62,736 nt of DNA from Deltaproteobacteria bacterium (GTDB lineage Bacteria; Myxococcota_A; Polyangia; JAAYKL01), in NCBI GenBank assembly GCA_016935665.1, contig JAFGQN010000013.1:1-62736 (forward strand), read 5' to 3'. Both the position numbers and the translations under genes were made by a program. How positions within the stretch are numbered: position 1 is the first letter of the stretch; the number at the start of each line of letters is the position of its first letter. The notes under the pieces are model-generated. The model had not been told where the DNA came from and ran no database searches. It worked only from the letters and a program-made list of their open reading frames with translations. Below, in pieces: positions 1 to 62,736 of the stretch.

Positions 1-17
1 CCAAAATGTGCCGAATT

Positions 18-872
18 TCAGTTGTGAGACGTATCGGTTTTGTTTTGCACAAGAGATACAGCGATGTTGTAGATGGTTTTTTTTCTCAACCCCAGCGCTA
101 CCGACAGTGAGGATGAGATGTCTTTGGCGCTTCGACCCTGATTCAGTTCCTGCTGCACCAGGGCAGTTAGTGATTCTTCCGACATTTCAACCATATTGGT
201 GGACTGGTTGCCTTCAATCATCAGCGTGATTTCACCACGGATTTCTTTTTGAAAGTGTGCATAAAGGTCTGTCAGGGAACCTTTCTTTATTTCCTCATGA
301 AGTTTGGTCAATTCCCGAAACACAATGGCAGTTCGTTCCCCGCATTCGGTCTGCAGATCCAGCAATGTGTCGCGCAGTCGATGGGGAGACTCGTACAGAA
401 TGGTGCACGACGGGTCCTGCGCGATGGTGCGAATGCGCTCCCGGCGTTCTTTTCCTTTACGCGGCAAAAATCCAAGAAATCGCACCCCGTCACCGTGCAG
501 CGCGCTAATGGAAATGGCAGCACTCATGGCTGAGGGCCCAGGGATGGGAGACACACGAACATTGGACTGATGCGCAGCTGCCACCAGCTCACTGCCGGGG
601 TCTGAAATGGATGGTGTGCCCGCATCGGAGACCAGCGCCACATCGTCTCCCCGCAACAGGCGCGCAATAAGCTGGGGAACAACGCGTTGAGCGTTCTGCT
701 CCCGGTAACTGACCAGTGGCGTGGCAATGTCAAAGCGGTTCAACAGCTTCTGTGTGACGCGCGTGTCTTCCGCTGCGATGACATCAACCTGCTTGAGCGT
801 ATCGACAGCGCGAAAAGTGATATCGGCCAGATTACCGATGGGGGTGGCGACCACGTAAAGCGTTCCGGTCAT
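18..872 (-). CDS. rsmI: 16S rRNA (cytidine1402-2'-O)-methyltransferase RsmI
   Basis: RsmI 2'-O-methylates C1402 of 16S rRNA in the decoding centre, using S-adenosylmethionine. The 284-residue length matches the family. The protein opens with the typical GTLYVVATPIGNLADIT, followed by AAEDTR and the SAM-site motif SDAGTPSISDPG near residues 82-93, all hallmarks of the tetrapyrrole-methylase fold. Its start overlaps the end of the upstream sigma factor gene by 4 bases (ATGA), so the two are very probably translationally coupled. The gene is complete in the window, with its stop 18 bases from the left edge. Confidence 0.96.
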   Translation of the reverse strand: MTGTLYVVATPIGNLADITFRAVDTLKQVDVIAAEDTRVTQKLLNRFDIATPLVSYREQNAQRVVPQLIARLLRGDDVALVSDAGTPSISDPGSELVAAAHQSNVRVSPIPGPSAMSAAISISALHGDGVRFLGFLPRKGKERRERIRTIAQDPSCTILYESPHRLRDTLLDLQTECGERTAIVFRELTKLHEEIKKGSLTDLYAHFQKEIRGEITLMIEGNQSTNMVEMSEESLTALVQQELNQGRSAKDISSSLSVALGLRKKTIYNIAVSLVQNKTDTSHN

Positions 873-1810
873 ACCTCGGGCTCAGCGTTGAAGTATCCGT
901 CCATCTGATTTTCGAGGTACTCCCTCAAGTCGCTCATGACGCGTTTTTCGATTTGCCGGATTCGCTCGCGGCTCACCGAAAACTGGTCGCCAATTTCCTG
1001 CAGAGTTTTGGGCGAATCGCTAATAAGCCTGTCCTGAAAGACAACCGCTTCTTTACCGGTTAGCCCCTGACCAAAGCTTCTCAGATGAAATGCCAGATCG
1101 TCATTAAAAATGGCCGCTGAAAGAGTCTCATCCTGGGGTTCATCTCCGGATGGCAACAATTCTCCGCGAGTCACCATGCGCCCGGAGGCGTCTCCAATTT
1201 CCACATCGAGTGACACATCCTCTGACTGCATGCGGCGCTCCATTTCGGTAATTTCCCTGGGCTTAACATGCAACCGCTCCGCCAGAACGTCAGTGGTGGG
1301 CTCAATGCCCATGGCCGTCAACCGCTGTCGCTCCTTGTTCAGGTTGAAAAACAGTTTTCGCTGTGCCTGCGTGGTTCCCAATTTTACCAGCCGCCAGTTG
1401 CTGAGTACAAAACGCAATATGTATGCCCGTATCCACCATGCTGCATATGAAGAAAGCTTTACCCCCTGTGCGGGATCGAATTTTTTCACTGCATGCATCA
1501 GGCCGACGTTCCCTTCCTGAATAAGGTCCATGATATTGCGATAGGCCCTTCGGTACTCGAAAGCGATTTTTACAACAAGCCTGAGGTTGGATGTAACCAG
1601 CGTCGCTGCCATAGAAACATCACCCGTCTCCTGATATTTTTCGGCCAGCTCTTTTTCCTGTTCCGGTTCGAGCAACGGATACTGTTTGATTTCGTTCAAA
1701 AACGCGTCCAACGGGTCGTACGAAACTGTGGCACGCCGGTCCGCAGCGGGCGCTATGGAAGGGCTTCGCTTCTGAATACTTTTATTTTGTGAAGTCTGCT
1801 TTTTTTTCAT
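869..1810 (-). CDS. rpoH: RNA polymerase sigma-32-type factor (RpoH family)
   Basis: A 313-residue sigma-70-family factor of the heat-shock group. Region 1.2/2.1 starts at DPLDAFLNEIKQYPLL, region 2 holds NLRLVVKIAFEYRR and IQEGNVGLMHAVKKFDP, and SSYAAWWIRAYILRFV covers regions 2.3-2.4. The RpoH-box-like AQRKLFFNL separates it from primary sigma factors. Region 4 ends with a helix-turn-helix, TLQEIGDQFSVSRERIRQIE. It is the first gene of a two-gene unit with rsmI (4-base overlap). The ATG at 1810 is preceded by a weak AAAAGGG about 11 bases away. In relatives such factors drive heat-shock or envelope-stress regulons; the regulon here is unknown. Confidence 0.93.
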   Translation of the reverse strand: MKKKQTSQNKSIQKRSPSIAPAADRRATVSYDPLDAFLNEIKQYPLLEPEQEKELAEKYQETGDVSMAATLVTSNLRLVVKIAFEYRRAYRNIMDLIQEGNVGLMHAVKKFDPAQGVKLSSYAAWWIRAYILRFVLSNWRLVKLGTTQAQRKLFFNLNKERQRLTAMGIEPTTDVLAERLHVKPREITEMERRMQSEDVSLDVEIGDASGRMVTRGELLPSGDEPQDETLSAAIFNDDLAFHLRSFGQGLTGKEAVVFQDRLISDSPKTLQEIGDQFSVSRERIRQIEKRVMSDLREYLENQMDGYFNAEPEV

Positions 1811-1924
1811 TACGTTGTAAACCCTTTTGGGGTGTCATTTATTTCGTTAACATGTGCTGAAACTTCATATAGAAACTGCAGCGTAGGACTTCATTACAAC
1901 GGATTCAATGTTTTGAGCAAGGCC

Positions 1925-3166
1925 ATGACGAAAAAAGTACGACTAAAAATAAATTCTCTGGCGCCATTGGGAGATGGTGTTGCGATTGAGAACGGGCAAT
2001 TTCATTACGTTCCCGGTGCAATTCCCGGAGATGTAGTGGATGCCGAGATTCTGACTCGCAACAAACGGGAAGTTTATACAAAATTGTTGAAAGTGGTTAC
2101 GCCTTCTGCTCATCGAAGAGAAGCGCAGTGCCCTGTTTTTGGGAAATGTGGCGGATGCACGCTGTTGCATGCGGATGAGACATTGCAGCGGAATACGAGG
2201 CGTCAGGCTTTAATACGTAAATTTGGAATTAACGATGTGCCGTTTATATCCGCAGAGCCATCTCTGGGATATCGTCGTTTGGCCCGACTCCATATGAATC
2301 GGGGACGCAATGGCAACGTGAGACTGGGATTCTTTGAAAAGCGGGCTCATCGAATTGTGGATATTGACCATTGTCCCATTTTGGAAGCGAAGATTTCAAA
2401 AGTGCTGCCAACGTTGAAAAAGGGGATGTTGCGGGGGCTAAAAAGTGCCACGTTGCGCATCGCCACAGGCAACGAAGGGGTCTATTTGCATGTGAAAACT
2501 GAGGACGCGCCCAAACCGGTTTTTTATGAGGAAGCCTTGCGCGCTGTTCCATCTCTGCTTCAGGGAGTCGTTCTGGATTGGGACGGAATCGTCGCAACGG
2601 TTGCCGGCGGCGATGCATTAACAGTGGATGCGACGGACGATACCCCTTTTCGGATGCCCGCTGGCAGTTTTGGGCAAGCCAATCTTTCGATTAATAAATT
2701 GCTGGTGGGCACAGTGGCCAGCTGGGTAGGGGAGATGGGTTGCGATGAAATGCTGGAATTATACGCCGGGGCGGGCAACTTTTCATTTGCTCTGCGCAAG
2801 GAATTAAAAAAAATTTCGATGGTGGAGCTGGATGCGAATGCATGCCATGTTGCCGCGTTGAATTTTGGCGATTTGAGTCAAGTTCGCATAATCTGTGACG
2901 ACGCGCTGGCGGCATATCAGCGGATGGGACGAAATGTGCCGCTGGTATTGCTGGATCCCCCAAGAACGGGCGCTGCGGATTTAGTAAAAGCAATGGCAAT
3001 GACGGCTCACGAAGCAATAATCTACGTTTCCTGCAATCCAGCAACCCTCAAACGGGACCTTGCATATCTCGAGGAAGGGGGATACGTTGTGAAACAGTTG
3101 GTGGGGTTCGATATGTTTCCGCAGACCACACATCTGGAAGTGGCAGTCTGGCTTGTTCGAAACTGA
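1925..3166 (+). CDS. class I SAM-dependent RNA (uracil-C5) methyltransferase, RlmD/TrmA family
   Basis: Probably methylates a uracil in 23S rRNA (or tRNA). An N-terminal TRAM-like segment (VRLKINSLAPLGDGVA) is followed by the 4Fe-4S motif C-x5-C-x2-C in AQCPVFGKCGGC, with a fourth cysteine in DHCPILEAK. The C-terminal Rossmann domain carries FGQAN, ELYAGAGNFSFAL, LLDPPRTG and the catalytic-cysteine motif VSCNPATLKRDL. I start it at 1925 (MTKKVRLK); the open frame continues upstream to 1832, but those residues are not family-like. It is divergent from rpoH. RlmC, RlmD and TrmA cannot be told apart here, although the Fe-S cysteines favour an RlmD-like enzyme. Confidence 0.9.
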   Translation: MTKKVRLKINSLAPLGDGVAIENGQFHYVPGAIPGDVVDAEILTRNKREVYTKLLKVVTPSAHRREAQCPVFGKCGGCTLLHADETLQRNTRRQALIRKFGINDVPFISAEPSLGYRRLARLHMNRGRNGNVRLGFFEKRAHRIVDIDHCPILEAKISKVLPTLKKGMLRGLKSATLRIATGNEGVYLHVKTEDAPKPVFYEEALRAVPSLLQGVVLDWDGIVATVAGGDALTVDATDDTPFRMPAGSFGQANLSINKLLVGTVASWVGEMGCDEMLELYAGAGNFSFALRKELKKISMVELDANACHVAALNFGDLSQVRIICDDALAAYQRMGRNVPLVLLDPPRTGAADLVKAMAMTAHEAIIYVSCNPATLKRDLAYLEEGGYVVKQLVGFDMFPQTTHLEVAVWLVRN

Positions 3167-3209
3167 TCCCAGCCAAAAGCGTCATCGAAAACACAGGTCA
3201 TTTCGCCAA

Positions 3210-3236
3210 TTGGACCAGGTGCAATAGAGATATACT
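3210..3236 (+). promoter_or_regulatory. candidate sigma-70-type promoter for the small gene at 3260
   Basis: TTGGAC at 3210-3215 and TATACT at 3231-3236 are separated by 15 bases, shorter than the ideal 17. They lie about 24 bases before the ATG at 3260. The -10 match is good and the spacing is poor, so this is only a candidate. Confidence 0.3.
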
Positions 3237-3259
3237 GCGGCGTGGAACGGGGAAACAGA

Positions 3260-3463
3260 ATGAAAATTGAATTCACCAGTCATTTTCTGGCCCAGAAAAA
3301 ACGCTATAACTTTTGTTTTACATGTGACGATTGCCTGTATTTCGACATCCGACGGGACCAGTGCCTACACGAATATCCAAACGAAATGCATCTGCTGAGT
3401 ACCTACAATTCAGATGTGTCGCCGCCTTATATATTATTCTGCAAACAGTTTGAACTGCGATAA
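3260..3463 (+). CDS. small cysteine-containing protein, unknown function
   Basis: A 67-residue protein starting MKIEFTSHFLAQ. The cysteines are grouped as C-x2-C-x2-C (FCFTCDDC) with a fourth in RDQC and a fifth in LFCKQFEL, plus the segment HEYPNEMH. This looks like a small metal- or Fe-S-binding protein, but I do not recognise a named family. A GTG at 3242 in the same frame is possible; the ATG at 3260 follows a GGGG-rich ribosome-site-like stretch. No membrane segment is visible. Function unknown. Confidence 0.6.
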   Translation: MKIEFTSHFLAQKKRYNFCFTCDDCLYFDIRRDQCLHEYPNEMHLLSTYNSDVSPPYILFCKQFELR

Positions 3464-3541
3464 CCCACGATACTGCTCTGGGAGTGGTGCGCAGCGACAA
3501 AGAAAGCCGTTAGGTCAGCCAGGACGGGCGGGATGTAAGGG

Positions 3542-3937
3542 TTACGCGTCTGCCACAAATCGGTTTCCCGTTCGAAGCATTAGTGATGTGGCCTGCAGTG
3601 TGTTGCGCAGTTCCGTGACCTGTCGACGCATATGTTTCAGGTCTGCATCCAGTTGTATTTGCATCTGGTCCAGTTTCTGGGCGTCCCGTTTGGCCGAAGC
3701 GCAAATACGCTCTGTTTCAGCCTGCTGATGGATCAGTTCCCGAATGTCCACAAGACATTTGTCAAGAGCTTCGCCTTCCACGTCGCGATACAATTTTTCG
3801 AGAGACGGGCGGGCTTCCTCAAGAAAATGCCGACTGCATCCCGTTAGCCGTTCCATCTCATCTATAAACTCATCTGCCCGCTTTGCGGGACTGGTTGAAG
3901 CAGGTTTGACTTTCGTTGCGAGTGCCATGCTATCCAA
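3542..3937 (-). CDS. hypothetical coiled-coil protein
   Basis: A 131-residue soluble protein with no signal peptide. Most of it (about residues 25-120) is helical and heptad-rich: DEFIDEMERLTG, then RELIHQQAETERI, then LDADLKHMRRQVTELRNTLQ. It may form a coiled-coil oligomer. The start could be the ATG at 3937 or 3928 (MALATKV). I do not recognise the family. It is convergent with the small gene to its left and stands alone. The absence of frame damage and a gene-like composition support it as real. Confidence 0.6.
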   Translation of the reverse strand: MDSMALATKVKPASTSPAKRADEFIDEMERLTGCSRHFLEEARPSLEKLYRDVEGEALDKCLVDIRELIHQQAETERICASAKRDAQKLDQMQIQLDADLKHMRRQVTELRNTLQATSLMLRTGNRFVADA

Positions 3938-4198
3938 TCTTCCCCCCGGATGACTCGTTAATCATACCGCATGAGACCTGATTAAAAAAGTGGAACTTAT
4001 GAAAAAATGAATGATTTCATTGATTTGACCCGTAAGGAGGTCGCATGTTACCCTGTTGATGAAAAAAGGTGAAAATTCTATGTCGGGGCGGGGCAAACGG
4101 AAATTTACACGTGAAATCAGGCTGTTGGAAATCATTTTTTTGCATGTGTGGCGACATTGACCTGTTTTTTTAATTCGCAGCATGGCAGACTCGACCCC

Positions 4199-4552
4199 AT
4201 GAAATGGAATGGGATTTTGACCTGGAAATCGGCAAAAAGGTGCAGTTCGCCGGAAACACCTTATCGGCATGGATGGTATGTTGCGTGCTTTGGGCTTCTG
4301 ATTGCTGGGGTTTTTTCATTGGTCGCCTGTAAAGAAAAAGCGAGCGCTGAGGATATTCGGCAAATGTGTTCGCATTTGCTGGAGCTGCGCAACAAAAAGG
4401 AAGACCAGCAAATGTTTTCCGATTGCGTGAATCAGGCCCAAACCGAAGAGGTGACTAAAAAGCAGGCACGCTGCCGGATTTATGCTGTCAATAAACAGGA
4501 GTACTGGATTCGATGTCGCACTGGCGAGCCCAGATCACCGGATATTAAATAA
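4199..4552 (+). CDS. short lipoprotein with a four-cysteine C-terminal domain (paralogue of 43908-44477)
   Basis: After a charged N-terminus, a hydrophobic stretch (VACFGLLIAGVFSLVAC) ends in a lipobox whose cysteine is about residue 44. The mature part is only about 75 residues. It contains DIRQMC, FSDCVNQAQ, KKQARCRIYAVNKQEYW and IRCR, giving four cysteines. The same pattern with the same spacing at its end recurs in the lipoprotein at 43908-44477, so the two are paralogues. In this copy the central Lys/Glu-rich segment is missing. Function unknown; probably anchored at the cell envelope facing the periplasm or surface. The exact start is uncertain. Confidence 0.65.
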   Translation: MKWNGILTWKSAKRCSSPETPYRHGWYVACFGLLIAGVFSLVACKEKASAEDIRQMCSHLLELRNKKEDQQMFSDCVNQAQTEEVTKKQARCRIYAVNKQEYWIRCRTGEPRSPDIK

Positions 4553-4625
4553 CGGATTCTATCCATTTATTTGTGTATGAAGGTGTCTGACGTCACAGAA
4601 GCGTTTCTATCGGGGCGGGTTGCGG

Positions 4626-5150
4626 TTACAATGAGCGTTTCTTTCGCTTTTTACGGTCCCCCACAACCCCCTTGGTCATAATTTGTTTTTCGAGAACGGA
4701 AATGAGCGACATTTTTAAAGTGGGTATACCGTTTATGATTTTCATTTTGCCTTTCAGGCGCACTTTGGCTCCTGGCAATATAATGTCTTCAACGCCATGA
4801 AAGTTGTTGCCGTAATGTTGCTTCAAATCCATATGGGTTTCCCGTGTAAATTTGGCGGGTTTGGGAGGAATGACATGCACGGTGCCGCCTTCCATCTCAA
4901 GGTCAAATGGTGAATACACCTCGGCCTCACGGATTTTCTGGACGGTTGGTTGCGGTGAGCGACGGCTCTGGATAACAAGATAGGACTGATAGTGATATCC
5001 GATGCAATTCTGGCCGCGAACCGGTGAGCGCAGCGGTTCCTCAATTTTGGCGATTCCGTCGACAATGTTAATGCCCGTCTCCACTTCTGAAAATTTATCG
5101 GTTGGTTCCGGATCCTTGAAAAATGTTTGTATTGACCTTTTTAAGCTCAT
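4626..5150 (-). CDS. GIDE-domain-like protein, unknown function
   Basis: A 174-residue protein with the motif order seen in GIDE-type domains (known from mitochondrial MULAN/GIDE and bacterial homologues): EEPLRSPVRGQNCIGYHY, then REAEVYSPFDLEMEGGTVHV, then a beta-rich C-terminal part (GAKVRLKGKMKIINGIPTL). It has no RING finger and no obvious membrane segment, and ends in the basic run DRKKRKKRS. The GIDE assignment is by motif resemblance only. It is transcribed alone, divergent from the esterase gene to its right. Confidence 0.6.
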   Translation of the reverse strand: MSLKRSIQTFFKDPEPTDKFSEVETGINIVDGIAKIEEPLRSPVRGQNCIGYHYQSYLVIQSRRSPQPTVQKIREAEVYSPFDLEMEGGTVHVIPPKPAKFTRETHMDLKQHYGNNFHGVEDIILPGAKVRLKGKMKIINGIPTLKMSLISVLEKQIMTKGVVGDRKKRKKRSL

Positions 5151-5496
5151 TCAAAGAGTACTCCAGGTTGGGGGAGAGAGTATTTTTTCCCAATACGTAT
5201 CGTTGCGGCAAGATAATGGATTCAACGGGCTTGAGCAAGTTTAAAAAAAGTAAGTTTTCTTAACAAAGTGGTGTATAAGAGGTATCAAACTGAGCTTCCC
5301 GCAGTTTTGATGGTACTGAAACCCAAGGAGAAGAGGGCACTTCGATATGGCAGATGCCACCATAAGTCCTATGGGTCTGTACCTTCGGCTGGCGTGTCAG
5401 ATAGGCCAGACCCATGGGACTTGTGGAACTGAATTCTTCGGGTACCGCGCAGATAAACGATTTTGAGTTTGAAACGAAGTAAAGGAGAATGGTTCA
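5151..5496. other. intergenic region with a long inverted repeat
   Basis: This 346-base gap separates the GIDE-like gene from the SGNH esterase. Its main feature is the inverted repeat at 5360-5426, listed separately. An AAAGGAGA ribosome site lies just before the ATG at 5497. I see no convincing small gene or RNA gene in the rest. Confidence 0.5.
5360..5426. repeat. 20-base inverted repeat (two G-U wobbles) upstream of the SGNH esterase
   Basis: Bases 5360-5379 pair with 5407-5426. The reverse complement of the right arm differs from the left arm at only two positions, and both differences would be G-U pairs in RNA. The loop is 27 bases. No T-run follows, so it is not a classical terminator. 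It sits about 70 bases before the start codon and could be a 5' untranslated structure or a dispersed palindromic element. Confidence 0.6.
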
Positions 5497-6678
5497 ATGA
5501 AAAAAATACTGCTTCTGATATTGATGGTGTTGCTGGCAACCGCCTGCGGTGGTGAAACAGATGGAAATGGTGATTCCAGTGATGGGGATAGTGACAATGA
5601 CAGCGACGGTGACTCGGATTCCGATAGCGACGGTGACAGTGACGGCGATTCCGATTCGGACAGCGATAGTGATTCGGATGGCGACAGTGATACGGACGGA
5701 GACAGCGATACGGATGGGGATTCGGATGGAGATGCCGATGGCGATTGTGAATTTGAATGTATTTCCCATTGCCGATCGTGGGGTGGAACACAACATGACG
5801 ACCAGAGCTGTGACGGTGACCTGAAGTGCTGCGAAGGCGCCATCGAACCCAGCGATGCAGATTCCGATACCGATGGCGACTCGGATACCGATGGTGACAC
5901 CGACAGCGATTCCGACGGGGATTCCGATTCAGATGGCGATTCGGACGCCGACTCGGATCCAGTGTTCCACATCTTTATGTTGATGGGTCAGTCAAACATG
6001 GCGGGATATGCGGCCTTCCAGGATTCCGACAAGAATACGGATGAGCGGCTCCAGGTGCTCGGCGGTTGCCAAAAACCATCGGGACAATGGAATGTGGCCA
6101 GTCCGCCTTTGAACGAGTGCGCCGGAAACGCATCTAATGTGGTTGGCCCAGGAGACTGGTTTGGCAAAACATTGCTGGAAAAACTTCCCGAGGGTGACAC
6201 TATCGGCCTGGTGGGTGTTGCCGTTAGCGGTATGTCCATTGACACGTTTATTGCCGGTGGGCAGCATCACCAATTAATCATGGACAAAATTGAAATTGCC
6301 AAAAAAGCACAGAATGCCCACTTTGAAGGCATTATCTTCCACCAGGGTGAGTCCGACAGTGGAAACAGCTCATGGCCAGGCAAAGTAGAGCAGTTGTACA
6401 ACGAAGTTAAAGCCGCGTGGGGAGTCGATTACGATGTTCCGTTCATCGCCGGTGAACTGCTGTACGGAGGATGTTGCGACTCCCACAATACCCAAGTGAA
6501 CACTCTGCCGTCGCGCAAGGATAATTTCTATGTCGTTTCCGCAGAAGGCCTTAAGGTGGATCCCAGTGACGTCCCCGCTGATGGAGCGACGAAATGGAAT
6601 GCCCATTTTGGCCATGATGACACTGTAGAATTAGGCAAACGTTTTGGTAAAAAGATGCTGGAAATCTTAGGCTGGTGA
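5497..6678 (+). CDS. surface lipoprotein: Asp/Ser/Gly linker plus SGNH esterase domain (CE6/sialate O-acetylesterase-like)
   Basis: The signal peptide MKKILLLILMVLLATAC ends in a lipobox. Two acidic Ser-Asp-Gly linkers (about residues 22-82 and 118-153) flank a small module with six cysteines (about 83-113, starting CEFECISHCRSW). From about residue 157 an esterase domain follows, with the nucleophile motif LMGQSNMAGY, the block IIFHQGESDS and a late NAHFGHDD that should carry the catalytic histidine. This order matches the SASA/CE6 acetyl-xylan or sialate esterase group. The likely role is deacetylation of plant or host glycans at the cell surface. A good ribosome site (AAAGGAGA) precedes the ATG. 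Confidence 0.85.
   Translation: MKKILLLILMVLLATACGGETDGNGDSSDGDSDNDSDGDSDSDSDGDSDGDSDSDSDSDSDGDSDTDGDSDTDGDSDGDADGDCEFECISHCRSWGGTQHDDQSCDGDLKCCEGAIEPSDADSDTDGDSDTDGDTDSDSDGDSDSDGDSDADSDPVFHIFMLMGQSNMAGYAAFQDSDKNTDERLQVLGGCQKPSGQWNVASPPLNECAGNASNVVGPGDWFGKTLLEKLPEGDTIGLVGVAVSGMSIDTFIAGGQHHQLIMDKIEIAKKAQNAHFEGIIFHQGESDSGNSSWPGKVEQLYNEVKAAWGVDYDVPFIAGELLYGGCCDSHNTQVNTLPSRKDNFYVVSAEGLKVDPSDVPADGATKWNAHFGHDDTVELGKRFGKKMLEILGW
5559..5958 (+). repeat. degenerate Asp-Ser/Gly/Thr codon repeats
   Basis: Bases about 5559-5739 and 5851-5958 are built from 6-base units such as GATTCG, GACAGC and GATGGC that encode alternating Asp-Ser, Asp-Gly and Asp-Thr. They form the flexible acidic tethers of the esterase lipoprotein. 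Their low complexity also creates long spurious open frames on the other strand. Confidence 0.85.
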
Positions 6679-6693
6679 GGTTGCCCGGCAACC
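6679..6693. terminator. hairpin between convergent genes
   Basis: GGTTGCCCGGCAACC is a perfect palindrome of two 6-base arms around CCG. It begins directly after the stop codon of the esterase and lies 8 bases beyond the stop of the convergent beta-helix gene. There is no T-run on either side, so a role in termination is only suggested by its position. Confidence 0.35.
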
Positions 6694-6700
6694 ATCATAA

Positions 6701-8509
6701 TCAGGGCATAAACTCAAACGCTCCCATATCCACCACATTCTGACTGTCACCATTTCCATCCATGATTCGCGGATTGCCAGCCATATCCTTTTGAATGGCA
6801 TCCAAACTATCATTGTTACCAGCGTCAATGCAGGGAGAACCTGCTGAAAGCTGCAGTCCATCAATGGTTTGTTCGTCGACAAACAGCGGATTGGACGTAA
6901 AGATATTGGCGCCGCATGTCAGGGGTGGGGTTGAAGTGCATCCGTCCTGCATAATGCTGTTGGAAACGACAATACTTGTGGCTGCATCATCTGTGAAAAA
7001 GGCACTGCCAGCATTCGCGTTGTCGCTTTGATTGCCCCAGACGATGTTATTTGTCATGCTGATTTTGGAACCAGCTCCAACTATTTCTATTGTGTGTACC
7101 TGAAAATTGGAAATACTGTTCTGGTTTTGCACGATTGAGTTGTTCGTAATTGTGATGTTTGATGATTGTGAGATATACAGTGCACCGCCATTTTCGGACG
7201 CATCGTTGTCTTTGAAAACGCAGTTTTGAACGGACGAAGTGGTAAACTCAGTAAATATTGCGCCACCTGCCTTTGCATAGTTATCGATGAATGAACTTCT
7301 GGAGACGATAAAACTGTTCCAGCTGCTGTAAATTGCACCGCCTTTTAAATCAGCGGCGTTGTTCTCAAACGTAACATGAAAAAATTCTGAGACGTAATGA
7401 GCTGCGATACCCTCGTTGGAGACAGCTCCACCCATTTTGGCACGGTTACCTGACATTTTGATGTCTGACATAGCGACGCCACCTTCCTTTCCGATGTAGA
7501 TGCCGCCTCCTTCAGAGGAGGCCTGATTGTTTTTGAAAGTGCAATTGGATATTGTGACTAAGCCATTAATTGCCAGGAGCCCACCTCCCCAGTCTTGGTA
7601 ATTTTCTGCGCCATTGGCATTCCCGCCTCGTACTGAAAACCCGTCCAAAGTCGCGTTGTCGGCGCCGGATATCACGTGATAGACGTTTTCATTGTGGTTG
7701 AGAAAGGATTCTTCTAAGTCGTCTCTATTGATATCTCCATCCAAAATTGTTTCATTCAATGCGATGTCACGTTGTATCAACAGTTTTTCGTTCCCGGCGA
7801 ATCCACCGTAGACGCGCACATTTTCGATTAGCTGAAAAGTACTGTCGCGAGTATCTCCGGGGATATATCGACCTCTGGCCACCCAGATTTCAGCATCGGC
7901 AAAATTTACAGTGGCAGCCAAAGCGAGTTGCAGATGATTGAAAGCCTGCGCCCAGGTGCGTCCGGAATTACCGGTTTTTTCAGGAACAGCAACATTAACG
8001 TAAAAAACTGGCGTAGTGCAGCTATCCCCAGTCCAGCCTTCGGGACAAATGCACTCGCCTTTGTAGCAGCTTTGGGCGCCGCAATCGGCGATTACATTCA
8101 GTTCCTCGCCCAGGCAATTTTGAGAGATGACGGTTTGAGCGTCTTTGCAAAAGTTGCCCACCGAAATGCTTGTGTCGCAGCCTGCTTCAGTATCTGGGGT
8201 CTCCGTTTCAGTGTCCGAGATGCTTATATCGCTGTTTGTGTCTACAGGCGCGATTCCGGTGCCGGTGTCAGCGCTATCTGCGACACCAATGTTGTCGCTG
8301 TGTGTGCCGATGTCGTTATCGCTGTTGGAATCCGTACTGAAGTAATCGGAGCTGGTGTCCGGAATAATGCTTGTGTCGGCGCTGCTGTCTGTGGTGGTGG
8401 CAGTTCCTGTGTCGCCTATGGGTGCAAAGGTATATTTGTCAAAATCCGTGCCAAGTGCGCAGGCTGTCGCCGCCAGCGACAATAATATCAGTAAAAACGA
8501 CATTTTCAT
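6701..8509 (-). CDS. surface lipoprotein: Thr/Ser/Asp linker, EGF-like motif and right-handed beta-helix
   Basis: Starting at 8509 (MKMSFLLILL, with GGGAGA upstream), the signal peptide ends at the lipobox AATAC. A Thr/Ser/Asp-rich linker covers about residues 35-130. A Cys-rich stretch with the EGF-like CICPEGWTGDSC follows, then a long parallel beta-helix built of turns such as GGGLLAINGLVTISNCTF and GGAIYSSWNSFIVSRSSF. The C-terminus, GNPRIMDGNGDSQNVVDMGAFEF, is the end motif seen in choice-of-anchor-Q beta-helix proteins. Such proteins bind or cleave polysaccharides; no catalytic residues can be assigned. It is convergent with the esterase. Confidence 0.83.
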   Translation of the reverse strand: MKMSFLLILLSLAATACALGTDFDKYTFAPIGDTGTATTTDSSADTSIIPDTSSDYFSTDSNSDNDIGTHSDNIGVADSADTGTGIAPVDTNSDISISDTETETPDTEAGCDTSISVGNFCKDAQTVISQNCLGEELNVIADCGAQSCYKGECICPEGWTGDSCTTPVFYVNVAVPEKTGNSGRTWAQAFNHLQLALAATVNFADAEIWVARGRYIPGDTRDSTFQLIENVRVYGGFAGNEKLLIQRDIALNETILDGDINRDDLEESFLNHNENVYHVISGADNATLDGFSVRGGNANGAENYQDWGGGLLAINGLVTISNCTFKNNQASSEGGGIYIGKEGGVAMSDIKMSGNRAKMGGAVSNEGIAAHYVSEFFHVTFENNAADLKGGAIYSSWNSFIVSRSSFIDNYAKAGGAIFTEFTTSSVQNCVFKDNDASENGGALYISQSSNITITNNSIVQNQNSISNFQVHTIEIVGAGSKISMTNNIVWGNQSDNANAGSAFFTDDAATSIVVSNSIMQDGCTSTPPLTCGANIFTSNPLFVDEQTIDGLQLSAGSPCIDAGNNDSLDAIQKDMAGNPRIMDGNGDSQNVVDMGAFEFMP

Positions 8510-8967
8510 TAAAATCTCCCTTTGGCGATATTCAGGCATAGATTTGCCAGCCACCGCATCTTTATCTAATGTAATTTTATGTTTCTATGGACAGCTATAT
8601 ACACGCGATTGGGATAGAAATCATTTGATTTTTTCTCCTGTATACCCTTTGGGGCAATGGTTCCTTTGGTTTTTCTGCGGTCTTTTTCCTTTTCGGCCAT
8701 TTCGGGATTAAGTTGCAAAAAAAAATGAAAAAAAAGACTCAGGAATTCAAGTTTCTAGGATGGTAACCTGCACTTGAATGTTTTAAATTTTGCAAATTCC
8801 TTCTTTCGACATGAGCTGCACAACAGCGGCTGGCGACAAGATGCATTGACTTTCCAATACGTTTATTCGTGATTATTAATTGCCATGGCTATGTGGTTGA
8901 GTTAAATGGGATGTATACCAATATTGAACAAATCCAAATGCGTTGTAAACGCAGAGAGGGTGGTCTT
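8510..8967. other. AT-rich intergenic region between divergent genes
   Basis: This gap carries the control regions of the beta-helix lipoprotein (leftward) and the Bax-inhibitor-like gene (rightward). It includes a perfect 8-base inverted repeat, ATTCAAGT at 8745-8752 and ACTTGAAT at 8772-8779, with a 19-base spacer. That could be an operator or weak hairpin. The open frame of the right-hand gene extends into it without family-like sequence. I see no RNA gene. Confidence 0.4.
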
Positions 8968-9690
8968 ATGAGTTACCTGGAAATGACAAAACGCGGTGCC
9001 GTGCCGGTATCGGACGCTTCGGCTGAGCTGCGCAGTCTGTTTATCCGCAGAACCTACATGCATCTTGCGTTGGCCATATTGGCGTTCGCGATTCTCGAAG
9101 CGGTTTTTTTGGGCCCCTTGCTGCCGGTAATGGCCCCAATGCTTGAAAAGATGATGTCTGGCGGTTATTCCTGGCTTGTGGTGCTTGGCCTGTTCATGGC
9201 TGTCGGATGGATAGCAAACAGCTGGGCGCAATCGGATAAATCTCCAGCGATGCAATACCTGGGTTTGGCACTTTACGTGGTGGCTGAAGCCGTTATTTTC
9301 ATGCCGATATTGTTTATCGCCACTATGATGACCGATCCCAATGTTATTCCCACCGCCGCGCTGCTTACTGGAGCACTTTTTATCGGCTTAACTGGCACAG
9401 TGTTCATCACGCGCAAAGACTTTTCGTTTATGCGTGGCATTTTAATGGTGGGAGGGTTTATTGGCCTGGGTGTCATTGCCTCTTCAATTCTGTTCGGATT
9501 TGCGCTGGGGACCATATTCTCGGTAGTAATGGTCGCTCTGGCAGGCGGATACATACTGTACTACACCTCCAACGTACTGCATCATTATCGCACTGATCAG
9601 CATGTGGCGGCATCTCTGGCTTTATTTGCAGCAGTGGCTTTGATGTTCTGGTACATTCTGCGCCTGGTCATGGCGTTTTCAAGGGATTAG
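8968..9690 (+). CDS. Bax inhibitor-1/YccA family integral membrane protein
   Basis: A 240-residue protein with about seven transmembrane segments after a soluble N-terminus (LRSLFIRRTYMHLALAILAF begins the first). The N-terminal part and the hydrophobic pattern match the Bax inhibitor-1 group (YccA, YbhL), which includes pH-sensitive calcium leak channels and, for YccA, a modulator of the FtsH protease. I start it at 8968 (MSYLEMTKRG) after GAGAGGGTGG; upstream in-frame codons do not look coding. It stands alone and converges on the U32 gene. Confidence 0.88.
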   Translation: MSYLEMTKRGAVPVSDASAELRSLFIRRTYMHLALAILAFAILEAVFLGPLLPVMAPMLEKMMSGGYSWLVVLGLFMAVGWIANSWAQSDKSPAMQYLGLALYVVAEAVIFMPILFIATMMTDPNVIPTAALLTGALFIGLTGTVFITRKDFSFMRGILMVGGFIGLGVIASSILFGFALGTIFSVVMVALAGGYILYYTSNVLHHYRTDQHVAASLALFAAVALMFWYILRLVMAFSRD

Positions 9691-9749
9691 GTATGGGAGA
9701 ACTGTTGCTTTTTTTACGTGTGCGGCGTTGGGGATGAATGCGTCAAATC

Positions 9750-11060
9750 TCATACAGTGCTGCCTGAACGGCCGGTTTTAACCGTTTTGGCCTGTTTCTT
9801 TTTTTTGAGCATCATTACGGCTTTGCCCACGGTCTTTATCATGAATTGCTTCATCAAAGGCTCCGCTGCGAAGGCACGACGGTCAACCAGCATATCAACG
9901 GCTTCCTGATAGACTGCCAATCGCTGCGCCACGTTTTCTGCATCCAGTGTTACGGCGCGGTCGGTGTATTTTTGACAATGGGTGCACTCTTCGTCGCAGA
10001 TGGCAGTGCGACAGTCGTGTTTTTTAAAATAGTCTACAAATCCATCCAGTTTGGTGTTGTCGATAAAAACCATATCCTTCGCCTGGCCCATCTGACGAAC
10101 CAGCTTCAGCATGTCCATATGGATGAAATCCGGGCGCATCATCCACTTGATGGGATCCCCCACAACGCCCTCTTCTCCTTCTCCCCTGAAAAGGGGATAC
10201 CCTATCAGTTCCACCAGATTTCCGTCGTAGCGGCGGTTGTTGTATGCCGTGGCCACATTGGTGAGCCAACGAGTGGATTTCATCCGATCGGCCAGTTTGA
10301 AGACATCGATACCGATTTCCTCGTAAACATGAAGATCTTCGGGCCGAATGAAGCGACCGCGAAGAAATTCAACGGGATGTTGTAAACGTCGTTGTGCGCA
10401 GTTGTATGCGCAGAAGTCCAGTGCAAATCCTCGTGTCAACTCTTTGGTTGCGCTGCTGTGCGCGTTGAACGCGGCATGAAACGGCGGATAGGGGCATTGG
10501 TCCATGCAAAGGTTGTTTGCAAACAGCTCCAATTCACAGGAGACAGCACGGCGTATTTTATCCAACAGTTTAAAATCCCGATTTTGATCCTGTTGAATAA
10601 TGATACGGTCTGCGCCTTTGTCCTCCCATATTTTTGCCTTGGTAATAGAATTGATGATGGCGAAGGTGGAAACAGAAACGGTAACTTTGGGAAAGTGCTT
10701 TTTAACGAGATCGAGAATGTAAGGCATGGCGATAACAAAACCGTCAACGCCCATATCCACAAGGGTTCCAATAAACGCGAAAAGTTCGTTATTAAATTTG
10801 CGGGTGGTTTCCTTATTTGATAGGCAGGGTGAGTTGAGCAGATAAATGAACTTTTTATTATACGAGTGAGCCTGATCGATGAGTTCCTTCAGCTGTTTGA
10901 AAGTGAGATCGGCGAGCATATAGCTGCTGCGACCGCCACCAACGAGGTCTCCGCCCATTTTACCGTACACGCTTTCCACGGCGTCAAGTTTGGACAATGC
11001 CGGTAATAAATCGGTCTGATTATTGTGGGCAACTGTGAGGCGTAGTTTATTATGTGTCAT
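9750..11060 (-). CDS. peptidase U32 family protein
   Basis: A 436-residue cytoplasmic protein with a TIM-barrel-like U32 domain: SVYGKMGGDLVGGGRSSY near the N-terminus, GVDGFVIAMPYILDLVKKHF, VSVSTFAIINS and WEDKGADRIIIQQDQNRDF. Cysteines in NNLCMDQCPY, LDFCAYNCAQ and a late CDEECTHCQ cluster suggest an Fe-S cluster, as shown for the U32 proteins UbiU/UbiV and TrhP. Despite the family name, many U32 members act in RNA or quinone hydroxylation rather than proteolysis. The substrate cannot be inferred. Single gene; the C-terminus is basic. Confidence 0.8.
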   Translation of the reverse strand: MTHNKLRLTVAHNNQTDLLPALSKLDAVESVYGKMGGDLVGGGRSSYMLADLTFKQLKELIDQAHSYNKKFIYLLNSPCLSNKETTRKFNNELFAFIGTLVDMGVDGFVIAMPYILDLVKKHFPKVTVSVSTFAIINSITKAKIWEDKGADRIIIQQDQNRDFKLLDKIRRAVSCELELFANNLCMDQCPYPPFHAAFNAHSSATKELTRGFALDFCAYNCAQRRLQHPVEFLRGRFIRPEDLHVYEEIGIDVFKLADRMKSTRWLTNVATAYNNRRYDGNLVELIGYPLFRGEGEEGVVGDPIKWMMRPDFIHMDMLKLVRQMGQAKDMVFIDNTKLDGFVDYFKKHDCRTAICDEECTHCQKYTDRAVTLDAENVAQRLAVYQEAVDMLVDRRAFAAEPLMKQFMIKTVGKAVMMLKKKKQAKTVKTGRSGSTV

Positions 11061-11279
11061 TTGGAACGCTCCCTTGTTTTACATGCGTATGCGATTATGG
11101 ATTTCTCTTTTCGACACTGCATACCAGTGGCGTCGATAAGATTCACTTTATAGCTTCAGCTGTTTCGGTCAGACTATCGGGATTGATACGAATCTTCAAG
11201 TCTTTCCTGTGTGATATGTGTTGCAAACTGTGAATTTTTTTCTTTAAAAACAGGGCTACGGTGGATGTTGTTGGCCGGG

Positions 11280-11570
11280 TTACAGGGGGGTGTCTCCCGT
11301 ATCAATGATTTCAAATGTCGATTGGGATGCGACTTCATTTACTTCGCGGACTTCAACTGTCGCTACAGATGCCATGGGAGGACCATGGGAAAGCCACTTT
11401 TCAAACGTACGGAGAGCATCCGGCGTGCCACTGGCCAGAAGCTCGACGCAACGGTTCGGCAGATTGCGCACCCATCCGCGAATACCAAGTTCCAGTGCGG
11501 TTTTTCTCGTGTAATAACGAAAACAAACGCCCTGCACTCGGCCGCATATTTTAGCGTGAATGGTTTTCAT
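11280..11570 (-). CDS. acyP: acylphosphatase
   Basis: A 96-residue protein that should hydrolyse acylphosphates such as 1,3-bisphosphoglycerate or carbamoyl phosphate. Both signatures are present: GRVQGVCFRYYTR with the phosphate-binding arginine, and GWVRNLPN with the catalytic asparagine. The usual Gly after the second motif is replaced (NLPNRCVEL), a mild deviation. It lies about 220 bases upstream of the U32 gene on the same strand, with no obvious functional link. Confidence 0.92.
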   Translation of the reverse strand: MKTIHAKICGRVQGVCFRYYTRKTALELGIRGWVRNLPNRCVELLASGTPDALRTFEKWLSHGPPMASVATVEVREVNEVASQSTFEIIDTGDTPL

Positions 11571-11692
11571 GAATAACAGTTTATTTTAAAAATGCGGAAA
11601 GGAAAAGTCGTCCTTGGGATTTCGAGGAAATTCGCAAGAAACCCTGCAGAGTATGTGTCGCTTTCCTGATGATTTTCGGTTACAACATTTGG

Positions 11693-12355
11693 ATGAAAAC
11701 GCGAATTGCATTATTGTCGATATCCATTCTTGTTTACGTTACGGTTAAATACTTTGTCCCCTATGGCGTACTTCTTCTGTATCCGCTTATTTTGCTGGTG
11801 ACGTTTTTTCACGAATTTGGTCATGCGCTTTTTGCGTTGCTTACCGGTGGTACAGTTCACGGTATTCAGATAAACCCAAATGGCAGTGGTTTTGCACAAA
11901 TCAGTGGCGGAATCACACCGCTCGTTGCCATGGGAGGATATGTGGGCAGCGCCATTTTGGGCAATTTACTGTTGTATATGGGGCTTGCCAATAAACGTTA
12001 CGCGCGCGGTGTGCCGTGGGTGTTATCGGCTGTGCTTTTGTTCACAGCAGTTATTTGGTTCAGGCAGCTTTTTACTTCAGCCATCCTGTGTGTGTTCGCT
12101 GTTGGACTCATCTGGCTGGCGCGGAAGCGTTCCAAATGGATTGCGCCAGTGCTGGCTTTTTTGGGCAGTACATCCGTCCTTTATATCGTCGAGGATTTCA
12201 ATCATGGGCCGAAATCGGACCTCGCCGTGTTTTCAAAACAGATACCCTTGTTGCCTCCCACAGGGTGGGCAGTGATTTGGCTGGTGATTGTGCTGGTGAT
12301 CACATGGGGCACATTGCGGCGCGCTTTTCGGGAACGCCGGTCGTCTGAGAGTTAA
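11693..12355 (+). CDS. M50B-type membrane metalloprotease
   Basis: About 220 residues with several transmembrane helices. The zinc-binding motif HEFGHALFALLTGG follows the first two hydrophobic segments, as in the peptidase M50B group (site-2-protease relatives). LYIVEDFNHGPKSDLAVF may supply the third zinc ligand. The likely start is 11693 (MKTRIALLS); the frame opens at 11669. The C-terminus is basic (RAFRERRSS). Related proteins cleave membrane-embedded substrates, but the substrate here is unknown. Confidence 0.78.
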   Translation: MKTRIALLSISILVYVTVKYFVPYGVLLLYPLILLVTFFHEFGHALFALLTGGTVHGIQINPNGSGFAQISGGITPLVAMGGYVGSAILGNLLLYMGLANKRYARGVPWVLSAVLLFTAVIWFRQLFTSAILCVFAVGLIWLARKRSKWIAPVLAFLGSTSVLYIVEDFNHGPKSDLAVFSKQIPLLPPTGWAVIWLVIVLVITWGTLRRAFRERRSSES

Positions 12356-12489
12356 TTATTCCTTAAAAAGCGAGGTGGATTTGTGACGCGGGAGTGCCTT
12401 TGCGCGCCGGCGAAATCAGAGAGTGACACTGAGGGGTGCGCCCAGGAGTTTGCAGGGTATACTATGCCAATTCATACAGGCCTATGGCG

Positions 12490-12523
12490 CGGTGACACGT
12501 ATTTCCAACAGGCGATGTCACCG
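12490..12523. promoter_or_regulatory. 8-base inverted repeat upstream of the basic secreted protein
   Basis: CGGTGACA at 12490-12497 and TGTCACCG at 12516-12523 form a perfect inverted repeat with an 18-base spacer, about 54 bases before the start at 12577. It could be an operator for a dimeric regulator or a leader hairpin. No direct evidence of function. Confidence 0.35.
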
Positions 12524-12576
12524 TATGCATGCAGTCAATGTGCTTTCTGAAGCACGGCAACACCAGGGAGATGAAT

Positions 12577-13251
12577 ATGAGCACTAAACGTCTTTGGATG
12601 ACAGCAATTTTTTTCTTCTCGCTTTTAATTTGTCCCGCTGTGGGAGTCGCCGCTAAAAGCAATAAGGGAGAAGGGAAACGTCAGCACACAGCACAACGAA
12701 AAAATGAGAAAGGTGGGGCGGACACGAAAGAAAAAATGAAACAGAAAGCCCCGAAGGGTGAGGCCTCGGATGCGCATGATGACGGCAAGGGCAAAAGTGG
12801 TGGAGAGGGCCATCGCGCTAAGCACGGAAAAATGTCGGGAGATACCGATAGCGCTGGAAAAATGGAGGGGATGCACAAAAAGGGTCACCCGCATGGTAAA
12901 ATGAACGATGATATGGATTCGGGCAGTGACCATGGAAAGGGGCATGCTTTTGGAAAGGATAAGGAACAGGGAGAAGGGCTGAAACGTGGGCATTTCAAAG
13001 ATCGGCAAAAGCGAATAAAGGCAATGCGTGAGACGCATCAGAAGAAAAAGCAGATGGTCGATGCCGCTAAAAAGAAAAAAGGAAAAAAAGCAGATGAAAC
13101 TAAAAAGCATTTGCGCCGAATGAGCCGACTCAAGCGATTAATGGAAGTGGCGGAACAAAACGGGAATGCAGAGATGAAAGACAAAGTCGCTGCACTGATG
13201 GAAAAAGAACAGGCCAGACACCAGAAGTCGTTGGCCAGGATGCAGAAATAG
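12577..13251 (+). CDS. secreted Lys/His/Met-rich basic protein, unknown function
   Basis: The start at 12577 (MSTKRLWMTAIFFF) follows AGGGAG at 6 bases. A signal peptide ends near CPAVGVAA. The mature protein is very rich in Lys, Gly and Glu, with a His/Met-rich zone around residues 85-130 (KMEGMHKKGHPHGKMN, HGKGHAF) and a basic helical C-terminus (about 145-225) that could form a coiled coil. Spaced His and Met suggest metal binding, possibly copper or zinc, but this is inference. It is followed after 12 bases by a gene for a strongly acidic lipoprotein, so the two probably form an operon. Confidence 0.65.
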   Translation: MSTKRLWMTAIFFFSLLICPAVGVAAKSNKGEGKRQHTAQRKNEKGGADTKEKMKQKAPKGEASDAHDDGKGKSGGEGHRAKHGKMSGDTDSAGKMEGMHKKGHPHGKMNDDMDSGSDHGKGHAFGKDKEQGEGLKRGHFKDRQKRIKAMRETHQKKKQMVDAAKKKKGKKADETKKHLRRMSRLKRLMEVAEQNGNAEMKDKVAALMEKEQARHQKSLARMQK

Positions 13252-13263
13252 AGGTGGCTGAAA

Positions 13264-13509
13264 ATGGTAAAGCATATTCGAAACAGTTTGATGGAGCTGA
13301 TTGTTTTACTCGCGGTGGTGATTGGGGGGTGTGGTGGTGAGGCGTCTGTATCGGACGCTGATCCGGAAGCAAATGAGGACGTTTTGACGGTCGAGGAATC
13401 GGCTGCCATAGAGGAGTCTTATGCGCTGGAGGCGTTGGAAACGATTGATGAAAATAATGCTGAAAGCGAATTGGAAAAACTGACCGCCGAAATCGAAGCG
13501 GATAAATAG
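13264..13509 (+). CDS. small acidic lipoprotein, unknown function
   Basis: An 81-residue protein with signal peptide and lipobox (LLAVVIGGC). The mature part of about 58 residues is extremely acidic (VEESAAIEESYALEALE, SELEKLTAEIEADK) and mostly helical. Its charge complements the basic secreted protein encoded 12 bases upstream, so an electrostatic partnership in the envelope is plausible. No family recognised. Confidence 0.6.
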   Translation: MVKHIRNSLMELIVLLAVVIGGCGGEASVSDADPEANEDVLTVEESAAIEESYALEALETIDENNAESELEKLTAEIEADK

Positions 13510-13563
13510 TCATATTACTTTCAGTGCATTTCTTTTTTTAAACGTCGGTGTTACATTGCTGCC

Positions 13564-14112
13564 ATGTCTATACCAGTTATTTTTGCACATGGTTTAAGCG
13601 GGTCTCCCGATGGGAAAAAGGCCCTTTTGTTAAAAGAAAATTTCGGTGCCACAGTGCCCTCACTGCAATCCCTTGAACTTCCGGCACAGGCACAGGTATT
13701 GGCGGCGGCGATGCCGGCCACCAGAAAGTCTATTCTGGTGGGATCCAGTCTGGGAGCCCTGGCAGTATTGGGGGCATCGCATTTGCGTCCTGACGATGTG
13801 GGCGCAATGGTTTTACTGGCGCCGGCCTTTGATTTGGAAAGACACCGGCATACATTTGAGGACGCGCTGCGAATTCGCCCCGGATTAATGACAGATGCCC
13901 CTGTGTATGCCGCACTGATGCCACCGGGGGGGACACTGTGTCACGTGGTGCAGGGCATGGCGGATGAGCTGTTTACCATCGACAAAGCCATTGCGTTTGT
14001 GCAGCGGGTGCCTGCAGCCACGCTGACTCTCGTGCACGACAATCATCAACTGGAAATGTGGTACACCAATCTGGTGCCACTTATTGGGCAGATACAAAAA
14101 CAGCTGACGTAA
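13564..14112 (+). CDS. YqiA-like alpha/beta hydrolase
   Basis: A 182-residue small alpha/beta hydrolase resembling YqiA esterases (UPF0227). It begins PVIFAHGLSGSPDGKKA, with the oxyanion HG. The nucleophile elbow is GSSLGALAV, and a late DNHQLEMW provides the histidine of the triad. No signal peptide, so it acts in the cytoplasm, probably on short-chain acyl esters or thioesters. The photolyase gene starts 38 bases downstream on the same strand. Confidence 0.8.
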   Translation: MSIPVIFAHGLSGSPDGKKALLLKENFGATVPSLQSLELPAQAQVLAAAMPATRKSILVGSSLGALAVLGASHLRPDDVGAMVLLAPAFDLERHRHTFEDALRIRPGLMTDAPVYAALMPPGGTLCHVVQGMADELFTIDKAIAFVQRVPAATLTLVHDNHQLEMWYTNLVPLIGQIQKQLT

Positions 14113-14150
14113 GGACGCGCCGGCGGCGTTGTTCCACAAGGGAGGAACGT

Positions 14151-15497
14151 ATGCGACGAGCGGCGTTCATCTTTCGCAGAGATTTACGACTTGATGACAA
14201 TACCGGTTTGATGGCGGCTCTCGACGCGTCGCAAACGGTGTTACCATGTTTTATTCTTAATTCCCGTCAGGTTGAAGCGCACGCGTATCGAAGCGAATTT
14301 GCCTTTCAGTTCATGTTGGAGTCCCTCATGGATTTGGATGCCCAGCTGCAAAAGAAGGGCTCCAGGCTATATGTGTATTGGGGTGAACCGGAGCGGGTAG
14401 CGCAGTCGCTCATTGCCGGCGGTGTCGACGGCATTTTTGTGAATCGCGACTATACGCCATTTTCGTTGGCCAGAGACGCCGCGATTGAGATGGCTTGCGA
14501 GGATGCGGGCGTTCCGTTTATTTCTCATAACGACGCCCTTTTATTTGAACCGGAATCGGTGGGTCGGTTGTACAAAGTGTTTTCGGCGTATCGCCGGTTT
14601 GTGACCCAATTGCCCCGGCGTACACCTGAACGCAACAGGAAAACAAATTATGCGGCAGATGCAGCGGCGGATTTGGGTATATCGGAGATTCAACGGCGAT
14701 ATCGTCCCAATGCACATCGCGCCTTCCAGGGTGGACGAAAAGCGGGACTGAAGGCTCTTGCCCAACTAAAGAAAATCCAATCATATGCCGAATCCCGTGA
14801 ATTTCCGGCGATTGATGGCACATCCTTTTTGTCTGCGCATCACAAATTCGGAACGGTGTCCATTCGTGAAACAGCTGCCGCTGCTGATTCTGTGTGGGGC
14901 GAAGACAGTGTATTTTACAGCGAATTGCTTTGGCGAGATTTTTTTTCGCATGTGGCGTGGTATCGTCCGGACGTTTTTGGCAGGGCATTCAAGCCCCGAT
15001 ACGACGCCATTTCGTGGCGGCGTGATGCGTTGGATTTTGGCCGCTGGTGCGAAGGTCGAACGGGTGTTCCCCTTGTGGACGCGGGGATGCGGCAACTGAA
15101 TAAAACGGGGTACATGCACAATCGTGTGCGCATGGTGGTCGCCAGCTTTTTAACAAAGGATTTGCGGTTGGACTGGCGTCTGGGAGAACAGTATTTTGCC
15201 AGTAGACTCATTGATTACGACCCATGCGTGAACAATGGAAACTGGCAATGGGCGGCCAGCACCGGATGCGATGCGCTGCCGTATTTTCGCATTTTCAATC
15301 CCTGGCGTCAGCAACTGCGATTCGATGTCAGGTGCGACTACATTAAAAAGTGGTGTCCAGAATTGGACGCTTTATCCGCCAAAGAGATACATGGGCTGGA
15401 AACCGCTGACAACCTGCAGGCGCTGGCGTGGCCTCGTCCAATGGTGAATCATCGGACAGCTGCGGCGCTCACGTTGAAACTGTTTAGAAATCTGTGA
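14151..15497 (+). CDS. phrB: deoxyribodipyrimidine photo-lyase (class I)
   Basis: A 448-residue flavoprotein that repairs cyclobutane pyrimidine dimers with blue light. The N-terminal Rossmann domain begins RRAAFIFRRDLRLDDNTGL. The FAD-binding C-terminal half has ELLWRDFFSHVAWYRP, GVPLVDAGMRQL, HNRVRMVVASFLTKDL and the signature NNGNWQWAASTGCDALPYF. I start it at 14151 (GGGAGGAACGT before ATG); the frame is open back to 14058 inside the hydrolase gene. A DASH or (6-4) type is less likely given the class I-like C-terminal motif. Confidence 0.93.
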   Translation: MRRAAFIFRRDLRLDDNTGLMAALDASQTVLPCFILNSRQVEAHAYRSEFAFQFMLESLMDLDAQLQKKGSRLYVYWGEPERVAQSLIAGGVDGIFVNRDYTPFSLARDAAIEMACEDAGVPFISHNDALLFEPESVGRLYKVFSAYRRFVTQLPRRTPERNRKTNYAADAAADLGISEIQRRYRPNAHRAFQGGRKAGLKALAQLKKIQSYAESREFPAIDGTSFLSAHHKFGTVSIRETAAAADSVWGEDSVFYSELLWRDFFSHVAWYRPDVFGRAFKPRYDAISWRRDALDFGRWCEGRTGVPLVDAGMRQLNKTGYMHNRVRMVVASFLTKDLRLDWRLGEQYFASRLIDYDPCVNNGNWQWAASTGCDALPYFRIFNPWRQQLRFDVRCDYIKKWCPELDALSAKEIHGLETADNLQALAWPRPMVNHRTAAALTLKLFRNL

Positions 15498-15526
15498 ATG
15501 GTCCCTTCAGGTCGCGCGTTTCAGAT

Positions 15527-17119
15527 TTATAAATCGATTACTCCCACACCGGCGTGGGCCTCGATAGTGGAACGCAGTGTGTCTGTGGACTCCAACACAT
15601 GGGAATAGGGGTAGGGGACATCTCCGTCACACACGCGTGCATCCGGAATGTCATCCACAGCGACGTCGCCAAAATCGTTTTGAATCTCTTCTATAAACCC
15701 GGTTGCCTGGGGCGATACGCTGCTGTCATACAGTGTCAATGGCGTTGCATATCCGTGAAATGCATTTAACTCCGCGCGAATACAGGCGTCATCTGCCGAA
15801 CTGACGCCAATGGCATCGGCCCCGTTCAGGGCAGTGTATTCGAACAGATTGTTGAATACGTGACCATGGCCATAGCGCATGATGAGCGCAGTGCGGAATA
15901 CGTTATCAAACCAGTTGTGGTGCCAGGTAATGTGCAGGAGACCATCGTTCCCGGCAACAGCTTCGTCGGATGCCCCTGCGATGAGCCCCTTGAAGTTATC
16001 GTGGAAATAGTTCCAGGATACGGTAATGTAGTCGCTGCCGCCGGTAATATCGAGCAGGCCATCCGAACCTGGGTTGCTGTCGTCGCGCACATTGGAGAGT
16101 TCACAATGATCTATCCAGATATGGTCCGACCCACTTATGGAGATGGCATCCCCTGTTCCACTTGCGACTTTGCGAATGGCCAGATTTCGAATGACAATAT
16201 TGCTGCTGCCGTTGATGTCAAAACCAATTCCGGCGAGTACAGGGGGATTTTCATCATCGGATATGCCCACTATGTACAGATTCTGTCTATTGAGTACTTC
16301 GATGCGATCAATATTCGGCAGGAGAGTGCCGATGATATTCAACGTCATTGGGACTGCACTCTCTCCCTCAATCAGCCCCTGCAACTGCATCGCATTGGAA
16401 ATATCGTGACCGTTTCCCGTATCTGCGGTGATGATTTCAAAAGGCGTTCCGGTACCTGTGACACCGGCGAATCCGGTATGCTTAAAAACAGTTGCGCCTG
16501 TATCCGGATCGCTGGCGGTTTCGCTTTCGGTTGCTGTGCCCGAATCTGTGGGACGAGTGATATCTGCCGTGGCTGAATCATCGGTATCGTCGGTATCAGT
16601 GCCCGGAACAACAGTGTCCGTTTGTGTTTTAGAGTCATCCGGATACGTGTCACCAGGTTCCATGTACGTAAAATGCGACGTCCACTCGTTGTCTGATGGC
16701 AAGATGACGCGCAGATAAATGATGTCGCCGGGTTTTGGTTTTACTTTTTCGATGGGCAGAATGCCCGTCAACTTATGCTGAGCGAATTGAGGAGTGACAT
16801 CCGTAAGCTCCAATGGCCAAATCGCTTCCTCTGTTTTGAATTTATTCGCATCGGTGGATTTGACCACGCGAGCGAACATCTGGAAATCCTCATCAATACT
16901 GATGCTCTGGGAGCCACAACCGAAATTGCGGTACACAATAGGCATCACAGCTCGCTCTCCCACGACGGTAATTTTAAGTTTGTTTGAAAGATGCTCAATA
17001 CTGGCAATGGTCATGGGGGCATCATTTGTATCTGTCCGCTCGCAGGCAGGGAGTGCAAAAAGCAAAGTCCAGGGCAGAACTATTCGACAAATAAAAAAGG
17101 CGGGCAAAATCGGTTTCAT
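15527..17119 (-). CDS. surface lipoprotein with Thr/Asp/Ser linker and pectate lyase (PL1) domain
   Basis: The likely start is 17119 (MKPILPAFFICRIV); the lipobox is LLFALPAC. A beta-rich domain of about 130 residues follows, then a linker (about 175-210) rich in Thr, Asp and Ser, then a parallel beta-helix of the pectate lyase family 1: NIVIRNLAIRKV, SGSDHIWIDHCELS, YITVSWNYFHDNFKG, HITWHHNWFDN and RYGHGHVFNNLFEY. These correspond to the calcium site and catalytic strand of PL1, although the usual RxPxxR is changed to RTALIMR. It probably cleaves polygalacturonate by beta-elimination at the cell surface. The divergence at the active site lowers certainty of activity. Confidence 0.85.
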   Translation of the reverse strand: MKPILPAFFICRIVLPWTLLFALPACERTDTNDAPMTIASIEHLSNKLKITVVGERAVMPIVYRNFGCGSQSISIDEDFQMFARVVKSTDANKFKTEEAIWPLELTDVTPQFAQHKLTGILPIEKVKPKPGDIIYLRVILPSDNEWTSHFTYMEPGDTYPDDSKTQTDTVVPGTDTDDTDDSATADITRPTDSGTATESETASDPDTGATVFKHTGFAGVTGTGTPFEIITADTGNGHDISNAMQLQGLIEGESAVPMTLNIIGTLLPNIDRIEVLNRQNLYIVGISDDENPPVLAGIGFDINGSSNIVIRNLAIRKVASGTGDAISISGSDHIWIDHCELSNVRDDSNPGSDGLLDITGGSDYITVSWNYFHDNFKGLIAGASDEAVAGNDGLLHITWHHNWFDNVFRTALIMRYGHGHVFNNLFEYTALNGADAIGVSSADDACIRAELNAFHGYATPLTLYDSSVSPQATGFIEEIQNDFGDVAVDDIPDARVCDGDVPYPYSHVLESTDTLRSTIEAHAGVGVIDL

Positions 17120-17373
17120 TTTCTCATCCTGCTTGAGTAAATGTATCATGAAATGCCGTAAACCTGTGTAATTTGTTTTGTGATGATGGATTTTTATATT
17201 TTTACTGTAATAGCTGGTAGAATATCGATGAGATTTGAGAAAACACCTTATTGCTAACTGTAGAAAACGAACCGGGGGAAGTCAGGACGAATTTATTCCA
17301 GGACGATATAAGTGCAGCAACCAGTGATCCAGTAATCTGCAGCATCGCAGGCAAGGTCGCCGGGCTGGCGTCC

Positions 17374-17991
17374 TTACGGACCGCGTAGATAAACCGGATC
17401 GTCGCTGGTCGCTGTGTCAATGGTGCTGTTTGTATCGGTTAAACTGTCGGTATCCAGCGAACTGGCTGTGTCTGCATTGCTGTCTGAATCCCTCGTGGGA
17501 TCGGTATCCACGGCCGTAAGACACTCCGGATCCAATGCAGTTTGGCCAATACAGAGCTCGCTTTTGCCACAGGGGTTTTCACAGCAAGGAACGGGGGTGC
17601 AGGGATCGCAGGACGCCAGATTGGCCAGACTGCAACCTGGGGTGCCGATAAATCGATAGTCGCCCTCCAGCAAACAACAGCCCCGGCAGTCACAGTCATT
17701 GGGCACCAGGGGTTCACATACTTTGTTGCATTGCGCCGCCTTTTGTGCACGACGTCCATCGCAATTGGTATCGACGGATGAATTGGTAGCGGTGTTGCTT
17801 CCGACGTCGTCTGTACCTGAACTGCTGTCTGCCCCAATGTCAATGCCCGGACTGGAATCGCCAGATAATGAATCGGAGTCGCTGCTGTGGGTGGCGTCTG
17901 TGGTTAGGTTTGTATCGCTATCGGTTCCATTTGTGTCATTGTCAGATCCATCGTCACTGTTGGCGCATGCAATAAAAAGCACGCAAAACAT
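17374..17991 (-). CDS. Cys-rich linker lipoprotein whose signal peptide is interrupted by an in-frame stop
   Basis: From the ATG at 17991 the product starts MFCVLFIACA, a lipobox without a positively charged N-region. Two Asp/Ser/Thr linkers (about 15-75 and 162-197) flank a Cys-rich module with CDCRGCC, CDPCTPVPCCENPCG and ELCIG. In the same frame an upstream ATG at 18024, with AGAAGAG at 6 bases, gives MNRHA, then TAA (18009-18007), then PTTVIMFCVLFIAC, a perfect lipoprotein signal apart from the stop. So the gene is probably inactivated by a nonsense change, uses a weak internal start, or the base is a sequencing error. After the terminal TAA the frame stays open for 26 protein-like codons (to 17296). 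Confidence 0.6.
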   Translation of the reverse strand: MFCVLFIACANSDDGSDNDTNGTDSDTNLTTDATHSSDSDSLSGDSSPGIDIGADSSSGTDDVGSNTATNSSVDTNCDGRRAQKAAQCNKVCEPLVPNDCDCRGCCLLEGDYRFIGTPGCSLANLASCDPCTPVPCCENPCGKSELCIGQTALDPECLTAVDTDPTRDSDSNADTASSLDTDSLTDTNSTIDTATSDDPVYLRGP

Positions 17992-18148
17992 TATGACAGT
18001 AGTCGGTTAAGCATGTCGGTTCATTAATAACTCTTCTGGTTTTCAAGCAATGCCGAATCGCTTCGGACCGAAGCGCATAACAGATTCCACACAGACTTTT
18101 CAAAAGGATTGATTTGAAAACCCAAATGCATCAAAGAAAAGAGTAAAT

Positions 18149-18165
18149 CCCATGCCTGCCATGGG
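18149..18165 (-). terminator. candidate terminator after the Cys-rich lipoprotein gene
   Basis: CCCATG-CCTGC-CATGGG is a perfect 6-base-stem hairpin. Read on the minus strand, downstream of the gene ending at 18215, it is followed by a T-rich stretch (ATTTACTCTTTTCTTT). The stem is short and the T-tract interrupted. Confidence 0.4.
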
Positions 18166-18214
18166 AAGGAACAATAATTTGGGTTTGTTCAGAGGAGAGA
18201 ACTATAAAACTGTT

Positions 18215-19477
18215 CTACTCTACAGTTATGAGTGGAAGCTCCCAGCATTCCTCCTGCTTGTAATCATCGAAAATCCCGCAACACTTTTGCCAGCACTGGT
18301 CAGCGCCGTCCGGGCCACGCATGCAGTAGTTGCTGCAGACGACGTCATCGGGTTTGACCTGGTGATCTGAGCAGTATCCTTCGCATCCCCACTCATCACA
18401 GGTTTCACTGCAACATTTGGCGAAGCAAGTGGGGAAATCGTCTTCCTCTGGGACGCAATAAACATCGCACGACTGAGGATCCTGCGGATATTCTGTAACG
18501 GTGCACTCGTCCCAGCATTCGTTTCCGCTGCAGCCTGTGCTGCAGCATTCCTCGTAGCAGTATTTTCCGTCACACCAGGTAGAACAGTAATATTCTCCGT
18601 GCCCCTGCCCCTCCATGCAATAGTAGTATGCCTCATAACAATGATCATGACAGAATTTGTCGTCCCATGCGCAGGAATCTGTGCAGTGGTCATAATCCTG
18701 TTCACACCGGTTTTTTGCCGGTTCCTTGCAATAGTAAAATGCCTCATAACAGTGATCATGGCAGAATTTGTCATCCCACGCGCAGGAGTCGAGGCAATAC
18801 CCATACTCCTCATCGCAGGTGTTTACAGGTATCGGCGGTTTCATGCATGAGTCATAGTTCATGAAGCACATTTCCTGGCAGTATTCGAATTCTTTCTCGT
18901 CCCAGTAGCAATAGGTCATATCCCTATCGGTTGGCATGTCGCATAAATACTTGTCCTTACAATCCACCAGACAATAGTCAAGTTCAACGTCGCACTTGAA
19001 TGGCGGATTCTCGGCGCATTCCTGCTCCATTTCATTGCATTTCGCGGAACAACCGTCGAAACCGTCTGCGTCCTCCTCGTAGGAGCCATACCAGTCGTAG
19101 CATTCGTCCATGCAATCGAAATACAGCACTTCGCAATATGCAAGGCCTGGGTTCAGGCACTCTGGAAACGTATTTTCGCAATCGTTTCGACATTCCATCA
19201 AGTCGAATTCAGGATCCTCGACGGAGATATAATCGCATTTCTGCACGCACAGCTCGAAATCCTTGCAATCCCAGTACCCGGGAGAGTCACTGTCGGGAAC
19301 GGTATCTTCATCGGTGCCAACCTCTGTATCGGTGTCTGCTTCCGCCACAGTATCTGCCGCGGTATCCTCACCCTCTCCACCTGGCAATTCGCAGGCAGTA
19401 ACCGTAAACAGCGCAAAAACTGTTAAAATAATGGACGGCCACGCAACTGTTATCAACCTGTCTTTTGTTTTTTTCAT
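18215..19477 (-). CDS. very Cys-rich lipoprotein with duplicated modules, unknown function
   Basis: A 420-residue protein with a lipoprotein signal (LFTVTAC) and a short Thr/Asp/Glu linker (about 35-67). The rest is packed with about 55 cysteines, mostly as C-x3-C and C-x6-C in acidic, aromatic sequence. A module with CLDSCAWDDKFCHDHCYEA at about residues 228-247 is repeated almost exactly at about 264-283 as CTDSCAWDDKFCHDHCYEA. The C-terminal third uses CC pairs (YEECCSTGC, FAKCCSETC, WQKCCG). No catalytic motif is visible. The cysteines are probably disulphide-bonded in a rigid surface stalk or binding protein. It sits between the other Cys-rich lipoprotein and a CE2 esterase. Confidence 0.75.
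   Translation of the reverse strand: MKKTKDRLITVAWPSIILTVFALFTVTACELPGGEGEDTAADTVAEADTDTEVGTDEDTVPDSDSPGYWDCKDFELCVQKCDYISVEDPEFDLMECRNDCENTFPECLNPGLAYCEVLYFDCMDECYDWYGSYEEDADGFDGCSAKCNEMEQECAENPPFKCDVELDYCLVDCKDKYLCDMPTDRDMTYCYWDEKEFEYCQEMCFMNYDSCMKPPIPVNTCDEEYGYCLDSCAWDDKFCHDHCYEAFYYCKEPAKNRCEQDYDHCTDSCAWDDKFCHDHCYEAYYYCMEGQGHGEYYCSTWCDGKYCYEECCSTGCSGNECWDECTVTEYPQDPQSCDVYCVPEEDDFPTCFAKCCSETCDEWGCEGYCSDHQVKPDDVVCSNYCMRGPDGADQCWQKCCGIFDDYKQEECWELPLITVE
18632..18803 (-). repeat. internal tandem duplication in the Cys-rich lipoprotein gene
   Basis: Bases about 18632-18693 and 18742-18803 are near-identical at the DNA level and encode the duplicated CAWDDKFCHDHCYEA module. The high nucleotide similarity implies a recent duplication within the gene. 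Confidence 0.75.
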
Positions 19478-19784
19478 AATCTCTCCTTGCGGTTAATGGG
19501 CCGGGGATTGACCCGCCCTGGTTCAAGACAATGCAAAAATTCTGTTTATGCACGTATTAGAACCCGGAAACATGGAAAATTGGGAATTGAAAACAGAATA
19601 ATTTGTTTTTTTTGGAACTTGCGGGATGTGGATACTTTTGTTTTATTCAAAAAGGAAATTTTTGATTCCGATTTGTTATCGACACAAACACAAATGAAGT
19701 AACTGAACGCTTCAACGGAAACCAAAGCGCGTTCGAGTAAGCGCAATATCTGTACAATCCAGTGGACTGGTGTATACTGCGCCC
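19478..19784. other. intergenic region between divergent lipoprotein genes
   Basis: About 307 AT-rich bases hold the control regions of both genes. On the minus strand, GGAGAGA lies just upstream of the Cys-rich lipoprotein start. On the plus strand the -10-like TATACT at 19773-19778 lies only 6 bases before the esterase ATG. No gene or RNA is recognised. Confidence 0.45.
19751..19778 (+). promoter_or_regulatory. candidate promoter giving a leaderless mRNA for the CE2 esterase
   Basis: TGTACA at 19751-19756 and TATACT at 19773-19778 are 16 bases apart. The -10 element ends 6 bases before the ATG at 19785, so transcription would start at or next to the start codon. There is no ribosome site between them. 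Confidence 0.35.
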
Positions 19785-20996
19785 ATGAATAAGCTGATTT
19801 TATTCGTGTTTTTGGTGCTTTTCGGGTGCAAGAACACCATTCCCATCAGGGATAACGCCATGCAGAATGCCGCAACTATTTCCCATTTGACTACCGATGA
19901 TCAGAATTCCCAATTGTTGCAGGATATTTCGCCACGCCATGAAATGATTCGCTATATGGGCCGGGTGGACTTCAGCAATGAAATCGGACCAGCGTTTTCC
20001 CATCCCGGCGTGAACCTGCGCGTGCGCTTCACCGGGACAAGTCTGCGCGTACGGCTGGATGACAACGCGTTGCGACAGTCGGTCGACACCATCAACTATT
20101 TTAATGTGGTGGTGGATGAATCCGCACCTGTGCGATTAAAGACAACTCCCGGACAACAGGAATACATTCTGGCGGAAAAGCTGTTGCCAGGGACCCATGA
20201 GGTGGTGCTCTTTAAAAGGACTGAGAGTAGTCATGCCGATGATTTGAATGTGGGCAAAATTTCGGTGCGCGGCTTCCGAATAGACGCTGGCGCGCGGTTG
20301 CTTGAACCATCGTCGCGGAAGTTGAAAATGGAGTTTATTGGCGACTCCATCACATGCGGGTATGGCAACGAATTGTCTGTGCACAATCCTGTGGACGATC
20401 ATTTTACCACGCATAATTCAAACGCGTATCTGGCGTATGGCGCCGTGGCAGCTCGAAAACTGAATGCCGAGTATGTGGCGGTGGCTTACTCCGGACGTGG
20501 CGTGGTGCGCAATTATGCAGGGCATGTATCGCCCACCATTCCAGAGATTTATTTGAAAACGCTGCCCGATGATCCCAACACGACAGTCTGGAATCCAGAG
20601 GATTATGTTCCGGATATTGTAGTGATTAACCTTGGTACCAACGATTTTTCGGAGGGACTGACCCCTGGGGCGGCCGTTGATGCGTTGACCCAAAACTACG
20701 CTGCTGGATATGAGGCGTTCCTCGCAAAACTAGTGAGTTACTATCCCGATGCACAATTTATTCTGGTTGTGGGCCCCATGCTTTCCGATGACTATCCGGA
20801 GGGCTACAATGCCCTCTCACGGGTGCGCCAGGTGCTGCAGTCACTGATAAAGAAAAAAAAGGAATCCGGCTCGAACAATATTCATCTGCTGGAACTGGCC
20901 ACTCAGCAGCCGCCCTTTGGCGAGGATTTCCATCCCACCGCAGCCACGCACGAACGAATGGCGAAGGAACTTGTTGATTTTATCTCTCGACTTTAA
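19785..20996 (+). CDS. lipoprotein SGNH esterase, carbohydrate esterase family 2-like
   Basis: The signal peptide MNKLILFVFLVLFGC carries a lipobox. A beta-jelly-roll domain (about residues 55-165: YMGRVDFSNEIGPAFSHPG, GTSLRVRLDD) precedes an SGNH hydrolase domain with MEFIGDSITCGYG (nucleophile Ser), VAYSGRGVVRNY, VINLGTNDFSEG and FHPTAATHERMA (catalytic His). This two-domain order is that of CE2 acetyl-xylan esterases. It likely removes acetyl groups from hemicellulose or pectin at the cell surface, complementing the nearby pectate lyase. It lacks the long acidic linker of its neighbours. Confidence 0.87.
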   Translation: MNKLILFVFLVLFGCKNTIPIRDNAMQNAATISHLTTDDQNSQLLQDISPRHEMIRYMGRVDFSNEIGPAFSHPGVNLRVRFTGTSLRVRLDDNALRQSVDTINYFNVVVDESAPVRLKTTPGQQEYILAEKLLPGTHEVVLFKRTESSHADDLNVGKISVRGFRIDAGARLLEPSSRKLKMEFIGDSITCGYGNELSVHNPVDDHFTTHNSNAYLAYGAVAARKLNAEYVAVAYSGRGVVRNYAGHVSPTIPEIYLKTLPDDPNTTVWNPEDYVPDIVVINLGTNDFSEGLTPGAAVDALTQNYAAGYEAFLAKLVSYYPDAQFILVVGPMLSDDYPEGYNALSRVRQVLQSLIKKKKESGSNNIHLLELATQQPPFGEDFHPTAATHERMAKELVDFISRL

Positions 20997-21115
20997 CCAG
21001 ATAATGCGATGTATCCTGCCCTATTAATTAAAACGAAGCAGTGACGTAGTATTGCGTATTGTACAGATTTTGGAACGGACGCCGCACTGGTGTCTGCACT
21101 GACAGGGAGTGAACA

Positions 21116-21520
21116 ATGCCATTTAAATGGGATAAGTCGTGGGAAATCGGTTTGGAGGAAATCGATGCGCAGCACCGTCAATTGGTGGACATAATAAACG
21201 AATTGGGTGAAGCCATGAAATCGCGCAAAACCATAGATGTGATTGGGAACGTGTTAAAAGAGCTGGAGGATTATACCCGTAAGCATTTTGCTTTTGAAGA
21301 AGCATTGATGAGGCGTTACGGATACGAAGGCCTCGACGCGCACAAGCCGCTGCATGTGAAGTTTGTTTCGCAATTGCGGGAATTCCGTAATGAAGCTGCC
21401 GGGGGCAGCATTTCCATTGGCGTAAAGATGTACAATTTTCTTGGGGACTGGCTGCGCGGTCACATTCGGGGAACAGATACTCAGTACGCCGAGGTAATTA
21501 AAGCGAAGGGTGCAAAATAG
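21116..21520 (+). CDS. bacteriohemerythrin
   Basis: A 134-residue four-helix di-iron oxygen-binding protein. All ligands of the canonical site are in place: H20 (DAQHRQLVD), H57 and E61 (KHFAFEEALM), H76 and H80 (AHKPLHVKF), H116 and D121 (GHIRGTDTQY). It is a stand-alone domain without a signalling partner, so it may store, deliver or buffer oxygen in a microaerophilic or anaerobic lifestyle. Single gene, convergent with the HtrA gene. Confidence 0.95.
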   Translation: MPFKWDKSWEIGLEEIDAQHRQLVDIINELGEAMKSRKTIDVIGNVLKELEDYTRKHFAFEEALMRRYGYEGLDAHKPLHVKFVSQLREFRNEAAGGSISIGVKMYNFLGDWLRGHIRGTDTQYAEVIKAKGAK

Positions 21521-21572
21521 AGCATTTTATAAATAAACACGTGGTCCTCGGTGGGATGAAGGCAGTGGTGGA

Positions 21573-23048
21573 TTACAATCGAATCACACCATAAATCCAG
21601 CCGCCCTTTCGGAATATTCGAACCAACAGGTCGTCGCTCTTTTTCAGTGATTTCACAGCGGATTTGAAATCGTCAACACTACCAATATTTTTTCGGTTTA
21701 CTTCGGTGATAATGTCGCCTCTGTTCAGTGCTTTTGCTGCACTGCTTTCCGGGTTCACTGCGGTGACAACCACCCCCCCTTCAACCGAATCTGCGCCCAG
21801 CTGACTGCGGGACATGCTGTCGAGTGGGGCCACCTGAAAGCCCAGTTCCTCATTAGTGTCAACGGATTCACCGCTTTGCCCCATGGCGCTCAGGTCGTCG
21901 GGCATGCTCCCAATTTTTATTTTCAGCGCCTTTGCGTTGCCGTCGCGGATGATGTCGAACGTATAGGTTTTCTCCGGCTGAAGTGTTGCCACCATTGCCG
22001 GCAGGTCTCTTGCGCCATTCAGTTTGTTGCCGTTGACAGCAACGATGACATCGCGTTCCTTAAGACCACCTTTCGCTCCGGGGGAGCCTTCATTCACCTG
22101 CGTCACCAGAGCGCCTTTGCTGTCTTTTACTTTAAATGCCTTTGCCAGCGTATCATCCAGTGGCTGGAAAACAATGCCCAGCCAGCCGCGAACAACTTTA
22201 CCTTTGTTTTTAATGGAATCAATCAGACCTTTGGCCAAATCCGAGGGAATCGCAAATCCGATACCTTGACCATCGCGGGAAATTGCCGTGTTGATGCCCA
22301 CCACTTCGCCTGCCAGATTGAACAGGGGACCGCCTGAGTTTCCAGGATTGATGGAGGCATCGGTCTGAATAAAATCATCGTAAGGTCCAGCGCCAATGAC
22401 GCGTTCCTTGGCCGAGACGATACCGGAGGTAACAGTGTGATCCAGTCCGAATGGATTGCCGATGGCCACCACGTGATCACCCACTTTCAATTGGGATGAC
22501 TTCCCGAAATGAACAACGGGAAGTTTGTCTGCATCTTTTAATTTAATGAGCGCCACATCCGTGCGTTCATCGGAGCCGATCACTTCTGCGGCGAAGGAGC
22601 GCTCATCCGAAAGTGTGACTTCGATTTCATCCGCGCCGTCAACCACATGATGATTGGTGACCACATATCCATGGGTGTCGATGATGAAACCGGACCCCAT
22701 GGCTTTTTGCGCGTAGTCCGGGACGTTATTCGGGCCGCCATATCCGCGGTCTCTGGGGCCGAAAAAGAAATCAAAAAGACTTGATGGACCACCAAACCCC
22801 CGAACCTTTATTTTTTTTGAAATTTTGATGTTCACTACGGCAGGTCCGACCTTTTCCACCAAAGGCGCCAGAGATACTTTGGGATCATAACTCAACGGCG
22901 CAAGCGGCGCATTGTTCGTTTTCGCTGATGTTTTTTGATTGTTCCCTTTACCGGATGCACCACAGGCGACAGCGGCAATCAGGCCAACCGCAAGAAGTGC
23001 CACAACTGTGTGGGACAAATGATTCTTCGAATTTATCATTGCTTTCAT
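21573..23048 (-). CDS. degP: DegP/HtrA-type serine protease with two PDZ domains
   Basis: The start at 23048 (MKAMINSKNH) follows GGAGG. A hydrophobic signal ends in the lipobox-like LIAAVAC, so it may be lipid-anchored in the periplasm. The trypsin-like domain has the triad H134 (TNHHVVDGADE), D164 (ERTDVALIKL) and S238 (NPGNSGGPLF). Two PDZ domains follow (about 285-370, containing GWLGIVFQPLDD, and about 395-490, GLKERDVIVAVNG-type and NRGDIITEVNRKN). Linker loop residues before the triad include a Gly/Phe-rich LFDFFFGPRDRGYGG. It degrades or refolds damaged envelope proteins. Confidence 0.93.
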   Translation of the reverse strand: MKAMINSKNHLSHTVVALLAVGLIAAVACGASGKGNNQKTSAKTNNAPLAPLSYDPKVSLAPLVEKVGPAVVNIKISKKIKVRGFGGPSSLFDFFFGPRDRGYGGPNNVPDYAQKAMGSGFIIDTHGYVVTNHHVVDGADEIEVTLSDERSFAAEVIGSDERTDVALIKLKDADKLPVVHFGKSSQLKVGDHVVAIGNPFGLDHTVTSGIVSAKERVIGAGPYDDFIQTDASINPGNSGGPLFNLAGEVVGINTAISRDGQGIGFAIPSDLAKGLIDSIKNKGKVVRGWLGIVFQPLDDTLAKAFKVKDSKGALVTQVNEGSPGAKGGLKERDVIVAVNGNKLNGARDLPAMVATLQPEKTYTFDIIRDGNAKALKIKIGSMPDDLSAMGQSGESVDTNEELGFQVAPLDSMSRSQLGADSVEGGVVVTAVNPESSAAKALNRGDIITEVNRKNIGSVDDFKSAVKSLKKSDDLLVRIFRKGGWIYGVIRL

Positions 23049-23140
23049 AACGGACCTCCATCGTTCGTTTCTCGCCCGGCACAACAATTTTGCTGGTTCG
23101 TTTATTTCCACAAACTGTAATCAATTGGTATTATTCCGCA

Positions 23141-24643
23141 ATGATTCGAAACGTGAATGTATTTATCCTGGGATTACTGCTTTTGGCAGTGGGCGCCGCG
23201 TTGCGTCACGGAGAGCGGTTGGGACTGAGTCGGGTGCAGTCCCTGTTGCCGAACAACACACCGTCATTTCTGTTAAGTCCGAGGGTATGGGTGGTGGCAG
23301 GCAGTGTGTTTATATTGTTGAGTTTCGTTGCAGGAATTCGCCTTACCGGCAGGCGAAAACGGCGTCGGGAAAAATTTGAAACAGTATCTCTTGCGCAAGT
23401 GGGTAAAAAACTTCGCGACTGGAGCCGTATCGCAGATTCCGATGTACCCTTAATTGTCGACTACATTATTTATCAGGCGATTCAGCACGGGGCGTCGGAC
23501 ATTCATTTTGATCCCGGGGCGGATGGCATGGAAATAAAATACCGCCTCCAGGGAATGGTGCAGTCAGTCTGCAGTATGGAAAAGCGGTTGTGTTCTCCGT
23601 TAGTGAATCGACTGAAAGTGTTATCCAATCTGGTGATTTACAAAGATCAAACCCCCCAGGATGGGCGATTTGACCGCGACAACGACTCCCACTTTCAGTC
23701 CGTGCAGTTGCGTCGTTCGGGTCTATCCAAAACGGACTTCCGTATCGCGTTCATGCCCACATTGCACGGCGAGCGGATAGTGATTCGGATTCTGGGTTCC
23801 CGCGGAGCGGAGTCGACCCTGCAGTCACTGGGGATGAACGACAAAGATCTGGCTGTAATTCGCAGACTGGTTGCCCAGCCTCAGGGAATGATTATTCTAA
23901 CCGGTCCCACCGGTTCGGGGAAAACCACCACCATTTTTGCTGCCTTGCAGGAAATTTTGCAACAGTCTGAAAAAAAGCGATCCGTTGCCACCCTGGAGGA
24001 TCCCATCGAATTTGATGTGGCCGACATCAATCAGTCCCAGGTGGATGAAAAGCGGGATTTCACTTTTGAGAAGGGTTTGCGCGCCATATTGCGTCAGGAT
24101 CCCGATGTAATTATGGTGGGTGAAATCAGGGATTTGGAAACAGCGAAAATTGCCATTCAGGCCGGAATGACTGGGCATCTGCTGATTACAACTGTGCATG
24201 CTGGTACAAGTGCCGCAGCCTTTGCCCGGCTCGCGGAAATGGGGATTCCACCGTATTCGTTGAACTCGGCCATTACGGCGGTGATCGCCCAGCGTTTAGT
24301 GCGCAATATCTGTCCCCACTGCAGAGTACCCGAAACGGTTGAACCAACAGACGTGAAAGACACTGACCTCAAACCACCCCTGGACTTTCAGACGTATCGG
24401 GGGCGGGGATGCACGTTATGCGAATATACCGGATATCTCGGACGCACAGCACTCTTCGAGATTCTGGAAGTGAACGAATCCATTCGCAAACTCATCACAT
24501 CGGGGATGGGAAGCGAAGAAATATATAAACATGCGCGGGAAAACGGATTGCGTACGCTTTGGGAATGCGGTTTGGATGCTGTTCGTCGGGGTACAACCAC
24601 CTGGCAGGAAATTGATAGAACCATTGCCTCAACCATGAAATAG
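23141..24643 (+). CDS. GspE/PilB-type secretion or pilus ATPase with N-terminal membrane segments
   Basis: A 500-residue type II/IV secretion ATPase. Instead of the usual N1 domains it begins with two hydrophobic segments (VFILGLLLLAVGAAL and VWVVAGSVFILLSFVAGI), so it is probably membrane-anchored. From about residue 100 the motor domain is standard: ASDIHFDPGADG, Walker A GPTGSGKTTT near 255, the Asp box ATLEDPIEFDV, Walker B VIMVGEIRDLETA near 327 and a His box. A zinc motif, CPHC near 391 and CTLCEYTGYLGR near 424, matches GspE. No pilus or secretion genes adjoin it. Confidence 0.88.
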   Translation: MIRNVNVFILGLLLLAVGAALRHGERLGLSRVQSLLPNNTPSFLLSPRVWVVAGSVFILLSFVAGIRLTGRRKRRREKFETVSLAQVGKKLRDWSRIADSDVPLIVDYIIYQAIQHGASDIHFDPGADGMEIKYRLQGMVQSVCSMEKRLCSPLVNRLKVLSNLVIYKDQTPQDGRFDRDNDSHFQSVQLRRSGLSKTDFRIAFMPTLHGERIVIRILGSRGAESTLQSLGMNDKDLAVIRRLVAQPQGMIILTGPTGSGKTTTIFAALQEILQQSEKKRSVATLEDPIEFDVADINQSQVDEKRDFTFEKGLRAILRQDPDVIMVGEIRDLETAKIAIQAGMTGHLLITTVHAGTSAAAFARLAEMGIPPYSLNSAITAVIAQRLVRNICPHCRVPETVEPTDVKDTDLKPPLDFQTYRGRGCTLCEYTGYLGRTALFEILEVNESIRKLITSGMGSEEIYKHARENGLRTLWECGLDAVRRGTTTWQEIDRTIASTMK

Positions 24644-24755
24644 CGGGAAATCGTTGTATGTGGCAGATATACTGGAAAATAATGTGTTTTGGTGTAAGTT
24701 GTATCGATTGCTGCGATAGACATCTGCCAGGAGATATTGTATCGGATTTTAAAAT

Positions 24756-26279
24756 ATGACTCGGATTTCACTTGAAAAAAAAACAGGCAGCCGCATCAGA
24801 CGTCCCCTGCAGCTGTGGTGCGGATTATATCTGCTTGTGAATATATTAACAGCATCCGTGTCATTGATGGCCCAGTCATATGAGGGAAAATGGAATAGAA
24901 CCTATCTGCAGTTTTCCGTTCAAGTCGAAAGCTGGGGCAATGATTGCGGAACCAAACCGCGATCCTACAGCAGCAAGAGCGTAAAGCCTACAGAAATTCT
25001 TGAAAACAAAGGCCATTTGTTTTTTTCCAAAGGAGGGCTTCGGACCGATCGGTGCAATTCGCCAAATCCCAATCTGGTTACGATAACCGCTTCCCGTTCT
25101 GCCAACATGTGGACACGCACATGTGAAACCGCTCCAAATGCATCCCGATATGAAAAAATTGATTCCACCTTCAGCGGCACTGGCAATAAATTGACATATC
25201 GGGCGGAATCGTCGTTCAGGTGGTCCCTGAATGGTGACTTATGTTTGGTTCAATGGGTGGAACGACGCATTTATGAGCGGGACGGCGTAAAAGAAAATGG
25301 GCTACAGAATTCCGGTTCTCCTATTTTGAAGGTTCATGAAGATGATTCTTTTTCACGGGGAGCCGATGGATTGGTGCAACCGGAGTGTACTTCCCCGGGA
25401 AGTGTAAAAAAGCTTATAATTGCACCGCAGGAGGTTCAAATAAGCCCTTCTGAAAAGGTATGCTTCCAACTTCGAGGTGTGGATACCAATGGGTGTCGAT
25501 TTTCCGTGTCCGCGAAATGGTCGGCAGAGCAGAACGGCATTCAACAGAACCAGCTGATTAACAAAAAAGGATGTTTCGTCGCTGGCGATAATGCTGCTGA
25601 AACCGAAGGAATTTATCAGATAAACGCCATTTATAAAGATGTCAGCGTGAACACGACTGTAGAGGTGGCGTATCCTGATTTCGGTGACCTTGCGCTGGCG
25701 CGTCTGGATTTATCGGACGAACTGGGCGCGTCCGAAGAACAACAACCCGTGGTGGCGCGTGATGGGCGGGACACGGCGGCATCTGTCCCGAAGGTAGCCA
25801 CAACCCCAGGTACGGGTGAGACGTCACCGGACATTTCAATTTCTGCCACTGGCGTATCAAAGAGCAGTTTTCCCGGCTGGTTGCCATGGGTCCTGGTAGT
25901 AGCTGTTGTGCTTCTTTCAGGACTGGTGATTAGCCTGGTTGTTTTCATCTTAAAACGACGAAACACTTCGGATTTTGAGGACTTTGACGACGAGCCCGAG
26001 CGCGGCAGCACATATGACCATGTCGATGGAAATAAATTGCGACAACAGCCGATGGAAAAAATTTGTCCGCAATGCGGTACATTCTACGCTTCGGATGCAA
26101 AGTATTGTCCAGCAGATGCAACGGCTCTTGTGATGTATAATCCGGATAGACACGCCCTCGTTCGAGAGTCGTTCAGGTCCAAACCAGGAATGATTTGCCC
26201 CCTTTGCAATCGAGGTTATGAAACAGGAGCGAAATTTTGCCCTCATGATTCTGCGGCTTTGGTCGAATATAAAAAGTGA
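24756..26279 (+). CDS. single-pass membrane protein with periplasmic domain and cytoplasmic zinc ribbons
   Basis: A 507-residue protein. An N-terminal hydrophobic segment ending LMAQS looks like a signal peptide. About 320 residues of beta-rich sequence follow, including an Ig-like part (IAPQEVQISPSEKVCFQLRG). A strong membrane helix (WVLVVAVVLLSGLVISLVVF) lies near 370-395, then a short acidic stretch and two zinc ribbons: CPQCGTFYASDAKYCPAD near 432-450 and CPLCNRGYETGAKFCPHD near 477-495. The implied topology is sensor outside, ribbons inside. No family recognised; adjacent to another zinc-finger membrane protein. Confidence 0.72.
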   Translation: MTRISLEKKTGSRIRRPLQLWCGLYLLVNILTASVSLMAQSYEGKWNRTYLQFSVQVESWGNDCGTKPRSYSSKSVKPTEILENKGHLFFSKGGLRTDRCNSPNPNLVTITASRSANMWTRTCETAPNASRYEKIDSTFSGTGNKLTYRAESSFRWSLNGDLCLVQWVERRIYERDGVKENGLQNSGSPILKVHEDDSFSRGADGLVQPECTSPGSVKKLIIAPQEVQISPSEKVCFQLRGVDTNGCRFSVSAKWSAEQNGIQQNQLINKKGCFVAGDNAAETEGIYQINAIYKDVSVNTTVEVAYPDFGDLALARLDLSDELGASEEQQPVVARDGRDTAASVPKVATTPGTGETSPDISISATGVSKSSFPGWLPWVLVVAVVLLSGLVISLVVFILKRRNTSDFEDFDDEPERGSTYDHVDGNKLRQQPMEKICPQCGTFYASDAKYCPADATALVMYNPDRHALVRESFRSKPGMICPLCNRGYETGAKFCPHDSAALVEYKK

Positions 26280-26402
26280 CGGGAGTGATAACGCGGAATC
26301 TGGAAAAAATGAGATCTTTTGGAATGCGACGCCGTCATAACGTGCCGAGGGCTTAAAGTTAGGATAACGATTTTTAGGCTTTTTATTTGTATTTATTTAT
26401 GT

Positions 26403-26433
26403 TTGACAGCTTGATTTGAGGTCGCCCTTTAAT
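26403..26433 (+). promoter_or_regulatory. candidate promoter for the MJ0042/GYF protein gene
   Basis: A perfect -35 TTGACA at 26403-26408 is followed after 19 bases by TTTAAT at 26428-26433. The spacing is longer than ideal. It lies about 105 bases before the start codon in an otherwise gene-free, AT-rich gap. Confidence 0.3.
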
Positions 26434-26538
26434 TAAGATGTGTTTCTGAATTTTTGGGATTTCAGGATCATGACTTTAAAAACATGCAACGACATTACGT
26501 TCGCTTGCAAAATGAGTAAACAACCTGAGGATTAAGAT

Positions 26539-28515
26539 ATGAAGATCATTTGTGACAATTGTGGCGCGAAGTATTCTATCGCTGACGAAAAAGTAAAGGG
26601 GAAGGTATTCAAGATTCGGTGCAAGAAATGCCAGGAGTCGATAGTGGTTCGCGGCGATACCCAGGAAAGCGCTGACGTTGCAGAACAGTCCTCGGGTGGT
26701 GGTGGCGAGGTGGAAACCAAAGTATTTGATTATTCCGGGTATAAGGGAAATGAGCCTGTTTGGTATGTCGCTGTGGAAGGTGGTGAACAACAGGGACCTT
26801 ATACAACGGATCAAATGCGAGAATATTTGCAGGCTGGTAATATAACGGCGGAAACATATGTCTGGCGCGAAGGTCTTGAAGACTGGAAATTGGTCAGTGA
26901 GGTTGCTGAAATCTCCGGCGCCCCAAAAGAATCATCCGGTGCGGTACAGGGGGCAGCTGCAGCAGCTGCGGTACCTGTGACGGCAGCAACTGCGACAGCT
27001 CCAGCAGAAGGCTCCGGGCCTTTTGGGGCTCCAGCGCACTCTGAAACCAGCGGCGGTTTGTTTGATTCCGCACCTTCAACTGGTGGTGGCGGTCTGTTTG
27101 ACGCAGCACCCGCCGGAGACGTCGGTGGCGGAGGGCTGTTTGGTGCCGGCGGCGGACAGGATTCACCTGGGGATGTGTTCTCCTCTGCGGCCGAAACTTC
27201 TACCGGAGGGTTGTTCAGTGCCGACCAGAATGCTGCTGCGGCTACCAAAGACGGTGGCGGTTTGTTCGACGGGCCAGCAGTAACCGGTACTGGCGGCGAT
27301 TTGTTTGCCAGTACGGACTCCGATGATGACGGCGGTGGCGGAATTTTTGCGTCGACTGAAGCGCAAAGTGCCAGTCCACGAGTGTCGGCAGCGCAGGCAA
27401 TGACGGGACAACGCAATGAGAACTCCGTCCTTTTCTCTTTGTCCAATCTCCAGGCTTTAGCCTCGGATTCGGCCGATGCTACCCCCAGTGGTGGAGAGAT
27501 TGGCGGTTTTGGTGGTGGCATGGCCGGAATGGCGGCACCTGCTGGAGAAGCATCCGGGCTCATCGATATACGCGCTATGGCCAGTTCTTTGACCGCTGAA
27601 GCGGAAAAAGCGGACGACGTTGATGAAATGCTATCCCTGGGTGGGGGCGGGTTCGCATCCACACTCGGTGCGCCTGTTCTTACTGCGGCTAAACCTGCGG
27701 GTTTGAGCATGGGAATGAAAATAGGTATTGGCGCGGGAGTGGTTGCGCTGCTCATCGGTGTTGTTATCGCAGTTGTGATGCTCGCTCAAAAGGATACATC
27801 TGCTCAGGATGAGAAAATTGCCATGCTCATGAAGCAAATTGAAGCAATGAAGTCTCAGGGGGCCAGTGCAGAAGATATCATGAAAGCGCGGCAGGAACTT
27901 GAAAAAACCCAGGAGCAGAAACGGCAGATAAAATCCGGTGATGTCGTCGCCATGAAGGACGATGGAAGCTCAGCTGACAACAATGAAGCCGACGACCAGT
28001 CTGATTCGAAATCGTCCAGGGGTAGCTCATCGTCTAAATCCAAAAAGAAAAGTGGCAGTTCATCAGAATCGGGTTCTGTTGCGAGTTCCAGTTCCGGCTC
28101 ATCTTCGAAAAAAGAATCAGCATCATCTCTTCTGGATGACACCCCCAAATCAGCTGATTCGCCAGCGCCAAAGAAAAAATCGACTTCTGCATTGGATGAT
28201 TTGCTGGGCGGTGCAGCTAAACCAAAGAAAAAAGCAGCCGAGTCCTCCAGTGGCGGCGGCGACAAATTGACCCGGCAACAAGTGATGTCCGGAATGGGTG
28301 CGGTCGCTGGTTCAGTGAAACGCTGCGGAGCAGGGAAAACTGGAACATTTAAAATCAAAGCAAAAATCGAACCCAACGGTCGGGTATCGCAGGCCCAGGC
28401 GGTCGGTCAGTTCTCGGGAACACCAGCGGGTACGTGCGCTGCCAATGCCGTCAAACGCGCCAGGTTCCCCCAGAGTTCCACGGCGACCAACGTTACCTTC
28501 CCCTTTAAGATTTGA
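26539..28515 (+). CDS. MJ0042 zinc-finger/GYF-domain membrane protein with AgmX/PglI-like C-terminus
   Basis: A 658-residue protein. Residues 1-37 form an MJ0042 zinc finger (ICDNCGAKYSI, KIRCKKCQES). A GYF-type domain follows at about 73-122 (WYVAVEGGEQQGPYTTDQM, TYVWREGLEDWKLVSEV). Residues about 155-290 are low complexity with eight or so GG-(L/I)-F repeats. One membrane helix (about 394-416), a coiled coil and Ser/Lys-rich segments lead to a TonB-like C-terminal domain (about 575-658) with two cysteines, SVKRCGAGKTGTFKIKA and AGTCAANAVKRARFP. This is the layout of AgmX/PglI, linked to gliding motility in Myxococcus. It shares the last domain with the protein at 51223. Confidence 0.8.
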   Translation: MKIICDNCGAKYSIADEKVKGKVFKIRCKKCQESIVVRGDTQESADVAEQSSGGGGEVETKVFDYSGYKGNEPVWYVAVEGGEQQGPYTTDQMREYLQAGNITAETYVWREGLEDWKLVSEVAEISGAPKESSGAVQGAAAAAAVPVTAATATAPAEGSGPFGAPAHSETSGGLFDSAPSTGGGGLFDAAPAGDVGGGGLFGAGGGQDSPGDVFSSAAETSTGGLFSADQNAAAATKDGGGLFDGPAVTGTGGDLFASTDSDDDGGGGIFASTEAQSASPRVSAAQAMTGQRNENSVLFSLSNLQALASDSADATPSGGEIGGFGGGMAGMAAPAGEASGLIDIRAMASSLTAEAEKADDVDEMLSLGGGGFASTLGAPVLTAAKPAGLSMGMKIGIGAGVVALLIGVVIAVVMLAQKDTSAQDEKIAMLMKQIEAMKSQGASAEDIMKARQELEKTQEQKRQIKSGDVVAMKDDGSSADNNEADDQSDSKSSRGSSSSKSKKKSGSSSESGSVASSSSGSSSKKESASSLLDDTPKSADSPAPKKKSTSALDDLLGGAAKPKKKAAESSSGGGDKLTRQQVMSGMGAVAGSVKRCGAGKTGTFKIKAKIEPNGRVSQAQAVGQFSGTPAGTCAANAVKRARFPQSSTATNVTFPFKI

Positions 28516-28588
28516 TCGGCTCACGCTACTGACGTTACTGATTTTCCCCCAGTTTATTGCCCTTCAATTTGCTCAAAGAAAATGCGTG

Positions 28589-30046
28589 CTAACAACGCAG
28601 GTAATCCAAAACTGTCAGTACCAGGAATCCCGTACCTCCTTTGGGACATAGCAGATTGGGGGAGTCATTTCTGGCAGGCCCGGCAATATCGAAGTGTACC
28701 CATTTTTTGGCGTCTGTGAACTGTCTTAAAAAAAGTGCAGCTGAAATTGTACCGCCAAAGCGATCACCGCTATTTTTTAAATCGGCGACCTCACTTTTGA
28801 TTTCTTTTTCGAGTTCATCGGCCAGGGGAAGGGGCCAAATAAGCTCACCTGTGGAATTGGCGGTTTCCAACCACTTTTCTTCAAGCTTCGCATTTCCGCT
28901 GAAAATCGCTCCCCTTTTTTTTCCCAGCGCTACAGCACAGGCACCTGTGAGGGTCGCGAAATCAATAATCTCGTCGTGCTTGTGTTCTGTGGCAAGTGAC
29001 AGCGCGTCTGCCAGAAGAAGTCGCCCTTCGGCATCTGTATTGGTGATTTCAATAGTCTTTCCTGCATGGCCGAAAATGATATCACCTGGATGAAACGCTG
29101 TGTTGCCAATGGCGTTTTCGGCGAGAGGTATGTACGCGGTGACGGCATGCTCCACGTTCAGGGATCTTAGTGCGTTCATCACGCTTAGGACCAGCGCCGC
29201 ACCGGCCATATCTGTTTTCATGTTGACCATAGATGCCGCAGGCTTCAGGCATAGGCCACCGGAATCAAACACCACACCCTTGCCTACCAGCGCGATTCGC
29301 TTTCCTTTGCTCTTTTCGGGCGAGTATTCCAATTCGATGAGTGCCGGTTGAACCTCCGCTCCCTTGCCCACCGCGTGAATGAGTCCAAATCCCTTTTTCT
29401 CCAGCATGGGGCCGGAAATTACCTTGCACCGCAACTGGTTATCCCGCGCGATTTTTCGTGCCAGCGCCACCATCTCAGACACATTCAGCTTATTGGCGGG
29501 TTCGTTTACCAGGTCACGGCAAAACGTCACCGCATCTGCACGGATGGATGCTGTTTTCACTATTTTACTGCCTCCGGATGTGTTGACGCCGGAGTCTGCA
29601 ACGCCCAATTTAACGTGTATGGGGGTGGTGGATGGGGGCGCTGTTTTGTATTTATGAAATTGATAACTGGTCAGCGTAACGCCCTCAATACACGCTGCGC
29701 AAATTGAGGGCGTAAGATCGTCAAGGTAAATCGTGCACGATGAAATTCCTTTTTGGGTTGCGATGCGAATACATTTGGCCATGGCTTCGCGCCACTGAGT
29801 CGCCAAGGGCGCTTTCCCAAGACCAATTACAAAGAGCCGGGCGCCCTCCTGAGTTGTTGTCTGGAGCAGTTCTTTGAAATTCCCTTTGAAATTCTCGTGG
29901 TGCAGCTCCGTGGCCGTGCTTTTTTTTTGCCCTGCTTTTCGCGTGGCGGCAATGAATGCGAGGTTTTTTTTCTGTTGTATATAGGGAACAATTATCAGGG
30001 GAGATGTACAGTTTTCAATTGTTTCTCTGGTATAGCTACGTTTCAT
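28589..30046 (-). CDS. pepA: leucyl aminopeptidase (M17)
   Basis: A 485-residue cytosolic aminopeptidase using two divalent metals. The C-terminal catalytic domain has VGKGVVFDSGGLCLKP, the metal-binding KTDMAGAALVLS, and the family signature NTDAEGRLLLADAL, with ATLTGACAVALG after it. The N-terminal macro-like domain is present. I start it at 30046 (MKRSYTRETI), 8 bases after GGAG; an in-frame ATG at 30079 is the alternative. It is convergent with the GYF protein gene and divergent from the small gene at 30341, with tandem palindromes in the shared upstream region. Confidence 0.94.
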   Translation of the reverse strand: MKRSYTRETIENCTSPLIIVPYIQQKKNLAFIAATRKAGQKKSTATELHHENFKGNFKELLQTTTQEGARLFVIGLGKAPLATQWREAMAKCIRIATQKGISSCTIYLDDLTPSICAACIEGVTLTSYQFHKYKTAPPSTTPIHVKLGVADSGVNTSGGSKIVKTASIRADAVTFCRDLVNEPANKLNVSEMVALARKIARDNQLRCKVISGPMLEKKGFGLIHAVGKGAEVQPALIELEYSPEKSKGKRIALVGKGVVFDSGGLCLKPAASMVNMKTDMAGAALVLSVMNALRSLNVEHAVTAYIPLAENAIGNTAFHPGDIIFGHAGKTIEITNTDAEGRLLLADALSLATEHKHDEIIDFATLTGACAVALGKKRGAIFSGNAKLEEKWLETANSTGELIWPLPLADELEKEIKSEVADLKNSGDRFGGTISAALFLRQFTDAKKWVHFDIAGPARNDSPNLLCPKGGTGFLVLTVLDYLRC

Positions 30047-30178
30047 ACATGTGGCTCCAATCGTTGAAAAATTCTTCATTTCATCAATAGACCCTTATTG
30101 GGGAAAAACAACTGTCAAATACAAATGGCGTATACGGGGTTGTTGGGCAGATATTTCACACTGGCCGGCATTTCGGAA

Positions 30179-30221
30179 TGGCCAATCATTGAATTGGCCA
30201 GGAATTAAACGAATTAATTCC
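30179..30221. promoter_or_regulatory. two abutting perfect palindromic hairpins
   Basis: TGGCCAAT (30179-30186) and ATTGGCCA (30193-30200) form an 8-base inverted repeat with a 6-base loop. Immediately next to it, GGAATTAA (30201-30208) and TTAATTCC (30214-30221) form another with a 5-base loop. They lie between the divergent pepA and the gene at 30341. Paired operators or a structured leader are the likeliest explanations. Confidence 0.5.
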
Positions 30222-30340
30222 GAATATTAAACAGTAGAACATATTATTTGCAGGGATTTTTAGTCAGAGACACATTTTGGCATGGCACTGGCAGTAAACC
30301 GTCGCACCAGCGCGCAGGTAACCATGAGAAAGGATAGATT

Positions 30341-30607
30341 GTGGAACACGCAAAACAGATTGAGAGTCGAACAAACGGAAATGCACGGGTTTACAAAGTA
30401 TATTCCATTGTTGAAAAACCAGGGAATGAAAAAAATATCTGGCTGGATATCGGTGTCGGTCGACTGAACCGGGACGACTCGATTTCATGCAAGCTCGATT
30501 GCATACCCCTGAATGGAACGCTGCATATCCGTCCATACGACAATCGAAAACAAGGTTCAATTAACAATCATTTTAATTCAGGAAGATCTGAAGGAGGTTT
30601 TCAATGA
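30341..30607 (+). CDS. small uncharacterised protein coupled to the ComEA-like gene
   Basis: An 88-residue protein starting at a GTG preceded by GAAAGGAT. Its core, ARVYKVYSIVEKPGN and NIWLDIGVGRLNRDDSIS, followed by CKLDCIPLNGTLHIRP, looks beta-rich and compact, with no signal peptide. The stop codon overlaps the start of the next gene by 4 bases (ATGA), implying translational coupling. I recognise no named family. The overlap and clean composition make it likely real. Confidence 0.65.
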   Translation: MEHAKQIESRTNGNARVYKVYSIVEKPGNEKNIWLDIGVGRLNRDDSISCKLDCIPLNGTLHIRPYDNRKQGSINNHFNSGRSEGGFQ

Positions 30608-30939
30608 GAAAAGTAGTTACATCCGGTATCGTATGCGCCGTCGCTGCGCTCACATTCATGACGATGGCAACAGTCGCAGCAGCAGCTGAAACGCCGGGTA
30701 AGTCCCCTGTGGTAAACATCAACAACGCCAGCGAGGTGGAGCTGGCGTATCTGCCGGGAGTCGGACCATCCACTGCAGCTCATATTGTGGAGTACAGAAA
30801 ACGACAACCATTTAAACTGGCAAAACATCTGATGCGCGTTAAAGGGATTGGCAGAAAAACGTTTGCAAAACTACAGAATTATATTGTTGTGGAAGGGCAG
30901 ACAACAGCTACCCAAAAGATAAAATCAGAGACACCCTGA
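30604..30939 (+). CDS. secreted ComEA-like helix-hairpin-helix protein
   Basis: A 111-residue protein with a signal peptide (ending ATVAAAA) and one ComEA-type DNA-binding unit of two helix-hairpin-helix motifs: NINNASEVELAYLPGVGPST, then RVKGIGRKTFAKLQNYI. ComEA binds DNA in the periplasm during natural transformation, and this protein could act so. A strong ribosome site (AAGGAGG, 6 bases before ATG) and 4-base overlap link it to the small upstream gene. No other competence gene is adjacent. Confidence 0.85.
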   Translation: MRKVVTSGIVCAVAALTFMTMATVAAAAETPGKSPVVNINNASEVELAYLPGVGPSTAAHIVEYRKRQPFKLAKHLMRVKGIGRKTFAKLQNYIVVEGQTTATQKIKSETP

Positions 30940-31070
30940 CGCCCCGTCCTGTATCGTCAACGCATCCGCCGACAAACGTATGCCTTGGGCTGGTAATCAT
31001 TCATTACGGATTTTATCCGGGAATACTATTTAACAGGATATCGCTGCTGAATAACAACTCGGTTACTGGA

Positions 31071-33491
31071 CTACAGATGAACATTCGGTCTGTACTTTTT
31101 CAGCGTTTCACGATGCTCGTCGGTCAGTTCGCCCATTTGCAACAATTCTTTGTAGGCAGGGACGTAAGCGGGGTCCAGTTCGATGGCATCATTAAAGTAG
31201 CGGACCGCGCCTCGTGAGTTACCTTGCCTTTGGGATTCAACCCCATAGCTGTAGACCACCTCGGTGTCATCCACCTTGCTCTTGTACATATCTACAGTGT
31301 AGGCTACAGCCTTGAACAGGAAGTTGCCGCCCCGTCGCAAATTTATCCGGATAATGGATTTTTGGACTTCCCAGGACTCGGATAACCCCGCCACACGGCC
31401 AGCGGGTTTAATGAATGCTGTCAGGTAGCGATCGGCGTCGCCCCTTTCCCCCATCGCACTCATTGCCATGGCGTTGTATGCAGCAATCTCGCTGGACCAG
31501 GCGCCCGCATTGGGAATTGCTGCTTCGGCGATTTCGATAACTTCCCCAATTTTTCCTGCTTCGTATTTCATGGCAATATCCAAAGCCACAATCGCCGGAT
31601 TGGTGTTGGTCTCCGGTTTGGACATGGATTTGTTTAAAAGGATTAGCGCTTTCTTTTTCTTGTTCAATTTTTGGAGTAACTGGATTTGAAGGGCAATGGC
31701 TTCGGGATAATCCGATTTTGAAATCAGATCATACGCTTTGTTGTATTCGCCCATATCAAAATAGAGTTCTGTTATGGCAACGAGAAGCGGGCCTGAATTA
31801 ATCGTTTCACTGGCCAGCGAGTCGAGCTGGCTCAGAGCGGGCGCATAGCCCTCTGTTTTCCAGGTGATATAAATTCTGTCCACTTGTGTTCTGGGATTAT
31901 ACGCGCTCACAGGGATTTTCTTTGCCAGAGTGACAAGCGTTTGCGGAGAGTAGTTGTACTTCATCAGACTTAGCGCCAACGTGGTGACACATGCATCATC
32001 GCTGGTCGAGAACCAGTATAAAATCTTCTGGAGTCGATTTTCGTGCCAGCCATCTATGACATCGGCGCATTCTGAGAGATTGCCTTCTCTCATGGCGGCG
32101 GTAAGTTCTTTTAGTCCATCTCTGTCGCCCCATTTTCGAAGCAGGTCATACATTTCAAGCACAACTGGCTGCAATCGACGGCTTACCATTTTGGGCAACT
32201 TGGCTTTCGCCTTTTTCAGGTCTCCCTTTCGAACGGCCAAAATCCACTGAAGTTCGCTCAAATTGAACGATGAGTTGCTGCGAAGCGTATCGAGTGCCTT
32301 TTCGGCCTTATCCACATCGTACAACGCGAGATACGCCCTGGCGCGAAGATCGTAAATTTCGATTCGGGGTGTATCGCTGGCAGATTGCAATGCCTTGAGA
32401 GCCGCACGAGGGCCACTGTCCTCCATCACGGCCTTTCCGTACCATGCCAGTACATTCAGATTGTACTGGTCGTTCAACAGCGGTTTGAGAATTTCAATGG
32501 CCCTTTTATTGTCGTTCTGCTGCATTGCCATGCGTCCATCCAGAAATCTGGAATACGCCTTAAGAACATCCGGGGCGTCGGACACTTTTTTCTTCAATTC
32601 CAGGGCGACGCCCTTCAATTCCTTGAGTTCTTTTGAACTGAGTGGTTCCTTATTCCAGCCTGGCAGCCTGATCAGCAGCGATGTGAGCGCACCGTAAAGG
32701 TTGCCGGTGGATGTTTGCAGCAGTTCCGAACTGAATGTTGCTATCGCCAGTGAGTCCCCCTGGGAAATGGCAACTTCAATAAGTGTGTACAATGGGGGCA
32801 AATATTCGGGAAACTGTTTGCGAACATCAATCAGCTTCTTTTCTCCCTCACTGGATTTTCCGCGGGCGATATACAACCACGCCTGGATTAGGTGAAGTCG
32901 CGGTTCGTTGCTATACCTCTTCAATCCATCATTTAGCAACGTTTCTGCATCGCTGTATTTCTTTTGCAGAACCAGATGTCCGATTTTCGCGGCGATAGCA
33001 AGAGCGGATGCATCATCCTCAATGGAGGCGAAAGCCGTTTGAGCTTGAGGAAGCAATTTTTTTTCCTCGTTAAAAAGACGCGCCAGCAAGACGGAATTCC
33101 ATGCGAAGGCCGCCTGAACATTTGGGTGATCCCCGTATTTGTCAGAAAGGGATTTAAGAACGCGATTGCTTTCGTACATTACCTGTACGTGAGCGAATGT
33201 TTCCCCAATCATCGCGTCCTCAAGGCGTTGCTTCACGTTCTTATTCACCAGTATATTATTTGTGAAAACGCCAACGATTGCCAGTATGATAATGACCGTG
33301 CCAACGGCGAGCGGCCAACGGACTTTCTGCCATATTTTAACGGATTTGGGCACTGCGAGAACTGGGAGAGAATCGCGCCTTCCAGGCGTCAGAAGAGTCG
33401 ATTTTGTCTCCACATTCCGTATGAACGAGGGAGTATCATCCCGATCTTTTCGTCCCTTCCATTGTGAGTCATTTCCAGTATTTTGAGTCAT
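31071..33491 (-). CDS. large membrane-anchored TPR-repeat protein
   Basis: An 806-residue protein. About 55 residues of charged N-terminus precede one membrane helix (PLAVGTVIIILAIVGVF) and then helical repeats to the end. Typical TPR pieces are LIQAWLYIARGKSSEGEKKL, AVRYFNDAIELDPAYVPAY and VLAWYGKAVMEDSGPRAAL. The repeat domain is predicted to lie in the periplasm. It follows another TPR protein gene after 37 bases and is probably in one operon with it. It should act as a scaffold; partners are unknown. Confidence 0.8.
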   Translation of the reverse strand: MTQNTGNDSQWKGRKDRDDTPSFIRNVETKSTLLTPGRRDSLPVLAVPKSVKIWQKVRWPLAVGTVIIILAIVGVFTNNILVNKNVKQRLEDAMIGETFAHVQVMYESNRVLKSLSDKYGDHPNVQAAFAWNSVLLARLFNEEKKLLPQAQTAFASIEDDASALAIAAKIGHLVLQKKYSDAETLLNDGLKRYSNEPRLHLIQAWLYIARGKSSEGEKKLIDVRKQFPEYLPPLYTLIEVAISQGDSLAIATFSSELLQTSTGNLYGALTSLLIRLPGWNKEPLSSKELKELKGVALELKKKVSDAPDVLKAYSRFLDGRMAMQQNDNKRAIEILKPLLNDQYNLNVLAWYGKAVMEDSGPRAALKALQSASDTPRIEIYDLRARAYLALYDVDKAEKALDTLRSNSSFNLSELQWILAVRKGDLKKAKAKLPKMVSRRLQPVVLEMYDLLRKWGDRDGLKELTAAMREGNLSECADVIDGWHENRLQKILYWFSTSDDACVTTLALSLMKYNYSPQTLVTLAKKIPVSAYNPRTQVDRIYITWKTEGYAPALSQLDSLASETINSGPLLVAITELYFDMGEYNKAYDLISKSDYPEAIALQIQLLQKLNKKKKALILLNKSMSKPETNTNPAIVALDIAMKYEAGKIGEVIEIAEAAIPNAGAWSSEIAAYNAMAMSAMGERGDADRYLTAFIKPAGRVAGLSESWEVQKSIIRINLRRGGNFLFKAVAYTVDMYKSKVDDTEVVYSYGVESQRQGNSRGAVRYFNDAIELDPAYVPAYKELLQMGELTDEHRETLKKYRPNVHL

Positions 33492-33528
33492 GATTATCCA
33501 GTTTCTTCATTGCGGGGGCGTTGTATGC

Positions 33529-34131
33529 TCATTCTTTTTTCTTGCTATTGTCGGAGCCCTCTGCGTTGGCTGCAATCCGTTCGTTGACCTTTGCGTAATC
33601 AGAAACCTGTCGATTTCTGTTATCGATAGCATTAACGTGCGCGTCTGCCACCTGGATGAACGGGTTGCACTCAGGATGAAGTTTCGCAAAGGCTTTATAC
33701 TGAATCCACGCATACTTCGCTTTGTCGAGGTTGTGAGCCAATTCCCATGTGGATGCGATGACAAAAAGTGCACGCGCGTTCATTTTGGGCGCATCCTCCC
33801 CGGCAACGGTTGCGGCGGATGTCAGCATGGAGACGGCCTTTTGATAGTCCCCCTGCGCGCGCAAAGTCATTCCGATAAAATAGTATGCATCGGCTTTCGC
33901 TGGTTCCCTGGTTCTCGCCTGCTCATATGCTTCCATGGCAGCGGTGTAGTCTTGAGCCACATATTTGCCGTGCCCCAATGCCAACAGTCCCTCATAGGTA
34001 TAATTTTTTGGAGCAGTGTTGGCAGAGTCAGTGATTGCCTCTCCAGCTTTCGCGCCGGGGTCAGTACTTTGAGCAATTGCAGCACTGCCCAAAGCAATAG
34101 AGATAAAAACTGTAATTAAAAAACGATACAT
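33529..34131 (-). CDS. secreted TPR-repeat protein
   Basis: The start at 34131 (MYRFLITVFISIALGSAAIA) follows GGAGGAAGT. The signal peptide is cleaved after AIAQ. The mature protein of about 180 residues has TPR units, for example YTYEGLLALGHGKYVAQDYT, MEAYEQARTREPAKADAYYF and AQGDYQKAVSMLTSAA. It is the promoter-proximal gene of a two-gene unit with the large TPR protein, suggesting the two work in one envelope complex. Confidence 0.8.
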   Translation of the reverse strand: MYRFLITVFISIALGSAAIAQSTDPGAKAGEAITDSANTAPKNYTYEGLLALGHGKYVAQDYTAAMEAYEQARTREPAKADAYYFIGMTLRAQGDYQKAVSMLTSAATVAGEDAPKMNARALFVIASTWELAHNLDKAKYAWIQYKAFAKLHPECNPFIQVADAHVNAIDNRNRQVSDYAKVNERIAANAEGSDNSKKKE

Positions 34132-34558
34132 ACTTCCTCCAATAAGGTTCATATATAAAATCATACGATTTTATTTGGCTACTCTAACATACCCTCAGTT
34201 TGATCCCTAGACACTTTTTCAACGTGAAAACCATCAATATTTTTATTCATTACGCTTTATTGAGCGGTAAAACGATTTTTTAACCACTGTATCCAACCTG
34301 GAGACTGAATGCATCCCGGTCGTGAGTTTGCATGATATGTGGATGGTCTTTACTGTCCGACTCCGTTGTCGTTCGATTTTAACCACCCTGTTTTCCATCA
34401 GATCCGGCGGATTACAAGTGCCATCCGTAGATGGTAAAACCGTTTTTGCATCGAAATCAGGCGTTTTTATTTTTCATACCTGACTATTTTAAAAAAATGT
34501 TGTACAGCGGGGCAAGAGCAGGCCGTTGGTGTGCCGCCGACAGCAAGGAGAAAGAAAT
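34132..34558. other. gene-free stretch between divergent genes
   Basis: About 427 bases separate the TPR operon (leftward) from the DUF1015 gene (rightward). It is AT-rich. The only structure I see is a tiny hairpin, CCATC-CGTA-GATGG near 34424-34437, and the ribosome site AAGGAGAAAGAA just before 34559. No small gene or RNA is recognised. Confidence 0.4.
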
Positions 34559-35803
34559 ATGTCAGAAATTAAAGCGTTTCAGGGAATTCGACCAGTTCCC
34601 GACAAAGTGGCTCAAATTGCAAGTCCCCCTTATGATGTCCTCTCTTCCCGAGAAGCGGCTGAGATGGCACGGAATAATCCCATCAGTTTTCTGCATGTGG
34701 TTAAACCGGAAATTGATTTGGGCGATGACGTTGACCCTTACTCCGATGAAGTTTATGCGGCTGGCAAGGCCAATCTGCAGAAACTGATTGATGATAATTT
34801 AATGGTTATGGATGAACGGGCATGTCTGTATCTGTATCGGCAAATAATGAAAATTCACGGTAAAGACCATGTTCAGATTGGTCTCGTAGCTGGAGTGAGC
34901 GTAGAAGAGTATGAAAAAGGGCTCATTAAAAAGCATGAATTCACCCGTGTGGTCAAAGAAGCCGACCGAACGAGACATGTGGAGACGCTCAATGCTCAGA
35001 CTGGCCCGGTATTTTTGACCTATCGTTCCGTTGCCCAAATTGATTCGCTGGTGGATTCCTGCATCGTGAAAGCGCCTGTGTATAATTTTGTGGCCGCTGA
35101 CGGCATCCGGCACACGTTCTGGATAGTCGACGAAGACGAGAAGATTAGGGCGCTGATAGAGGCGTTTGCGCAGGTGCCGTGTCTGTATATCGCCGATGGT
35201 CACCATCGTTCCGCGTCTGCATGTACAGTTGGTCGAAAAAGACGCGAGGCCAACGCCAACCACGACGGGACAGAGCTATACAATCATTATCTCGCGGTCA
35301 TTTTCCCCCACGATCAAATGATGATTCTGGATTACAATCGTCTTTTATTTGATTTAAATGGATTGTCGACTGATGATTTCCTGTCGCAGGTTGAAGAAAA
35401 GTTCATTGTTGAAAAGACTGAACAGAAAAAGCCTCAAACAACACACGAATTCGGAATGTATTTTGGCGACCAGTGGTACAGACTAACAGCAAAGTCGGGA
35501 AGCTTCGACGAAAAGGACCCCGTACGCAGCCTGGACGTTGCCATTTTGCAGGATAATCTGCTGGCCCCGATTTTGGGTATTGGCGATCCTCGAACCGATG
35601 ATCGGATTGATTTTGTGGGCGGCATTCGAGGGCCGGAGGAGCTGGAGCGCCGAGTGAAAGCAGAAGGCGCAGTGGCTTTTACGGTTTTTCCAACGCCTAT
35701 TGAACAATTAATGGCCATTGCAGATGCCGGCGAAGTGATGCCGCCCAAATCCACGTGGTTTGAGCCGAAATTGCGCTCCGGTATGGTGGTAAAACCGCTT
35801 TAA
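34559..35803 (+). CDS. DUF1015 family protein
   Basis: A 414-residue cytoplasmic protein of the DUF1015 family. It opens IKAFQGIRPVPDKVAQIASP with PPYDVLSSREA, typical of the family, and has the conserved YIADGHHRSASACTVG in the middle. The start at 34559 is set by AAGGAG 8 bases upstream. Members often lie near serine-biosynthesis genes and an enzymatic role is suspected, but no function is established. It is followed by the carD regulator 246 bases downstream. Confidence 0.88.
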   Translation: MSEIKAFQGIRPVPDKVAQIASPPYDVLSSREAAEMARNNPISFLHVVKPEIDLGDDVDPYSDEVYAAGKANLQKLIDDNLMVMDERACLYLYRQIMKIHGKDHVQIGLVAGVSVEEYEKGLIKKHEFTRVVKEADRTRHVETLNAQTGPVFLTYRSVAQIDSLVDSCIVKAPVYNFVAADGIRHTFWIVDEDEKIRALIEAFAQVPCLYIADGHHRSASACTVGRKRREANANHDGTELYNHYLAVIFPHDQMMILDYNRLLFDLNGLSTDDFLSQVEEKFIVEKTEQKKPQTTHEFGMYFGDQWYRLTAKSGSFDEKDPVRSLDVAILQDNLLAPILGIGDPRTDDRIDFVGGIRGPEELERRVKAEGAVAFTVFPTPIEQLMAIADAGEVMPPKSTWFEPKLRSGMVVKPL

Positions 35804-35842
35804 GGCCCATCGAATTCCTCTTTTTTCGAATAAATTGAAAAG

Positions 35843-35892
35843 TCGCCGGTTGTGGGAATAAGTGTTTTTCACTGATTGTTATTAGCCGGCGA
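35843..35892. repeat. nested inverted repeat between DUF1015 gene and carD
   Basis: TCGCCGG (35843-35849) and CCGGCGA (35886-35892) enclose a smaller inverted repeat, AGTG-TTTTT-CACT. It lies 40 bases after the DUF1015 stop and could act as a terminator-like or protective structure. Confidence 0.4.
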
Positions 35893-35934
35893 TGCGGATT
35901 CGTTCATATAGAAAACGCTCGCCGTTGGGTCGCA

Positions 35935-35961
35935 TTGACTGAAAACCGGATGTATGATAAT
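35935..35961 (+). promoter_or_regulatory. candidate carD promoter
   Basis: TTGACT at 35935-35940 and GATAAT at 35956-35961 are separated by 15 bases. A start near 35968 would place the strong hairpin at 35976-36003 within the leader. Spacing is short, so confidence is low. Confidence 0.3.
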
Positions 35962-35975
35962 GTGCAGACAAATTT

Positions 35976-36003
35976 TATCTGACATCACATCTGGTGTCAG
36001 ATA
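35976..36003 (+). promoter_or_regulatory. 12-base-pair leader hairpin or operator upstream of carD
   Basis: TATCTGACATCA-CATC-TGGTGTCAGATA forms a 12-pair stem (one G-U) with a 4-base loop, 46 bases before the carD ATG. At DNA level nine pairs are a perfect palindrome, suitable for a dimeric regulator. No T-run follows directly. Confidence 0.5.
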
Positions 36004-36049
36004 TGTGGTGCTTTTACCAAATAGCGTTTTACACAGGAAAATCGTTTTC

Positions 36050-36547
36050 ATGACCAAAGCGAAGGAATTCAAAGTCGGCGACAAGGCAGTATATCCAGCG
36101 CATGGAGTCGGTGAAATAACAGACATAATGACTCGAAAACTGGGAGGGCAGGAGCGGCAGTTCTATACTCTTAAGGTGCTGGAAAACGGAATGAAAATCA
36201 TGGTGCCGGTGACGACGGCAGCCGCCGCGGGATTGCGTCCCATCGTTTCTTCAAAAGAAGCGAAGGAAGTGTTCGACGTTTTAAAGTCGGATGATGTTGC
36301 CGTAAAAACTCAGCCATGGAATCGTCGTTACAGAGAATACATGGATATGTTGAAAAGCGGTTCCCCATTCGAGGTGGCCAAGGTCCTAAGAGACTTGTAT
36401 CGCTTGAAATTTGAGAAGGAACTGTCTTTTGGCGAACGGCGACTTCTGGATACCGCAAACACGCTGCTCATCGTTGAGCTTTCACTTGCTCTTGAAATAG
36501 AAGAAGGTGAAATCAAGCAGCAGGTTGAAGAAATTTTTGCAGCCTGA
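36050..36547 (+). CDS. carD: CarD-family transcriptional regulator
   Basis: A 165-residue protein that binds the RNA polymerase beta subunit and stabilises open promoter complexes. The N-terminal Tudor-like RNAP-interaction domain starts FKVGDKAVYPAHGVGEI and includes RQFYTLKVLENGMKIMVPV. The helical C-terminal domain contains WNRRYREYMDMLKSG and LSFGERRLLDTANTLLI. The length fits the CdnL/CarD group found in myxobacteria and actinobacteria. The ATG at 36050 follows AGGAAA. The strong upstream palindrome suggests regulated expression. Confidence 0.94.
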   Translation: MTKAKEFKVGDKAVYPAHGVGEITDIMTRKLGGQERQFYTLKVLENGMKIMVPVTTAAAAGLRPIVSSKEAKEVFDVLKSDDVAVKTQPWNRRYREYMDMLKSGSPFEVAKVLRDLYRLKFEKELSFGERRLLDTANTLLIVELSLALEIEEGEIKQQVEEIFAA

Positions 36548-36733
36548 CCACTTGCCCCGGTTTTTCATTTCGTTCATTGTTGCCATTTGTATTGGGGAGG
36601 CTGTTTCTGCGTGCCTTCGGGGGGGGGTTGTTTTGGCGTCCCGAAAATCCTGACCGTGATTCGGATTGTTTTATATAAATTGTTTTGGGTCTGGATCATT
36701 CTGTGAGATTAAGTTCCGTTAATTTGGTGGATG

Positions 36734-37072
36734 TCATACCCGCAAAGGCAAGTATCTGGTGCGTCGGGATCCATGGGCGGTGATTTGTTTCCACAAATCG
36801 TTCCAATGTGACTTATTCTCTTCAATAAGTTGTAGTTTCCATGAACGTCGTCATTTTTTGAAGCCGCTTTTCCAGTGTGAAAAGCGTTGACCATGTCACT
36901 GAACTGCTCGACGTAAACCAGTTTGTGCAAGCTGAATTTTTAGTGAATTCATTGGCAATTCTGTCAAGATGCTCAAAGAACCATTGTACCGGATTACTTG
37001 TAATTCCCGCGGACAAAGTCCCGCCCCGGTCCGGTCGCTTGCCAGAATGGTTGCTGCAGGTTTCTTGTCGAT
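36734..37072 (-). pseudogene. decayed GIY-YIG endonuclease
   Basis: Reading leftward, all pieces of a small single-domain GIY-YIG nuclease appear in the right order but in three frames: DKKPAATILASDRTG (frame a, 37072 on), GGTLSAGITSNPVQWFFEH with ANEFTKN (frame b), LHKLVYVEQFSDMVNA (frame c), LEKRLQK (frame b), then RRSWKLQLIEENKSHWNDL (frame a). At least four frameshifts are needed, one at a six-A run (36859-36854), plus a TGA (36853-36851) where the family has Trp. No start codon remains in place. It cannot encode a working enzyme. Confidence 0.75.
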
Positions 37073-37150
37073 GCTTATCGAACACAACACAACAGCGCCC
37101 CGTCGAGAAGTCATCGGTCCTGTCGTTGAATGCTGACTTCGCGGGCATGA
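36734..37150. repeat. inverted REP-like pair flanking the GIY-YIG relic
   Basis: TCATACCCGCAAAGGCA on the plus strand at 36734-36750 matches TCATGCCCGCGAAGTCA on the minus strand at 37150-37134 at 14 of 17 positions. The sequence resembles the common TCATNCCCGCGAARGCGGG intergenic palindrome seen next to GIY-YIG genes in many genomes. Confidence 0.5.
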
Positions 37151-37506
37151 TGAGATATATTGCAATTTCCTTAAAAAAAATGCGCTCAGAACACGTTGTA
37201 GGCCCACTACTTTTTTTAACCCCGGAACAGTCAACCTTAAACTCCACGAGTCCAGCCAAGTTGCCGTATGCGTAGTCCCAATGTTCAACTGCTTTGAATA
37301 ATGGTACCCCGCGCGGATGTCCCAATGAATGTCACGTCAATAGCTGTTACCGTTGGCAAATAGCTGATTATCTATTTCCGGTGATGATCAATCTGTTGAC
37401 GGAATACACGAAACTAAAATACTCTCAAGATACACGAAGCTGAAATGATGAGTGGCTTTCCTTCTTGAGAACAAACTTGAGAACAAAAAAGAAAGGGTGT
37501 TATAAT

Positions 37507-39195
37507 ATGAGGAGTCACGTATCTTTGTTTGGGATGTTAATCTATTTCAGTGTTTTTGTATCTGAGGGTTGTCAGATGATCTTCCCCAACTTTTATATCG
37601 ATACGGAGTCTGATGGTCAGGGCGAAACCGATGAGGTATCTGCTGATACGGATACGACGTTATTGACAGGTGCCGATACGGAAGAGGGATTCGCCATTGG
37701 CAATGGTGCTGTTGATAACGACGTTGCAAATAGTTCAGATGATACCAATCAACAAGCGACATCCGGAAGCAATTCAATGTTGGAATTGGATTCTGAGACT
37801 GGATACTCAAATCCGGTGATTGTCGATGACTCCATCCACAGCACAGATACAGCGACGAATACGGAAGCTCCTTTTGACAATGATTCTGACATAGCGGTAA
37901 TGACCGATACGAACACAGATACACATGCACACATCGAAACAGATGCCAATGCAGATAGTGTTTCAACGCAACCTGATACAGAATGCAGTACTGGTTCGCA
38001 TCGGTGTCTCGATAATCGATGTGCAAAAGACGATGACTCGACGGCTTGTGGGGATGCGTGTGTGATGTGTGATGTGCCCGATAGCGGCATAGCTGCATGT
38101 GTGGATGGACAGTGCCAGATGGAATGTGGTGCGTTGTTGCTTTGTAATGATTCCTGTGTAAATCCCGCAATCAACCTTCATCATTGTGGTGCCTGCAATC
38201 ACGATTGTGGCGATGGGGCATCGTGTGCTGGTGGTATTTGTTCTGAAGCAGAGATGACTATTAATCCTGTATCTGCTGGTGGGGGAATAGCGATAGAAGA
38301 AAGTGGCGTTTACTTTAGTGATGGTACGACCATTTTTATGTGTCCGCACGGAGGTTGTAAACTCGCGCCACAACAGATTTGGAGCGAGGCCCGGATAAGA
38401 AATCTTGTGGCCGGCGCAGGATATTTGGCATGGGAGGGGAGCAGTTCGGTTGGGAACAATGCCATCGTGCTGTGCGAGATTGAGAACTGCAACCCGGAAA
38501 TTATTGACAGCAGCTCCAGGGCGGACGCTGTGGATACACCTTTTATTGCCGGTCAACGTTTAATTCATCATCATGATATTTGGGTTGCTCCTGAAGAAGT
38601 TGCTGATACATTGGAGTGCCATTCGTTGGGAGTTGATAGCTGCAAAGTGCAAGATTTAATTCGTGGTGAATCCCCATTCACTGCGTCAACAGAAACGCTG
38701 GTGTTTTATCCGACGTACGCTGATGCCCCCTCAAGTCTGATCGCCTGTGAACTGGAAGCGCCAGTGTTTGTGCCAAAGACGTTGGCGTCGCATGCGGGGG
38801 TAAATGATTTGGCAATTTATGGGGATGTACTTTTTATGGCCTGGAAAGGTGTCGTGGGGCCTTCGGGAGAAAAGAATTTAGTTCGAGCCTGCACCATCTC
38901 CTCTGGATGCAGTGATTTGGCAAACTATGTCTCTCCGTCAAGCGTTGAGGATATCGTGGAAATTGAAGTGAACGAATATGGTGAATTGTACTGGCTCAAT
39001 GGTGGTCCCAACGGCTCAGTGTGGATGTGTAAGGCACCTGATTGCACCGGAGGCCCACGAAAAATCGCTTCTGGGCAGTCGTATCCTAAGTTTCTTAGGG
39101 TATACGGCGATAATCTTTTCTGGGCAAATTTGGGAGATGATACTGCTCCAGCTGCCAACCCATACGGTCTGAAACGGTTGACTCGCCCCCTGTAG
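37507..39195 (+). CDS. linker lipoprotein with Stig1-like Cys module and beta-propeller-like domain
   Basis: A 562-residue protein starting MRSHVSLFGMLIYF, with a lipobox VSEGC. A long acidic Thr/Asp/Ser/Asn linker fills about residues 35-170. A Cys-rich zone follows, ending in the Stig1-like NLHHCGACNHDCGDGASC. The remaining 300 residues repeat a pattern of short beta strands with Cys pairs (VYFSDGTTIFMCPHGGCK, AIVLCEIENC, SVWMCKAPDC), typical of myxobacterial surface propeller-like proteins. No catalytic residues are evident. A binding role at the cell surface is inferred. Confidence 0.78.
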   Translation: MRSHVSLFGMLIYFSVFVSEGCQMIFPNFYIDTESDGQGETDEVSADTDTTLLTGADTEEGFAIGNGAVDNDVANSSDDTNQQATSGSNSMLELDSETGYSNPVIVDDSIHSTDTATNTEAPFDNDSDIAVMTDTNTDTHAHIETDANADSVSTQPDTECSTGSHRCLDNRCAKDDDSTACGDACVMCDVPDSGIAACVDGQCQMECGALLLCNDSCVNPAINLHHCGACNHDCGDGASCAGGICSEAEMTINPVSAGGGIAIEESGVYFSDGTTIFMCPHGGCKLAPQQIWSEARIRNLVAGAGYLAWEGSSSVGNNAIVLCEIENCNPEIIDSSSRADAVDTPFIAGQRLIHHHDIWVAPEEVADTLECHSLGVDSCKVQDLIRGESPFTASTETLVFYPTYADAPSSLIACELEAPVFVPKTLASHAGVNDLAIYGDVLFMAWKGVVGPSGEKNLVRACTISSGCSDLANYVSPSSVEDIVEIEVNEYGELYWLNGGPNGSVWMCKAPDCTGGPRKIASGQSYPKFLRVYGDNLFWANLGDDTAPAANPYGLKRLTRPL

Positions 39196-39307
39196 TAGAA
39201 ATTTTTGGTACAAACTCAAAACGCTTTGGTTGTGAGTATAACCCGATGATGCCGTTGAAATCCTGTTCTCTGGCAAAGGCCTTAATGAACAAATGAAACG
39301 ACGTTGC

Positions 39308-40588
39308 TTAACTGCTGGATCTGGTGATGAATTCCTGGCCGCCCATATAGGGACGCAGTACTTCAGGGATGCGGATGGAACCGTCTTTTTGTTGATAGTG
39401 TTCAATGATGGAAATGACAATACGCGGTAATGCCAGTCCTGAACCATTCAATGTGTGCACAAATTTATTTTTGCCGTCGTTGTCCTTGAACCTGATTTTT
39501 GCGCGTCTTGCCTGGAAATCCTGGAAAAGGCTGCAACTGGAAACCTCGAGCCATTCGGAAGTGCCGGCCGCCCAGGTTTCAAGGTCGTATTTCATGCATG
39601 CCACAAAAGAGAGGTCTCCCGCACCGATAGTGAGGACCCGATGACGCAAACCAAGCATTGTAAGCAGTTTGCGCGCGTGTTCCGTCAACTCCTCCAGCGC
39701 TGCACGACTGTTGTCGGGATGTTCGAAACGGACCAGCTCAACTTTGTCGAACTGGTGCCCGCGTTTGATACCGCGAGTGTCTTTCCCATGACTCATTTTT
39801 TCCCGGCGAAAACATGGTGTGTACGCCACGTGTTTGATGGGCAATGATGCAACTGGAATGATTTCTTCGCGATAGAAATTGGTCACAGGAACTTCCGCAG
39901 TCGGTACGAACCAATGTTCCCCTTCAATGTCCCGGTACAGATTTTCGCCAAACTTGGGTAGATTTCCCGTACCCACCAGACATTCCTGACGCACCATTAC
40001 CGGGGGATACAATTCTTCGTACCCATGCTGTTCCGTATGAACTTCAAGCATCCACGAAATCAATGCGCGCTGAAGTCGGGCGCCCTGGCCCTTTAAAACA
40101 TAAAACCTGGACCCCGAAATCTTTTGGCCCCGTTCAAAATCGATGATGCCGAGTTCTTCCATTAACTCCCAATGGGGTTTGGGGGGGAAGTCGAACTCGG
40201 GCAAATCCCCAAATACGGCCTTTTCCGTGTTGCCGCTCTCACCTTCGCCAACCGGAACTTCCGGCAACGGAATATTGGGGATGCTCAGCATAAGCGTTTC
40301 AAAAGCGTTCTCCACTTTGGGCACTTCGCTGGAGAGTTCCCTGAGTTTGTCTTTCAACGTACCCACGGCTGAAATAAGCGCCTGTCGCTTGTCCGCATCC
40401 TTTTCTCTGCCGATATTTTTTGATTGGTTATTGAGTTGGGCGCGCAATTCATCCCCTTCCTGCTGAAGAGAACGACGTTGCGCATCAAGTGCTAAAATTT
40501 GATCGATGATTGCGGAATCAGTGCCTGTCAACGCCAGACCCTTTTTTACCGCGTCCGTATCCTGACGGATTCGTTGAATGTCTAACAT
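39308..40588 (-). CDS. serS: seryl-tRNA synthetase
   Basis: A 426-residue class II aminoacyl-tRNA synthetase that charges tRNA-Ser. The N-terminal coiled-coil arm (about 30-100) begins after MLDIQRIRQDTDAVKKGL. Motif 2 is CFRREKMSHGKDTRGIKR with HQFDKVELV, and motif 3 is NGSGLALPRIVISIIEHY. The length is typical. The response-regulator gene lies upstream on the same strand with a 30-base gap, so the two may be cotranscribed. Confidence 0.97.
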   Translation of the reverse strand: MLDIQRIRQDTDAVKKGLALTGTDSAIIDQILALDAQRRSLQQEGDELRAQLNNQSKNIGREKDADKRQALISAVGTLKDKLRELSSEVPKVENAFETLMLSIPNIPLPEVPVGEGESGNTEKAVFGDLPEFDFPPKPHWELMEELGIIDFERGQKISGSRFYVLKGQGARLQRALISWMLEVHTEQHGYEELYPPVMVRQECLVGTGNLPKFGENLYRDIEGEHWFVPTAEVPVTNFYREEIIPVASLPIKHVAYTPCFRREKMSHGKDTRGIKRGHQFDKVELVRFEHPDNSRAALEELTEHARKLLTMLGLRHRVLTIGAGDLSFVACMKYDLETWAAGTSEWLEVSSCSLFQDFQARRAKIRFKDNDGKNKFVHTLNGSGLALPRIVISIIEHYQQKDGSIRIPEVLRPYMGGQEFITRSSS

Positions 40589-40618
40589 GATGTTTTTCCG
40601 AAAATTGTTGGTGGTTGG

Positions 40619-41710
40619 TTATTTACTAAGCAGTTCATCCAGCTTTTCACGGATAATGGCCTCTGCGAGATCCGGGACCACTTCCCAGACGACTTTTTCG
40701 ACCACATCCTCAGTCAGCGCCATAATTGCCTGAGCCTGTTCGCTTGTCAAGCCCTCAACCCCTGCGACGACATCTTTGGCGGCCTGGCTGGCAGCGCTTT
40801 GCAAATGGCGTGCAGATGCACTCGCCGTCGCTTTTTGAATTGGGGATTCCGCCACAGGTTTCGCAGGTGCAGATTTTTCGGAGGCGCGACTCGGTGTTCT
40901 ATCCAATTCGATGGCGTCTTCGCGTACTTCCTGCGGAATCTTGCCCCCCTGTGCATTCATTTGAGCGAGCTCAGCAAGAGTTCCCACCTGAATTTCACTG
41001 GCATGTTCTTCTTCTGCGATTTCGATGGGCTCCGGCTCCGCCACTGGCATTTTTATAGAACTGCGAGTGGTGCTCATACTCGGTTGCGTTTCGGATGCTT
41101 TGGGCGGTGCATTTACCGCAACGGGCTGTACCGGACGAACCGTTTCATCCAGGAGTCCGGGCCTGGGGAACGCATGCAACGTGGAACTTGTGGATGCCAT
41201 ATCTGCAACGCCATCTCTTTTCGTCGCTGCCGAAATGGAACTGCGACTGGGCCTGGCGGGTACTACGCCGGTGGAAACGGAACTGGTCGTCGCGCTTGCA
41301 GCAGGTGCCGGTGTCTGTGCAGGTGCCGGGGCGGGTACAGCATTGGCACACAACTCAGCGACTCTATCTATGAGTTTGGTGGTATCGAATGGTTTTTTTA
41401 TATGTTCAGTGGCGCCAACACTTTTTCCCCTCGTCTCGTCGTACGGGGTTGAGATGCCACTCATAATAACCAGTGGTGTATGCGACAACCCCGCGTCCTG
41501 TCGAATGGTCTGACAGACATCGTACCCACTCACGCCCGTCATCCCGGCGTCAGCTATGATAATATCCGGAGAAAGTTCTCTGGCTTTTTCAATGGCAGCT
41601 TGCCCGGAGGGAACGGTGATGATATCAAAATCCTCTCCCAGAAATGTTTTTTCCATAATCAGACGCATTGTAGCGCTATCATCTGCAAATAGTAGAGTTT
41701 TACTAGACAA
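40619..41710 (-). CDS. response regulator receiver protein with Pro/Ala-rich linker and C-terminal helical motif
   Basis: A 363-residue protein. Residues 1-120 form a receiver domain (LLFADDSATMRLIME, the phospho-acceptor in IIIADAGMTGVSGYD, the Thr/Ser switch in LVIMSG and the lysine in HIKKPFDT). The middle (about 125-300) is rich in Ala, Pro and Ser and disordered. The last 50 residues (LTSEQAQAIMALTEDVVEKV, then LAEAIIREKLDELL) form amphipathic helices also found at the end of delta-proteobacterial receiver proteins. No DNA-binding domain. It precedes serS by 30 bases. Confidence 0.85.
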   Translation of the reverse strand: MSSKTLLFADDSATMRLIMEKTFLGEDFDIITVPSGQAAIEKARELSPDIIIADAGMTGVSGYDVCQTIRQDAGLSHTPLVIMSGISTPYDETRGKSVGATEHIKKPFDTTKLIDRVAELCANAVPAPAPAQTPAPAASATTSSVSTGVVPARPSRSSISAATKRDGVADMASTSSTLHAFPRPGLLDETVRPVQPVAVNAPPKASETQPSMSTTRSSIKMPVAEPEPIEIAEEEHASEIQVGTLAELAQMNAQGGKIPQEVREDAIELDRTPSRASEKSAPAKPVAESPIQKATASASARHLQSAASQAAKDVVAGVEGLTSEQAQAIMALTEDVVEKVVWEVVPDLAEAIIREKLDELLSK

Positions 41711-41882
41711 GAAACCCTCCCTGGCGCCTGAAGCACCATCATTTTTTTAAAACGACATAATAAATCCTAATCTCTATATGTGTGCATCGTCAAGAAAACT
41801 GCCGAATTAATAAACGCTTTCATTTTTTTCACTTTATCTTCGGTACACGGTGCCATATATATCCCAAATCAGGAGGGGTGCC

Positions 41883-42524
41883 ATGGCTGACAGTCTGTTT
41901 AAAAAATATGGAGTATCTTTAAAGACGAATGATATCCTGTTTAATACTGGCGATGACGGGACAGAGATGTACGTCATTCGCAGCGGCGCCGTGCGAGTCG
42001 TGATTCGTTCAAAGGCTGGCATCGATAAAACACTGGCGATTCTGGGGCCGGGAGAATTTGTGGGAGAGATGTCGGTACTGACCAATCAACCGCGTTCAGC
42101 GACGGCCATTATCGAAGAGGATGCCGAATTGCTTGTGGTGGGCGTGAAAGTCCTTGAAGAAATGATAGTTCACAATACGGAAATTGCGCTTCGGCTGGTT
42201 CGCAAACTGGCGTCCAGACTGGTCGCTGCGGATTCGCTGATACAGGTACTGCTCCATCGGGATGCCAATGCACGGGTGATAGAGAATTTAAAACGGCTGG
42301 CGCGGCTTCACGCCAGTGACGATGGTGCCAGCGCCCGCTTCAGAGTGGATTTCGAGGGTATGGCGGAGCAGGTGGGTATCTCGGTACAGGAAGCCGAAGA
42401 TGTGATGATGAAATTAATCAGCGCCGGGTTTGTGAATCAGGACGAGGGCGATTGGGTGATTTCAAATATTGCGGATATAGATGAGTTTCTGAATTTCCTC
42501 AGATTAAAGGAACAGTATCGATAG
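41883..42524 (+). CDS. Crp/Fnr-type cyclic-nucleotide-binding regulator
   Basis: A 213-residue protein with an N-terminal cNMP-binding domain: GDDGTEMYVIRSGAVRVV, ILGPGEFVGEMSVLTNQPR and SATAIIEEDAELLVV. A long dimerisation helix follows, and the C-terminal part (about 150-213) looks like a winged helix (VGISVQEAEDVMMKLISAGF). An AGGAGG site precedes the ATG at 41883. The stop is 4 bases before folC, so both are probably cotranscribed. Target genes unknown. Confidence 0.85.
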   Translation: MADSLFKKYGVSLKTNDILFNTGDDGTEMYVIRSGAVRVVIRSKAGIDKTLAILGPGEFVGEMSVLTNQPRSATAIIEEDAELLVVGVKVLEEMIVHNTEIALRLVRKLASRLVAADSLIQVLLHRDANARVIENLKRLARLHASDDGASARFRVDFEGMAEQVGISVQEAEDVMMKLISAGFVNQDEGDWVISNIADIDEFLNFLRLKEQYR

Positions 42525-42528
42525 TTCA

Positions 42529-43779
42529 ATGGCCGAACATTATACTGATGATGCATCCGATGTGCTGACTGAGTTGTTTCAGATTAGTGCAAGTGGTATA
42601 TCCATGGGGCTCGAGCGAATGGTTCGGGCCTGTGAATTGCTGGGCCATCCCGAAAAAAATATACGAGCGATTCAGGTCGCCGGGACCAATGGCAAGGGGT
42701 CGGTTTCCGGCATGCTCGATGCGGCGCTGCGCCACAGTGGGTATCGCGTTGGATTGTTCACGTCGCCCCATATTCATCGATTTACAGAGCGAATTCGCGT
42801 GGATGGAGAGGAAATATCTCTCAACGAGTTAATCCCTCTATTGAATCGGGTGCTCGCGCTAACCAAAAGAGAAGATGGGGTACGGCTCACTTTTTTTGAG
42901 GTGGCGACCCTTGCGGCATTTCTGGCCTTTTTGCAGGCGCGGGTGGATGTGGTTGTGCTGGAAGTGGGGCTTGGTGGCCGTCTGGACGCCACTTCGGTTG
43001 TGACGCCTCAGGTGGGAGTGATAACCTCCATTGGCCTGGATCATACCGATTGGCTGGGGGACACCATACCACAGATTGCTCGGGAGAAAGCGGGCATCGT
43101 AAAACCGGAGATGACCCTTTGCATTGGAAAATTGCCGGTAGATGCAAAACGTGAAATCCTGCGTGTGGCTATGGAACAAAATGCAAAGGTTGTTGAGGTT
43201 TTGTCGCCACTGAAGATGTCGACGATTCTGCATGGAGAGACACGTTTTTTTGAGCAGCCGCATCAATTGTGGAACGCGGCGTTGGCTCTTGAAGCGTTCG
43301 GTGCATTTGTTCAGTCTGATGGAAAAGACAATGATAATCTGGCGACATTTTTAGCTGCCATGGTAGACTTTTCGGTGCCTTGCCGGTACGAGTGGATCGC
43401 TTCGCAAACTTGTCACTTTCTGTTGGATGGCGCCCACAATATGGATGCAATGAAGGTGCTGGTGGAAACGCTTCGAAAAGAGAAGGTGGATTTGGCCCAT
43501 ATTGTGTTTGGGGCATTGAAAGGCAAGCCGGTGGATGAGATGATTGCATTGCTGCAGACGTTTAAAAAGGAAATTCTCATTGTGCCGGCACCTGTGGCGC
43601 GCAATATGGATGTGGCGGCAGTGGCGTCGAAATGGAACTTGAAAAGCATGAGCATGACCGATGCGTTGAAGCTCAGGCCAGCTGGAAAAACCGTTCTGGT
43701 GACCGGTTCCTTCTTTGTGGCTGCGGACGCGAGGCGGCTTTTGATACAGAAAAAGGCGGAGCCACCAATCGCTCTGTAA
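42529..43779 (+). CDS. folC: bifunctional folylpolyglutamate/dihydrofolate synthase
   Basis: A 416-residue Mur-ligase-like enzyme adding glutamate to dihydropteroate and folates. The ATP loop is QVAGTNGKGSVSGMLD, followed by VGLFTSPHIHRFTERIR. VVLEVGLGGRLDATSVV and HTDWLGDTIPQIAREKAGIV are typical, and the C-terminal domain has LLDGAHNMDAM. The start lies 4 bases after the Crp-like gene. Translation probably depends on coupling since no close ribosome site is visible. Confidence 0.95.
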   Translation: MAEHYTDDASDVLTELFQISASGISMGLERMVRACELLGHPEKNIRAIQVAGTNGKGSVSGMLDAALRHSGYRVGLFTSPHIHRFTERIRVDGEEISLNELIPLLNRVLALTKREDGVRLTFFEVATLAAFLAFLQARVDVVVLEVGLGGRLDATSVVTPQVGVITSIGLDHTDWLGDTIPQIAREKAGIVKPEMTLCIGKLPVDAKREILRVAMEQNAKVVEVLSPLKMSTILHGETRFFEQPHQLWNAALALEAFGAFVQSDGKDNDNLATFLAAMVDFSVPCRYEWIASQTCHFLLDGAHNMDAMKVLVETLRKEKVDLAHIVFGALKGKPVDEMIALLQTFKKEILIVPAPVARNMDVAAVASKWNLKSMSMTDALKLRPAGKTVLVTGSFFVAADARRLLIQKKAEPPIAL

Positions 43780-43907
43780 CTCTGAAGTGTCGGTTTTTAT
43801 GTCGGAATCTTGCTTATCTGTCGCATCGTACTAAAATAATATCCAACCATTTTTAACCAGGCATCTTTGAAAGATTGAATTGGCGTGCCTGTCTGTCGGA
43901 GGGCGTA

Positions 43908-44477
43908 ATGAAAAAGTATTGCATTTTTATGTTGGTTTTGATGTGCGCAGGGCTGTTCGTCGCTTGTGAACCGGCGGCGACGGAAGCCGAACTCAAACAA
44001 ATGTGTGAAAACCTTACAAAGGTACGCGGCGAGGCAAAAGTACCTACTGTTGCGGATTTAACCGAAAAGCTGACCGAAGAATATGCCGGCAAGGAAAAGA
44101 AGTTGCTGGACTGGAAAGCCAGAGATATGAAAGGTTGGGATGAGGAGCTTTTGGCTCGGCAAAAAAGGCTGACCGATAATCCGGATGAGACCGACGATGC
44201 GGGTGAACCCATGACCCCCGAAAAGCTCACGGAAATATATGCGAAAAAGAAAGAGATTGGGGCCAAACAGTTCGATGATGATTTGCTGAAACTCACCGTT
44301 GAAAAGAAAGAAAAACTCGCTGGTTTGGGGGATATTGTAGCGGCTGCCCAAAAGGAATTTGATACAAAAACCGCTGAGTGTCTCACCGCTGCCAAATCAG
44401 AGAAAGTATCGCAGTCCCTGGCCCAGTGTCGCATCAATGCCCCGGACAAAGACGCCTACTGGAACAAATGCAAGTAA
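43908..44477 (+). CDS. lipoprotein with four-cysteine domain split by a Lys/Glu-rich insert (paralogue of 4199-4552)
   Basis: The signal MKKYCIFMLVLMCAGLFVAC ends in a lipobox, and CGGAGGG precedes the ATG. The mature protein has 170 residues: ELKQMCENLTKVRG, a charged helical insert of about 110 residues (KEKKLLDWKARDMKGWD, LTEIYAKKKEIG, LTVEKKEKLAG), then TAECLTAAKSEKVSQSLAQ and CRINAPDKDAYWNKCK. The ends match the lipoprotein at 4199-4552, including all four mature cysteines. Function unknown. Confidence 0.72.
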   Translation: MKKYCIFMLVLMCAGLFVACEPAATEAELKQMCENLTKVRGEAKVPTVADLTEKLTEEYAGKEKKLLDWKARDMKGWDEELLARQKRLTDNPDETDDAGEPMTPEKLTEIYAKKKEIGAKQFDDDLLKLTVEKKEKLAGLGDIVAAAQKEFDTKTAECLTAAKSEKVSQSLAQCRINAPDKDAYWNKCK

Positions 44478-44539
44478 GAACGCCTCCCGATGTTCGAGAA
44501 CGAAAGAAACAGAAAAATATCGAGGGGTTGATTCGAGTA

Positions 44540-45778
44540 TTAGAATGTGGCGCTGAGGACCGCGCCATTCATCTCGCCGCTCAGTACAGGGACGACCTGT
44601 AATCTGGGGGAATTCGCAGCGGAGCTGCCCATTCTGCGAGCCTTCAGATACTTCAATGTGAACGTGGTGGATACAACAAATGAAGCAACGGCCAGTGCGC
44701 CAAATGTACCCAGCAGCGCACTGTTCGCAATTATTTTGTCGTGAGCGCGGTTGATATTGCGGGTGTGCGCATCCAGTCGCTCCTGTACGCCGGTTTTGTC
44801 GCTGAAAGTTATTTCGTACCAGGGCTGGTATTTCATATCGAATTCGCGCGGGGTCATGTAGGGCTCGTCCCTGTCCGGATCCGGATTGTTTACCCCTTCG
44901 TCCACTTCATCCCAATCGGCTTTGAGAGTGTCCCGATTGTAAAGTTCGGTATCTTTTTTGTCGATTTCCCTGCTTAGCTGAACTCCGGAAAGAATGGCGC
45001 CAACTGTGGCGCCAAGACCAGCGACACCGGTGCTGATAGCCACAATCAGATACAGTTTCGACCTTGGGGTCTCCGTGGGGGCGGCAATGTCTTTATTGCT
45101 GAAATCCGGTTCTTTTTTGTCGGTTTCCACTTCCTTTGCCTCCGGGTCCACTGGGGTGGAGGGGGAGGTCTGCAGATCGCTGGAATCGTCTGTGACGGTG
45201 GCGCCGTTTTTTTGCTGATCCGCTTGCAGCGCTGCCTTTTCATCGTCATCGAGTGGTAGAAACTGGGCACTGAGAACAAACATGACTGCCCCCTGAAGTT
45301 CCTGGTCCGCCTGATCTGCGGATGGGGCGAAGAAACGCTTCATGGTGAGCAGGGCATCTTCTTTTATATCGAGCAATTTCACCTTGCCCAGTATCTGTGA
45401 ATCGTGTTTGCTCAACTCCACTACCAGTGCGACGCGGGCGTCCAGGTCATCAGAGTACTTCAACGCACATTTTTCATCGCAGCCATTTTTACTTTTCTTC
45501 ACCGCATCGTTCACCTTGTGTTCATTTATTAGGGAAATATGCGAACCGACGCTGGTGGCCGCGGCCTCGCGCACCACATCGTACAAATATTTTCGTTGTG
45601 AATCCTTCAGGTCAATTGTGTCGCTAACCGGGAAAACAGCCAGTTTGGGTTTGTCGGCAGATGCGTAGGATGCCATGAGCGTCGTTGACAATAAGGCAAT
45701 GCCAAACATAAATGCAATTCCACGCGTGTGGTCAAAGCGGGGATTGCGGAAAAAACCAAAAACCACATCAAAAATCAT
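44540..45778 (-). CDS. membrane protein with periplasmic domain, unknown function
   Basis: A 412-residue protein. I start it at 45778 (MIFDVVFGFF), 7 bases after AGGAG. A hydrophobic N-terminus (FGIALLSTTLMASYASA) acts as signal peptide. About residues 40-185 form an alpha/beta domain (KLAVFPVSDTIDLKDSQ, HISLINEHKVNDAV, VALVVELSKHDSQ) that recalls CsgG-like or putative sensor domains of myxobacteria. An acidic linker follows, then two membrane helices near 250-275 and 350-380 around an Asp/Glu-rich loop. No enzyme motif. Confidence 0.7.
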   Translation of the reverse strand: MIFDVVFGFFRNPRFDHTRGIAFMFGIALLSTTLMASYASADKPKLAVFPVSDTIDLKDSQRKYLYDVVREAAATSVGSHISLINEHKVNDAVKKSKNGCDEKCALKYSDDLDARVALVVELSKHDSQILGKVKLLDIKEDALLTMKRFFAPSADQADQELQGAVMFVLSAQFLPLDDDEKAALQADQQKNGATVTDDSSDLQTSPSTPVDPEAKEVETDKKEPDFSNKDIAAPTETPRSKLYLIVAISTGVAGLGATVGAILSGVQLSREIDKKDTELYNRDTLKADWDEVDEGVNNPDPDRDEPYMTPREFDMKYQPWYEITFSDKTGVQERLDAHTRNINRAHDKIIANSALLGTFGALAVASFVVSTTFTLKYLKARRMGSSAANSPRLQVVPVLSGEMNGAVLSATF

Positions 45779-45957
45779 CACATATCTCCTTAGCTGCAAA
45801 GTTGACCGAGAATTTACATTCATACCGGAACTGGGATAGTAGCCAGGTTATCGTGCTTTTTCAATCTGCTATTTGGTCGAATAACCGATTGTGAGTGAAG
45901 TCGATGTATCCCGGGGTGTCATGAGTGATATTTGTGTTGTCATTGGGAAGTGGAAAC

Positions 45958-46914
45958 TCAGTGATGGTGCCACTGCACCACAAAGCCGGCATCGGAAATC
46001 ATCTTCAGATCATCTTCCACCGCCCTGCCTCGCGTCGTCAGATATCCGCCCACCATCATGCCATCCGCGCCGCAAATAAGACTCCAGGATTGCAAATCCC
46101 CAAGATTGAACTCACGGCCCCCGCAGACGCGAATTTCTTTAGTGGGCATCATCAGTCTTGCCACAGCGATAAATTTGAGACAGTCCAAAGGGGCGATGGG
46201 AGCGTCGATTTCAACTTTGGTCCCCAAAACCGGGTTAAAAAAGTTGAGGGGCACCGAATCCACATCCAGCTCTCTTATCTGGTTCAGCAGTTCCACCCGC
46301 TGTGCAAGGGACTCGCCAAGGCCCACCAAACCGCCGCAACACACAGCAAGTCCAACCTTTTTGGCGACGCGAATGGTATCCACCGCGTCTTCCCAGGGCC
46401 GAGTGGTGCAAATACTGGAGTAAAAGCTTTGGGCGGTTTCGATATTGCAATGATAACGGGTGAGCCCGGCGTTTCGCAGGCGTATCAGCGTTTCTTTGGA
46501 GATATTGCCCAGGGAAGCACAGGGCAGGGCTTCCAATGTGTCGCAAAGGGTGCGGATTGTGGTCTCCAGACTCTGAACTTCCGCTTCATCAGCTACCGCC
46601 ACACCAGAGGTGACAATGCCAAATCGGGAGGCTTTGTTGGCCTGCGATTCTTTTCCCTTCTGAACGATGACATCTGTATCCATCAATTTGTAACACGCCA
46701 CATTATCCACTTCGTTATGGGCGGACTGGGCACAGAACTTACAATCCTCTGTGCACATTCCGCTTTTGGCGTTTACGATTCCGCACAGATTCACAGTGTT
46801 GCCGCGGTGGGCCAGACGCGCTTCGTTGGCCCTGAAAAACAGTTTGTACATTTCGCGGCCCTCTGTCTTAAGCAGTGACAGCGCTTCTTCGGTAGAAATA
46901 GGGGTCGTCATCAT
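45958..46914 (-). CDS. bioB: biotin synthase
   Basis: A 318-residue radical SAM enzyme inserting sulfur into dethiobiotin. The cluster motif is SGMCTEDCKFCAQSA (C-x3-C-x2-C). YHCNIETAQSFYSSIC, GGLVGLGESLAQRVELLNQI, SVPLNFFNPVLGT and IRVCGGREFNLGDLQ are typical of BioB, including the arginine in the last motif that binds the auxiliary 2Fe-2S cluster. The ATG at 46914 overlaps the larE stop by 4 bases. It is the last gene of the nadA-thiGHS-larE-bioB operon. Confidence 0.93.
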   Translation of the reverse strand: MMTTPISTEEALSLLKTEGREMYKLFFRANEARLAHRGNTVNLCGIVNAKSGMCTEDCKFCAQSAHNEVDNVACYKLMDTDVIVQKGKESQANKASRFGIVTSGVAVADEAEVQSLETTIRTLCDTLEALPCASLGNISKETLIRLRNAGLTRYHCNIETAQSFYSSICTTRPWEDAVDTIRVAKKVGLAVCCGGLVGLGESLAQRVELLNQIRELDVDSVPLNFFNPVLGTKVEIDAPIAPLDCLKFIAVARLMMPTKEIRVCGGREFNLGDLQSWSLICGADGMMVGGYLTTRGRAVEDDLKMISDAGFVVQWHHH

Positions 46915-47786
46915 TTCGTTCCTGTTTCGCCAGCCGCTCTGGCATCTTCTTTTACCTGGCTGGACAGTGTTTCGTTCATGGAACCGGTGCGATAGCCTTC
47001 CAAATCCAGACACACATATTTATATCCGGCTTCTTTAAGCTGGCGCACAACCTTGGCCCGTGTTGTATCTTCAATTAACCGGGCAATCTCGCCAGAGGGG
47101 ACTTCGATTCGACACAATTCGTCGTAGTCGCGTACTCGCAAGCCCGAAAATCCCAAATCCCCAAGGGCGTATTCGGCTTTTTCGATTCGCCCCAGTTTTT
47201 GTAAAGTAATGGGTTGTCCGTATGGCACTCGTGATGATAGACAGGCGAATGCCGGTTTGTTCCATGTGGGCAGGCCCATCTCTTTAGATAACGCGCGGAT
47301 TTCATCTTTCGTGAACGCCAAATCCACCAGCGGCGCTTTTACCCGAAGCTTTTTGGCCGCATCCATGCCGGGTCGAAAGTCTCCCAGATCATCGGCGTTG
47401 CTGCCTTCGATAACATATTTGCATCCCAGTTCATCGGCGGCTTTCCACACGCCTCTAAACAGAATGCTCTTGCAGGCAAAACAGCGGGTGGGGGGATTGG
47501 TGTTGTAGGCTTCATTCGCCATCTCATTGGTGTCGATGAAGTGAATTCTCGCGCCCATCTGTTTGGCCAGTCGAATCGCATCCTCCTGCTCGCGCTTCGA
47601 ATAGCTGGGAGAGCGACCGATGACGCCAACGGCCTTTTCGCCAAGCACATCAGTGGCCACGGCCAATAAAAAGGTGCTGTCCACTCCGCCAGAGTATGCC
47701 ACTACTGCGGATTCCAGGTCAGCGATGTATTCCTTCAATGCGTCATATTTTTTGTTCAAGGCGTCTGTCATTTGAAAATTCGTCAC
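46911..47786 (-). CDS. larE: ATP-dependent sacrificial sulfur transferase LarE
   Basis: A 291-residue PP-loop enzyme. It has AYSGGVDSTFLLAV, PPTRCFACKSILF, EGSNADDLGDFRPGM and FACLSSRVPYGQPI. In Lactobacillus LarE the corresponding cysteine gives up its sulfur to build the nickel-pincer cofactor. Here no larA, larB or larC lies in the window. It is embedded between thiS (3-base gap) and bioB (4-base overlap), so another sulfur-transfer task in cofactor synthesis is possible. The true start may be the ATG at 47771 (MTDALNKKY). Confidence 0.9.
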   Translation of the reverse strand: MTNFQMTDALNKKYDALKEYIADLESAVVAYSGGVDSTFLLAVATDVLGEKAVGVIGRSPSYSKREQEDAIRLAKQMGARIHFIDTNEMANEAYNTNPPTRCFACKSILFRGVWKAADELGCKYVIEGSNADDLGDFRPGMDAAKKLRVKAPLVDLAFTKDEIRALSKEMGLPTWNKPAFACLSSRVPYGQPITLQKLGRIEKAEYALGDLGFSGLRVRDYDELCRIEVPSGEIARLIEDTTRAKVVRQLKEAGYKYVCLDLEGYRTGSMNETLSSQVKEDARAAGETGTK

Positions 47787-47789
47787 TTT

Positions 47790-47990
47790 TCACCCCCCAC
47801 CCATCAATTGAATGATTTCGACGTTGTCGCCATCTTCAAGCGTGTGCGTCATCCACTGCTCTTTGGGCACGACAGTTTCGTTGATTTCAACGATGGTCAT
47901 GGGGCTTTTGATGTTGTACTGGTTAAGTAGAATCACAATGCTGGTTTCTGGTTCTATCTTGCTGGGTTTGCCATTTACTGTGATATTCAT
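47790..47990 (-). CDS. thiS: thiamine biosynthesis sulfur-carrier protein ThiS
   Basis: A 66-residue ubiquitin-like protein. It begins MNITVNGKPSKIEPETSI, contains IVEINETVVPKEQW and ends in the essential Gly-Gly (VEIIQLMGGG). Its C-terminus carries the sulfur for the thiazole ring of thiamine. It needs an adenylating enzyme such as ThiF, which is not in this operon. It lies 10 bases after thiH. Confidence 0.95.
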   Translation of the reverse strand: MNITVNGKPSKIEPETSIVILLNQYNIKSPMTIVEINETVVPKEQWMTHTLEDGDNVEIIQLMGGG

Positions 47991-48000
47991 CTTTTAATTC

Positions 48001-49116
48001 CTAACTGATAAATCCGCGGTCCCAGTCCTTGAACACCGGATCGTACCCCAGCCTGGCCAAATCCTGCTCAACTGTTTGGGGACTGCGCTGGTCATCGATT
48101 TCGAACTGCGCGCCACTCTTTTGGTCCGCCGCGCTGTAGCCGCCGGGCTCGGTTTTGGAACCGGCAGAGAACTGGGTTGCACCGATGGCCAGCAGGTTGT
48201 CGCGAAACGCGGGCTTCTCCCGGGTGGACACCACAATGCCGGCGTCATTCAGGAAGATGCGCATGGCCACAATGATATGCACGAAATCCCTGTCGGACAC
48301 CGGGTGTGGAATGGCAAAATCGTCCGGAACATTATGCAGCCTGGGCATCCCCAGCAGAACTTGACTGCGCCAGTGATTTTTTTCGAGGAATCGAGCGTGA
48401 AGGGCAAGCTTCAGAGCATCTTCGCGCCAATGCGACAGACCCCAGAGCACTCCGAGATTCAGCTTGCGCATTCCGGCGTTGCCCGCGCGGGAGAGTGCGT
48501 CCAGACGATACAGATAATTGTCTTTCGGGCTGCCGCGATGCAATTGATTGTATAACGGTTTGTGGTAGGTTTCCTGATAGAGAGTGACCCCGTCCACGCC
48601 GATTTGCGCCAGCGCGCGGTATTCATCTTCTTCGAGGGGTGGAATCTCGACGGTGACACTGGGGAATCGTTTTTTCAGTCTGGCGGCGGCGTCACACAGG
48701 AATTCCACCCCTTTTCCCGGACAGTCGCCGGTTACCAGCAAAACATGCTGTATTCCGGTCCGACTCAACGCGATGCCCTCGGCTTCCACTTCTTCAATGG
48801 AAAGGGTGCGTCGTTTAATTTTCTGGCTGCGTTTAAATCCGCAATAGGGGCAACTGCCACTGCACTTGTTCGATATGTAAAGTGGCGCGTACAGACTGAC
48901 CGCATTGCCAAACCGGGCCTGGGTAATGCGTCGCGCCTGTTGAGCCATTTCTTCCAGCAGAGGTTCGGCTCCCGGCGAGAGCAGCAGCGCCAAATCGGCG
49001 GAGGTGAGTCGGGCGCGCGTGACAATGGGGCGCACCTTTTCTGTATCCCGATTGCAAAGCAGATTCAATAAATCGGCGCCAACCGTCTGCTGAAGAACAA
49101 CACCAAAGGACGTCAT
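48001..49116 (-). CDS. thiH: 2-iminoacetate synthase ThiH
   Basis: A 371-residue radical SAM tyrosine lyase that makes dehydroglycine for thiazole synthesis, typical of anaerobes. The cluster motif is [47 protein letters not shown] and RDALSRAG-like sequence ([20 protein letters not shown]) match ThiH. The ATG overlaps the thiG stop by 4 bases. The choice of ThiH over glycine oxidase agrees with a low-oxygen lifestyle. Confidence 0.95.
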
Positions 49117-49883
49117 CGGATAAATCCTGTCAGAGGCGATGACGCCCGGGCTTCGCGGGATGCCGCTCCGGGGCCCGAGAGGTAACCCAACCGACCGGCG
49201 ATGGTGGCCAGCTTGAAGCCTTCTGCAATTTTCGAGGGATCCCGGGCGATGGCCAGCGCCGTATTGGCCAGCACAGCGTCGGCGCCCATTTCCATGGCTT
49301 CGGCGGCGTGACTGGGTAGACCCAGACCGGCATCCACCACAACAGGCACATTCGCGTTGTCGATGATTATTTCAATGGCATCCCGGGTGCGGATGCCCAT
49401 CCCACTGCCAATCATGGATCCCAGCGGCATTACTGTGGCGCACCCCACCTCCTCCAGATGTTTGGCCAAAATTGGATCGGCCGGCATGTACGGCAGAACG
49501 ACAAAACCGTCTTTCACCAGTTCCTCGGCCGCCTTAAGCGTTTCCACAGGGTCGGGCAACAGGGTGCGGGGATCGGGCGTGACTTCGATTTTTACCCAGG
49601 GGGGCAACCCACCGTCTCGGGCTATTTTGGCCAGACGCACCGCCTCTTTGGCGTCCCGTGCACCGGATGTGTTGGCTAAAATGAGATATTTTTCCATGTC
49701 CAGCGCTGCCAGCATGTTGTCGCTTTGGGCATCCAAATCCACCCGGCGCAATGCCACGGTAACAATCTCGGCGCCGGACGCTTCAACGGCTGCCTTCATG
49801 ACTGCGGCACTGGAAAATTTACCGGTACCTACCATTAATCTCGAAGAAAATTCCCTGCCTGCAATGACCAGTTTATCTGACAT
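49113..49883 (-). CDS. thiG: thiazole synthase ThiG
   Basis: A 256-residue TIM-barrel enzyme that builds the thiazole phosphate from DXP, dehydroglycine and ThiS thiocarboxylate. It starts [20 protein letters not shown], contains [13 protein letters not shown], the lysine in [27 protein letters not shown] and [20 protein letters not shown]. Its start is 15 bases after nadA and its end overlaps thiH by 4 bases. Confidence 0.96.
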
Positions 49884-49898
49884 ATGTATCCATTTTTC

Positions 49899-50813
49899 CT
49901 ATCCGATGGGCCCATCGCCCAGCATTGCCAGAACCGCTCGATTGGCCTTTTTCGCCACTTCCTCTGGAACGGTAATGCGCGGTGAAAGATCTTCGAGAGA
50001 CCAGAGTATTTTTTCCAGCGTAATTTTTTTCATGTTTTCGCACACCGCCTGTTCCAGCAGAGGAACAAACGTTTTTCCGGGATTTTCCTTGCGCAGGCGA
50101 TGCAAAAGTCCAATTTCGGTTCCTACCACGATGGTTTGCGCGTCGGACTGTTTGGCCCATGTGCACATCTGCCCAGTGCTCAGTGCCCCATCGGCCGACA
50201 GACATACTTCTTTACGGCTTTCGGGGTGCACGATGACAGGGGCACCGGGCCAGGCTTCGCGCGCGGCTGTGACGTGGGCTTCCAATTGTCGGGCATGGGT
50301 GGGGCAGTAGCCGTCAAAGAGAATGATATCTCTTTCTGTCATTCGGCTCACATGTCCGCCCAGATATTTGTCCGGAACAAAAATAATCTCCCGTTCCAGA
50401 GGAATGCGCCGGATAATGTCCACCGCATTTGAAGACGTGCAGCAAACATCGCTTACGGCCTTTACATCTGCGGTACTGTTGACGTAACACACCACCACCG
50501 CATCTGGATGCTGTTTTTTTAGCGCCAGTACATCTTCGCCCGATGCCATGTCGGCCATTGGACATCCGGCGTGGGCATCGGGAAGCAGCACGGTTTTTTC
50601 CGGTGAAAGCATGGCAGCGGTTTCCGCCATGAAGTGCACCCCGCAAAAGACCACTACGTCTTCCTGCAGATTGGCTGCTTTTTTGGCCAGTTCCAGTGAA
50701 TCACCGGAGAAATCCGCGACATCCTGCACGTCTGCCAGCTGGTAATTGTGGGCGAGAATAACCGCATTGCGCTTTTTTTTCAGTTTTTGTATCTTTTCGA
50801 CAATCTCAGTCAC
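49899..50813 (-). CDS. nadA: quinolinate synthase A
   Basis: A 304-residue 4Fe-4S enzyme condensing iminoaspartate and dihydroxyacetone phosphate into quinolinate for NAD. The cluster cysteines sit in VVFCGVHFMAETAAML, SDVCCTSSNAVDI and EQAVCENMKKITLEK. ILAHNYQLADVQDVADFSGDS is typical. Translation starts at GTG (50813) after AAGGAA. It is the first gene of the nadA-thiGHS-larE-bioB operon. NadB is not in the window. Confidence 0.96.
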   Translation of the reverse strand: MTEIVEKIQKLKKKRNAVILAHNYQLADVQDVADFSGDSLELAKKAANLQEDVVVFCGVHFMAETAAMLSPEKTVLLPDAHAGCPMADMASGEDVLALKKQHPDAVVVCYVNSTADVKAVSDVCCTSSNAVDIIRRIPLEREIIFVPDKYLGGHVSRMTERDIILFDGYCPTHARQLEAHVTAAREAWPGAPVIVHPESRKEVCLSADGALSTGQMCTWAKQSDAQTIVVGTEIGLLHRLRKENPGKTFVPLLEQAVCENMKKITLEKILWSLEDLSPRITVPEEVAKKANRAVLAMLGDGPIG

Positions 50814-51222
50814 GAGTGATTCCTTATATCGCTGCCAAACCCCAACATCGCGCAGTGGGATTCATTTCAAAAAAACGGAGTGAAGAATAATCACGAATTG
50901 CCCGGCAGGTCAATGGCGCACGGGAGGGAAGTGCGTTTATCGTTTCGGCGTAATATTGAAGAAGCGAATTGCACCGTTTGTTCCGGTTCCCATTTTTAAG
51001 GATTTAACGGGTGTTGATAAGGGATGGCGATTTAGTCCCAATGGAAATTATTTTTCCAGAAGTCCGATGGGAACATTCTCAAGCCGGGGAAATCTAACAG
51101 AAATAATGCGCCTGTCGTAGCCCATCGGGCGCACATGACCGGTCATTTGGGGACAAAAGTGAAACGCCTGTCGCACTTTCGCGAGCGATGGGATTTTCAA
51201 AAAATAATTAAGACAGGAGACG
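50814..51222. other. intergenic region between divergent nadA operon and VIT protein gene
   Basis: About 409 bases contain the leader of the nadA-thi operon. I looked for a TPP riboswitch core on the minus strand and did not find it. A perfect 12-base palindrome, ATGACCGGTCAT, lies at 51135-51146, about 77 bases before the VIT gene start, and could be an operator. No small gene is recognised. Confidence 0.45.
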
Positions 51223-54200
51223 ATGGAAATGCCAATGTTGCCATTGCGTCGCACGGGTGTGCGGCATCGACCGGAATTTATATTGATGATTGCCCTTATT
51301 TGTGGTTGCGCGATTTTCGCCTGTTCGCGAAAAATCGAATCCCGTACCCCAGAGGAGGTCAATCTGGGAAAAACCAATTTTTCGAAGACGCCGGGATTGC
51401 GCTGGACCACTGATGCGGCGGATATGGCGCCGGTGAATCTGACGGCTTCGGATGGAAAAGGGCTTCGGCTGCAGACGTATAAAGCAAAAGGAGTTGTACA
51501 GGGGCCGCTGGCATTCACAGAACTCCACCTGACGTTCGCCAATCCGGAAAGCCGAACCAAAGAGGGATATTTTGAAATTACATTACCGCCCGGCGCGGCG
51601 ATTTCGCGCTTTGCCATGAAGATTGGCGCCAAATGGCAGGAGGCGGAAATGGTGGAGCGACAACGGGCCAGGCAAACCTTTGAGGATTTTCTGCATCGTC
51701 GCCAGGATCCGGCGCTGCTGGAAAAAAAGGCGGGCAATCAGTTTCGCGCGCGGGTGTTTCCCATTTTGGCCAACGCAACAAAGGAAATTATTGTATCGTG
51801 GTCACAGGAGATTCATCGCACACCCTACACATTGTATCTGGCGGGGCTTTCCAAAGTGCAAAAGCTGATGGTGGAGGTGACGGATGCCACCCCCGGCCTG
51901 AAGGCGTCCACTTATGAATTGGTGGCACGACGGGTGGTACCAGCCGGAAACATAGTGTTTCAGCCGCGGGAGACAACGGTGAATACGGGTGCCTGGTCCG
52001 GACTGCAAAACGACGATTTGCGCGTAATTGAGCTTCGGCCCACATTCGCAGACACACAGGATGATGTATCCGCATTGACAGTGCTGTTGGACACCAGCGC
52101 GTCCCGTAGTCTGGGATTTCGAAAACAAATTGAGCAGGTCGCTTCCGTTATCGACGCGTTGCGTTTGAAGCAGAATGCGGATTTTCAACTGCGGGTAATC
52201 TGTTTCGATCAGGTGGTGACCCCAATGTTTGACGGGCAGGCGTCCGCTTTTGGAAAACGGGCCGTATCGCAGATTGTCAATCGCGCGGCATTGGGGGCAT
52301 CCAGCCTGAAGGCGGCGTTGAGATGGGTTCACGCTCACAAGAAAAAAAATGATCGCATCCTGCTGGTGACCGACGGTGTGATGACGGTGGAAAATGAGGA
52401 CGCGGTCCCATTGATTGAAGTGGTCCACTCACTTTCGTCTCGCGGCGTGCAGCGAATCGATGCCATTGCGACAGGTGGCATTCGGGACGAGTCTGTGCTT
52501 ACAGATATGGTGAACGCGAATCTGCAACGGGCCGGAGTGGTGCTGGACGGCGAGCTGCCTGTCGAAACGCTGGCCATGCGTCTGTTGCAGCAGGCAAAAA
52601 CAGAAATCCCAGTTGCCGTTACTGGCGCCAACTGGTTTTGGCCCGCATCGTTGAAGGGTGTTCAAAGCGGTGACGCCTTTCTGGTCTATGTGGGCGCGTC
52701 GCCCGGTGCGGATGTTCGAGTATCGCTGGAGGGCATTGATGGGGCGCCCGATGTGGTCACGTTTTTTCCGGTGGAGCGGGCCTTGTTGGAGCGGTCGAGT
52801 GTGATTGCCCAGATTGAAAAGGCCAAAGGCATTTTTGATGCGCAGGCGACCGCTGATGAAAAACGCGCCCTTCGAAACGAGATTGTGGCGCTATCGGTGG
52901 AAAATCGCGTGCTGTCTGATTTTACGGCGTTGCTGGTGCTGGAGACAGAATGGGATTACGCGCGCTACAACATAAAACGACAGGCGCTTGCGGATATTCT
53001 GGTGGTTCAAAATGGAGGCGTGGCGTCCATGACGCGCGACGATGTGAATGTTGTATTATCGGCCAAAGATATGCGAAGGACGCAGAGAGAGCTGGCGGAG
53101 AGTCGGCAGCGCGGTGAAGAAGGACAAATGGGCAAACGGGACAGCGCCAGACGAGAGGTCGGCGCGCATTTTGGTATTCGTGGCCCTGCAGAGCAACGGG
53201 ACCCGGGGTTGGACCCTGAAAACGTGTTGGGCGCATTGATGGGTTCAGAGGTAGCCGCATTCGATGATGCGGAGATTGGCGGATTGGGGATACAGGGGAC
53301 GGGGCGTGGTGGCGGCGGTACCGGGGAAGGCACAATTGGCCTTGGGAATCTGAATACTATTGGTCACGGTGGCGGTGGCGGCAATGGATTCGGTTTTGGC
53401 GGTGGCGGCAATGGATTCGGTTTTGGTGGTGGCGGCAATGGATCCGGTTTTGGCGGTGGCGGCAGTGGATCTGGTTTTGGTCGTGGCGCAGGGGGGCTTG
53501 GAGGCCGTCGCGGTGCAAGCGCTCCGATTCGTTTCGGAGCAGCAACAGTGCAGGGCGCATTGTCCAAAGAAGTGATTCATCGGATTGTGCGACGTCATAT
53601 GAACGAAATTAAGTTTTGTTTTGAGCGCGAACTGGCGCGAACGCCCGATTTGCAGGGACGTATCGATGTTCGGTTTACCATTTCCGGGACTGGTTCGGTT
53701 GCGGCATCGACCGTGGCGCAATCTGATTTGGGGAATACCCAGGTGGAAAAATGTATTGTTGCGGCGGTCCGCCGCTGGACATTTCCCAATCCAGTTGATG
53801 GCGCTGTCGTCCATGTGACCTATCCGTTTATGTGGACTCCCCCCGGCTCACCAACGCCCCATACCGACGCATTGGCTCTTCAACGTGCCAAACTGCCGCC
53901 GATTTTTTCGAAAAATCAAAAAGAAAAAATATTCAGGGAAAACAGGCAGCGGGCCAAACAGACAGCCTACATTGGAAAGCTGGCTGAGGTGATGGGGCTG
54001 GTGCGTGTGCATCAATACGACAAGGCCATGCAGAAAGCGCAATCCTGGGTGGCGAAGTCCCCCGATGACCTGTTGGCCTACGTGGCGTTGGGAGAGGCGT
54101 TCGAAGCGATGGGAAATCCGGCTGCAGCAGCGCGTGCGTATGGTTCCATCATTGACCTGTATCCGTCTCGCGCGGATATGCGACGCATGGCCGGCGAGCG

Positions 54201-54876
54201 ACTGGAGCGACTGGGAACAACGGCACAGTCGCTGGTGATTGACACATACCGGCAAGCGGTGGCTCAGCGTCCCGACCATCCTGCGAGTCACCGACTGTAT
54301 GCATGGGCGCTGTTTCGCGCCGGACGCTATGAGGCCGCTTTGCAGGCCATGCATGACGGCGTGTCGCAAGGATACCCCTCCGGGCGTTTCACCGGTGTGG
54401 TGGGCGCCATGCGCGAGGAAGGCCGGTTGATGCTGTGGGTATGGGAAAAAAAAGAACCGGAATCGAAAAAAAACAGTGACATGAAAAACTGGTTTTCCGA
54501 GCGGGTGGGTGCCCCTGGCCCCTCCACACGGTTTGTGTTGCATTGGGAATCCGACGCCAATGACGTGGACCTCCACGTGTTCGACAATCTGGGCCATCAC
54601 GCGTTGTACAATTCCAGATACTTGCCTGGCGGCGGGGAGCTGGTGGCAGATGTGACCAATGGCTATGGCCCGGAATTTTTCATTATCAACGGTGAAATCC
54701 GGGGCGCTCCATATGCGTTGCAGGCGCATTATTACAGTCGCGGTCCCATGGGGTATGGTATGGGCACGCTGCAGGTGATAAACGTGTCCCAAAAGGGGGA
54801 GCTGTCATATGAATTCAGGCCGTTTATTGTTATGAGGGATGGCGCGTATGTGGGATTGGGAATGGTGCAGGGATGA
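51223..54876 (+). CDS. VIT/VWA lipoprotein with Gly-rich repeats, AgmX/PglI-like domain, TPRs and DUF2135-like C-terminus
   Basis: A 1217-residue mosaic. The signal ends ICGCAIFACSRK, probably a lipobox. A VIT domain (about 65-220: GPLAFTELHLTFANPESRTK, MVERQRARQTFEDFLHRR) is followed by a VWA domain (about 285-450: ALTVLLDTSASRSLGFR). Gly-rich repeats (about 685-765) lead to an AgmX/PglI-like domain (about 770-875) with two cysteines, NEIKFCFERELART and QVEKCIVAAVRRWTFPNP. TPR units fill about 920-1060. The C-terminus resembles DUF2135 (HWESDANDVDLHVFDNLGHH, DVTNGYGPEFF). ATG 51229 fits AGGAGA better than 51223. The role is probably in a surface machine; its end is 1 base from mtgA's. Confidence 0.83.
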   Translation: MEMPMLPLRRTGVRHRPEFILMIALICGCAIFACSRKIESRTPEEVNLGKTNFSKTPGLRWTTDAADMAPVNLTASDGKGLRLQTYKAKGVVQGPLAFTELHLTFANPESRTKEGYFEITLPPGAAISRFAMKIGAKWQEAEMVERQRARQTFEDFLHRRQDPALLEKKAGNQFRARVFPILANATKEIIVSWSQEIHRTPYTLYLAGLSKVQKLMVEVTDATPGLKASTYELVARRVVPAGNIVFQPRETTVNTGAWSGLQNDDLRVIELRPTFADTQDDVSALTVLLDTSASRSLGFRKQIEQVASVIDALRLKQNADFQLRVICFDQVVTPMFDGQASAFGKRAVSQIVNRAALGASSLKAALRWVHAHKKKNDRILLVTDGVMTVENEDAVPLIEVVHSLSSRGVQRIDAIATGGIRDESVLTDMVNANLQRAGVVLDGELPVETLAMRLLQQAKTEIPVAVTGANWFWPASLKGVQSGDAFLVYVGASPGADVRVSLEGIDGAPDVVTFFPVERALLERSSVIAQIEKAKGIFDAQATADEKRALRNEIVALSVENRVLSDFTALLVLETEWDYARYNIKRQALADILVVQNGGVASMTRDDVNVVLSAKDMRRTQRELAESRQRGEEGQMGKRDSARREVGAHFGIRGPAEQRDPGLDPENVLGALMGSEVAAFDDAEIGGLGIQGTGRGGGGTGEGTIGLGNLNTIGHGGGGGNGFGFGGGGNGFGFGGGGNGSGFGGGGSGSGFGRGAGGLGGRRGASAPIRFGAATVQGALSKEVIHRIVRRHMNEIKFCFERELARTPDLQGRIDVRFTISGTGSVAASTVAQSDLGNTQVEKCIVAAVRRWTFPNPVDGAVVHVTYPFMWTPPGSPTPHTDALALQRAKLPPIFSKNQKEKIFRENRQRAKQTAYIGKLAEVMGLVRVHQYDKAMQKAQSWVAKSPDDLLAYVALGEAFEAMGNPAAAARAYGSIIDLYPSRADMRRMAGERLERLGTTAQSLVIDTYRQAVAQRPDHPASHRLYAWALFRAGRYEAALQAMHDGVSQGYPSGRFTGVVGAMREEGRLMLWVWEKKEPESKKNSDMKNWFSERVGAPGPSTRFVLHWESDANDVDLHVFDNLGHHALYNSRYLPGGGELVADVTNGYGPEFFIINGEIRGAPYALQAHYYSRGPMGYGMGTLQVINVSQKGELSYEFRPFIVMRDGAYVGLGMVQG
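53374..53481 (+). repeat. four 27-base tandem repeats encoding Gly/Phe-rich units
   Basis: Units at 53374-53400, 53401-53427, 53428-53454 and 53455-53481 differ at only a few bases and each encodes GGGNGFGFG or a variant (GGGSGSGFG). Such arrays can change in copy number by slippage without breaking the frame. Confidence 0.9.
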
Positions 54877-54877
54877 T

Positions 54878-55600
54878 TTATCGGGACAACAGTTTTCGCG
54901 TGGCGGGACGTTTTTGCAGATATGCCATCTGCGATAAAATCCAGCGCACCTTTTTTTTCATGTGCGCATCCGGTTTGGCGGGATTGAGTTTTTTTGGGTT
55001 GGGCAGGCTGGCGGCAATGCGTGCTGCTTCAATCCGGGTGAGCGACTTCGCCGATTTATTAAAATAGGTGTGGGCAGCGGCCTGTGCGCCAAAGATTCCT
55101 TTGCCCATCTCCACCTGATTCAGATAAAGTTCCAGGATGCGCTTTTTGCCATACAGTTTTTCCATTAAAAATGTGTAATAAACCTCCAGCCCCTTGCGCA
55201 ACCAGTTGCGTCCCTGCCACAAAAATATATTTTTGGCCGTCTGCTGACTGATGGTGGATGCGCCCCTAAGGGACTTTCCTGTCTGATTGTGGGCAATTGC
55301 GTTTTTTATCCCGGTCACATCAAAACCATCGTGCACCGCAAAGAGCTGATCTTCGGAGGCGATCACGGCCAGCTGCAGATGCGGCGATATTTGGTCGAGT
55401 GGGACCGTTTCCCGATTGAACGTATAGCCTTCAAGTACTGCTCCGAACTGCGTGGCGGTAAGCGGGGGATGTATCCATTTGCACCATGCAATGTGCACTA
55501 TATGAAGGAGAACAAGGGCAATGAGCAACCGTTTGGCCACGGTTTTACCCTTTTCCCGGATTTCTTTTTTGAGAGCGGCGAATTTCTTTTTCTGCGTCAT
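54878..55600 (-). CDS. mtgA: monofunctional peptidoglycan glycosyltransferase
   Basis: A 240-residue GT51 enzyme that polymerises lipid II glycan strands. One membrane helix (LLIALVLLHIVHIAW, about 25-42) precedes the catalytic domain with AVIASEDQLFAVHDGFD (catalytic Glu), RGASTISQQTAKNIFL, GKKRILELYLNQVEMGKGIFG and RIEAARIAASLPNPKKLNP. No transpeptidase domain. It follows the CBS protein gene after 30 bases on the same strand. Confidence 0.95.
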   Translation of the reverse strand: MTQKKKFAALKKEIREKGKTVAKRLLIALVLLHIVHIAWCKWIHPPLTATQFGAVLEGYTFNRETVPLDQISPHLQLAVIASEDQLFAVHDGFDVTGIKNAIAHNQTGKSLRGASTISQQTAKNIFLWQGRNWLRKGLEVYYTFLMEKLYGKKRILELYLNQVEMGKGIFGAQAAAHTYFNKSAKSLTRIEAARIAASLPNPKKLNPAKPDAHMKKKVRWILSQMAYLQKRPATRKLLSR

Positions 55601-55630
55601 TTTTCAATGGGAGAGATAACGGAAGCCAAA

Positions 55631-56071
55631 CTACTGTGTCAATATTGCGTTGGATAAATCTCCTCTGGAGATAGTGCCGGCCAGATGTCCCTGTGTCACT
55701 ACGGGAAGAATGCGAATCTGTCGGTTGATCATGCTGGCGGCGGCCTTGAGCAGTTCATCAGACGGATTTAAAACAATTGGCGAAGAAATAATCAGCGGCG
55801 TGATGGGGCGGTTGGCCAGTTCCCGGCCTTTTTCCAGAAAAACGCGCCATACCTGATGCAGTGGCACATCGCCCTGGATGAGTTCATCGTAATCCGGCAG
55901 TGCGGCGCGAATGAGATCACCTTCTGACAGCACGCCCACAAATGCACCGTTGTCATCGATCACCATCAGGTCGCTCACCTGGGTGCGACTGACCAGTGCA
56001 GCGGCGTCGCACAGCCGAGCACGCCTGTTTATGGTGGTGGGAGACGGGTTCATTATATCGCTGATTTTCAT
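55631..56071 (-). CDS. tandem CBS-domain protein
   Basis: A 146-residue protein of two CBS domains and nothing else. The first begins MKISDIMNPSPTTINRRARL with VIDDNGAFVGVLSEGDLIRA, and the second has SPIVLNPSDELLKAAASMI and VVTQGHLAGTISRGDL. Such proteins sense adenosyl nucleotides. GAAGGAGAACCC precedes the ATG at 56071. It is upstream of mtgA in the same direction; a regulatory link to the cell wall is possible but unproven. Confidence 0.88.
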   Translation of the reverse strand: MKISDIMNPSPTTINRRARLCDAAALVSRTQVSDLMVIDDNGAFVGVLSEGDLIRAALPDYDELIQGDVPLHQVWRVFLEKGRELANRPITPLIISSPIVLNPSDELLKAAASMINRQIRILPVVTQGHLAGTISRGDLSNAILTQ

Positions 56072-56181
56072 GGGTTCTCCTTCAATTAATTGGGCGAAAA
56101 AGTTGCTCCGTGCCTGCACTCAGGCAATAAAGTTTATAGTTTCATATCGGTTTTCAGTTTTGGTTTCAGTTAAGGATACTC

Positions 56182-58425
56182 ATGAACAGCGATCTCGTCC
56201 AACATATACTCAAAAGCAGCGAGAGGGCGGAATTCAAGCCGGACAAAGGACTGTTTGGGGCCACCACTCTGGGGGTGGGCGCGCTGCTTGGCGCGGGGGT
56301 GTATGTTCTCATTGGTTTGGCCGCGTCGTCGGCGGGCCCCGGGCTTTGGCTGTCTTATGTATTATGTGGGGCCCTTACGGTGTTGACCGTGATGGTGTAT
56401 TCGGATTTTGCCCGGGAAAAAACCGCCTCGGGCGGGGGATATTATTACGCGTATTCGCAACTGGGGAGTTTTTGGGGGTTCATTGTGGGGTGGCATCTGG
56501 CGGTGGGCAGTATTTTCGCCTGTGCACTTTACGCGTTTGGGTTTGCCTCTTATGTCACGTCCCTTTCCGGGATTCGTTCAGTGCCCGACTGGGAAATTAA
56601 ACTGATATCCGCCATAGCCATTTTTTCGCTGGTGCTAATGGGCCTTAGGGGCTCCAAAGGCGGTGATTTGCTGGGCAAATTGTTTACCTGGGCCAACGTG
56701 ACGGTGCTGGTGACCATTGCCGTTATCGGCGCAATGGATTTCGATACAGCGCATTTTGAAAATTCATTTCCGAGCGGGATTAGCGGTGTGGGAGGCGCTA
56801 TCTCACTGATTTATATATCCTTTTTTGGTTTTCAGCTGGTCGCAAATAATGCCGAGGAAGTAAGAGACTCAAAAACAACGGTGCCCCGTGCCATGAAACT
56901 CTCACTGCTGATAGCCTTTCTGGTGTATCTGGTGGTGGCGGTGTTTGCGGTTGGGGCCGTGGGGGCCGATGCTCTGGCATCATCTGATGTCCCTCTGGTA
57001 CTTGTGGCCCAGCGGCGTCTGGGAACGGCGGGTTTGATTTTCATAGCGCTTGGAGGTGTGTTGGCATCTGCCGCGGCGCTTAACAGTACACTTATCAGTC
57101 AGAGTCGCCAGATATTTGCCATGGGGCGCGACGGCATGTTGCCAAAACTGCTGGGCGCGGTCACAAAGAAGCGAGGCCAGCCGGCTGCAGCCATGGCCGC
57201 CGGTGGATTGGCCACTGTACTGGTTACTCTTTTTGCGGATGTCACCTTTATTGCCGAGTCGGCCAACTTCGCTATTCTGTTTGCCATGTTGCCAGTGTGT
57301 TTCGGACTGCACCGACTTTATGCCACCAGTGAAAAGAAAGTGAAAAAATGGAAGCGCGCAGTACCCTTCGTGGCCCTTGGGGCCAATGGCGCCTTACTGG
57401 CGACGCTGGATATGGAAGCGTTGACGTTTGGGCTGGGGTTGTTTGGGATAGGGTGCGGGGTCTTTTTAATGTATTCGCGCACCGCGGAAGTGCGCATGCG
57501 CGCCGGCATCAGTATTTCTCTGGATGAAAAGCGCAATTATCTGTCGCTGCTCACGGGGGCCAATCGGATTCTGGTGCCTGTGAGCAATCCCGACACCATT
57601 GAGACCCTTTTTAAGATTTCGAAAGCGCTTTTACCGCCGCACCTTGGTGAAATTGTGGCTTTGCGAATTGCCAGGACGGCAGAGGGAACGCACCCCTACA
57701 GCCATTTGCGAAAGCAACTGGAGCAGAGTGAAATCAGAGCGGTGGAGCAGATGGTGACCATGGCAAAGAGCTGTGATCTGGGTATCCGACCGCTTTTGCG
57801 GGCGACCAACAACCCCGCGCAGGGCATTCGCCACGTGGCAGTGGAGGAGAACTGCAGTCTGATTGTGATGGGATGGACCGCTGGGACCGGCAGCACCCCC
57901 AGCCGCTTTCTGGTGGACGTTGTCACATCATCGATGACGGATTTTGTATTTCTTAATCTTTTGGACAACCGCCCGTTTAAACGAATTGGTGTGGCGCTGG
58001 GGGGCAGAGACAATCTGGCAATGATGGTCAAGATTGCGTCCACCCTTGCCGAGGAAACCCGTGGCAATGTCCACTATTTTACAGTGCTGCCTGACGACTT
58101 CAGTGCCCGGGAACTGCGTTTTTCCAAAGTATTGCAGCGGGAAGCACTGGAAAATCACACTGGATTGGCCACGTTCCACACTGAGCTATTGACCACCCCC
58201 AATGCCCTTGAGACCATCATTGCCAAATCAAAAGAGTTTGATTTGCTGCTGATTGGTTCGGCGCCTCCCATGCAGAGTGTCAGTGACGCGACACTGATTG
58301 GCTCCTTTTCCACAAAAGTGATTGAGCAGGCCAGTTGCGCCACCATTGTGGTTCGACGCACACTTGGATTTGGTCGTTTCATTCCCCCGTTTATCGCTGA
58401 CATGTTCACCTTTGAACGGGATTAG
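56182..58425 (+). CDS. APC-family permease fused to two universal-stress-protein domains
   Basis: A 747-residue protein. Residues 1-435 form the transporter with about 12 membrane helices. FGATTLGVGALLGAGVYVLI in helix 1 and PRAMKLSLLIAFLVYLVVAV later are typical of amino-acid/polyamine/cation permeases. The cytoplasmic C-terminus holds two USP-like domains (about 450-595 and 598-740), with LIVMGWTAG and LLLIGSAPP near their nucleotide-binding ends. Fusions of this type are known, and the USP part probably tunes transport to energy state. Substrate unknown. Single gene. Confidence 0.88.
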   Translation: MNSDLVQHILKSSERAEFKPDKGLFGATTLGVGALLGAGVYVLIGLAASSAGPGLWLSYVLCGALTVLTVMVYSDFAREKTASGGGYYYAYSQLGSFWGFIVGWHLAVGSIFACALYAFGFASYVTSLSGIRSVPDWEIKLISAIAIFSLVLMGLRGSKGGDLLGKLFTWANVTVLVTIAVIGAMDFDTAHFENSFPSGISGVGGAISLIYISFFGFQLVANNAEEVRDSKTTVPRAMKLSLLIAFLVYLVVAVFAVGAVGADALASSDVPLVLVAQRRLGTAGLIFIALGGVLASAAALNSTLISQSRQIFAMGRDGMLPKLLGAVTKKRGQPAAAMAAGGLATVLVTLFADVTFIAESANFAILFAMLPVCFGLHRLYATSEKKVKKWKRAVPFVALGANGALLATLDMEALTFGLGLFGIGCGVFLMYSRTAEVRMRAGISISLDEKRNYLSLLTGANRILVPVSNPDTIETLFKISKALLPPHLGEIVALRIARTAEGTHPYSHLRKQLEQSEIRAVEQMVTMAKSCDLGIRPLLRATNNPAQGIRHVAVEENCSLIVMGWTAGTGSTPSRFLVDVVTSSMTDFVFLNLLDNRPFKRIGVALGGRDNLAMMVKIASTLAEETRGNVHYFTVLPDDFSARELRFSKVLQREALENHTGLATFHTELLTTPNALETIIAKSKEFDLLLIGSAPPMQSVSDATLIGSFSTKVIEQASCATIVVRRTLGFGRFIPPFIADMFTFERD

Positions 58426-58569
58426 CAATCGCATTGACATTGAAAATATTGCCATTTTATCGGTTTTGGTGTTTTTTTGGGAGGGGAGAGTTTGGTGATA
58501 ATCAGAATTTGTACATGGGGGAATCACAGATTGTGCTTTCAGGATAACTCATTGAGAAGGAATATTTTA

Positions 58570-59421
58570 ATGAACGGAATTGGTCGCAGTTTCACGTGTG
58601 TTGTATTTTGTATTGGTCGGCTATTTGTTGTCACGGTGTTTTGCGTTAGCTGTCACAAAGCGGTGTCATCAGGCAATGATACAGGAACCGACAGCTCTTC
58701 GGATGCGGATGCGGATACGGGTGGTGACACGGATGCGGATGCCGATTCGGATACGGATGTTGATTCGGATACGGGCAGTGACCTGGATACCGATGTCAAT
58801 ACGGATACCGATGACGATACGGATACGGATACGGATACGGATGCGGATTCCGATTCAGTGAACGATTCGGATACTGGGTCAATCTCCGACACGGATTCTG
58901 AGACTGACACCGGAACAATTGATTTTCGTGAGCCCGAAATTCACCGACCGGAAGCGATCAACTGTGAAAACGTACACTCTCCTGAAGAACCGCCTCTGGA
59001 TGCGGAAGGCAATTGTCAGCAGCATTCCGATTGCACCGAGGGACAGAATGGCAAGTGTGTGCAGCTGGGGATTGGGGCAAGAGGGTACGAATATTATTGT
59101 GTGTATGATACGTGTTATCTGGATGCGGAGTGCGAACAGGAAGGAATGAATCTTTGTTTCTGTTCCGCCAGAGAAGAAGCGCATTGTTTCCAATATGGAA
59201 ATTGCCAGGTGGACGCCGATTGTGGGGATGGTGGCTACTGCTCGCCATCCTCCAGCGATCATTGCGGATATTACCGGTACATAGATGGATTTTATTGCCA
59301 TACGCCCAGGGACACGTGCATGGATGACAAAGACTGTACCGAAGATGAATTTTGCAATTTCGATGTGTACCGCAATCTGTGGAATTGTGTGCCATACGAC
59401 AACGGTTGCATGATTGGATAG
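58570..59421 (+). CDS. linker lipoprotein with Cys-rich C-terminal domain, unknown function
   Basis: A 283-residue protein starting MNGIGRSFTCVVF after GAAGGAAT. The signal ends VFCVSC, a plausible lipobox. An Asp/Thr/Ser/Ala linker covers about residues 40-115. The C-terminal 165 residues have about 18 cysteines in repeats built as D-C/x-C units: CQQHSDCTEGQNGKCVQLG, CYLDAECEQEGMNLCFC, CQVDADCGDGGYC and CMDDKDCTEDEFCNF. These resemble the small DC-repeats of delta-proteobacterial surface proteins. No catalytic residues visible. Confidence 0.75.
   Translation: MNGIGRSFTCVVFCIGRLFVVTVFCVSCHKAVSSGNDTGTDSSSDADADTGGDTDADADSDTDVDSDTGSDLDTDVNTDTDDDTDTDTDTDADSDSVNDSDTGSISDTDSETDTGTIDFREPEIHRPEAINCENVHSPEEPPLDAEGNCQQHSDCTEGQNGKCVQLGIGARGYEYYCVYDTCYLDAECEQEGMNLCFCSAREEAHCFQYGNCQVDADCGDGGYCSPSSSDHCGYYRYIDGFYCHTPRDTCMDDKDCTEDEFCNFDVYRNLWNCVPYDNGCMIG
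58680..58915 (+). repeat. degenerate Asp-Ala/Thr/Ser codon repeats
   Basis: Six-base units such as GATGCG, GATACG and GATTCG repeat over about 235 bases and encode the Asp-rich tether of the lipoprotein. The minus strand shows a spurious Ser/Val-rich open frame as a result. Confidence 0.8.
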
Positions 59422-59633
59422 CATGACAGGTGCGTGGGCCCGATATGCTTTGGAAATCCCGGTTCAAATAATTTTTTCGAGCGGTTGCTGGCAAAGAGAT
59501 TACTTTAATGTTTGTGAATGAGAATAGAATCATCCCTGGCGGAGAGCGTGGCGGGTGGTGTGTTTCACCGATGGGCCATACAAGAGAAGGTTAAACGGAC
59601 CGTTGCGACGCGCAGTGGACAGACAGGAAATAT

Positions 59634-61811
59634 ATGCATGATGCCATTTTAACATTATCCCTTTCCACCGCTGCAGGTGTGGTGTTGCTGGTGGCCGCAC
59701 AGCGGTTCATGATGCCTGCCATTGTACTATTGCTGGGTGGTGGGATATTGCTGGGTCCGGAAGTGTTTGGACTGATTCATCCGGAAAAGTTGGGCCATGG
59801 GCTGGAAATCATCGCTGCACTGACGATTTCCGTCATTCTGTTTGAGGGCGGCCTGACCCTGGATTTCGACGGGTACCGCAAATCGTCTGTGGTGATTCGA
59901 CGCATGCTGACCATTGGACCGGTGGTGACCTGGCTGGGCACTGCTGCGGCGGTGTGGCTGCTTTGGGGAACGGACCCGGTGATGGCCCTGATGGTGGCCA
60001 GTATGATCATTGTGACCGGTCCCACTGTCGTACTGCCCATTTTGAGGCGTCTGCGAGTAAAAGAGCGACTTCATCATGTACTGTACTGGGAAGCTGTTCT
60101 CATCGACGTGGTGGGGGTATTTGTGGCGGTGATGGTGTATGAGTGGCTGACTCAAAAAGGGGAGGAGCTGCCACTGGCGTACGCTCTTTCGAACTTTGGC
60201 ATGCGGGTGTTGCTGGGGGCGGCCATGGGGGCGACGACGGGACTGATAACGGCACAGGTATTGCGCTGGGAATGGGTGGCCGAGGATCACGTGAATATTT
60301 TTGTGCTGGCGGGCGCATTGTTTACATTTGGGGTATCCCACGCCATTTTGCCGGAGTCGGGGATTCTGGCGGTGGTCGTATCCGGGCTGGTGGTGGCACT
60401 GCGCAAACCGCCGAGATTGAAACAATTGAAGCATTTCAAGCTGCAGCTGACCGAGGTAGGTATCGGTACCATCTTTGTTCTTTTGTCGGCCAGGCTGGAA
60501 CTGAGCAGTTTCGGTGACATACGGTTGCTGATACTGCTGGCCATTATGGTGTTTGTGCTGCGCCCGCTGGTGGTGTGGTTATCCACGCTCGGGCAGGGAT
60601 TTGGTTTTCGGGAGAATGCCTTTCTGTCGTGGATTGCACCACGAGGTATTGTGGCAGCGTCCATGGCGTCTTTGTTTTCCCTGCGGTTGAGGGAGCGTGG
60701 ATATGAACACGCGGCGCTCGTTGAAACAGTTACTTATGCCACGGTGATAGCCACGGTGACCGTACAGGGGCTGACAGCACCGATGGTGGCCCGATTGCTT
60801 GGGGTACAGCGGGAGGAACGCCGAACCTGGGTGTTACTGGGAGATAAAGCGCTGATTGGGGCACTGGGTTCTGCGTTGCGTAAGGGGGGCGTTAAAACCG
60901 TTGAAGTGGACAGGCAGCTTGGAACCACTGAATTTATTGACACCGACGAACCCCGGTTTAATGACGTCCACGCCCTGTTTTTCGCGGACATCACCATGCT
61001 TTCAAATATCTGGACTGCCTACAGTTGGGGGTTCAAGGTGAACGCCAGTAACTATTATCGCTGGTCCACCTTCGACGCCGAACAGACGCCGCGGCCGAAC
61101 AGTAAAAATGATGCGCCCAAACAATGCATTCCGGTATGGAAAACCACAGTGACATCCGCGCTGGTATCCGCAGGAATTCAGTCAGGACACCAATCCATCG
61201 AATTGATTGAAGTGGGGTCCCGTCTGGAGCGGGGGCGTTTTGGCGCCGAGCAACTGCCCCTTTTCTGGGTCAATGAGGGAAAGGCCACCATCATTGAAGA
61301 CCCCATGAATCCAGGGGAGCCGCAAGGGAGCATGGCCATTGTGCTTCGGCAGCGGGAGTTGGGGCTTTCCAAAGTGCTGGCACATGTGGAAGTCATGGAC
61401 GAAAAAAATATCACCTTCAAAGACGCCGTGAAACGATTGGCCATCAGCGCGCACCGTCAATTTTCTGATTTGCCCAGACAGCAGGTGGTGGACGGCATCT
61501 TTGATCGAACACAGACCATGCCCGTGGCTGTGGGCGGTGGTGTGGCCATTCCCCATGCCTATTGGGATGGTGTTGACAGAAGCGTCTGTTATCTGGGGGT
61601 GGTCCCTGGTGGTGTGGCCAACGTTCCAGCGCCGGATGCACTACCGGTAAAAATGGTATTCCTGCTTATATCGCCTCCTGGCAAGGCCACCGAACATCTT
61701 GAAAGTCTGGCCGCCATATCCCACCTCACCCAGGAGCCGGAATTTATCGATCTGATTTGCCGTCAGAGGGTGCCGGCACGCATCCTGAGTTTGATTTCAG
61801 AAAGAGGCTAG
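59634..61811 (+). CDS. CPA1-type cation/proton antiporter with C-terminal RCK-like and PTS EIIA-like domains
   Basis: A 725-residue protein. The first 385 residues form a Na+/H+ (or K+/H+) antiporter with about 12 helices (ILFEGGLTLDFDGYRKSS, VTGPTVVLPILRRLRVK, WIAPRGIVAASMASLFSLR). About 395-590 is a cytoplasmic region starting WVLLGDKALIGALGSALR, which looks like a degenerate RCK/TrkA-N domain. The last 135 residues resemble PTS EIIA-Ntr: MPVAVGGGVAIPHAYWDGV with the phospho-accepting histidine near residue 640. This suggests control by nitrogen-PTS-like phosphorylation. Confidence 0.87.
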   Translation: MHDAILTLSLSTAAGVVLLVAAQRFMMPAIVLLLGGGILLGPEVFGLIHPEKLGHGLEIIAALTISVILFEGGLTLDFDGYRKSSVVIRRMLTIGPVVTWLGTAAAVWLLWGTDPVMALMVASMIIVTGPTVVLPILRRLRVKERLHHVLYWEAVLIDVVGVFVAVMVYEWLTQKGEELPLAYALSNFGMRVLLGAAMGATTGLITAQVLRWEWVAEDHVNIFVLAGALFTFGVSHAILPESGILAVVVSGLVVALRKPPRLKQLKHFKLQLTEVGIGTIFVLLSARLELSSFGDIRLLILLAIMVFVLRPLVVWLSTLGQGFGFRENAFLSWIAPRGIVAASMASLFSLRLRERGYEHAALVETVTYATVIATVTVQGLTAPMVARLLGVQREERRTWVLLGDKALIGALGSALRKGGVKTVEVDRQLGTTEFIDTDEPRFNDVHALFFADITMLSNIWTAYSWGFKVNASNYYRWSTFDAEQTPRPNSKNDAPKQCIPVWKTTVTSALVSAGIQSGHQSIELIEVGSRLERGRFGAEQLPLFWVNEGKATIIEDPMNPGEPQGSMAIVLRQRELGLSKVLAHVEVMDEKNITFKDAVKRLAISAHRQFSDLPRQQVVDGIFDRTQTMPVAVGGGVAIPHAYWDGVDRSVCYLGVVPGGVANVPAPDALPVKMVFLLISPPGKATEHLESLAAISHLTQEPEFIDLICRQRVPARILSLISERG

Positions 61812-61862
61812 GGCGGGAAGTTCCTGTTCGTTACAGGGGGCGTCGTGGTTGGCCGGACTCGC

Positions 61863-62736
61863 TCAGCGCAGCAGTTCACTGATTTTGGTGGCCAGGACGT
61901 CTCTGGGAATGGGTTTTTGCAGGAATTCGACGCCTTCTTTCAATACGCCGTGATGCGTGACCACGTTGGCCGTGTACGCCGACGTATACAGCGTGGGAAT
62001 GCCGGGCAACATTCCCTCAATTATCTTTGATAATTCCGCTCCGTTCATTTCGGGCATTACCACGTCGGTCATCAACAGACTGATTTTGGTATCACCCGCG
62101 TTTGCAACATGGGCAATGGCTTCAGACGGTGAATTGGCCGTCAGAACCCTGTAGTTCAGTTTTTCCAGGGTGGTTTGATTGACGGCCAGCACCATGGCTT
62201 CGTCTTCCACCAGCAAAATCACTTCACCGTTTCCTTTGGGCAATTGGCGCATTTTCTTTTCCGGTACGGTCTCCGCGCCATTGAGGTGTCGCGTCAGATA
62301 TATTTTAAATGTGGTTCCCTGGCCTGGTTCGCTGTAAACGTTGATAAACCCGTCGTTCTGTTTCACAATCCCAAACACGGTGGCAAGTCCAAGGCCAGTG
62401 CCTTCGCCTTTTTGCTTGGTGGTAAAAAACGGTTCAAAAATCTGTTGCTGAATCTCCGCATCCATGCCGCACCCATCGTCACTGACTGCCAGCATCACGT
62501 ACTCCCCCGGGACAAACCCCGGATTTATGGTGCAATAGGCGTTATCGAAGGACACATTTTCTGTTTCAATGGTGATGTGCCCCACACCCGTAATGGCATC
62601 CCGCGCGTTTACACACAGATTGGCCATAATCTGTTCCAGCTGCGAGGGATCCATCTTTACCGTTCCAGGTTCATCCACGGGCAGCCACGCTAAATCAATT
62701 TGCTCGCCAATCAATCGATTGAGCATTTTCAACATC
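61863..62736 (-). CDS. hybrid sensor histidine kinase, C-terminal part (truncated by the window edge)
   Basis: The visible 290 residues begin inside the histidine kinase catalytic domain: [14 protein letters not shown] (N box), VSDDGCGM (G1), [20 protein letters not shown] (F and G2 boxes). A receiver domain follows ([16 protein letters not shown], phospho-acceptor in [30 protein letters not shown]). The sensor and dimerisation parts lie beyond base 62736. The ATG at 62735 is only the first methionine at the edge, not the start. Confidence 0.9.

Follow-up and report, generated by a model that had tools for sequence, protein, structure and literature searches.

The window analyzed here, a 62,736-nt stretch of contig JAFGQN010000013.1, carries on its minus strand an uninterrupted open reading frame for a 420-residue protein with 55 cysteines, i.e., 13.1% of its residues (Table 1). 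A good ribosome site and the purifying selection acting on its paralogues mark this as a genuine gene; its GC content (0.496) matches that of the window (0.503). The product has the marks of a bacterial lipoprotein, with a signal peptide and lipobox leading to the lipid-anchor cysteine (FALFTVTA-C29; TFVA-C and GAG-C in the paralogues). The mature chain is acidic and aromatic (C 14.0%, D 13.8%, E 12.0%, Y 8.2%), with a net charge of -80. The initial annotation had described about 55 cysteines (about 13%) arranged in C-x3-C and CC patterns in acidic, aromatic sequence, all of which was borne out (20 CX3C, three CC), with the strand, then unstated, being minus. Its term "surface lipoprotein" holds for the lipoprotein part, by virtue of the lipobox and acidic linker, while surface exposure is a property that we infer.

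Table 1. Features of the cysteine-rich lipoprotein gene, in window coordinates
Feature	Position	Strand	Basis
Whole gene, 420-aa Cys-rich lipoprotein	18215..19477	-	ORF with 55 Cys; AAGGAG ribosome site upstream of ATG
Signal peptide, aa 1-28, ending FTVTA	19394..19477	-	Sequence: charged N-terminus, then hydrophobic stretch
Lipobox cysteine C29 (VTA-C)	19391..19393	-	Lipobox fit; Cys at equivalent place in both paralogues
Acidic D/T/E-rich linker, aa 30-70	19268..19390	-	Sequence; similar linkers in other window/phylum lipoproteins
Type I hairpin module A (predicted), C-x5-C-x3-C-x14-C-x3-C-x6-C, aa 71-107	19157..19267	-	Cys spacing; A/B profile matches 16-Cys domain hairpin
Type I hairpin module B (predicted), aa 115-154	19016..19135	-	Cys spacing
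Type I hairpin module C (predicted), longer loop with two extra Cys, aa 162-211	18845..18994	-	Cys spacing
Type I hairpin module D (predicted), core CAWDDKFCHDHCYE, aa 221-250	18728..18817	-	Cys spacing; AF2 helices
Type I hairpin module E (predicted), core CAWDDKFCHDHCYE, aa 258-287	18617..18706	-	Cys spacing; AF2 helices
Type II module F, C-x3-C-x4-C-x3-CC-x3-C-x4-C-x3-C, aa 298-325	18503..18586	-	Cys spacing
Type II module G, aa 337-369	18371..18469	-	Cys spacing
Type II module H, shortened, aa 381-411	18245..18337	-	Cys spacing
Terminator-like hairpin, ~50 bases downstream of stop	18148..18166	-	Fits the pattern, but without enrichment over shuffles

Lipoprotein genes for plant-wall degradation share the window: a CE2/SGNH esterase gene (19785-20996, plus strand) adjoins the cysteine-rich gene in divergent orientation, and a pectate lyase (15527-17149, minus) and a SASA esterase (5497-6678, plus) are encoded as well. 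The downstream same-strand neighbor (17374-17991, minus) specifies another acidic cysteine-rich lipoprotein, of 205 residues with 17 cysteines and without a family match. Further away, one lipoprotein (58570-59421, plus) combines a long DTDTD linker with some 20 cysteines and yields only a sub-threshold Dickkopf_N match, and another (37507-39195, plus) has a cysteine-rich region with sub-threshold likeness to Stig1.

The 54 cysteines besides the lipid-anchor residue form five modules of type I (C-x5/6-C-x3-C-(loop)-C-x3-C-x6-C), followed by three of type II. The 20 CX3C pairs lie about fourfold above chance (4.9 in 5000 shuffles, maximum 13), and the i+4 and i+7 spacings of the cysteines place them on one helix face. 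For the tandem modules D-E, AlphaFold2 (with an input of two rows of the same protein, A-B being the second; pTM 0.61) returned two helical hairpins at a pLDDT of 90.9 (helices 2-12, 19-33, 35-49, 56-71). Structure prediction, proposed as a check at the outset, was thus confident for D-E; at full length, the single-sequence model reached a pLDDT of 42, too poor for use. Foldseek and VIA searches with the D-E model found nothing significant (best E 1.9, best Z 4.6). The nearest PDB neighbors, all weak, are themselves disulfide helical hairpins, namely vicilin leader peptides (matched at E 0.03 by the profile of a 16-cysteine domain introduced below), a QCR 7.8 kDa protein, complex I chains, and neurotoxin B-IV. 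The type I modules are accordingly modeled as helical hairpins, each probably riveted by three disulfides, for which a ladder of C1-C6, C2-C5, and C3-C4 would be compatible with the helix geometry.

That the cysteines are oxidized, as the description "disulfide-rich" implied, finds support in this confident hairpin model, in even cysteine counts, and in the VKOR complement of the genome. Cysteines other than the lipid-anchor residue number 54, 54, and 36 in the three paralogous proteins, and counts are even in 13 of the 15 cysteine-rich lipoproteins listed, as full pairing into disulfides would predict. VKOR can generate disulfides in the envelope; four VKOR genes occur in this genome (G000: C13, C177, C65, C45), compared with matches in 3 of 14 control genomes, which suggests a heavy oxidative-folding capacity.

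Among the genomes searched, the two paralogues are present only in this one; they are 45% (L002/L184; 438 aa, 55 Cys) and 34% (L003/L185; 375 aa, 37 Cys) identical to the 420-residue protein. A gene adjoining the third paralogue (L185:6983-8380, minus) matches YJL171C/Tos1, a family named for fungal cell-wall proteins. Comparison within and between paralogues bears directly on the age of the internal repeat, for which a recent and nearly exact DNA duplication (18632-18693 and 18742-18803) had been claimed. In the correct register (offset 111), the two 62-nt stretches agree at 50 positions, and over 30 codons, modules D and E share 72 of 90 nucleotides with 7 amino-acid changes. The 14-codon core AWDDKFCHDHCYE is identical at the protein level in all five copies across the three paralogues, with each pair of copies separated by 4 to 7 synonymous codon changes. 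Moreover, module D resembles the D module of the paralogue (CLDSC) and module E its E module (CTDSC), with the order kept, so the D/E duplication predates the gene duplication. The duplication is thus old and constrained, and a recent origin is ruled out.

Searches for relatives were largely negative. No sequence family in Pfam, NCBIfam, or PDB matched the lipoprotein; scanning genome and viral contigs with degenerate peptides brought up no relative; tblastn against plasmids and phages gave no matches; and a cysteine-spacing DNA pattern run on genome contigs retrieved, among the matches listed, only chance or low-complexity hits. With the full protein, matches across the phylum were confined to the signal and linker. 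Type II modules found no match in ten further genomes (a search run without a positive control, the positive-controlled search covering the own genome only), nor against the profile of the 16-cysteine domain. Elsewhere in the class, the searches recovered neither type of module, with the exception of one weak lead at E 0.035 (L193, from the same genus), a lipoprotein that combines a DSDSD linker, a cysteine-rich domain, and a GH45 endoglucanase.

This lead opened onto a domain of wider distribution. In relatives, the L193-type cysteine domain is joined to GH45, GH5, GH18, GH19, LNR, and one unassigned domain, and it sits between the lipoprotein linker and the GH45/GH5/GH18/GH19 domains in L193:993-2303, L195:721-2007, L201:1234-2856, L210:275-2167, and L212:3-1178. 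An alignment of ten copies (A8) has 16 invariant cysteines; the domain occurs in 22 of 377 genomes of the phylum (E<=1e-4) and 21 times in the own genome (E<=0.1), where some copies adjoin CBM6 and others belong to two-domain lipoproteins. It is covered by no Pfam or NCBIfam model; Pfam matched single members in two isolated cases, the better of them at E 0.003. Two bacterial lipoproteins (L205:1471-2496, L218:1474-2469) carry four LNR (Notch) repeats ahead of the 16-cysteine domain. In the own genome, L254 to L259 and L261 are lipoproteins made up of paired 16-Cys-like domains only, with 30 to 44 cysteines besides the lipid cysteine, the counts being all even.

By hhalign, the type I module pairs precisely with the hairpin at the center of the 16-cysteine domain (probability 72-81%, E ~1e-5), and the score of 25.4 exceeds all 200 of 200 shuffles of the domain's non-cysteine columns (maximum 21.3), such that the profile similarity extends beyond cysteine spacing. 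Taken alone, the rows of modules A and B match this hairpin with a score above all of 100 column shuffles, whereas for D and E alone, 18 of 100 shuffles reach the observed score. The profile search with the repeated module that had been recommended thus succeeds for type I modules jointly and fails for D/E, the signal being that of modules A and B. The lipoprotein lacks the full set of 16 invariant cysteines, with only the five-cysteine hairpin part aligning. From the profile comparison, the type I hairpin is probably homologous to the central hairpin of the 16-cysteine domain. The assertion that no known bacterial family has this composition is upheld as regards Pfam, NCBIfam, and the sequences in PDB, but the hairpin matches an uncatalogued, phylum-wide cysteine-rich domain on carbohydrate-active enzymes.

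Our preferred reading, to which we assign a probability of about 50%, is that of a disulfide-laddered, surface-anchored, noncatalytic lipoprotein with which a polysaccharide-degrading bacterium, rich in enzymes for plant and fungal walls, displays its hairpins or binds polymers. The anatomy behind this reading is well supported. An exported, lipid-anchored protein would use a flexible acidic linker to present five laddered helical hairpins and three smaller cysteine modules. In every type I module, two antiparallel helices with six cysteines paired as above would form a compact, protease-resistant bead, with successive beads linked via 7-9 residue connectors. Outside the cell, the chain would most likely provide multivalent display or binding, as an accessory factor holding or contacting plant or fungal wall polysaccharide; polymer binding is what we infer from the domain company of the relatives, the lipoprotein itself having no recognizable catalytic domain. 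Its type I hairpin would be a repeat-expanded relative of the one inside the 16-cysteine accessory domain that this lineage has joined to cellulases, chitinases, and CBM6, and the W-D-D-K-F-C-H-D-H-C-Y-E patch, repeated in D and E, would be the likely specific binding site, be it for a ligand or a Ca/Zn ion. Counting against this reading are the low confidence of the full-length fold, the confinement of the confident model to two rows of one protein, the failure of D/E alone to exceed shuffles, the want of common conserved gene neighbors among the three paralogues, and the position of the p2 paralogue beside an efflux system rather than CAZymes. A further step, which we put forward as a tentative and on balance doubtful proposal, is that the hairpin is a type of bacterial substrate-binding module not described before, occurring once within the 16-cysteine domain of cellulases and chitinases; in the lipoprotein, it would have been multiplied to give a noncatalytic, multivalent scaffold at the surface whose D/H/E/W binding core is new.

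The adhesion or stalk function suggested at first remains viable. As a mechanical stalk or armor, the hairpin beads would form a rigid, protease-proof outer-membrane spacer devoid of a specific ligand, a reading in keeping with tandem beads on an acidic linker, with the protease resistance expected of dense disulfides, and with the placement of similar cysteine domains between anchor linker and enzyme in the GH45 and GH5 lipoproteins. A spacer would need no fixed surface, however, yet CAWDDKFCHDHCYE is constant in all five copies that the three paralogues contain, against a divergence to 34-45% identity elsewhere in the sequence, and we regard this alternative as rather unlikely.

Less probable still is a metal binder, in which the D/H/E-rich core of D and E, or the thiols, would bind Ca, Zn, Cu, or Fe. 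The protein is very acidic and has invariant D, D, H, D, H, and E residues around the hairpin loop; however, the core is confined to two of the five hairpins, no Pfam metal-binding family matches, and even cysteine counts favor disulfides. Clustered-thiol binding as in metallothioneins or zinc ribbons is disfavored because CXC and CXXC pairs are absent (0 CX1-2C, against 12.6 in 5000 shuffles, minimum 3). What survives of the metal-binding suggestion is thus a possible D/H/E site in the D-E core.

Under the preferred display or polymer-binding reading, one large-genome bacterial lineage would have based its machinery for polysaccharides at the cell surface on helical hairpins with many disulfide bonds, a fold familiar chiefly in plants, venoms, and mitochondria. 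The 27 predicted disulfides in one lipoprotein would also represent an unusual load on bacterial oxidative folding. The 16-cysteine CAZyme-associated domain may be the more valuable result; with it, cellulases and chitinases would have a new accessory module, absent from Pfam, NCBIfam, and PDB, and the domain is directly testable because it is attached to assayable enzymes.

Among known systems, the twin-CX3C small Tim and CHCH (CX9C) proteins of mitochondria are likewise helical hairpins held by paired cysteine motifs; they are not bacterial, and the lipoprotein gives no Pfam match. The letters H-D-x-C-Y in the D/E core recall the HD-x-CY motif of phospholipase A2, but the lipoprotein is without a calcium loop or CCxxHDxC, its Cys-His spacing differs, and Pfam offers no match up to E 10.

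Plant alpha-hairpinins and vicilin-buried peptides are similar in predicted fold. Their four-cysteine core, CX3C-X4-20-CX3C (PMC11591084), with nested Cys1-Cys4 and Cys2-Cys3 disulfides (PMC7191063), recurs as spacing in modules A, B, D, and E (the loop of C holds extra cysteines), and the AF2 model of D-E (pLDDT 90.9, a prediction only) has the same helix-loop-helix form. By this analogy, a secreted antimicrobial, protease-inhibiting, or predatory effector could be imagined, as the predicted helical-hairpin Cys ladder is shared with plant hairpinins that bind fungal walls and inhibit trypsin (PMC7191063, PMC11591084) and the host phylum is characterized by very large genomes, but we consider it highly improbable given a long, lipid-anchored, anionic protein, hairpinins acting via a cationic cluster, and no immunity gene or export cassette seen adjoining the gene. 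The opposite charge also counts against our preferred display or polymer-binding reading. The lipoprotein is bacterial, anionic, and lipid-anchored, with an extra cysteine at +7, whereas hairpinins are plant proteins with a cationic cluster, released as peptides; PDB sequence searches with the protein and the type I profile recovered no hairpinin at E<=10. On these charge and homology grounds, it falls outside that plant family, although by analogy it would work like a chain of alpha-hairpinins.

The 16-cysteine domain (A8) is alike in its central C-x5/6-C-x3-C-n-C-x3-C hairpin, its lipoprotein anchor with a D/S/T linker, and its polysaccharide context. Compared to it, the lipoprotein dispenses with the flanking CxxC-type part, the C-x2-C-x2-C-x3-C tail, and a catalytic domain, and adds a third rung (x6-C) and five hairpin repeats. 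It is a real, unusual, and unnamed protein, yet one whose predicted fold is of a known kind.
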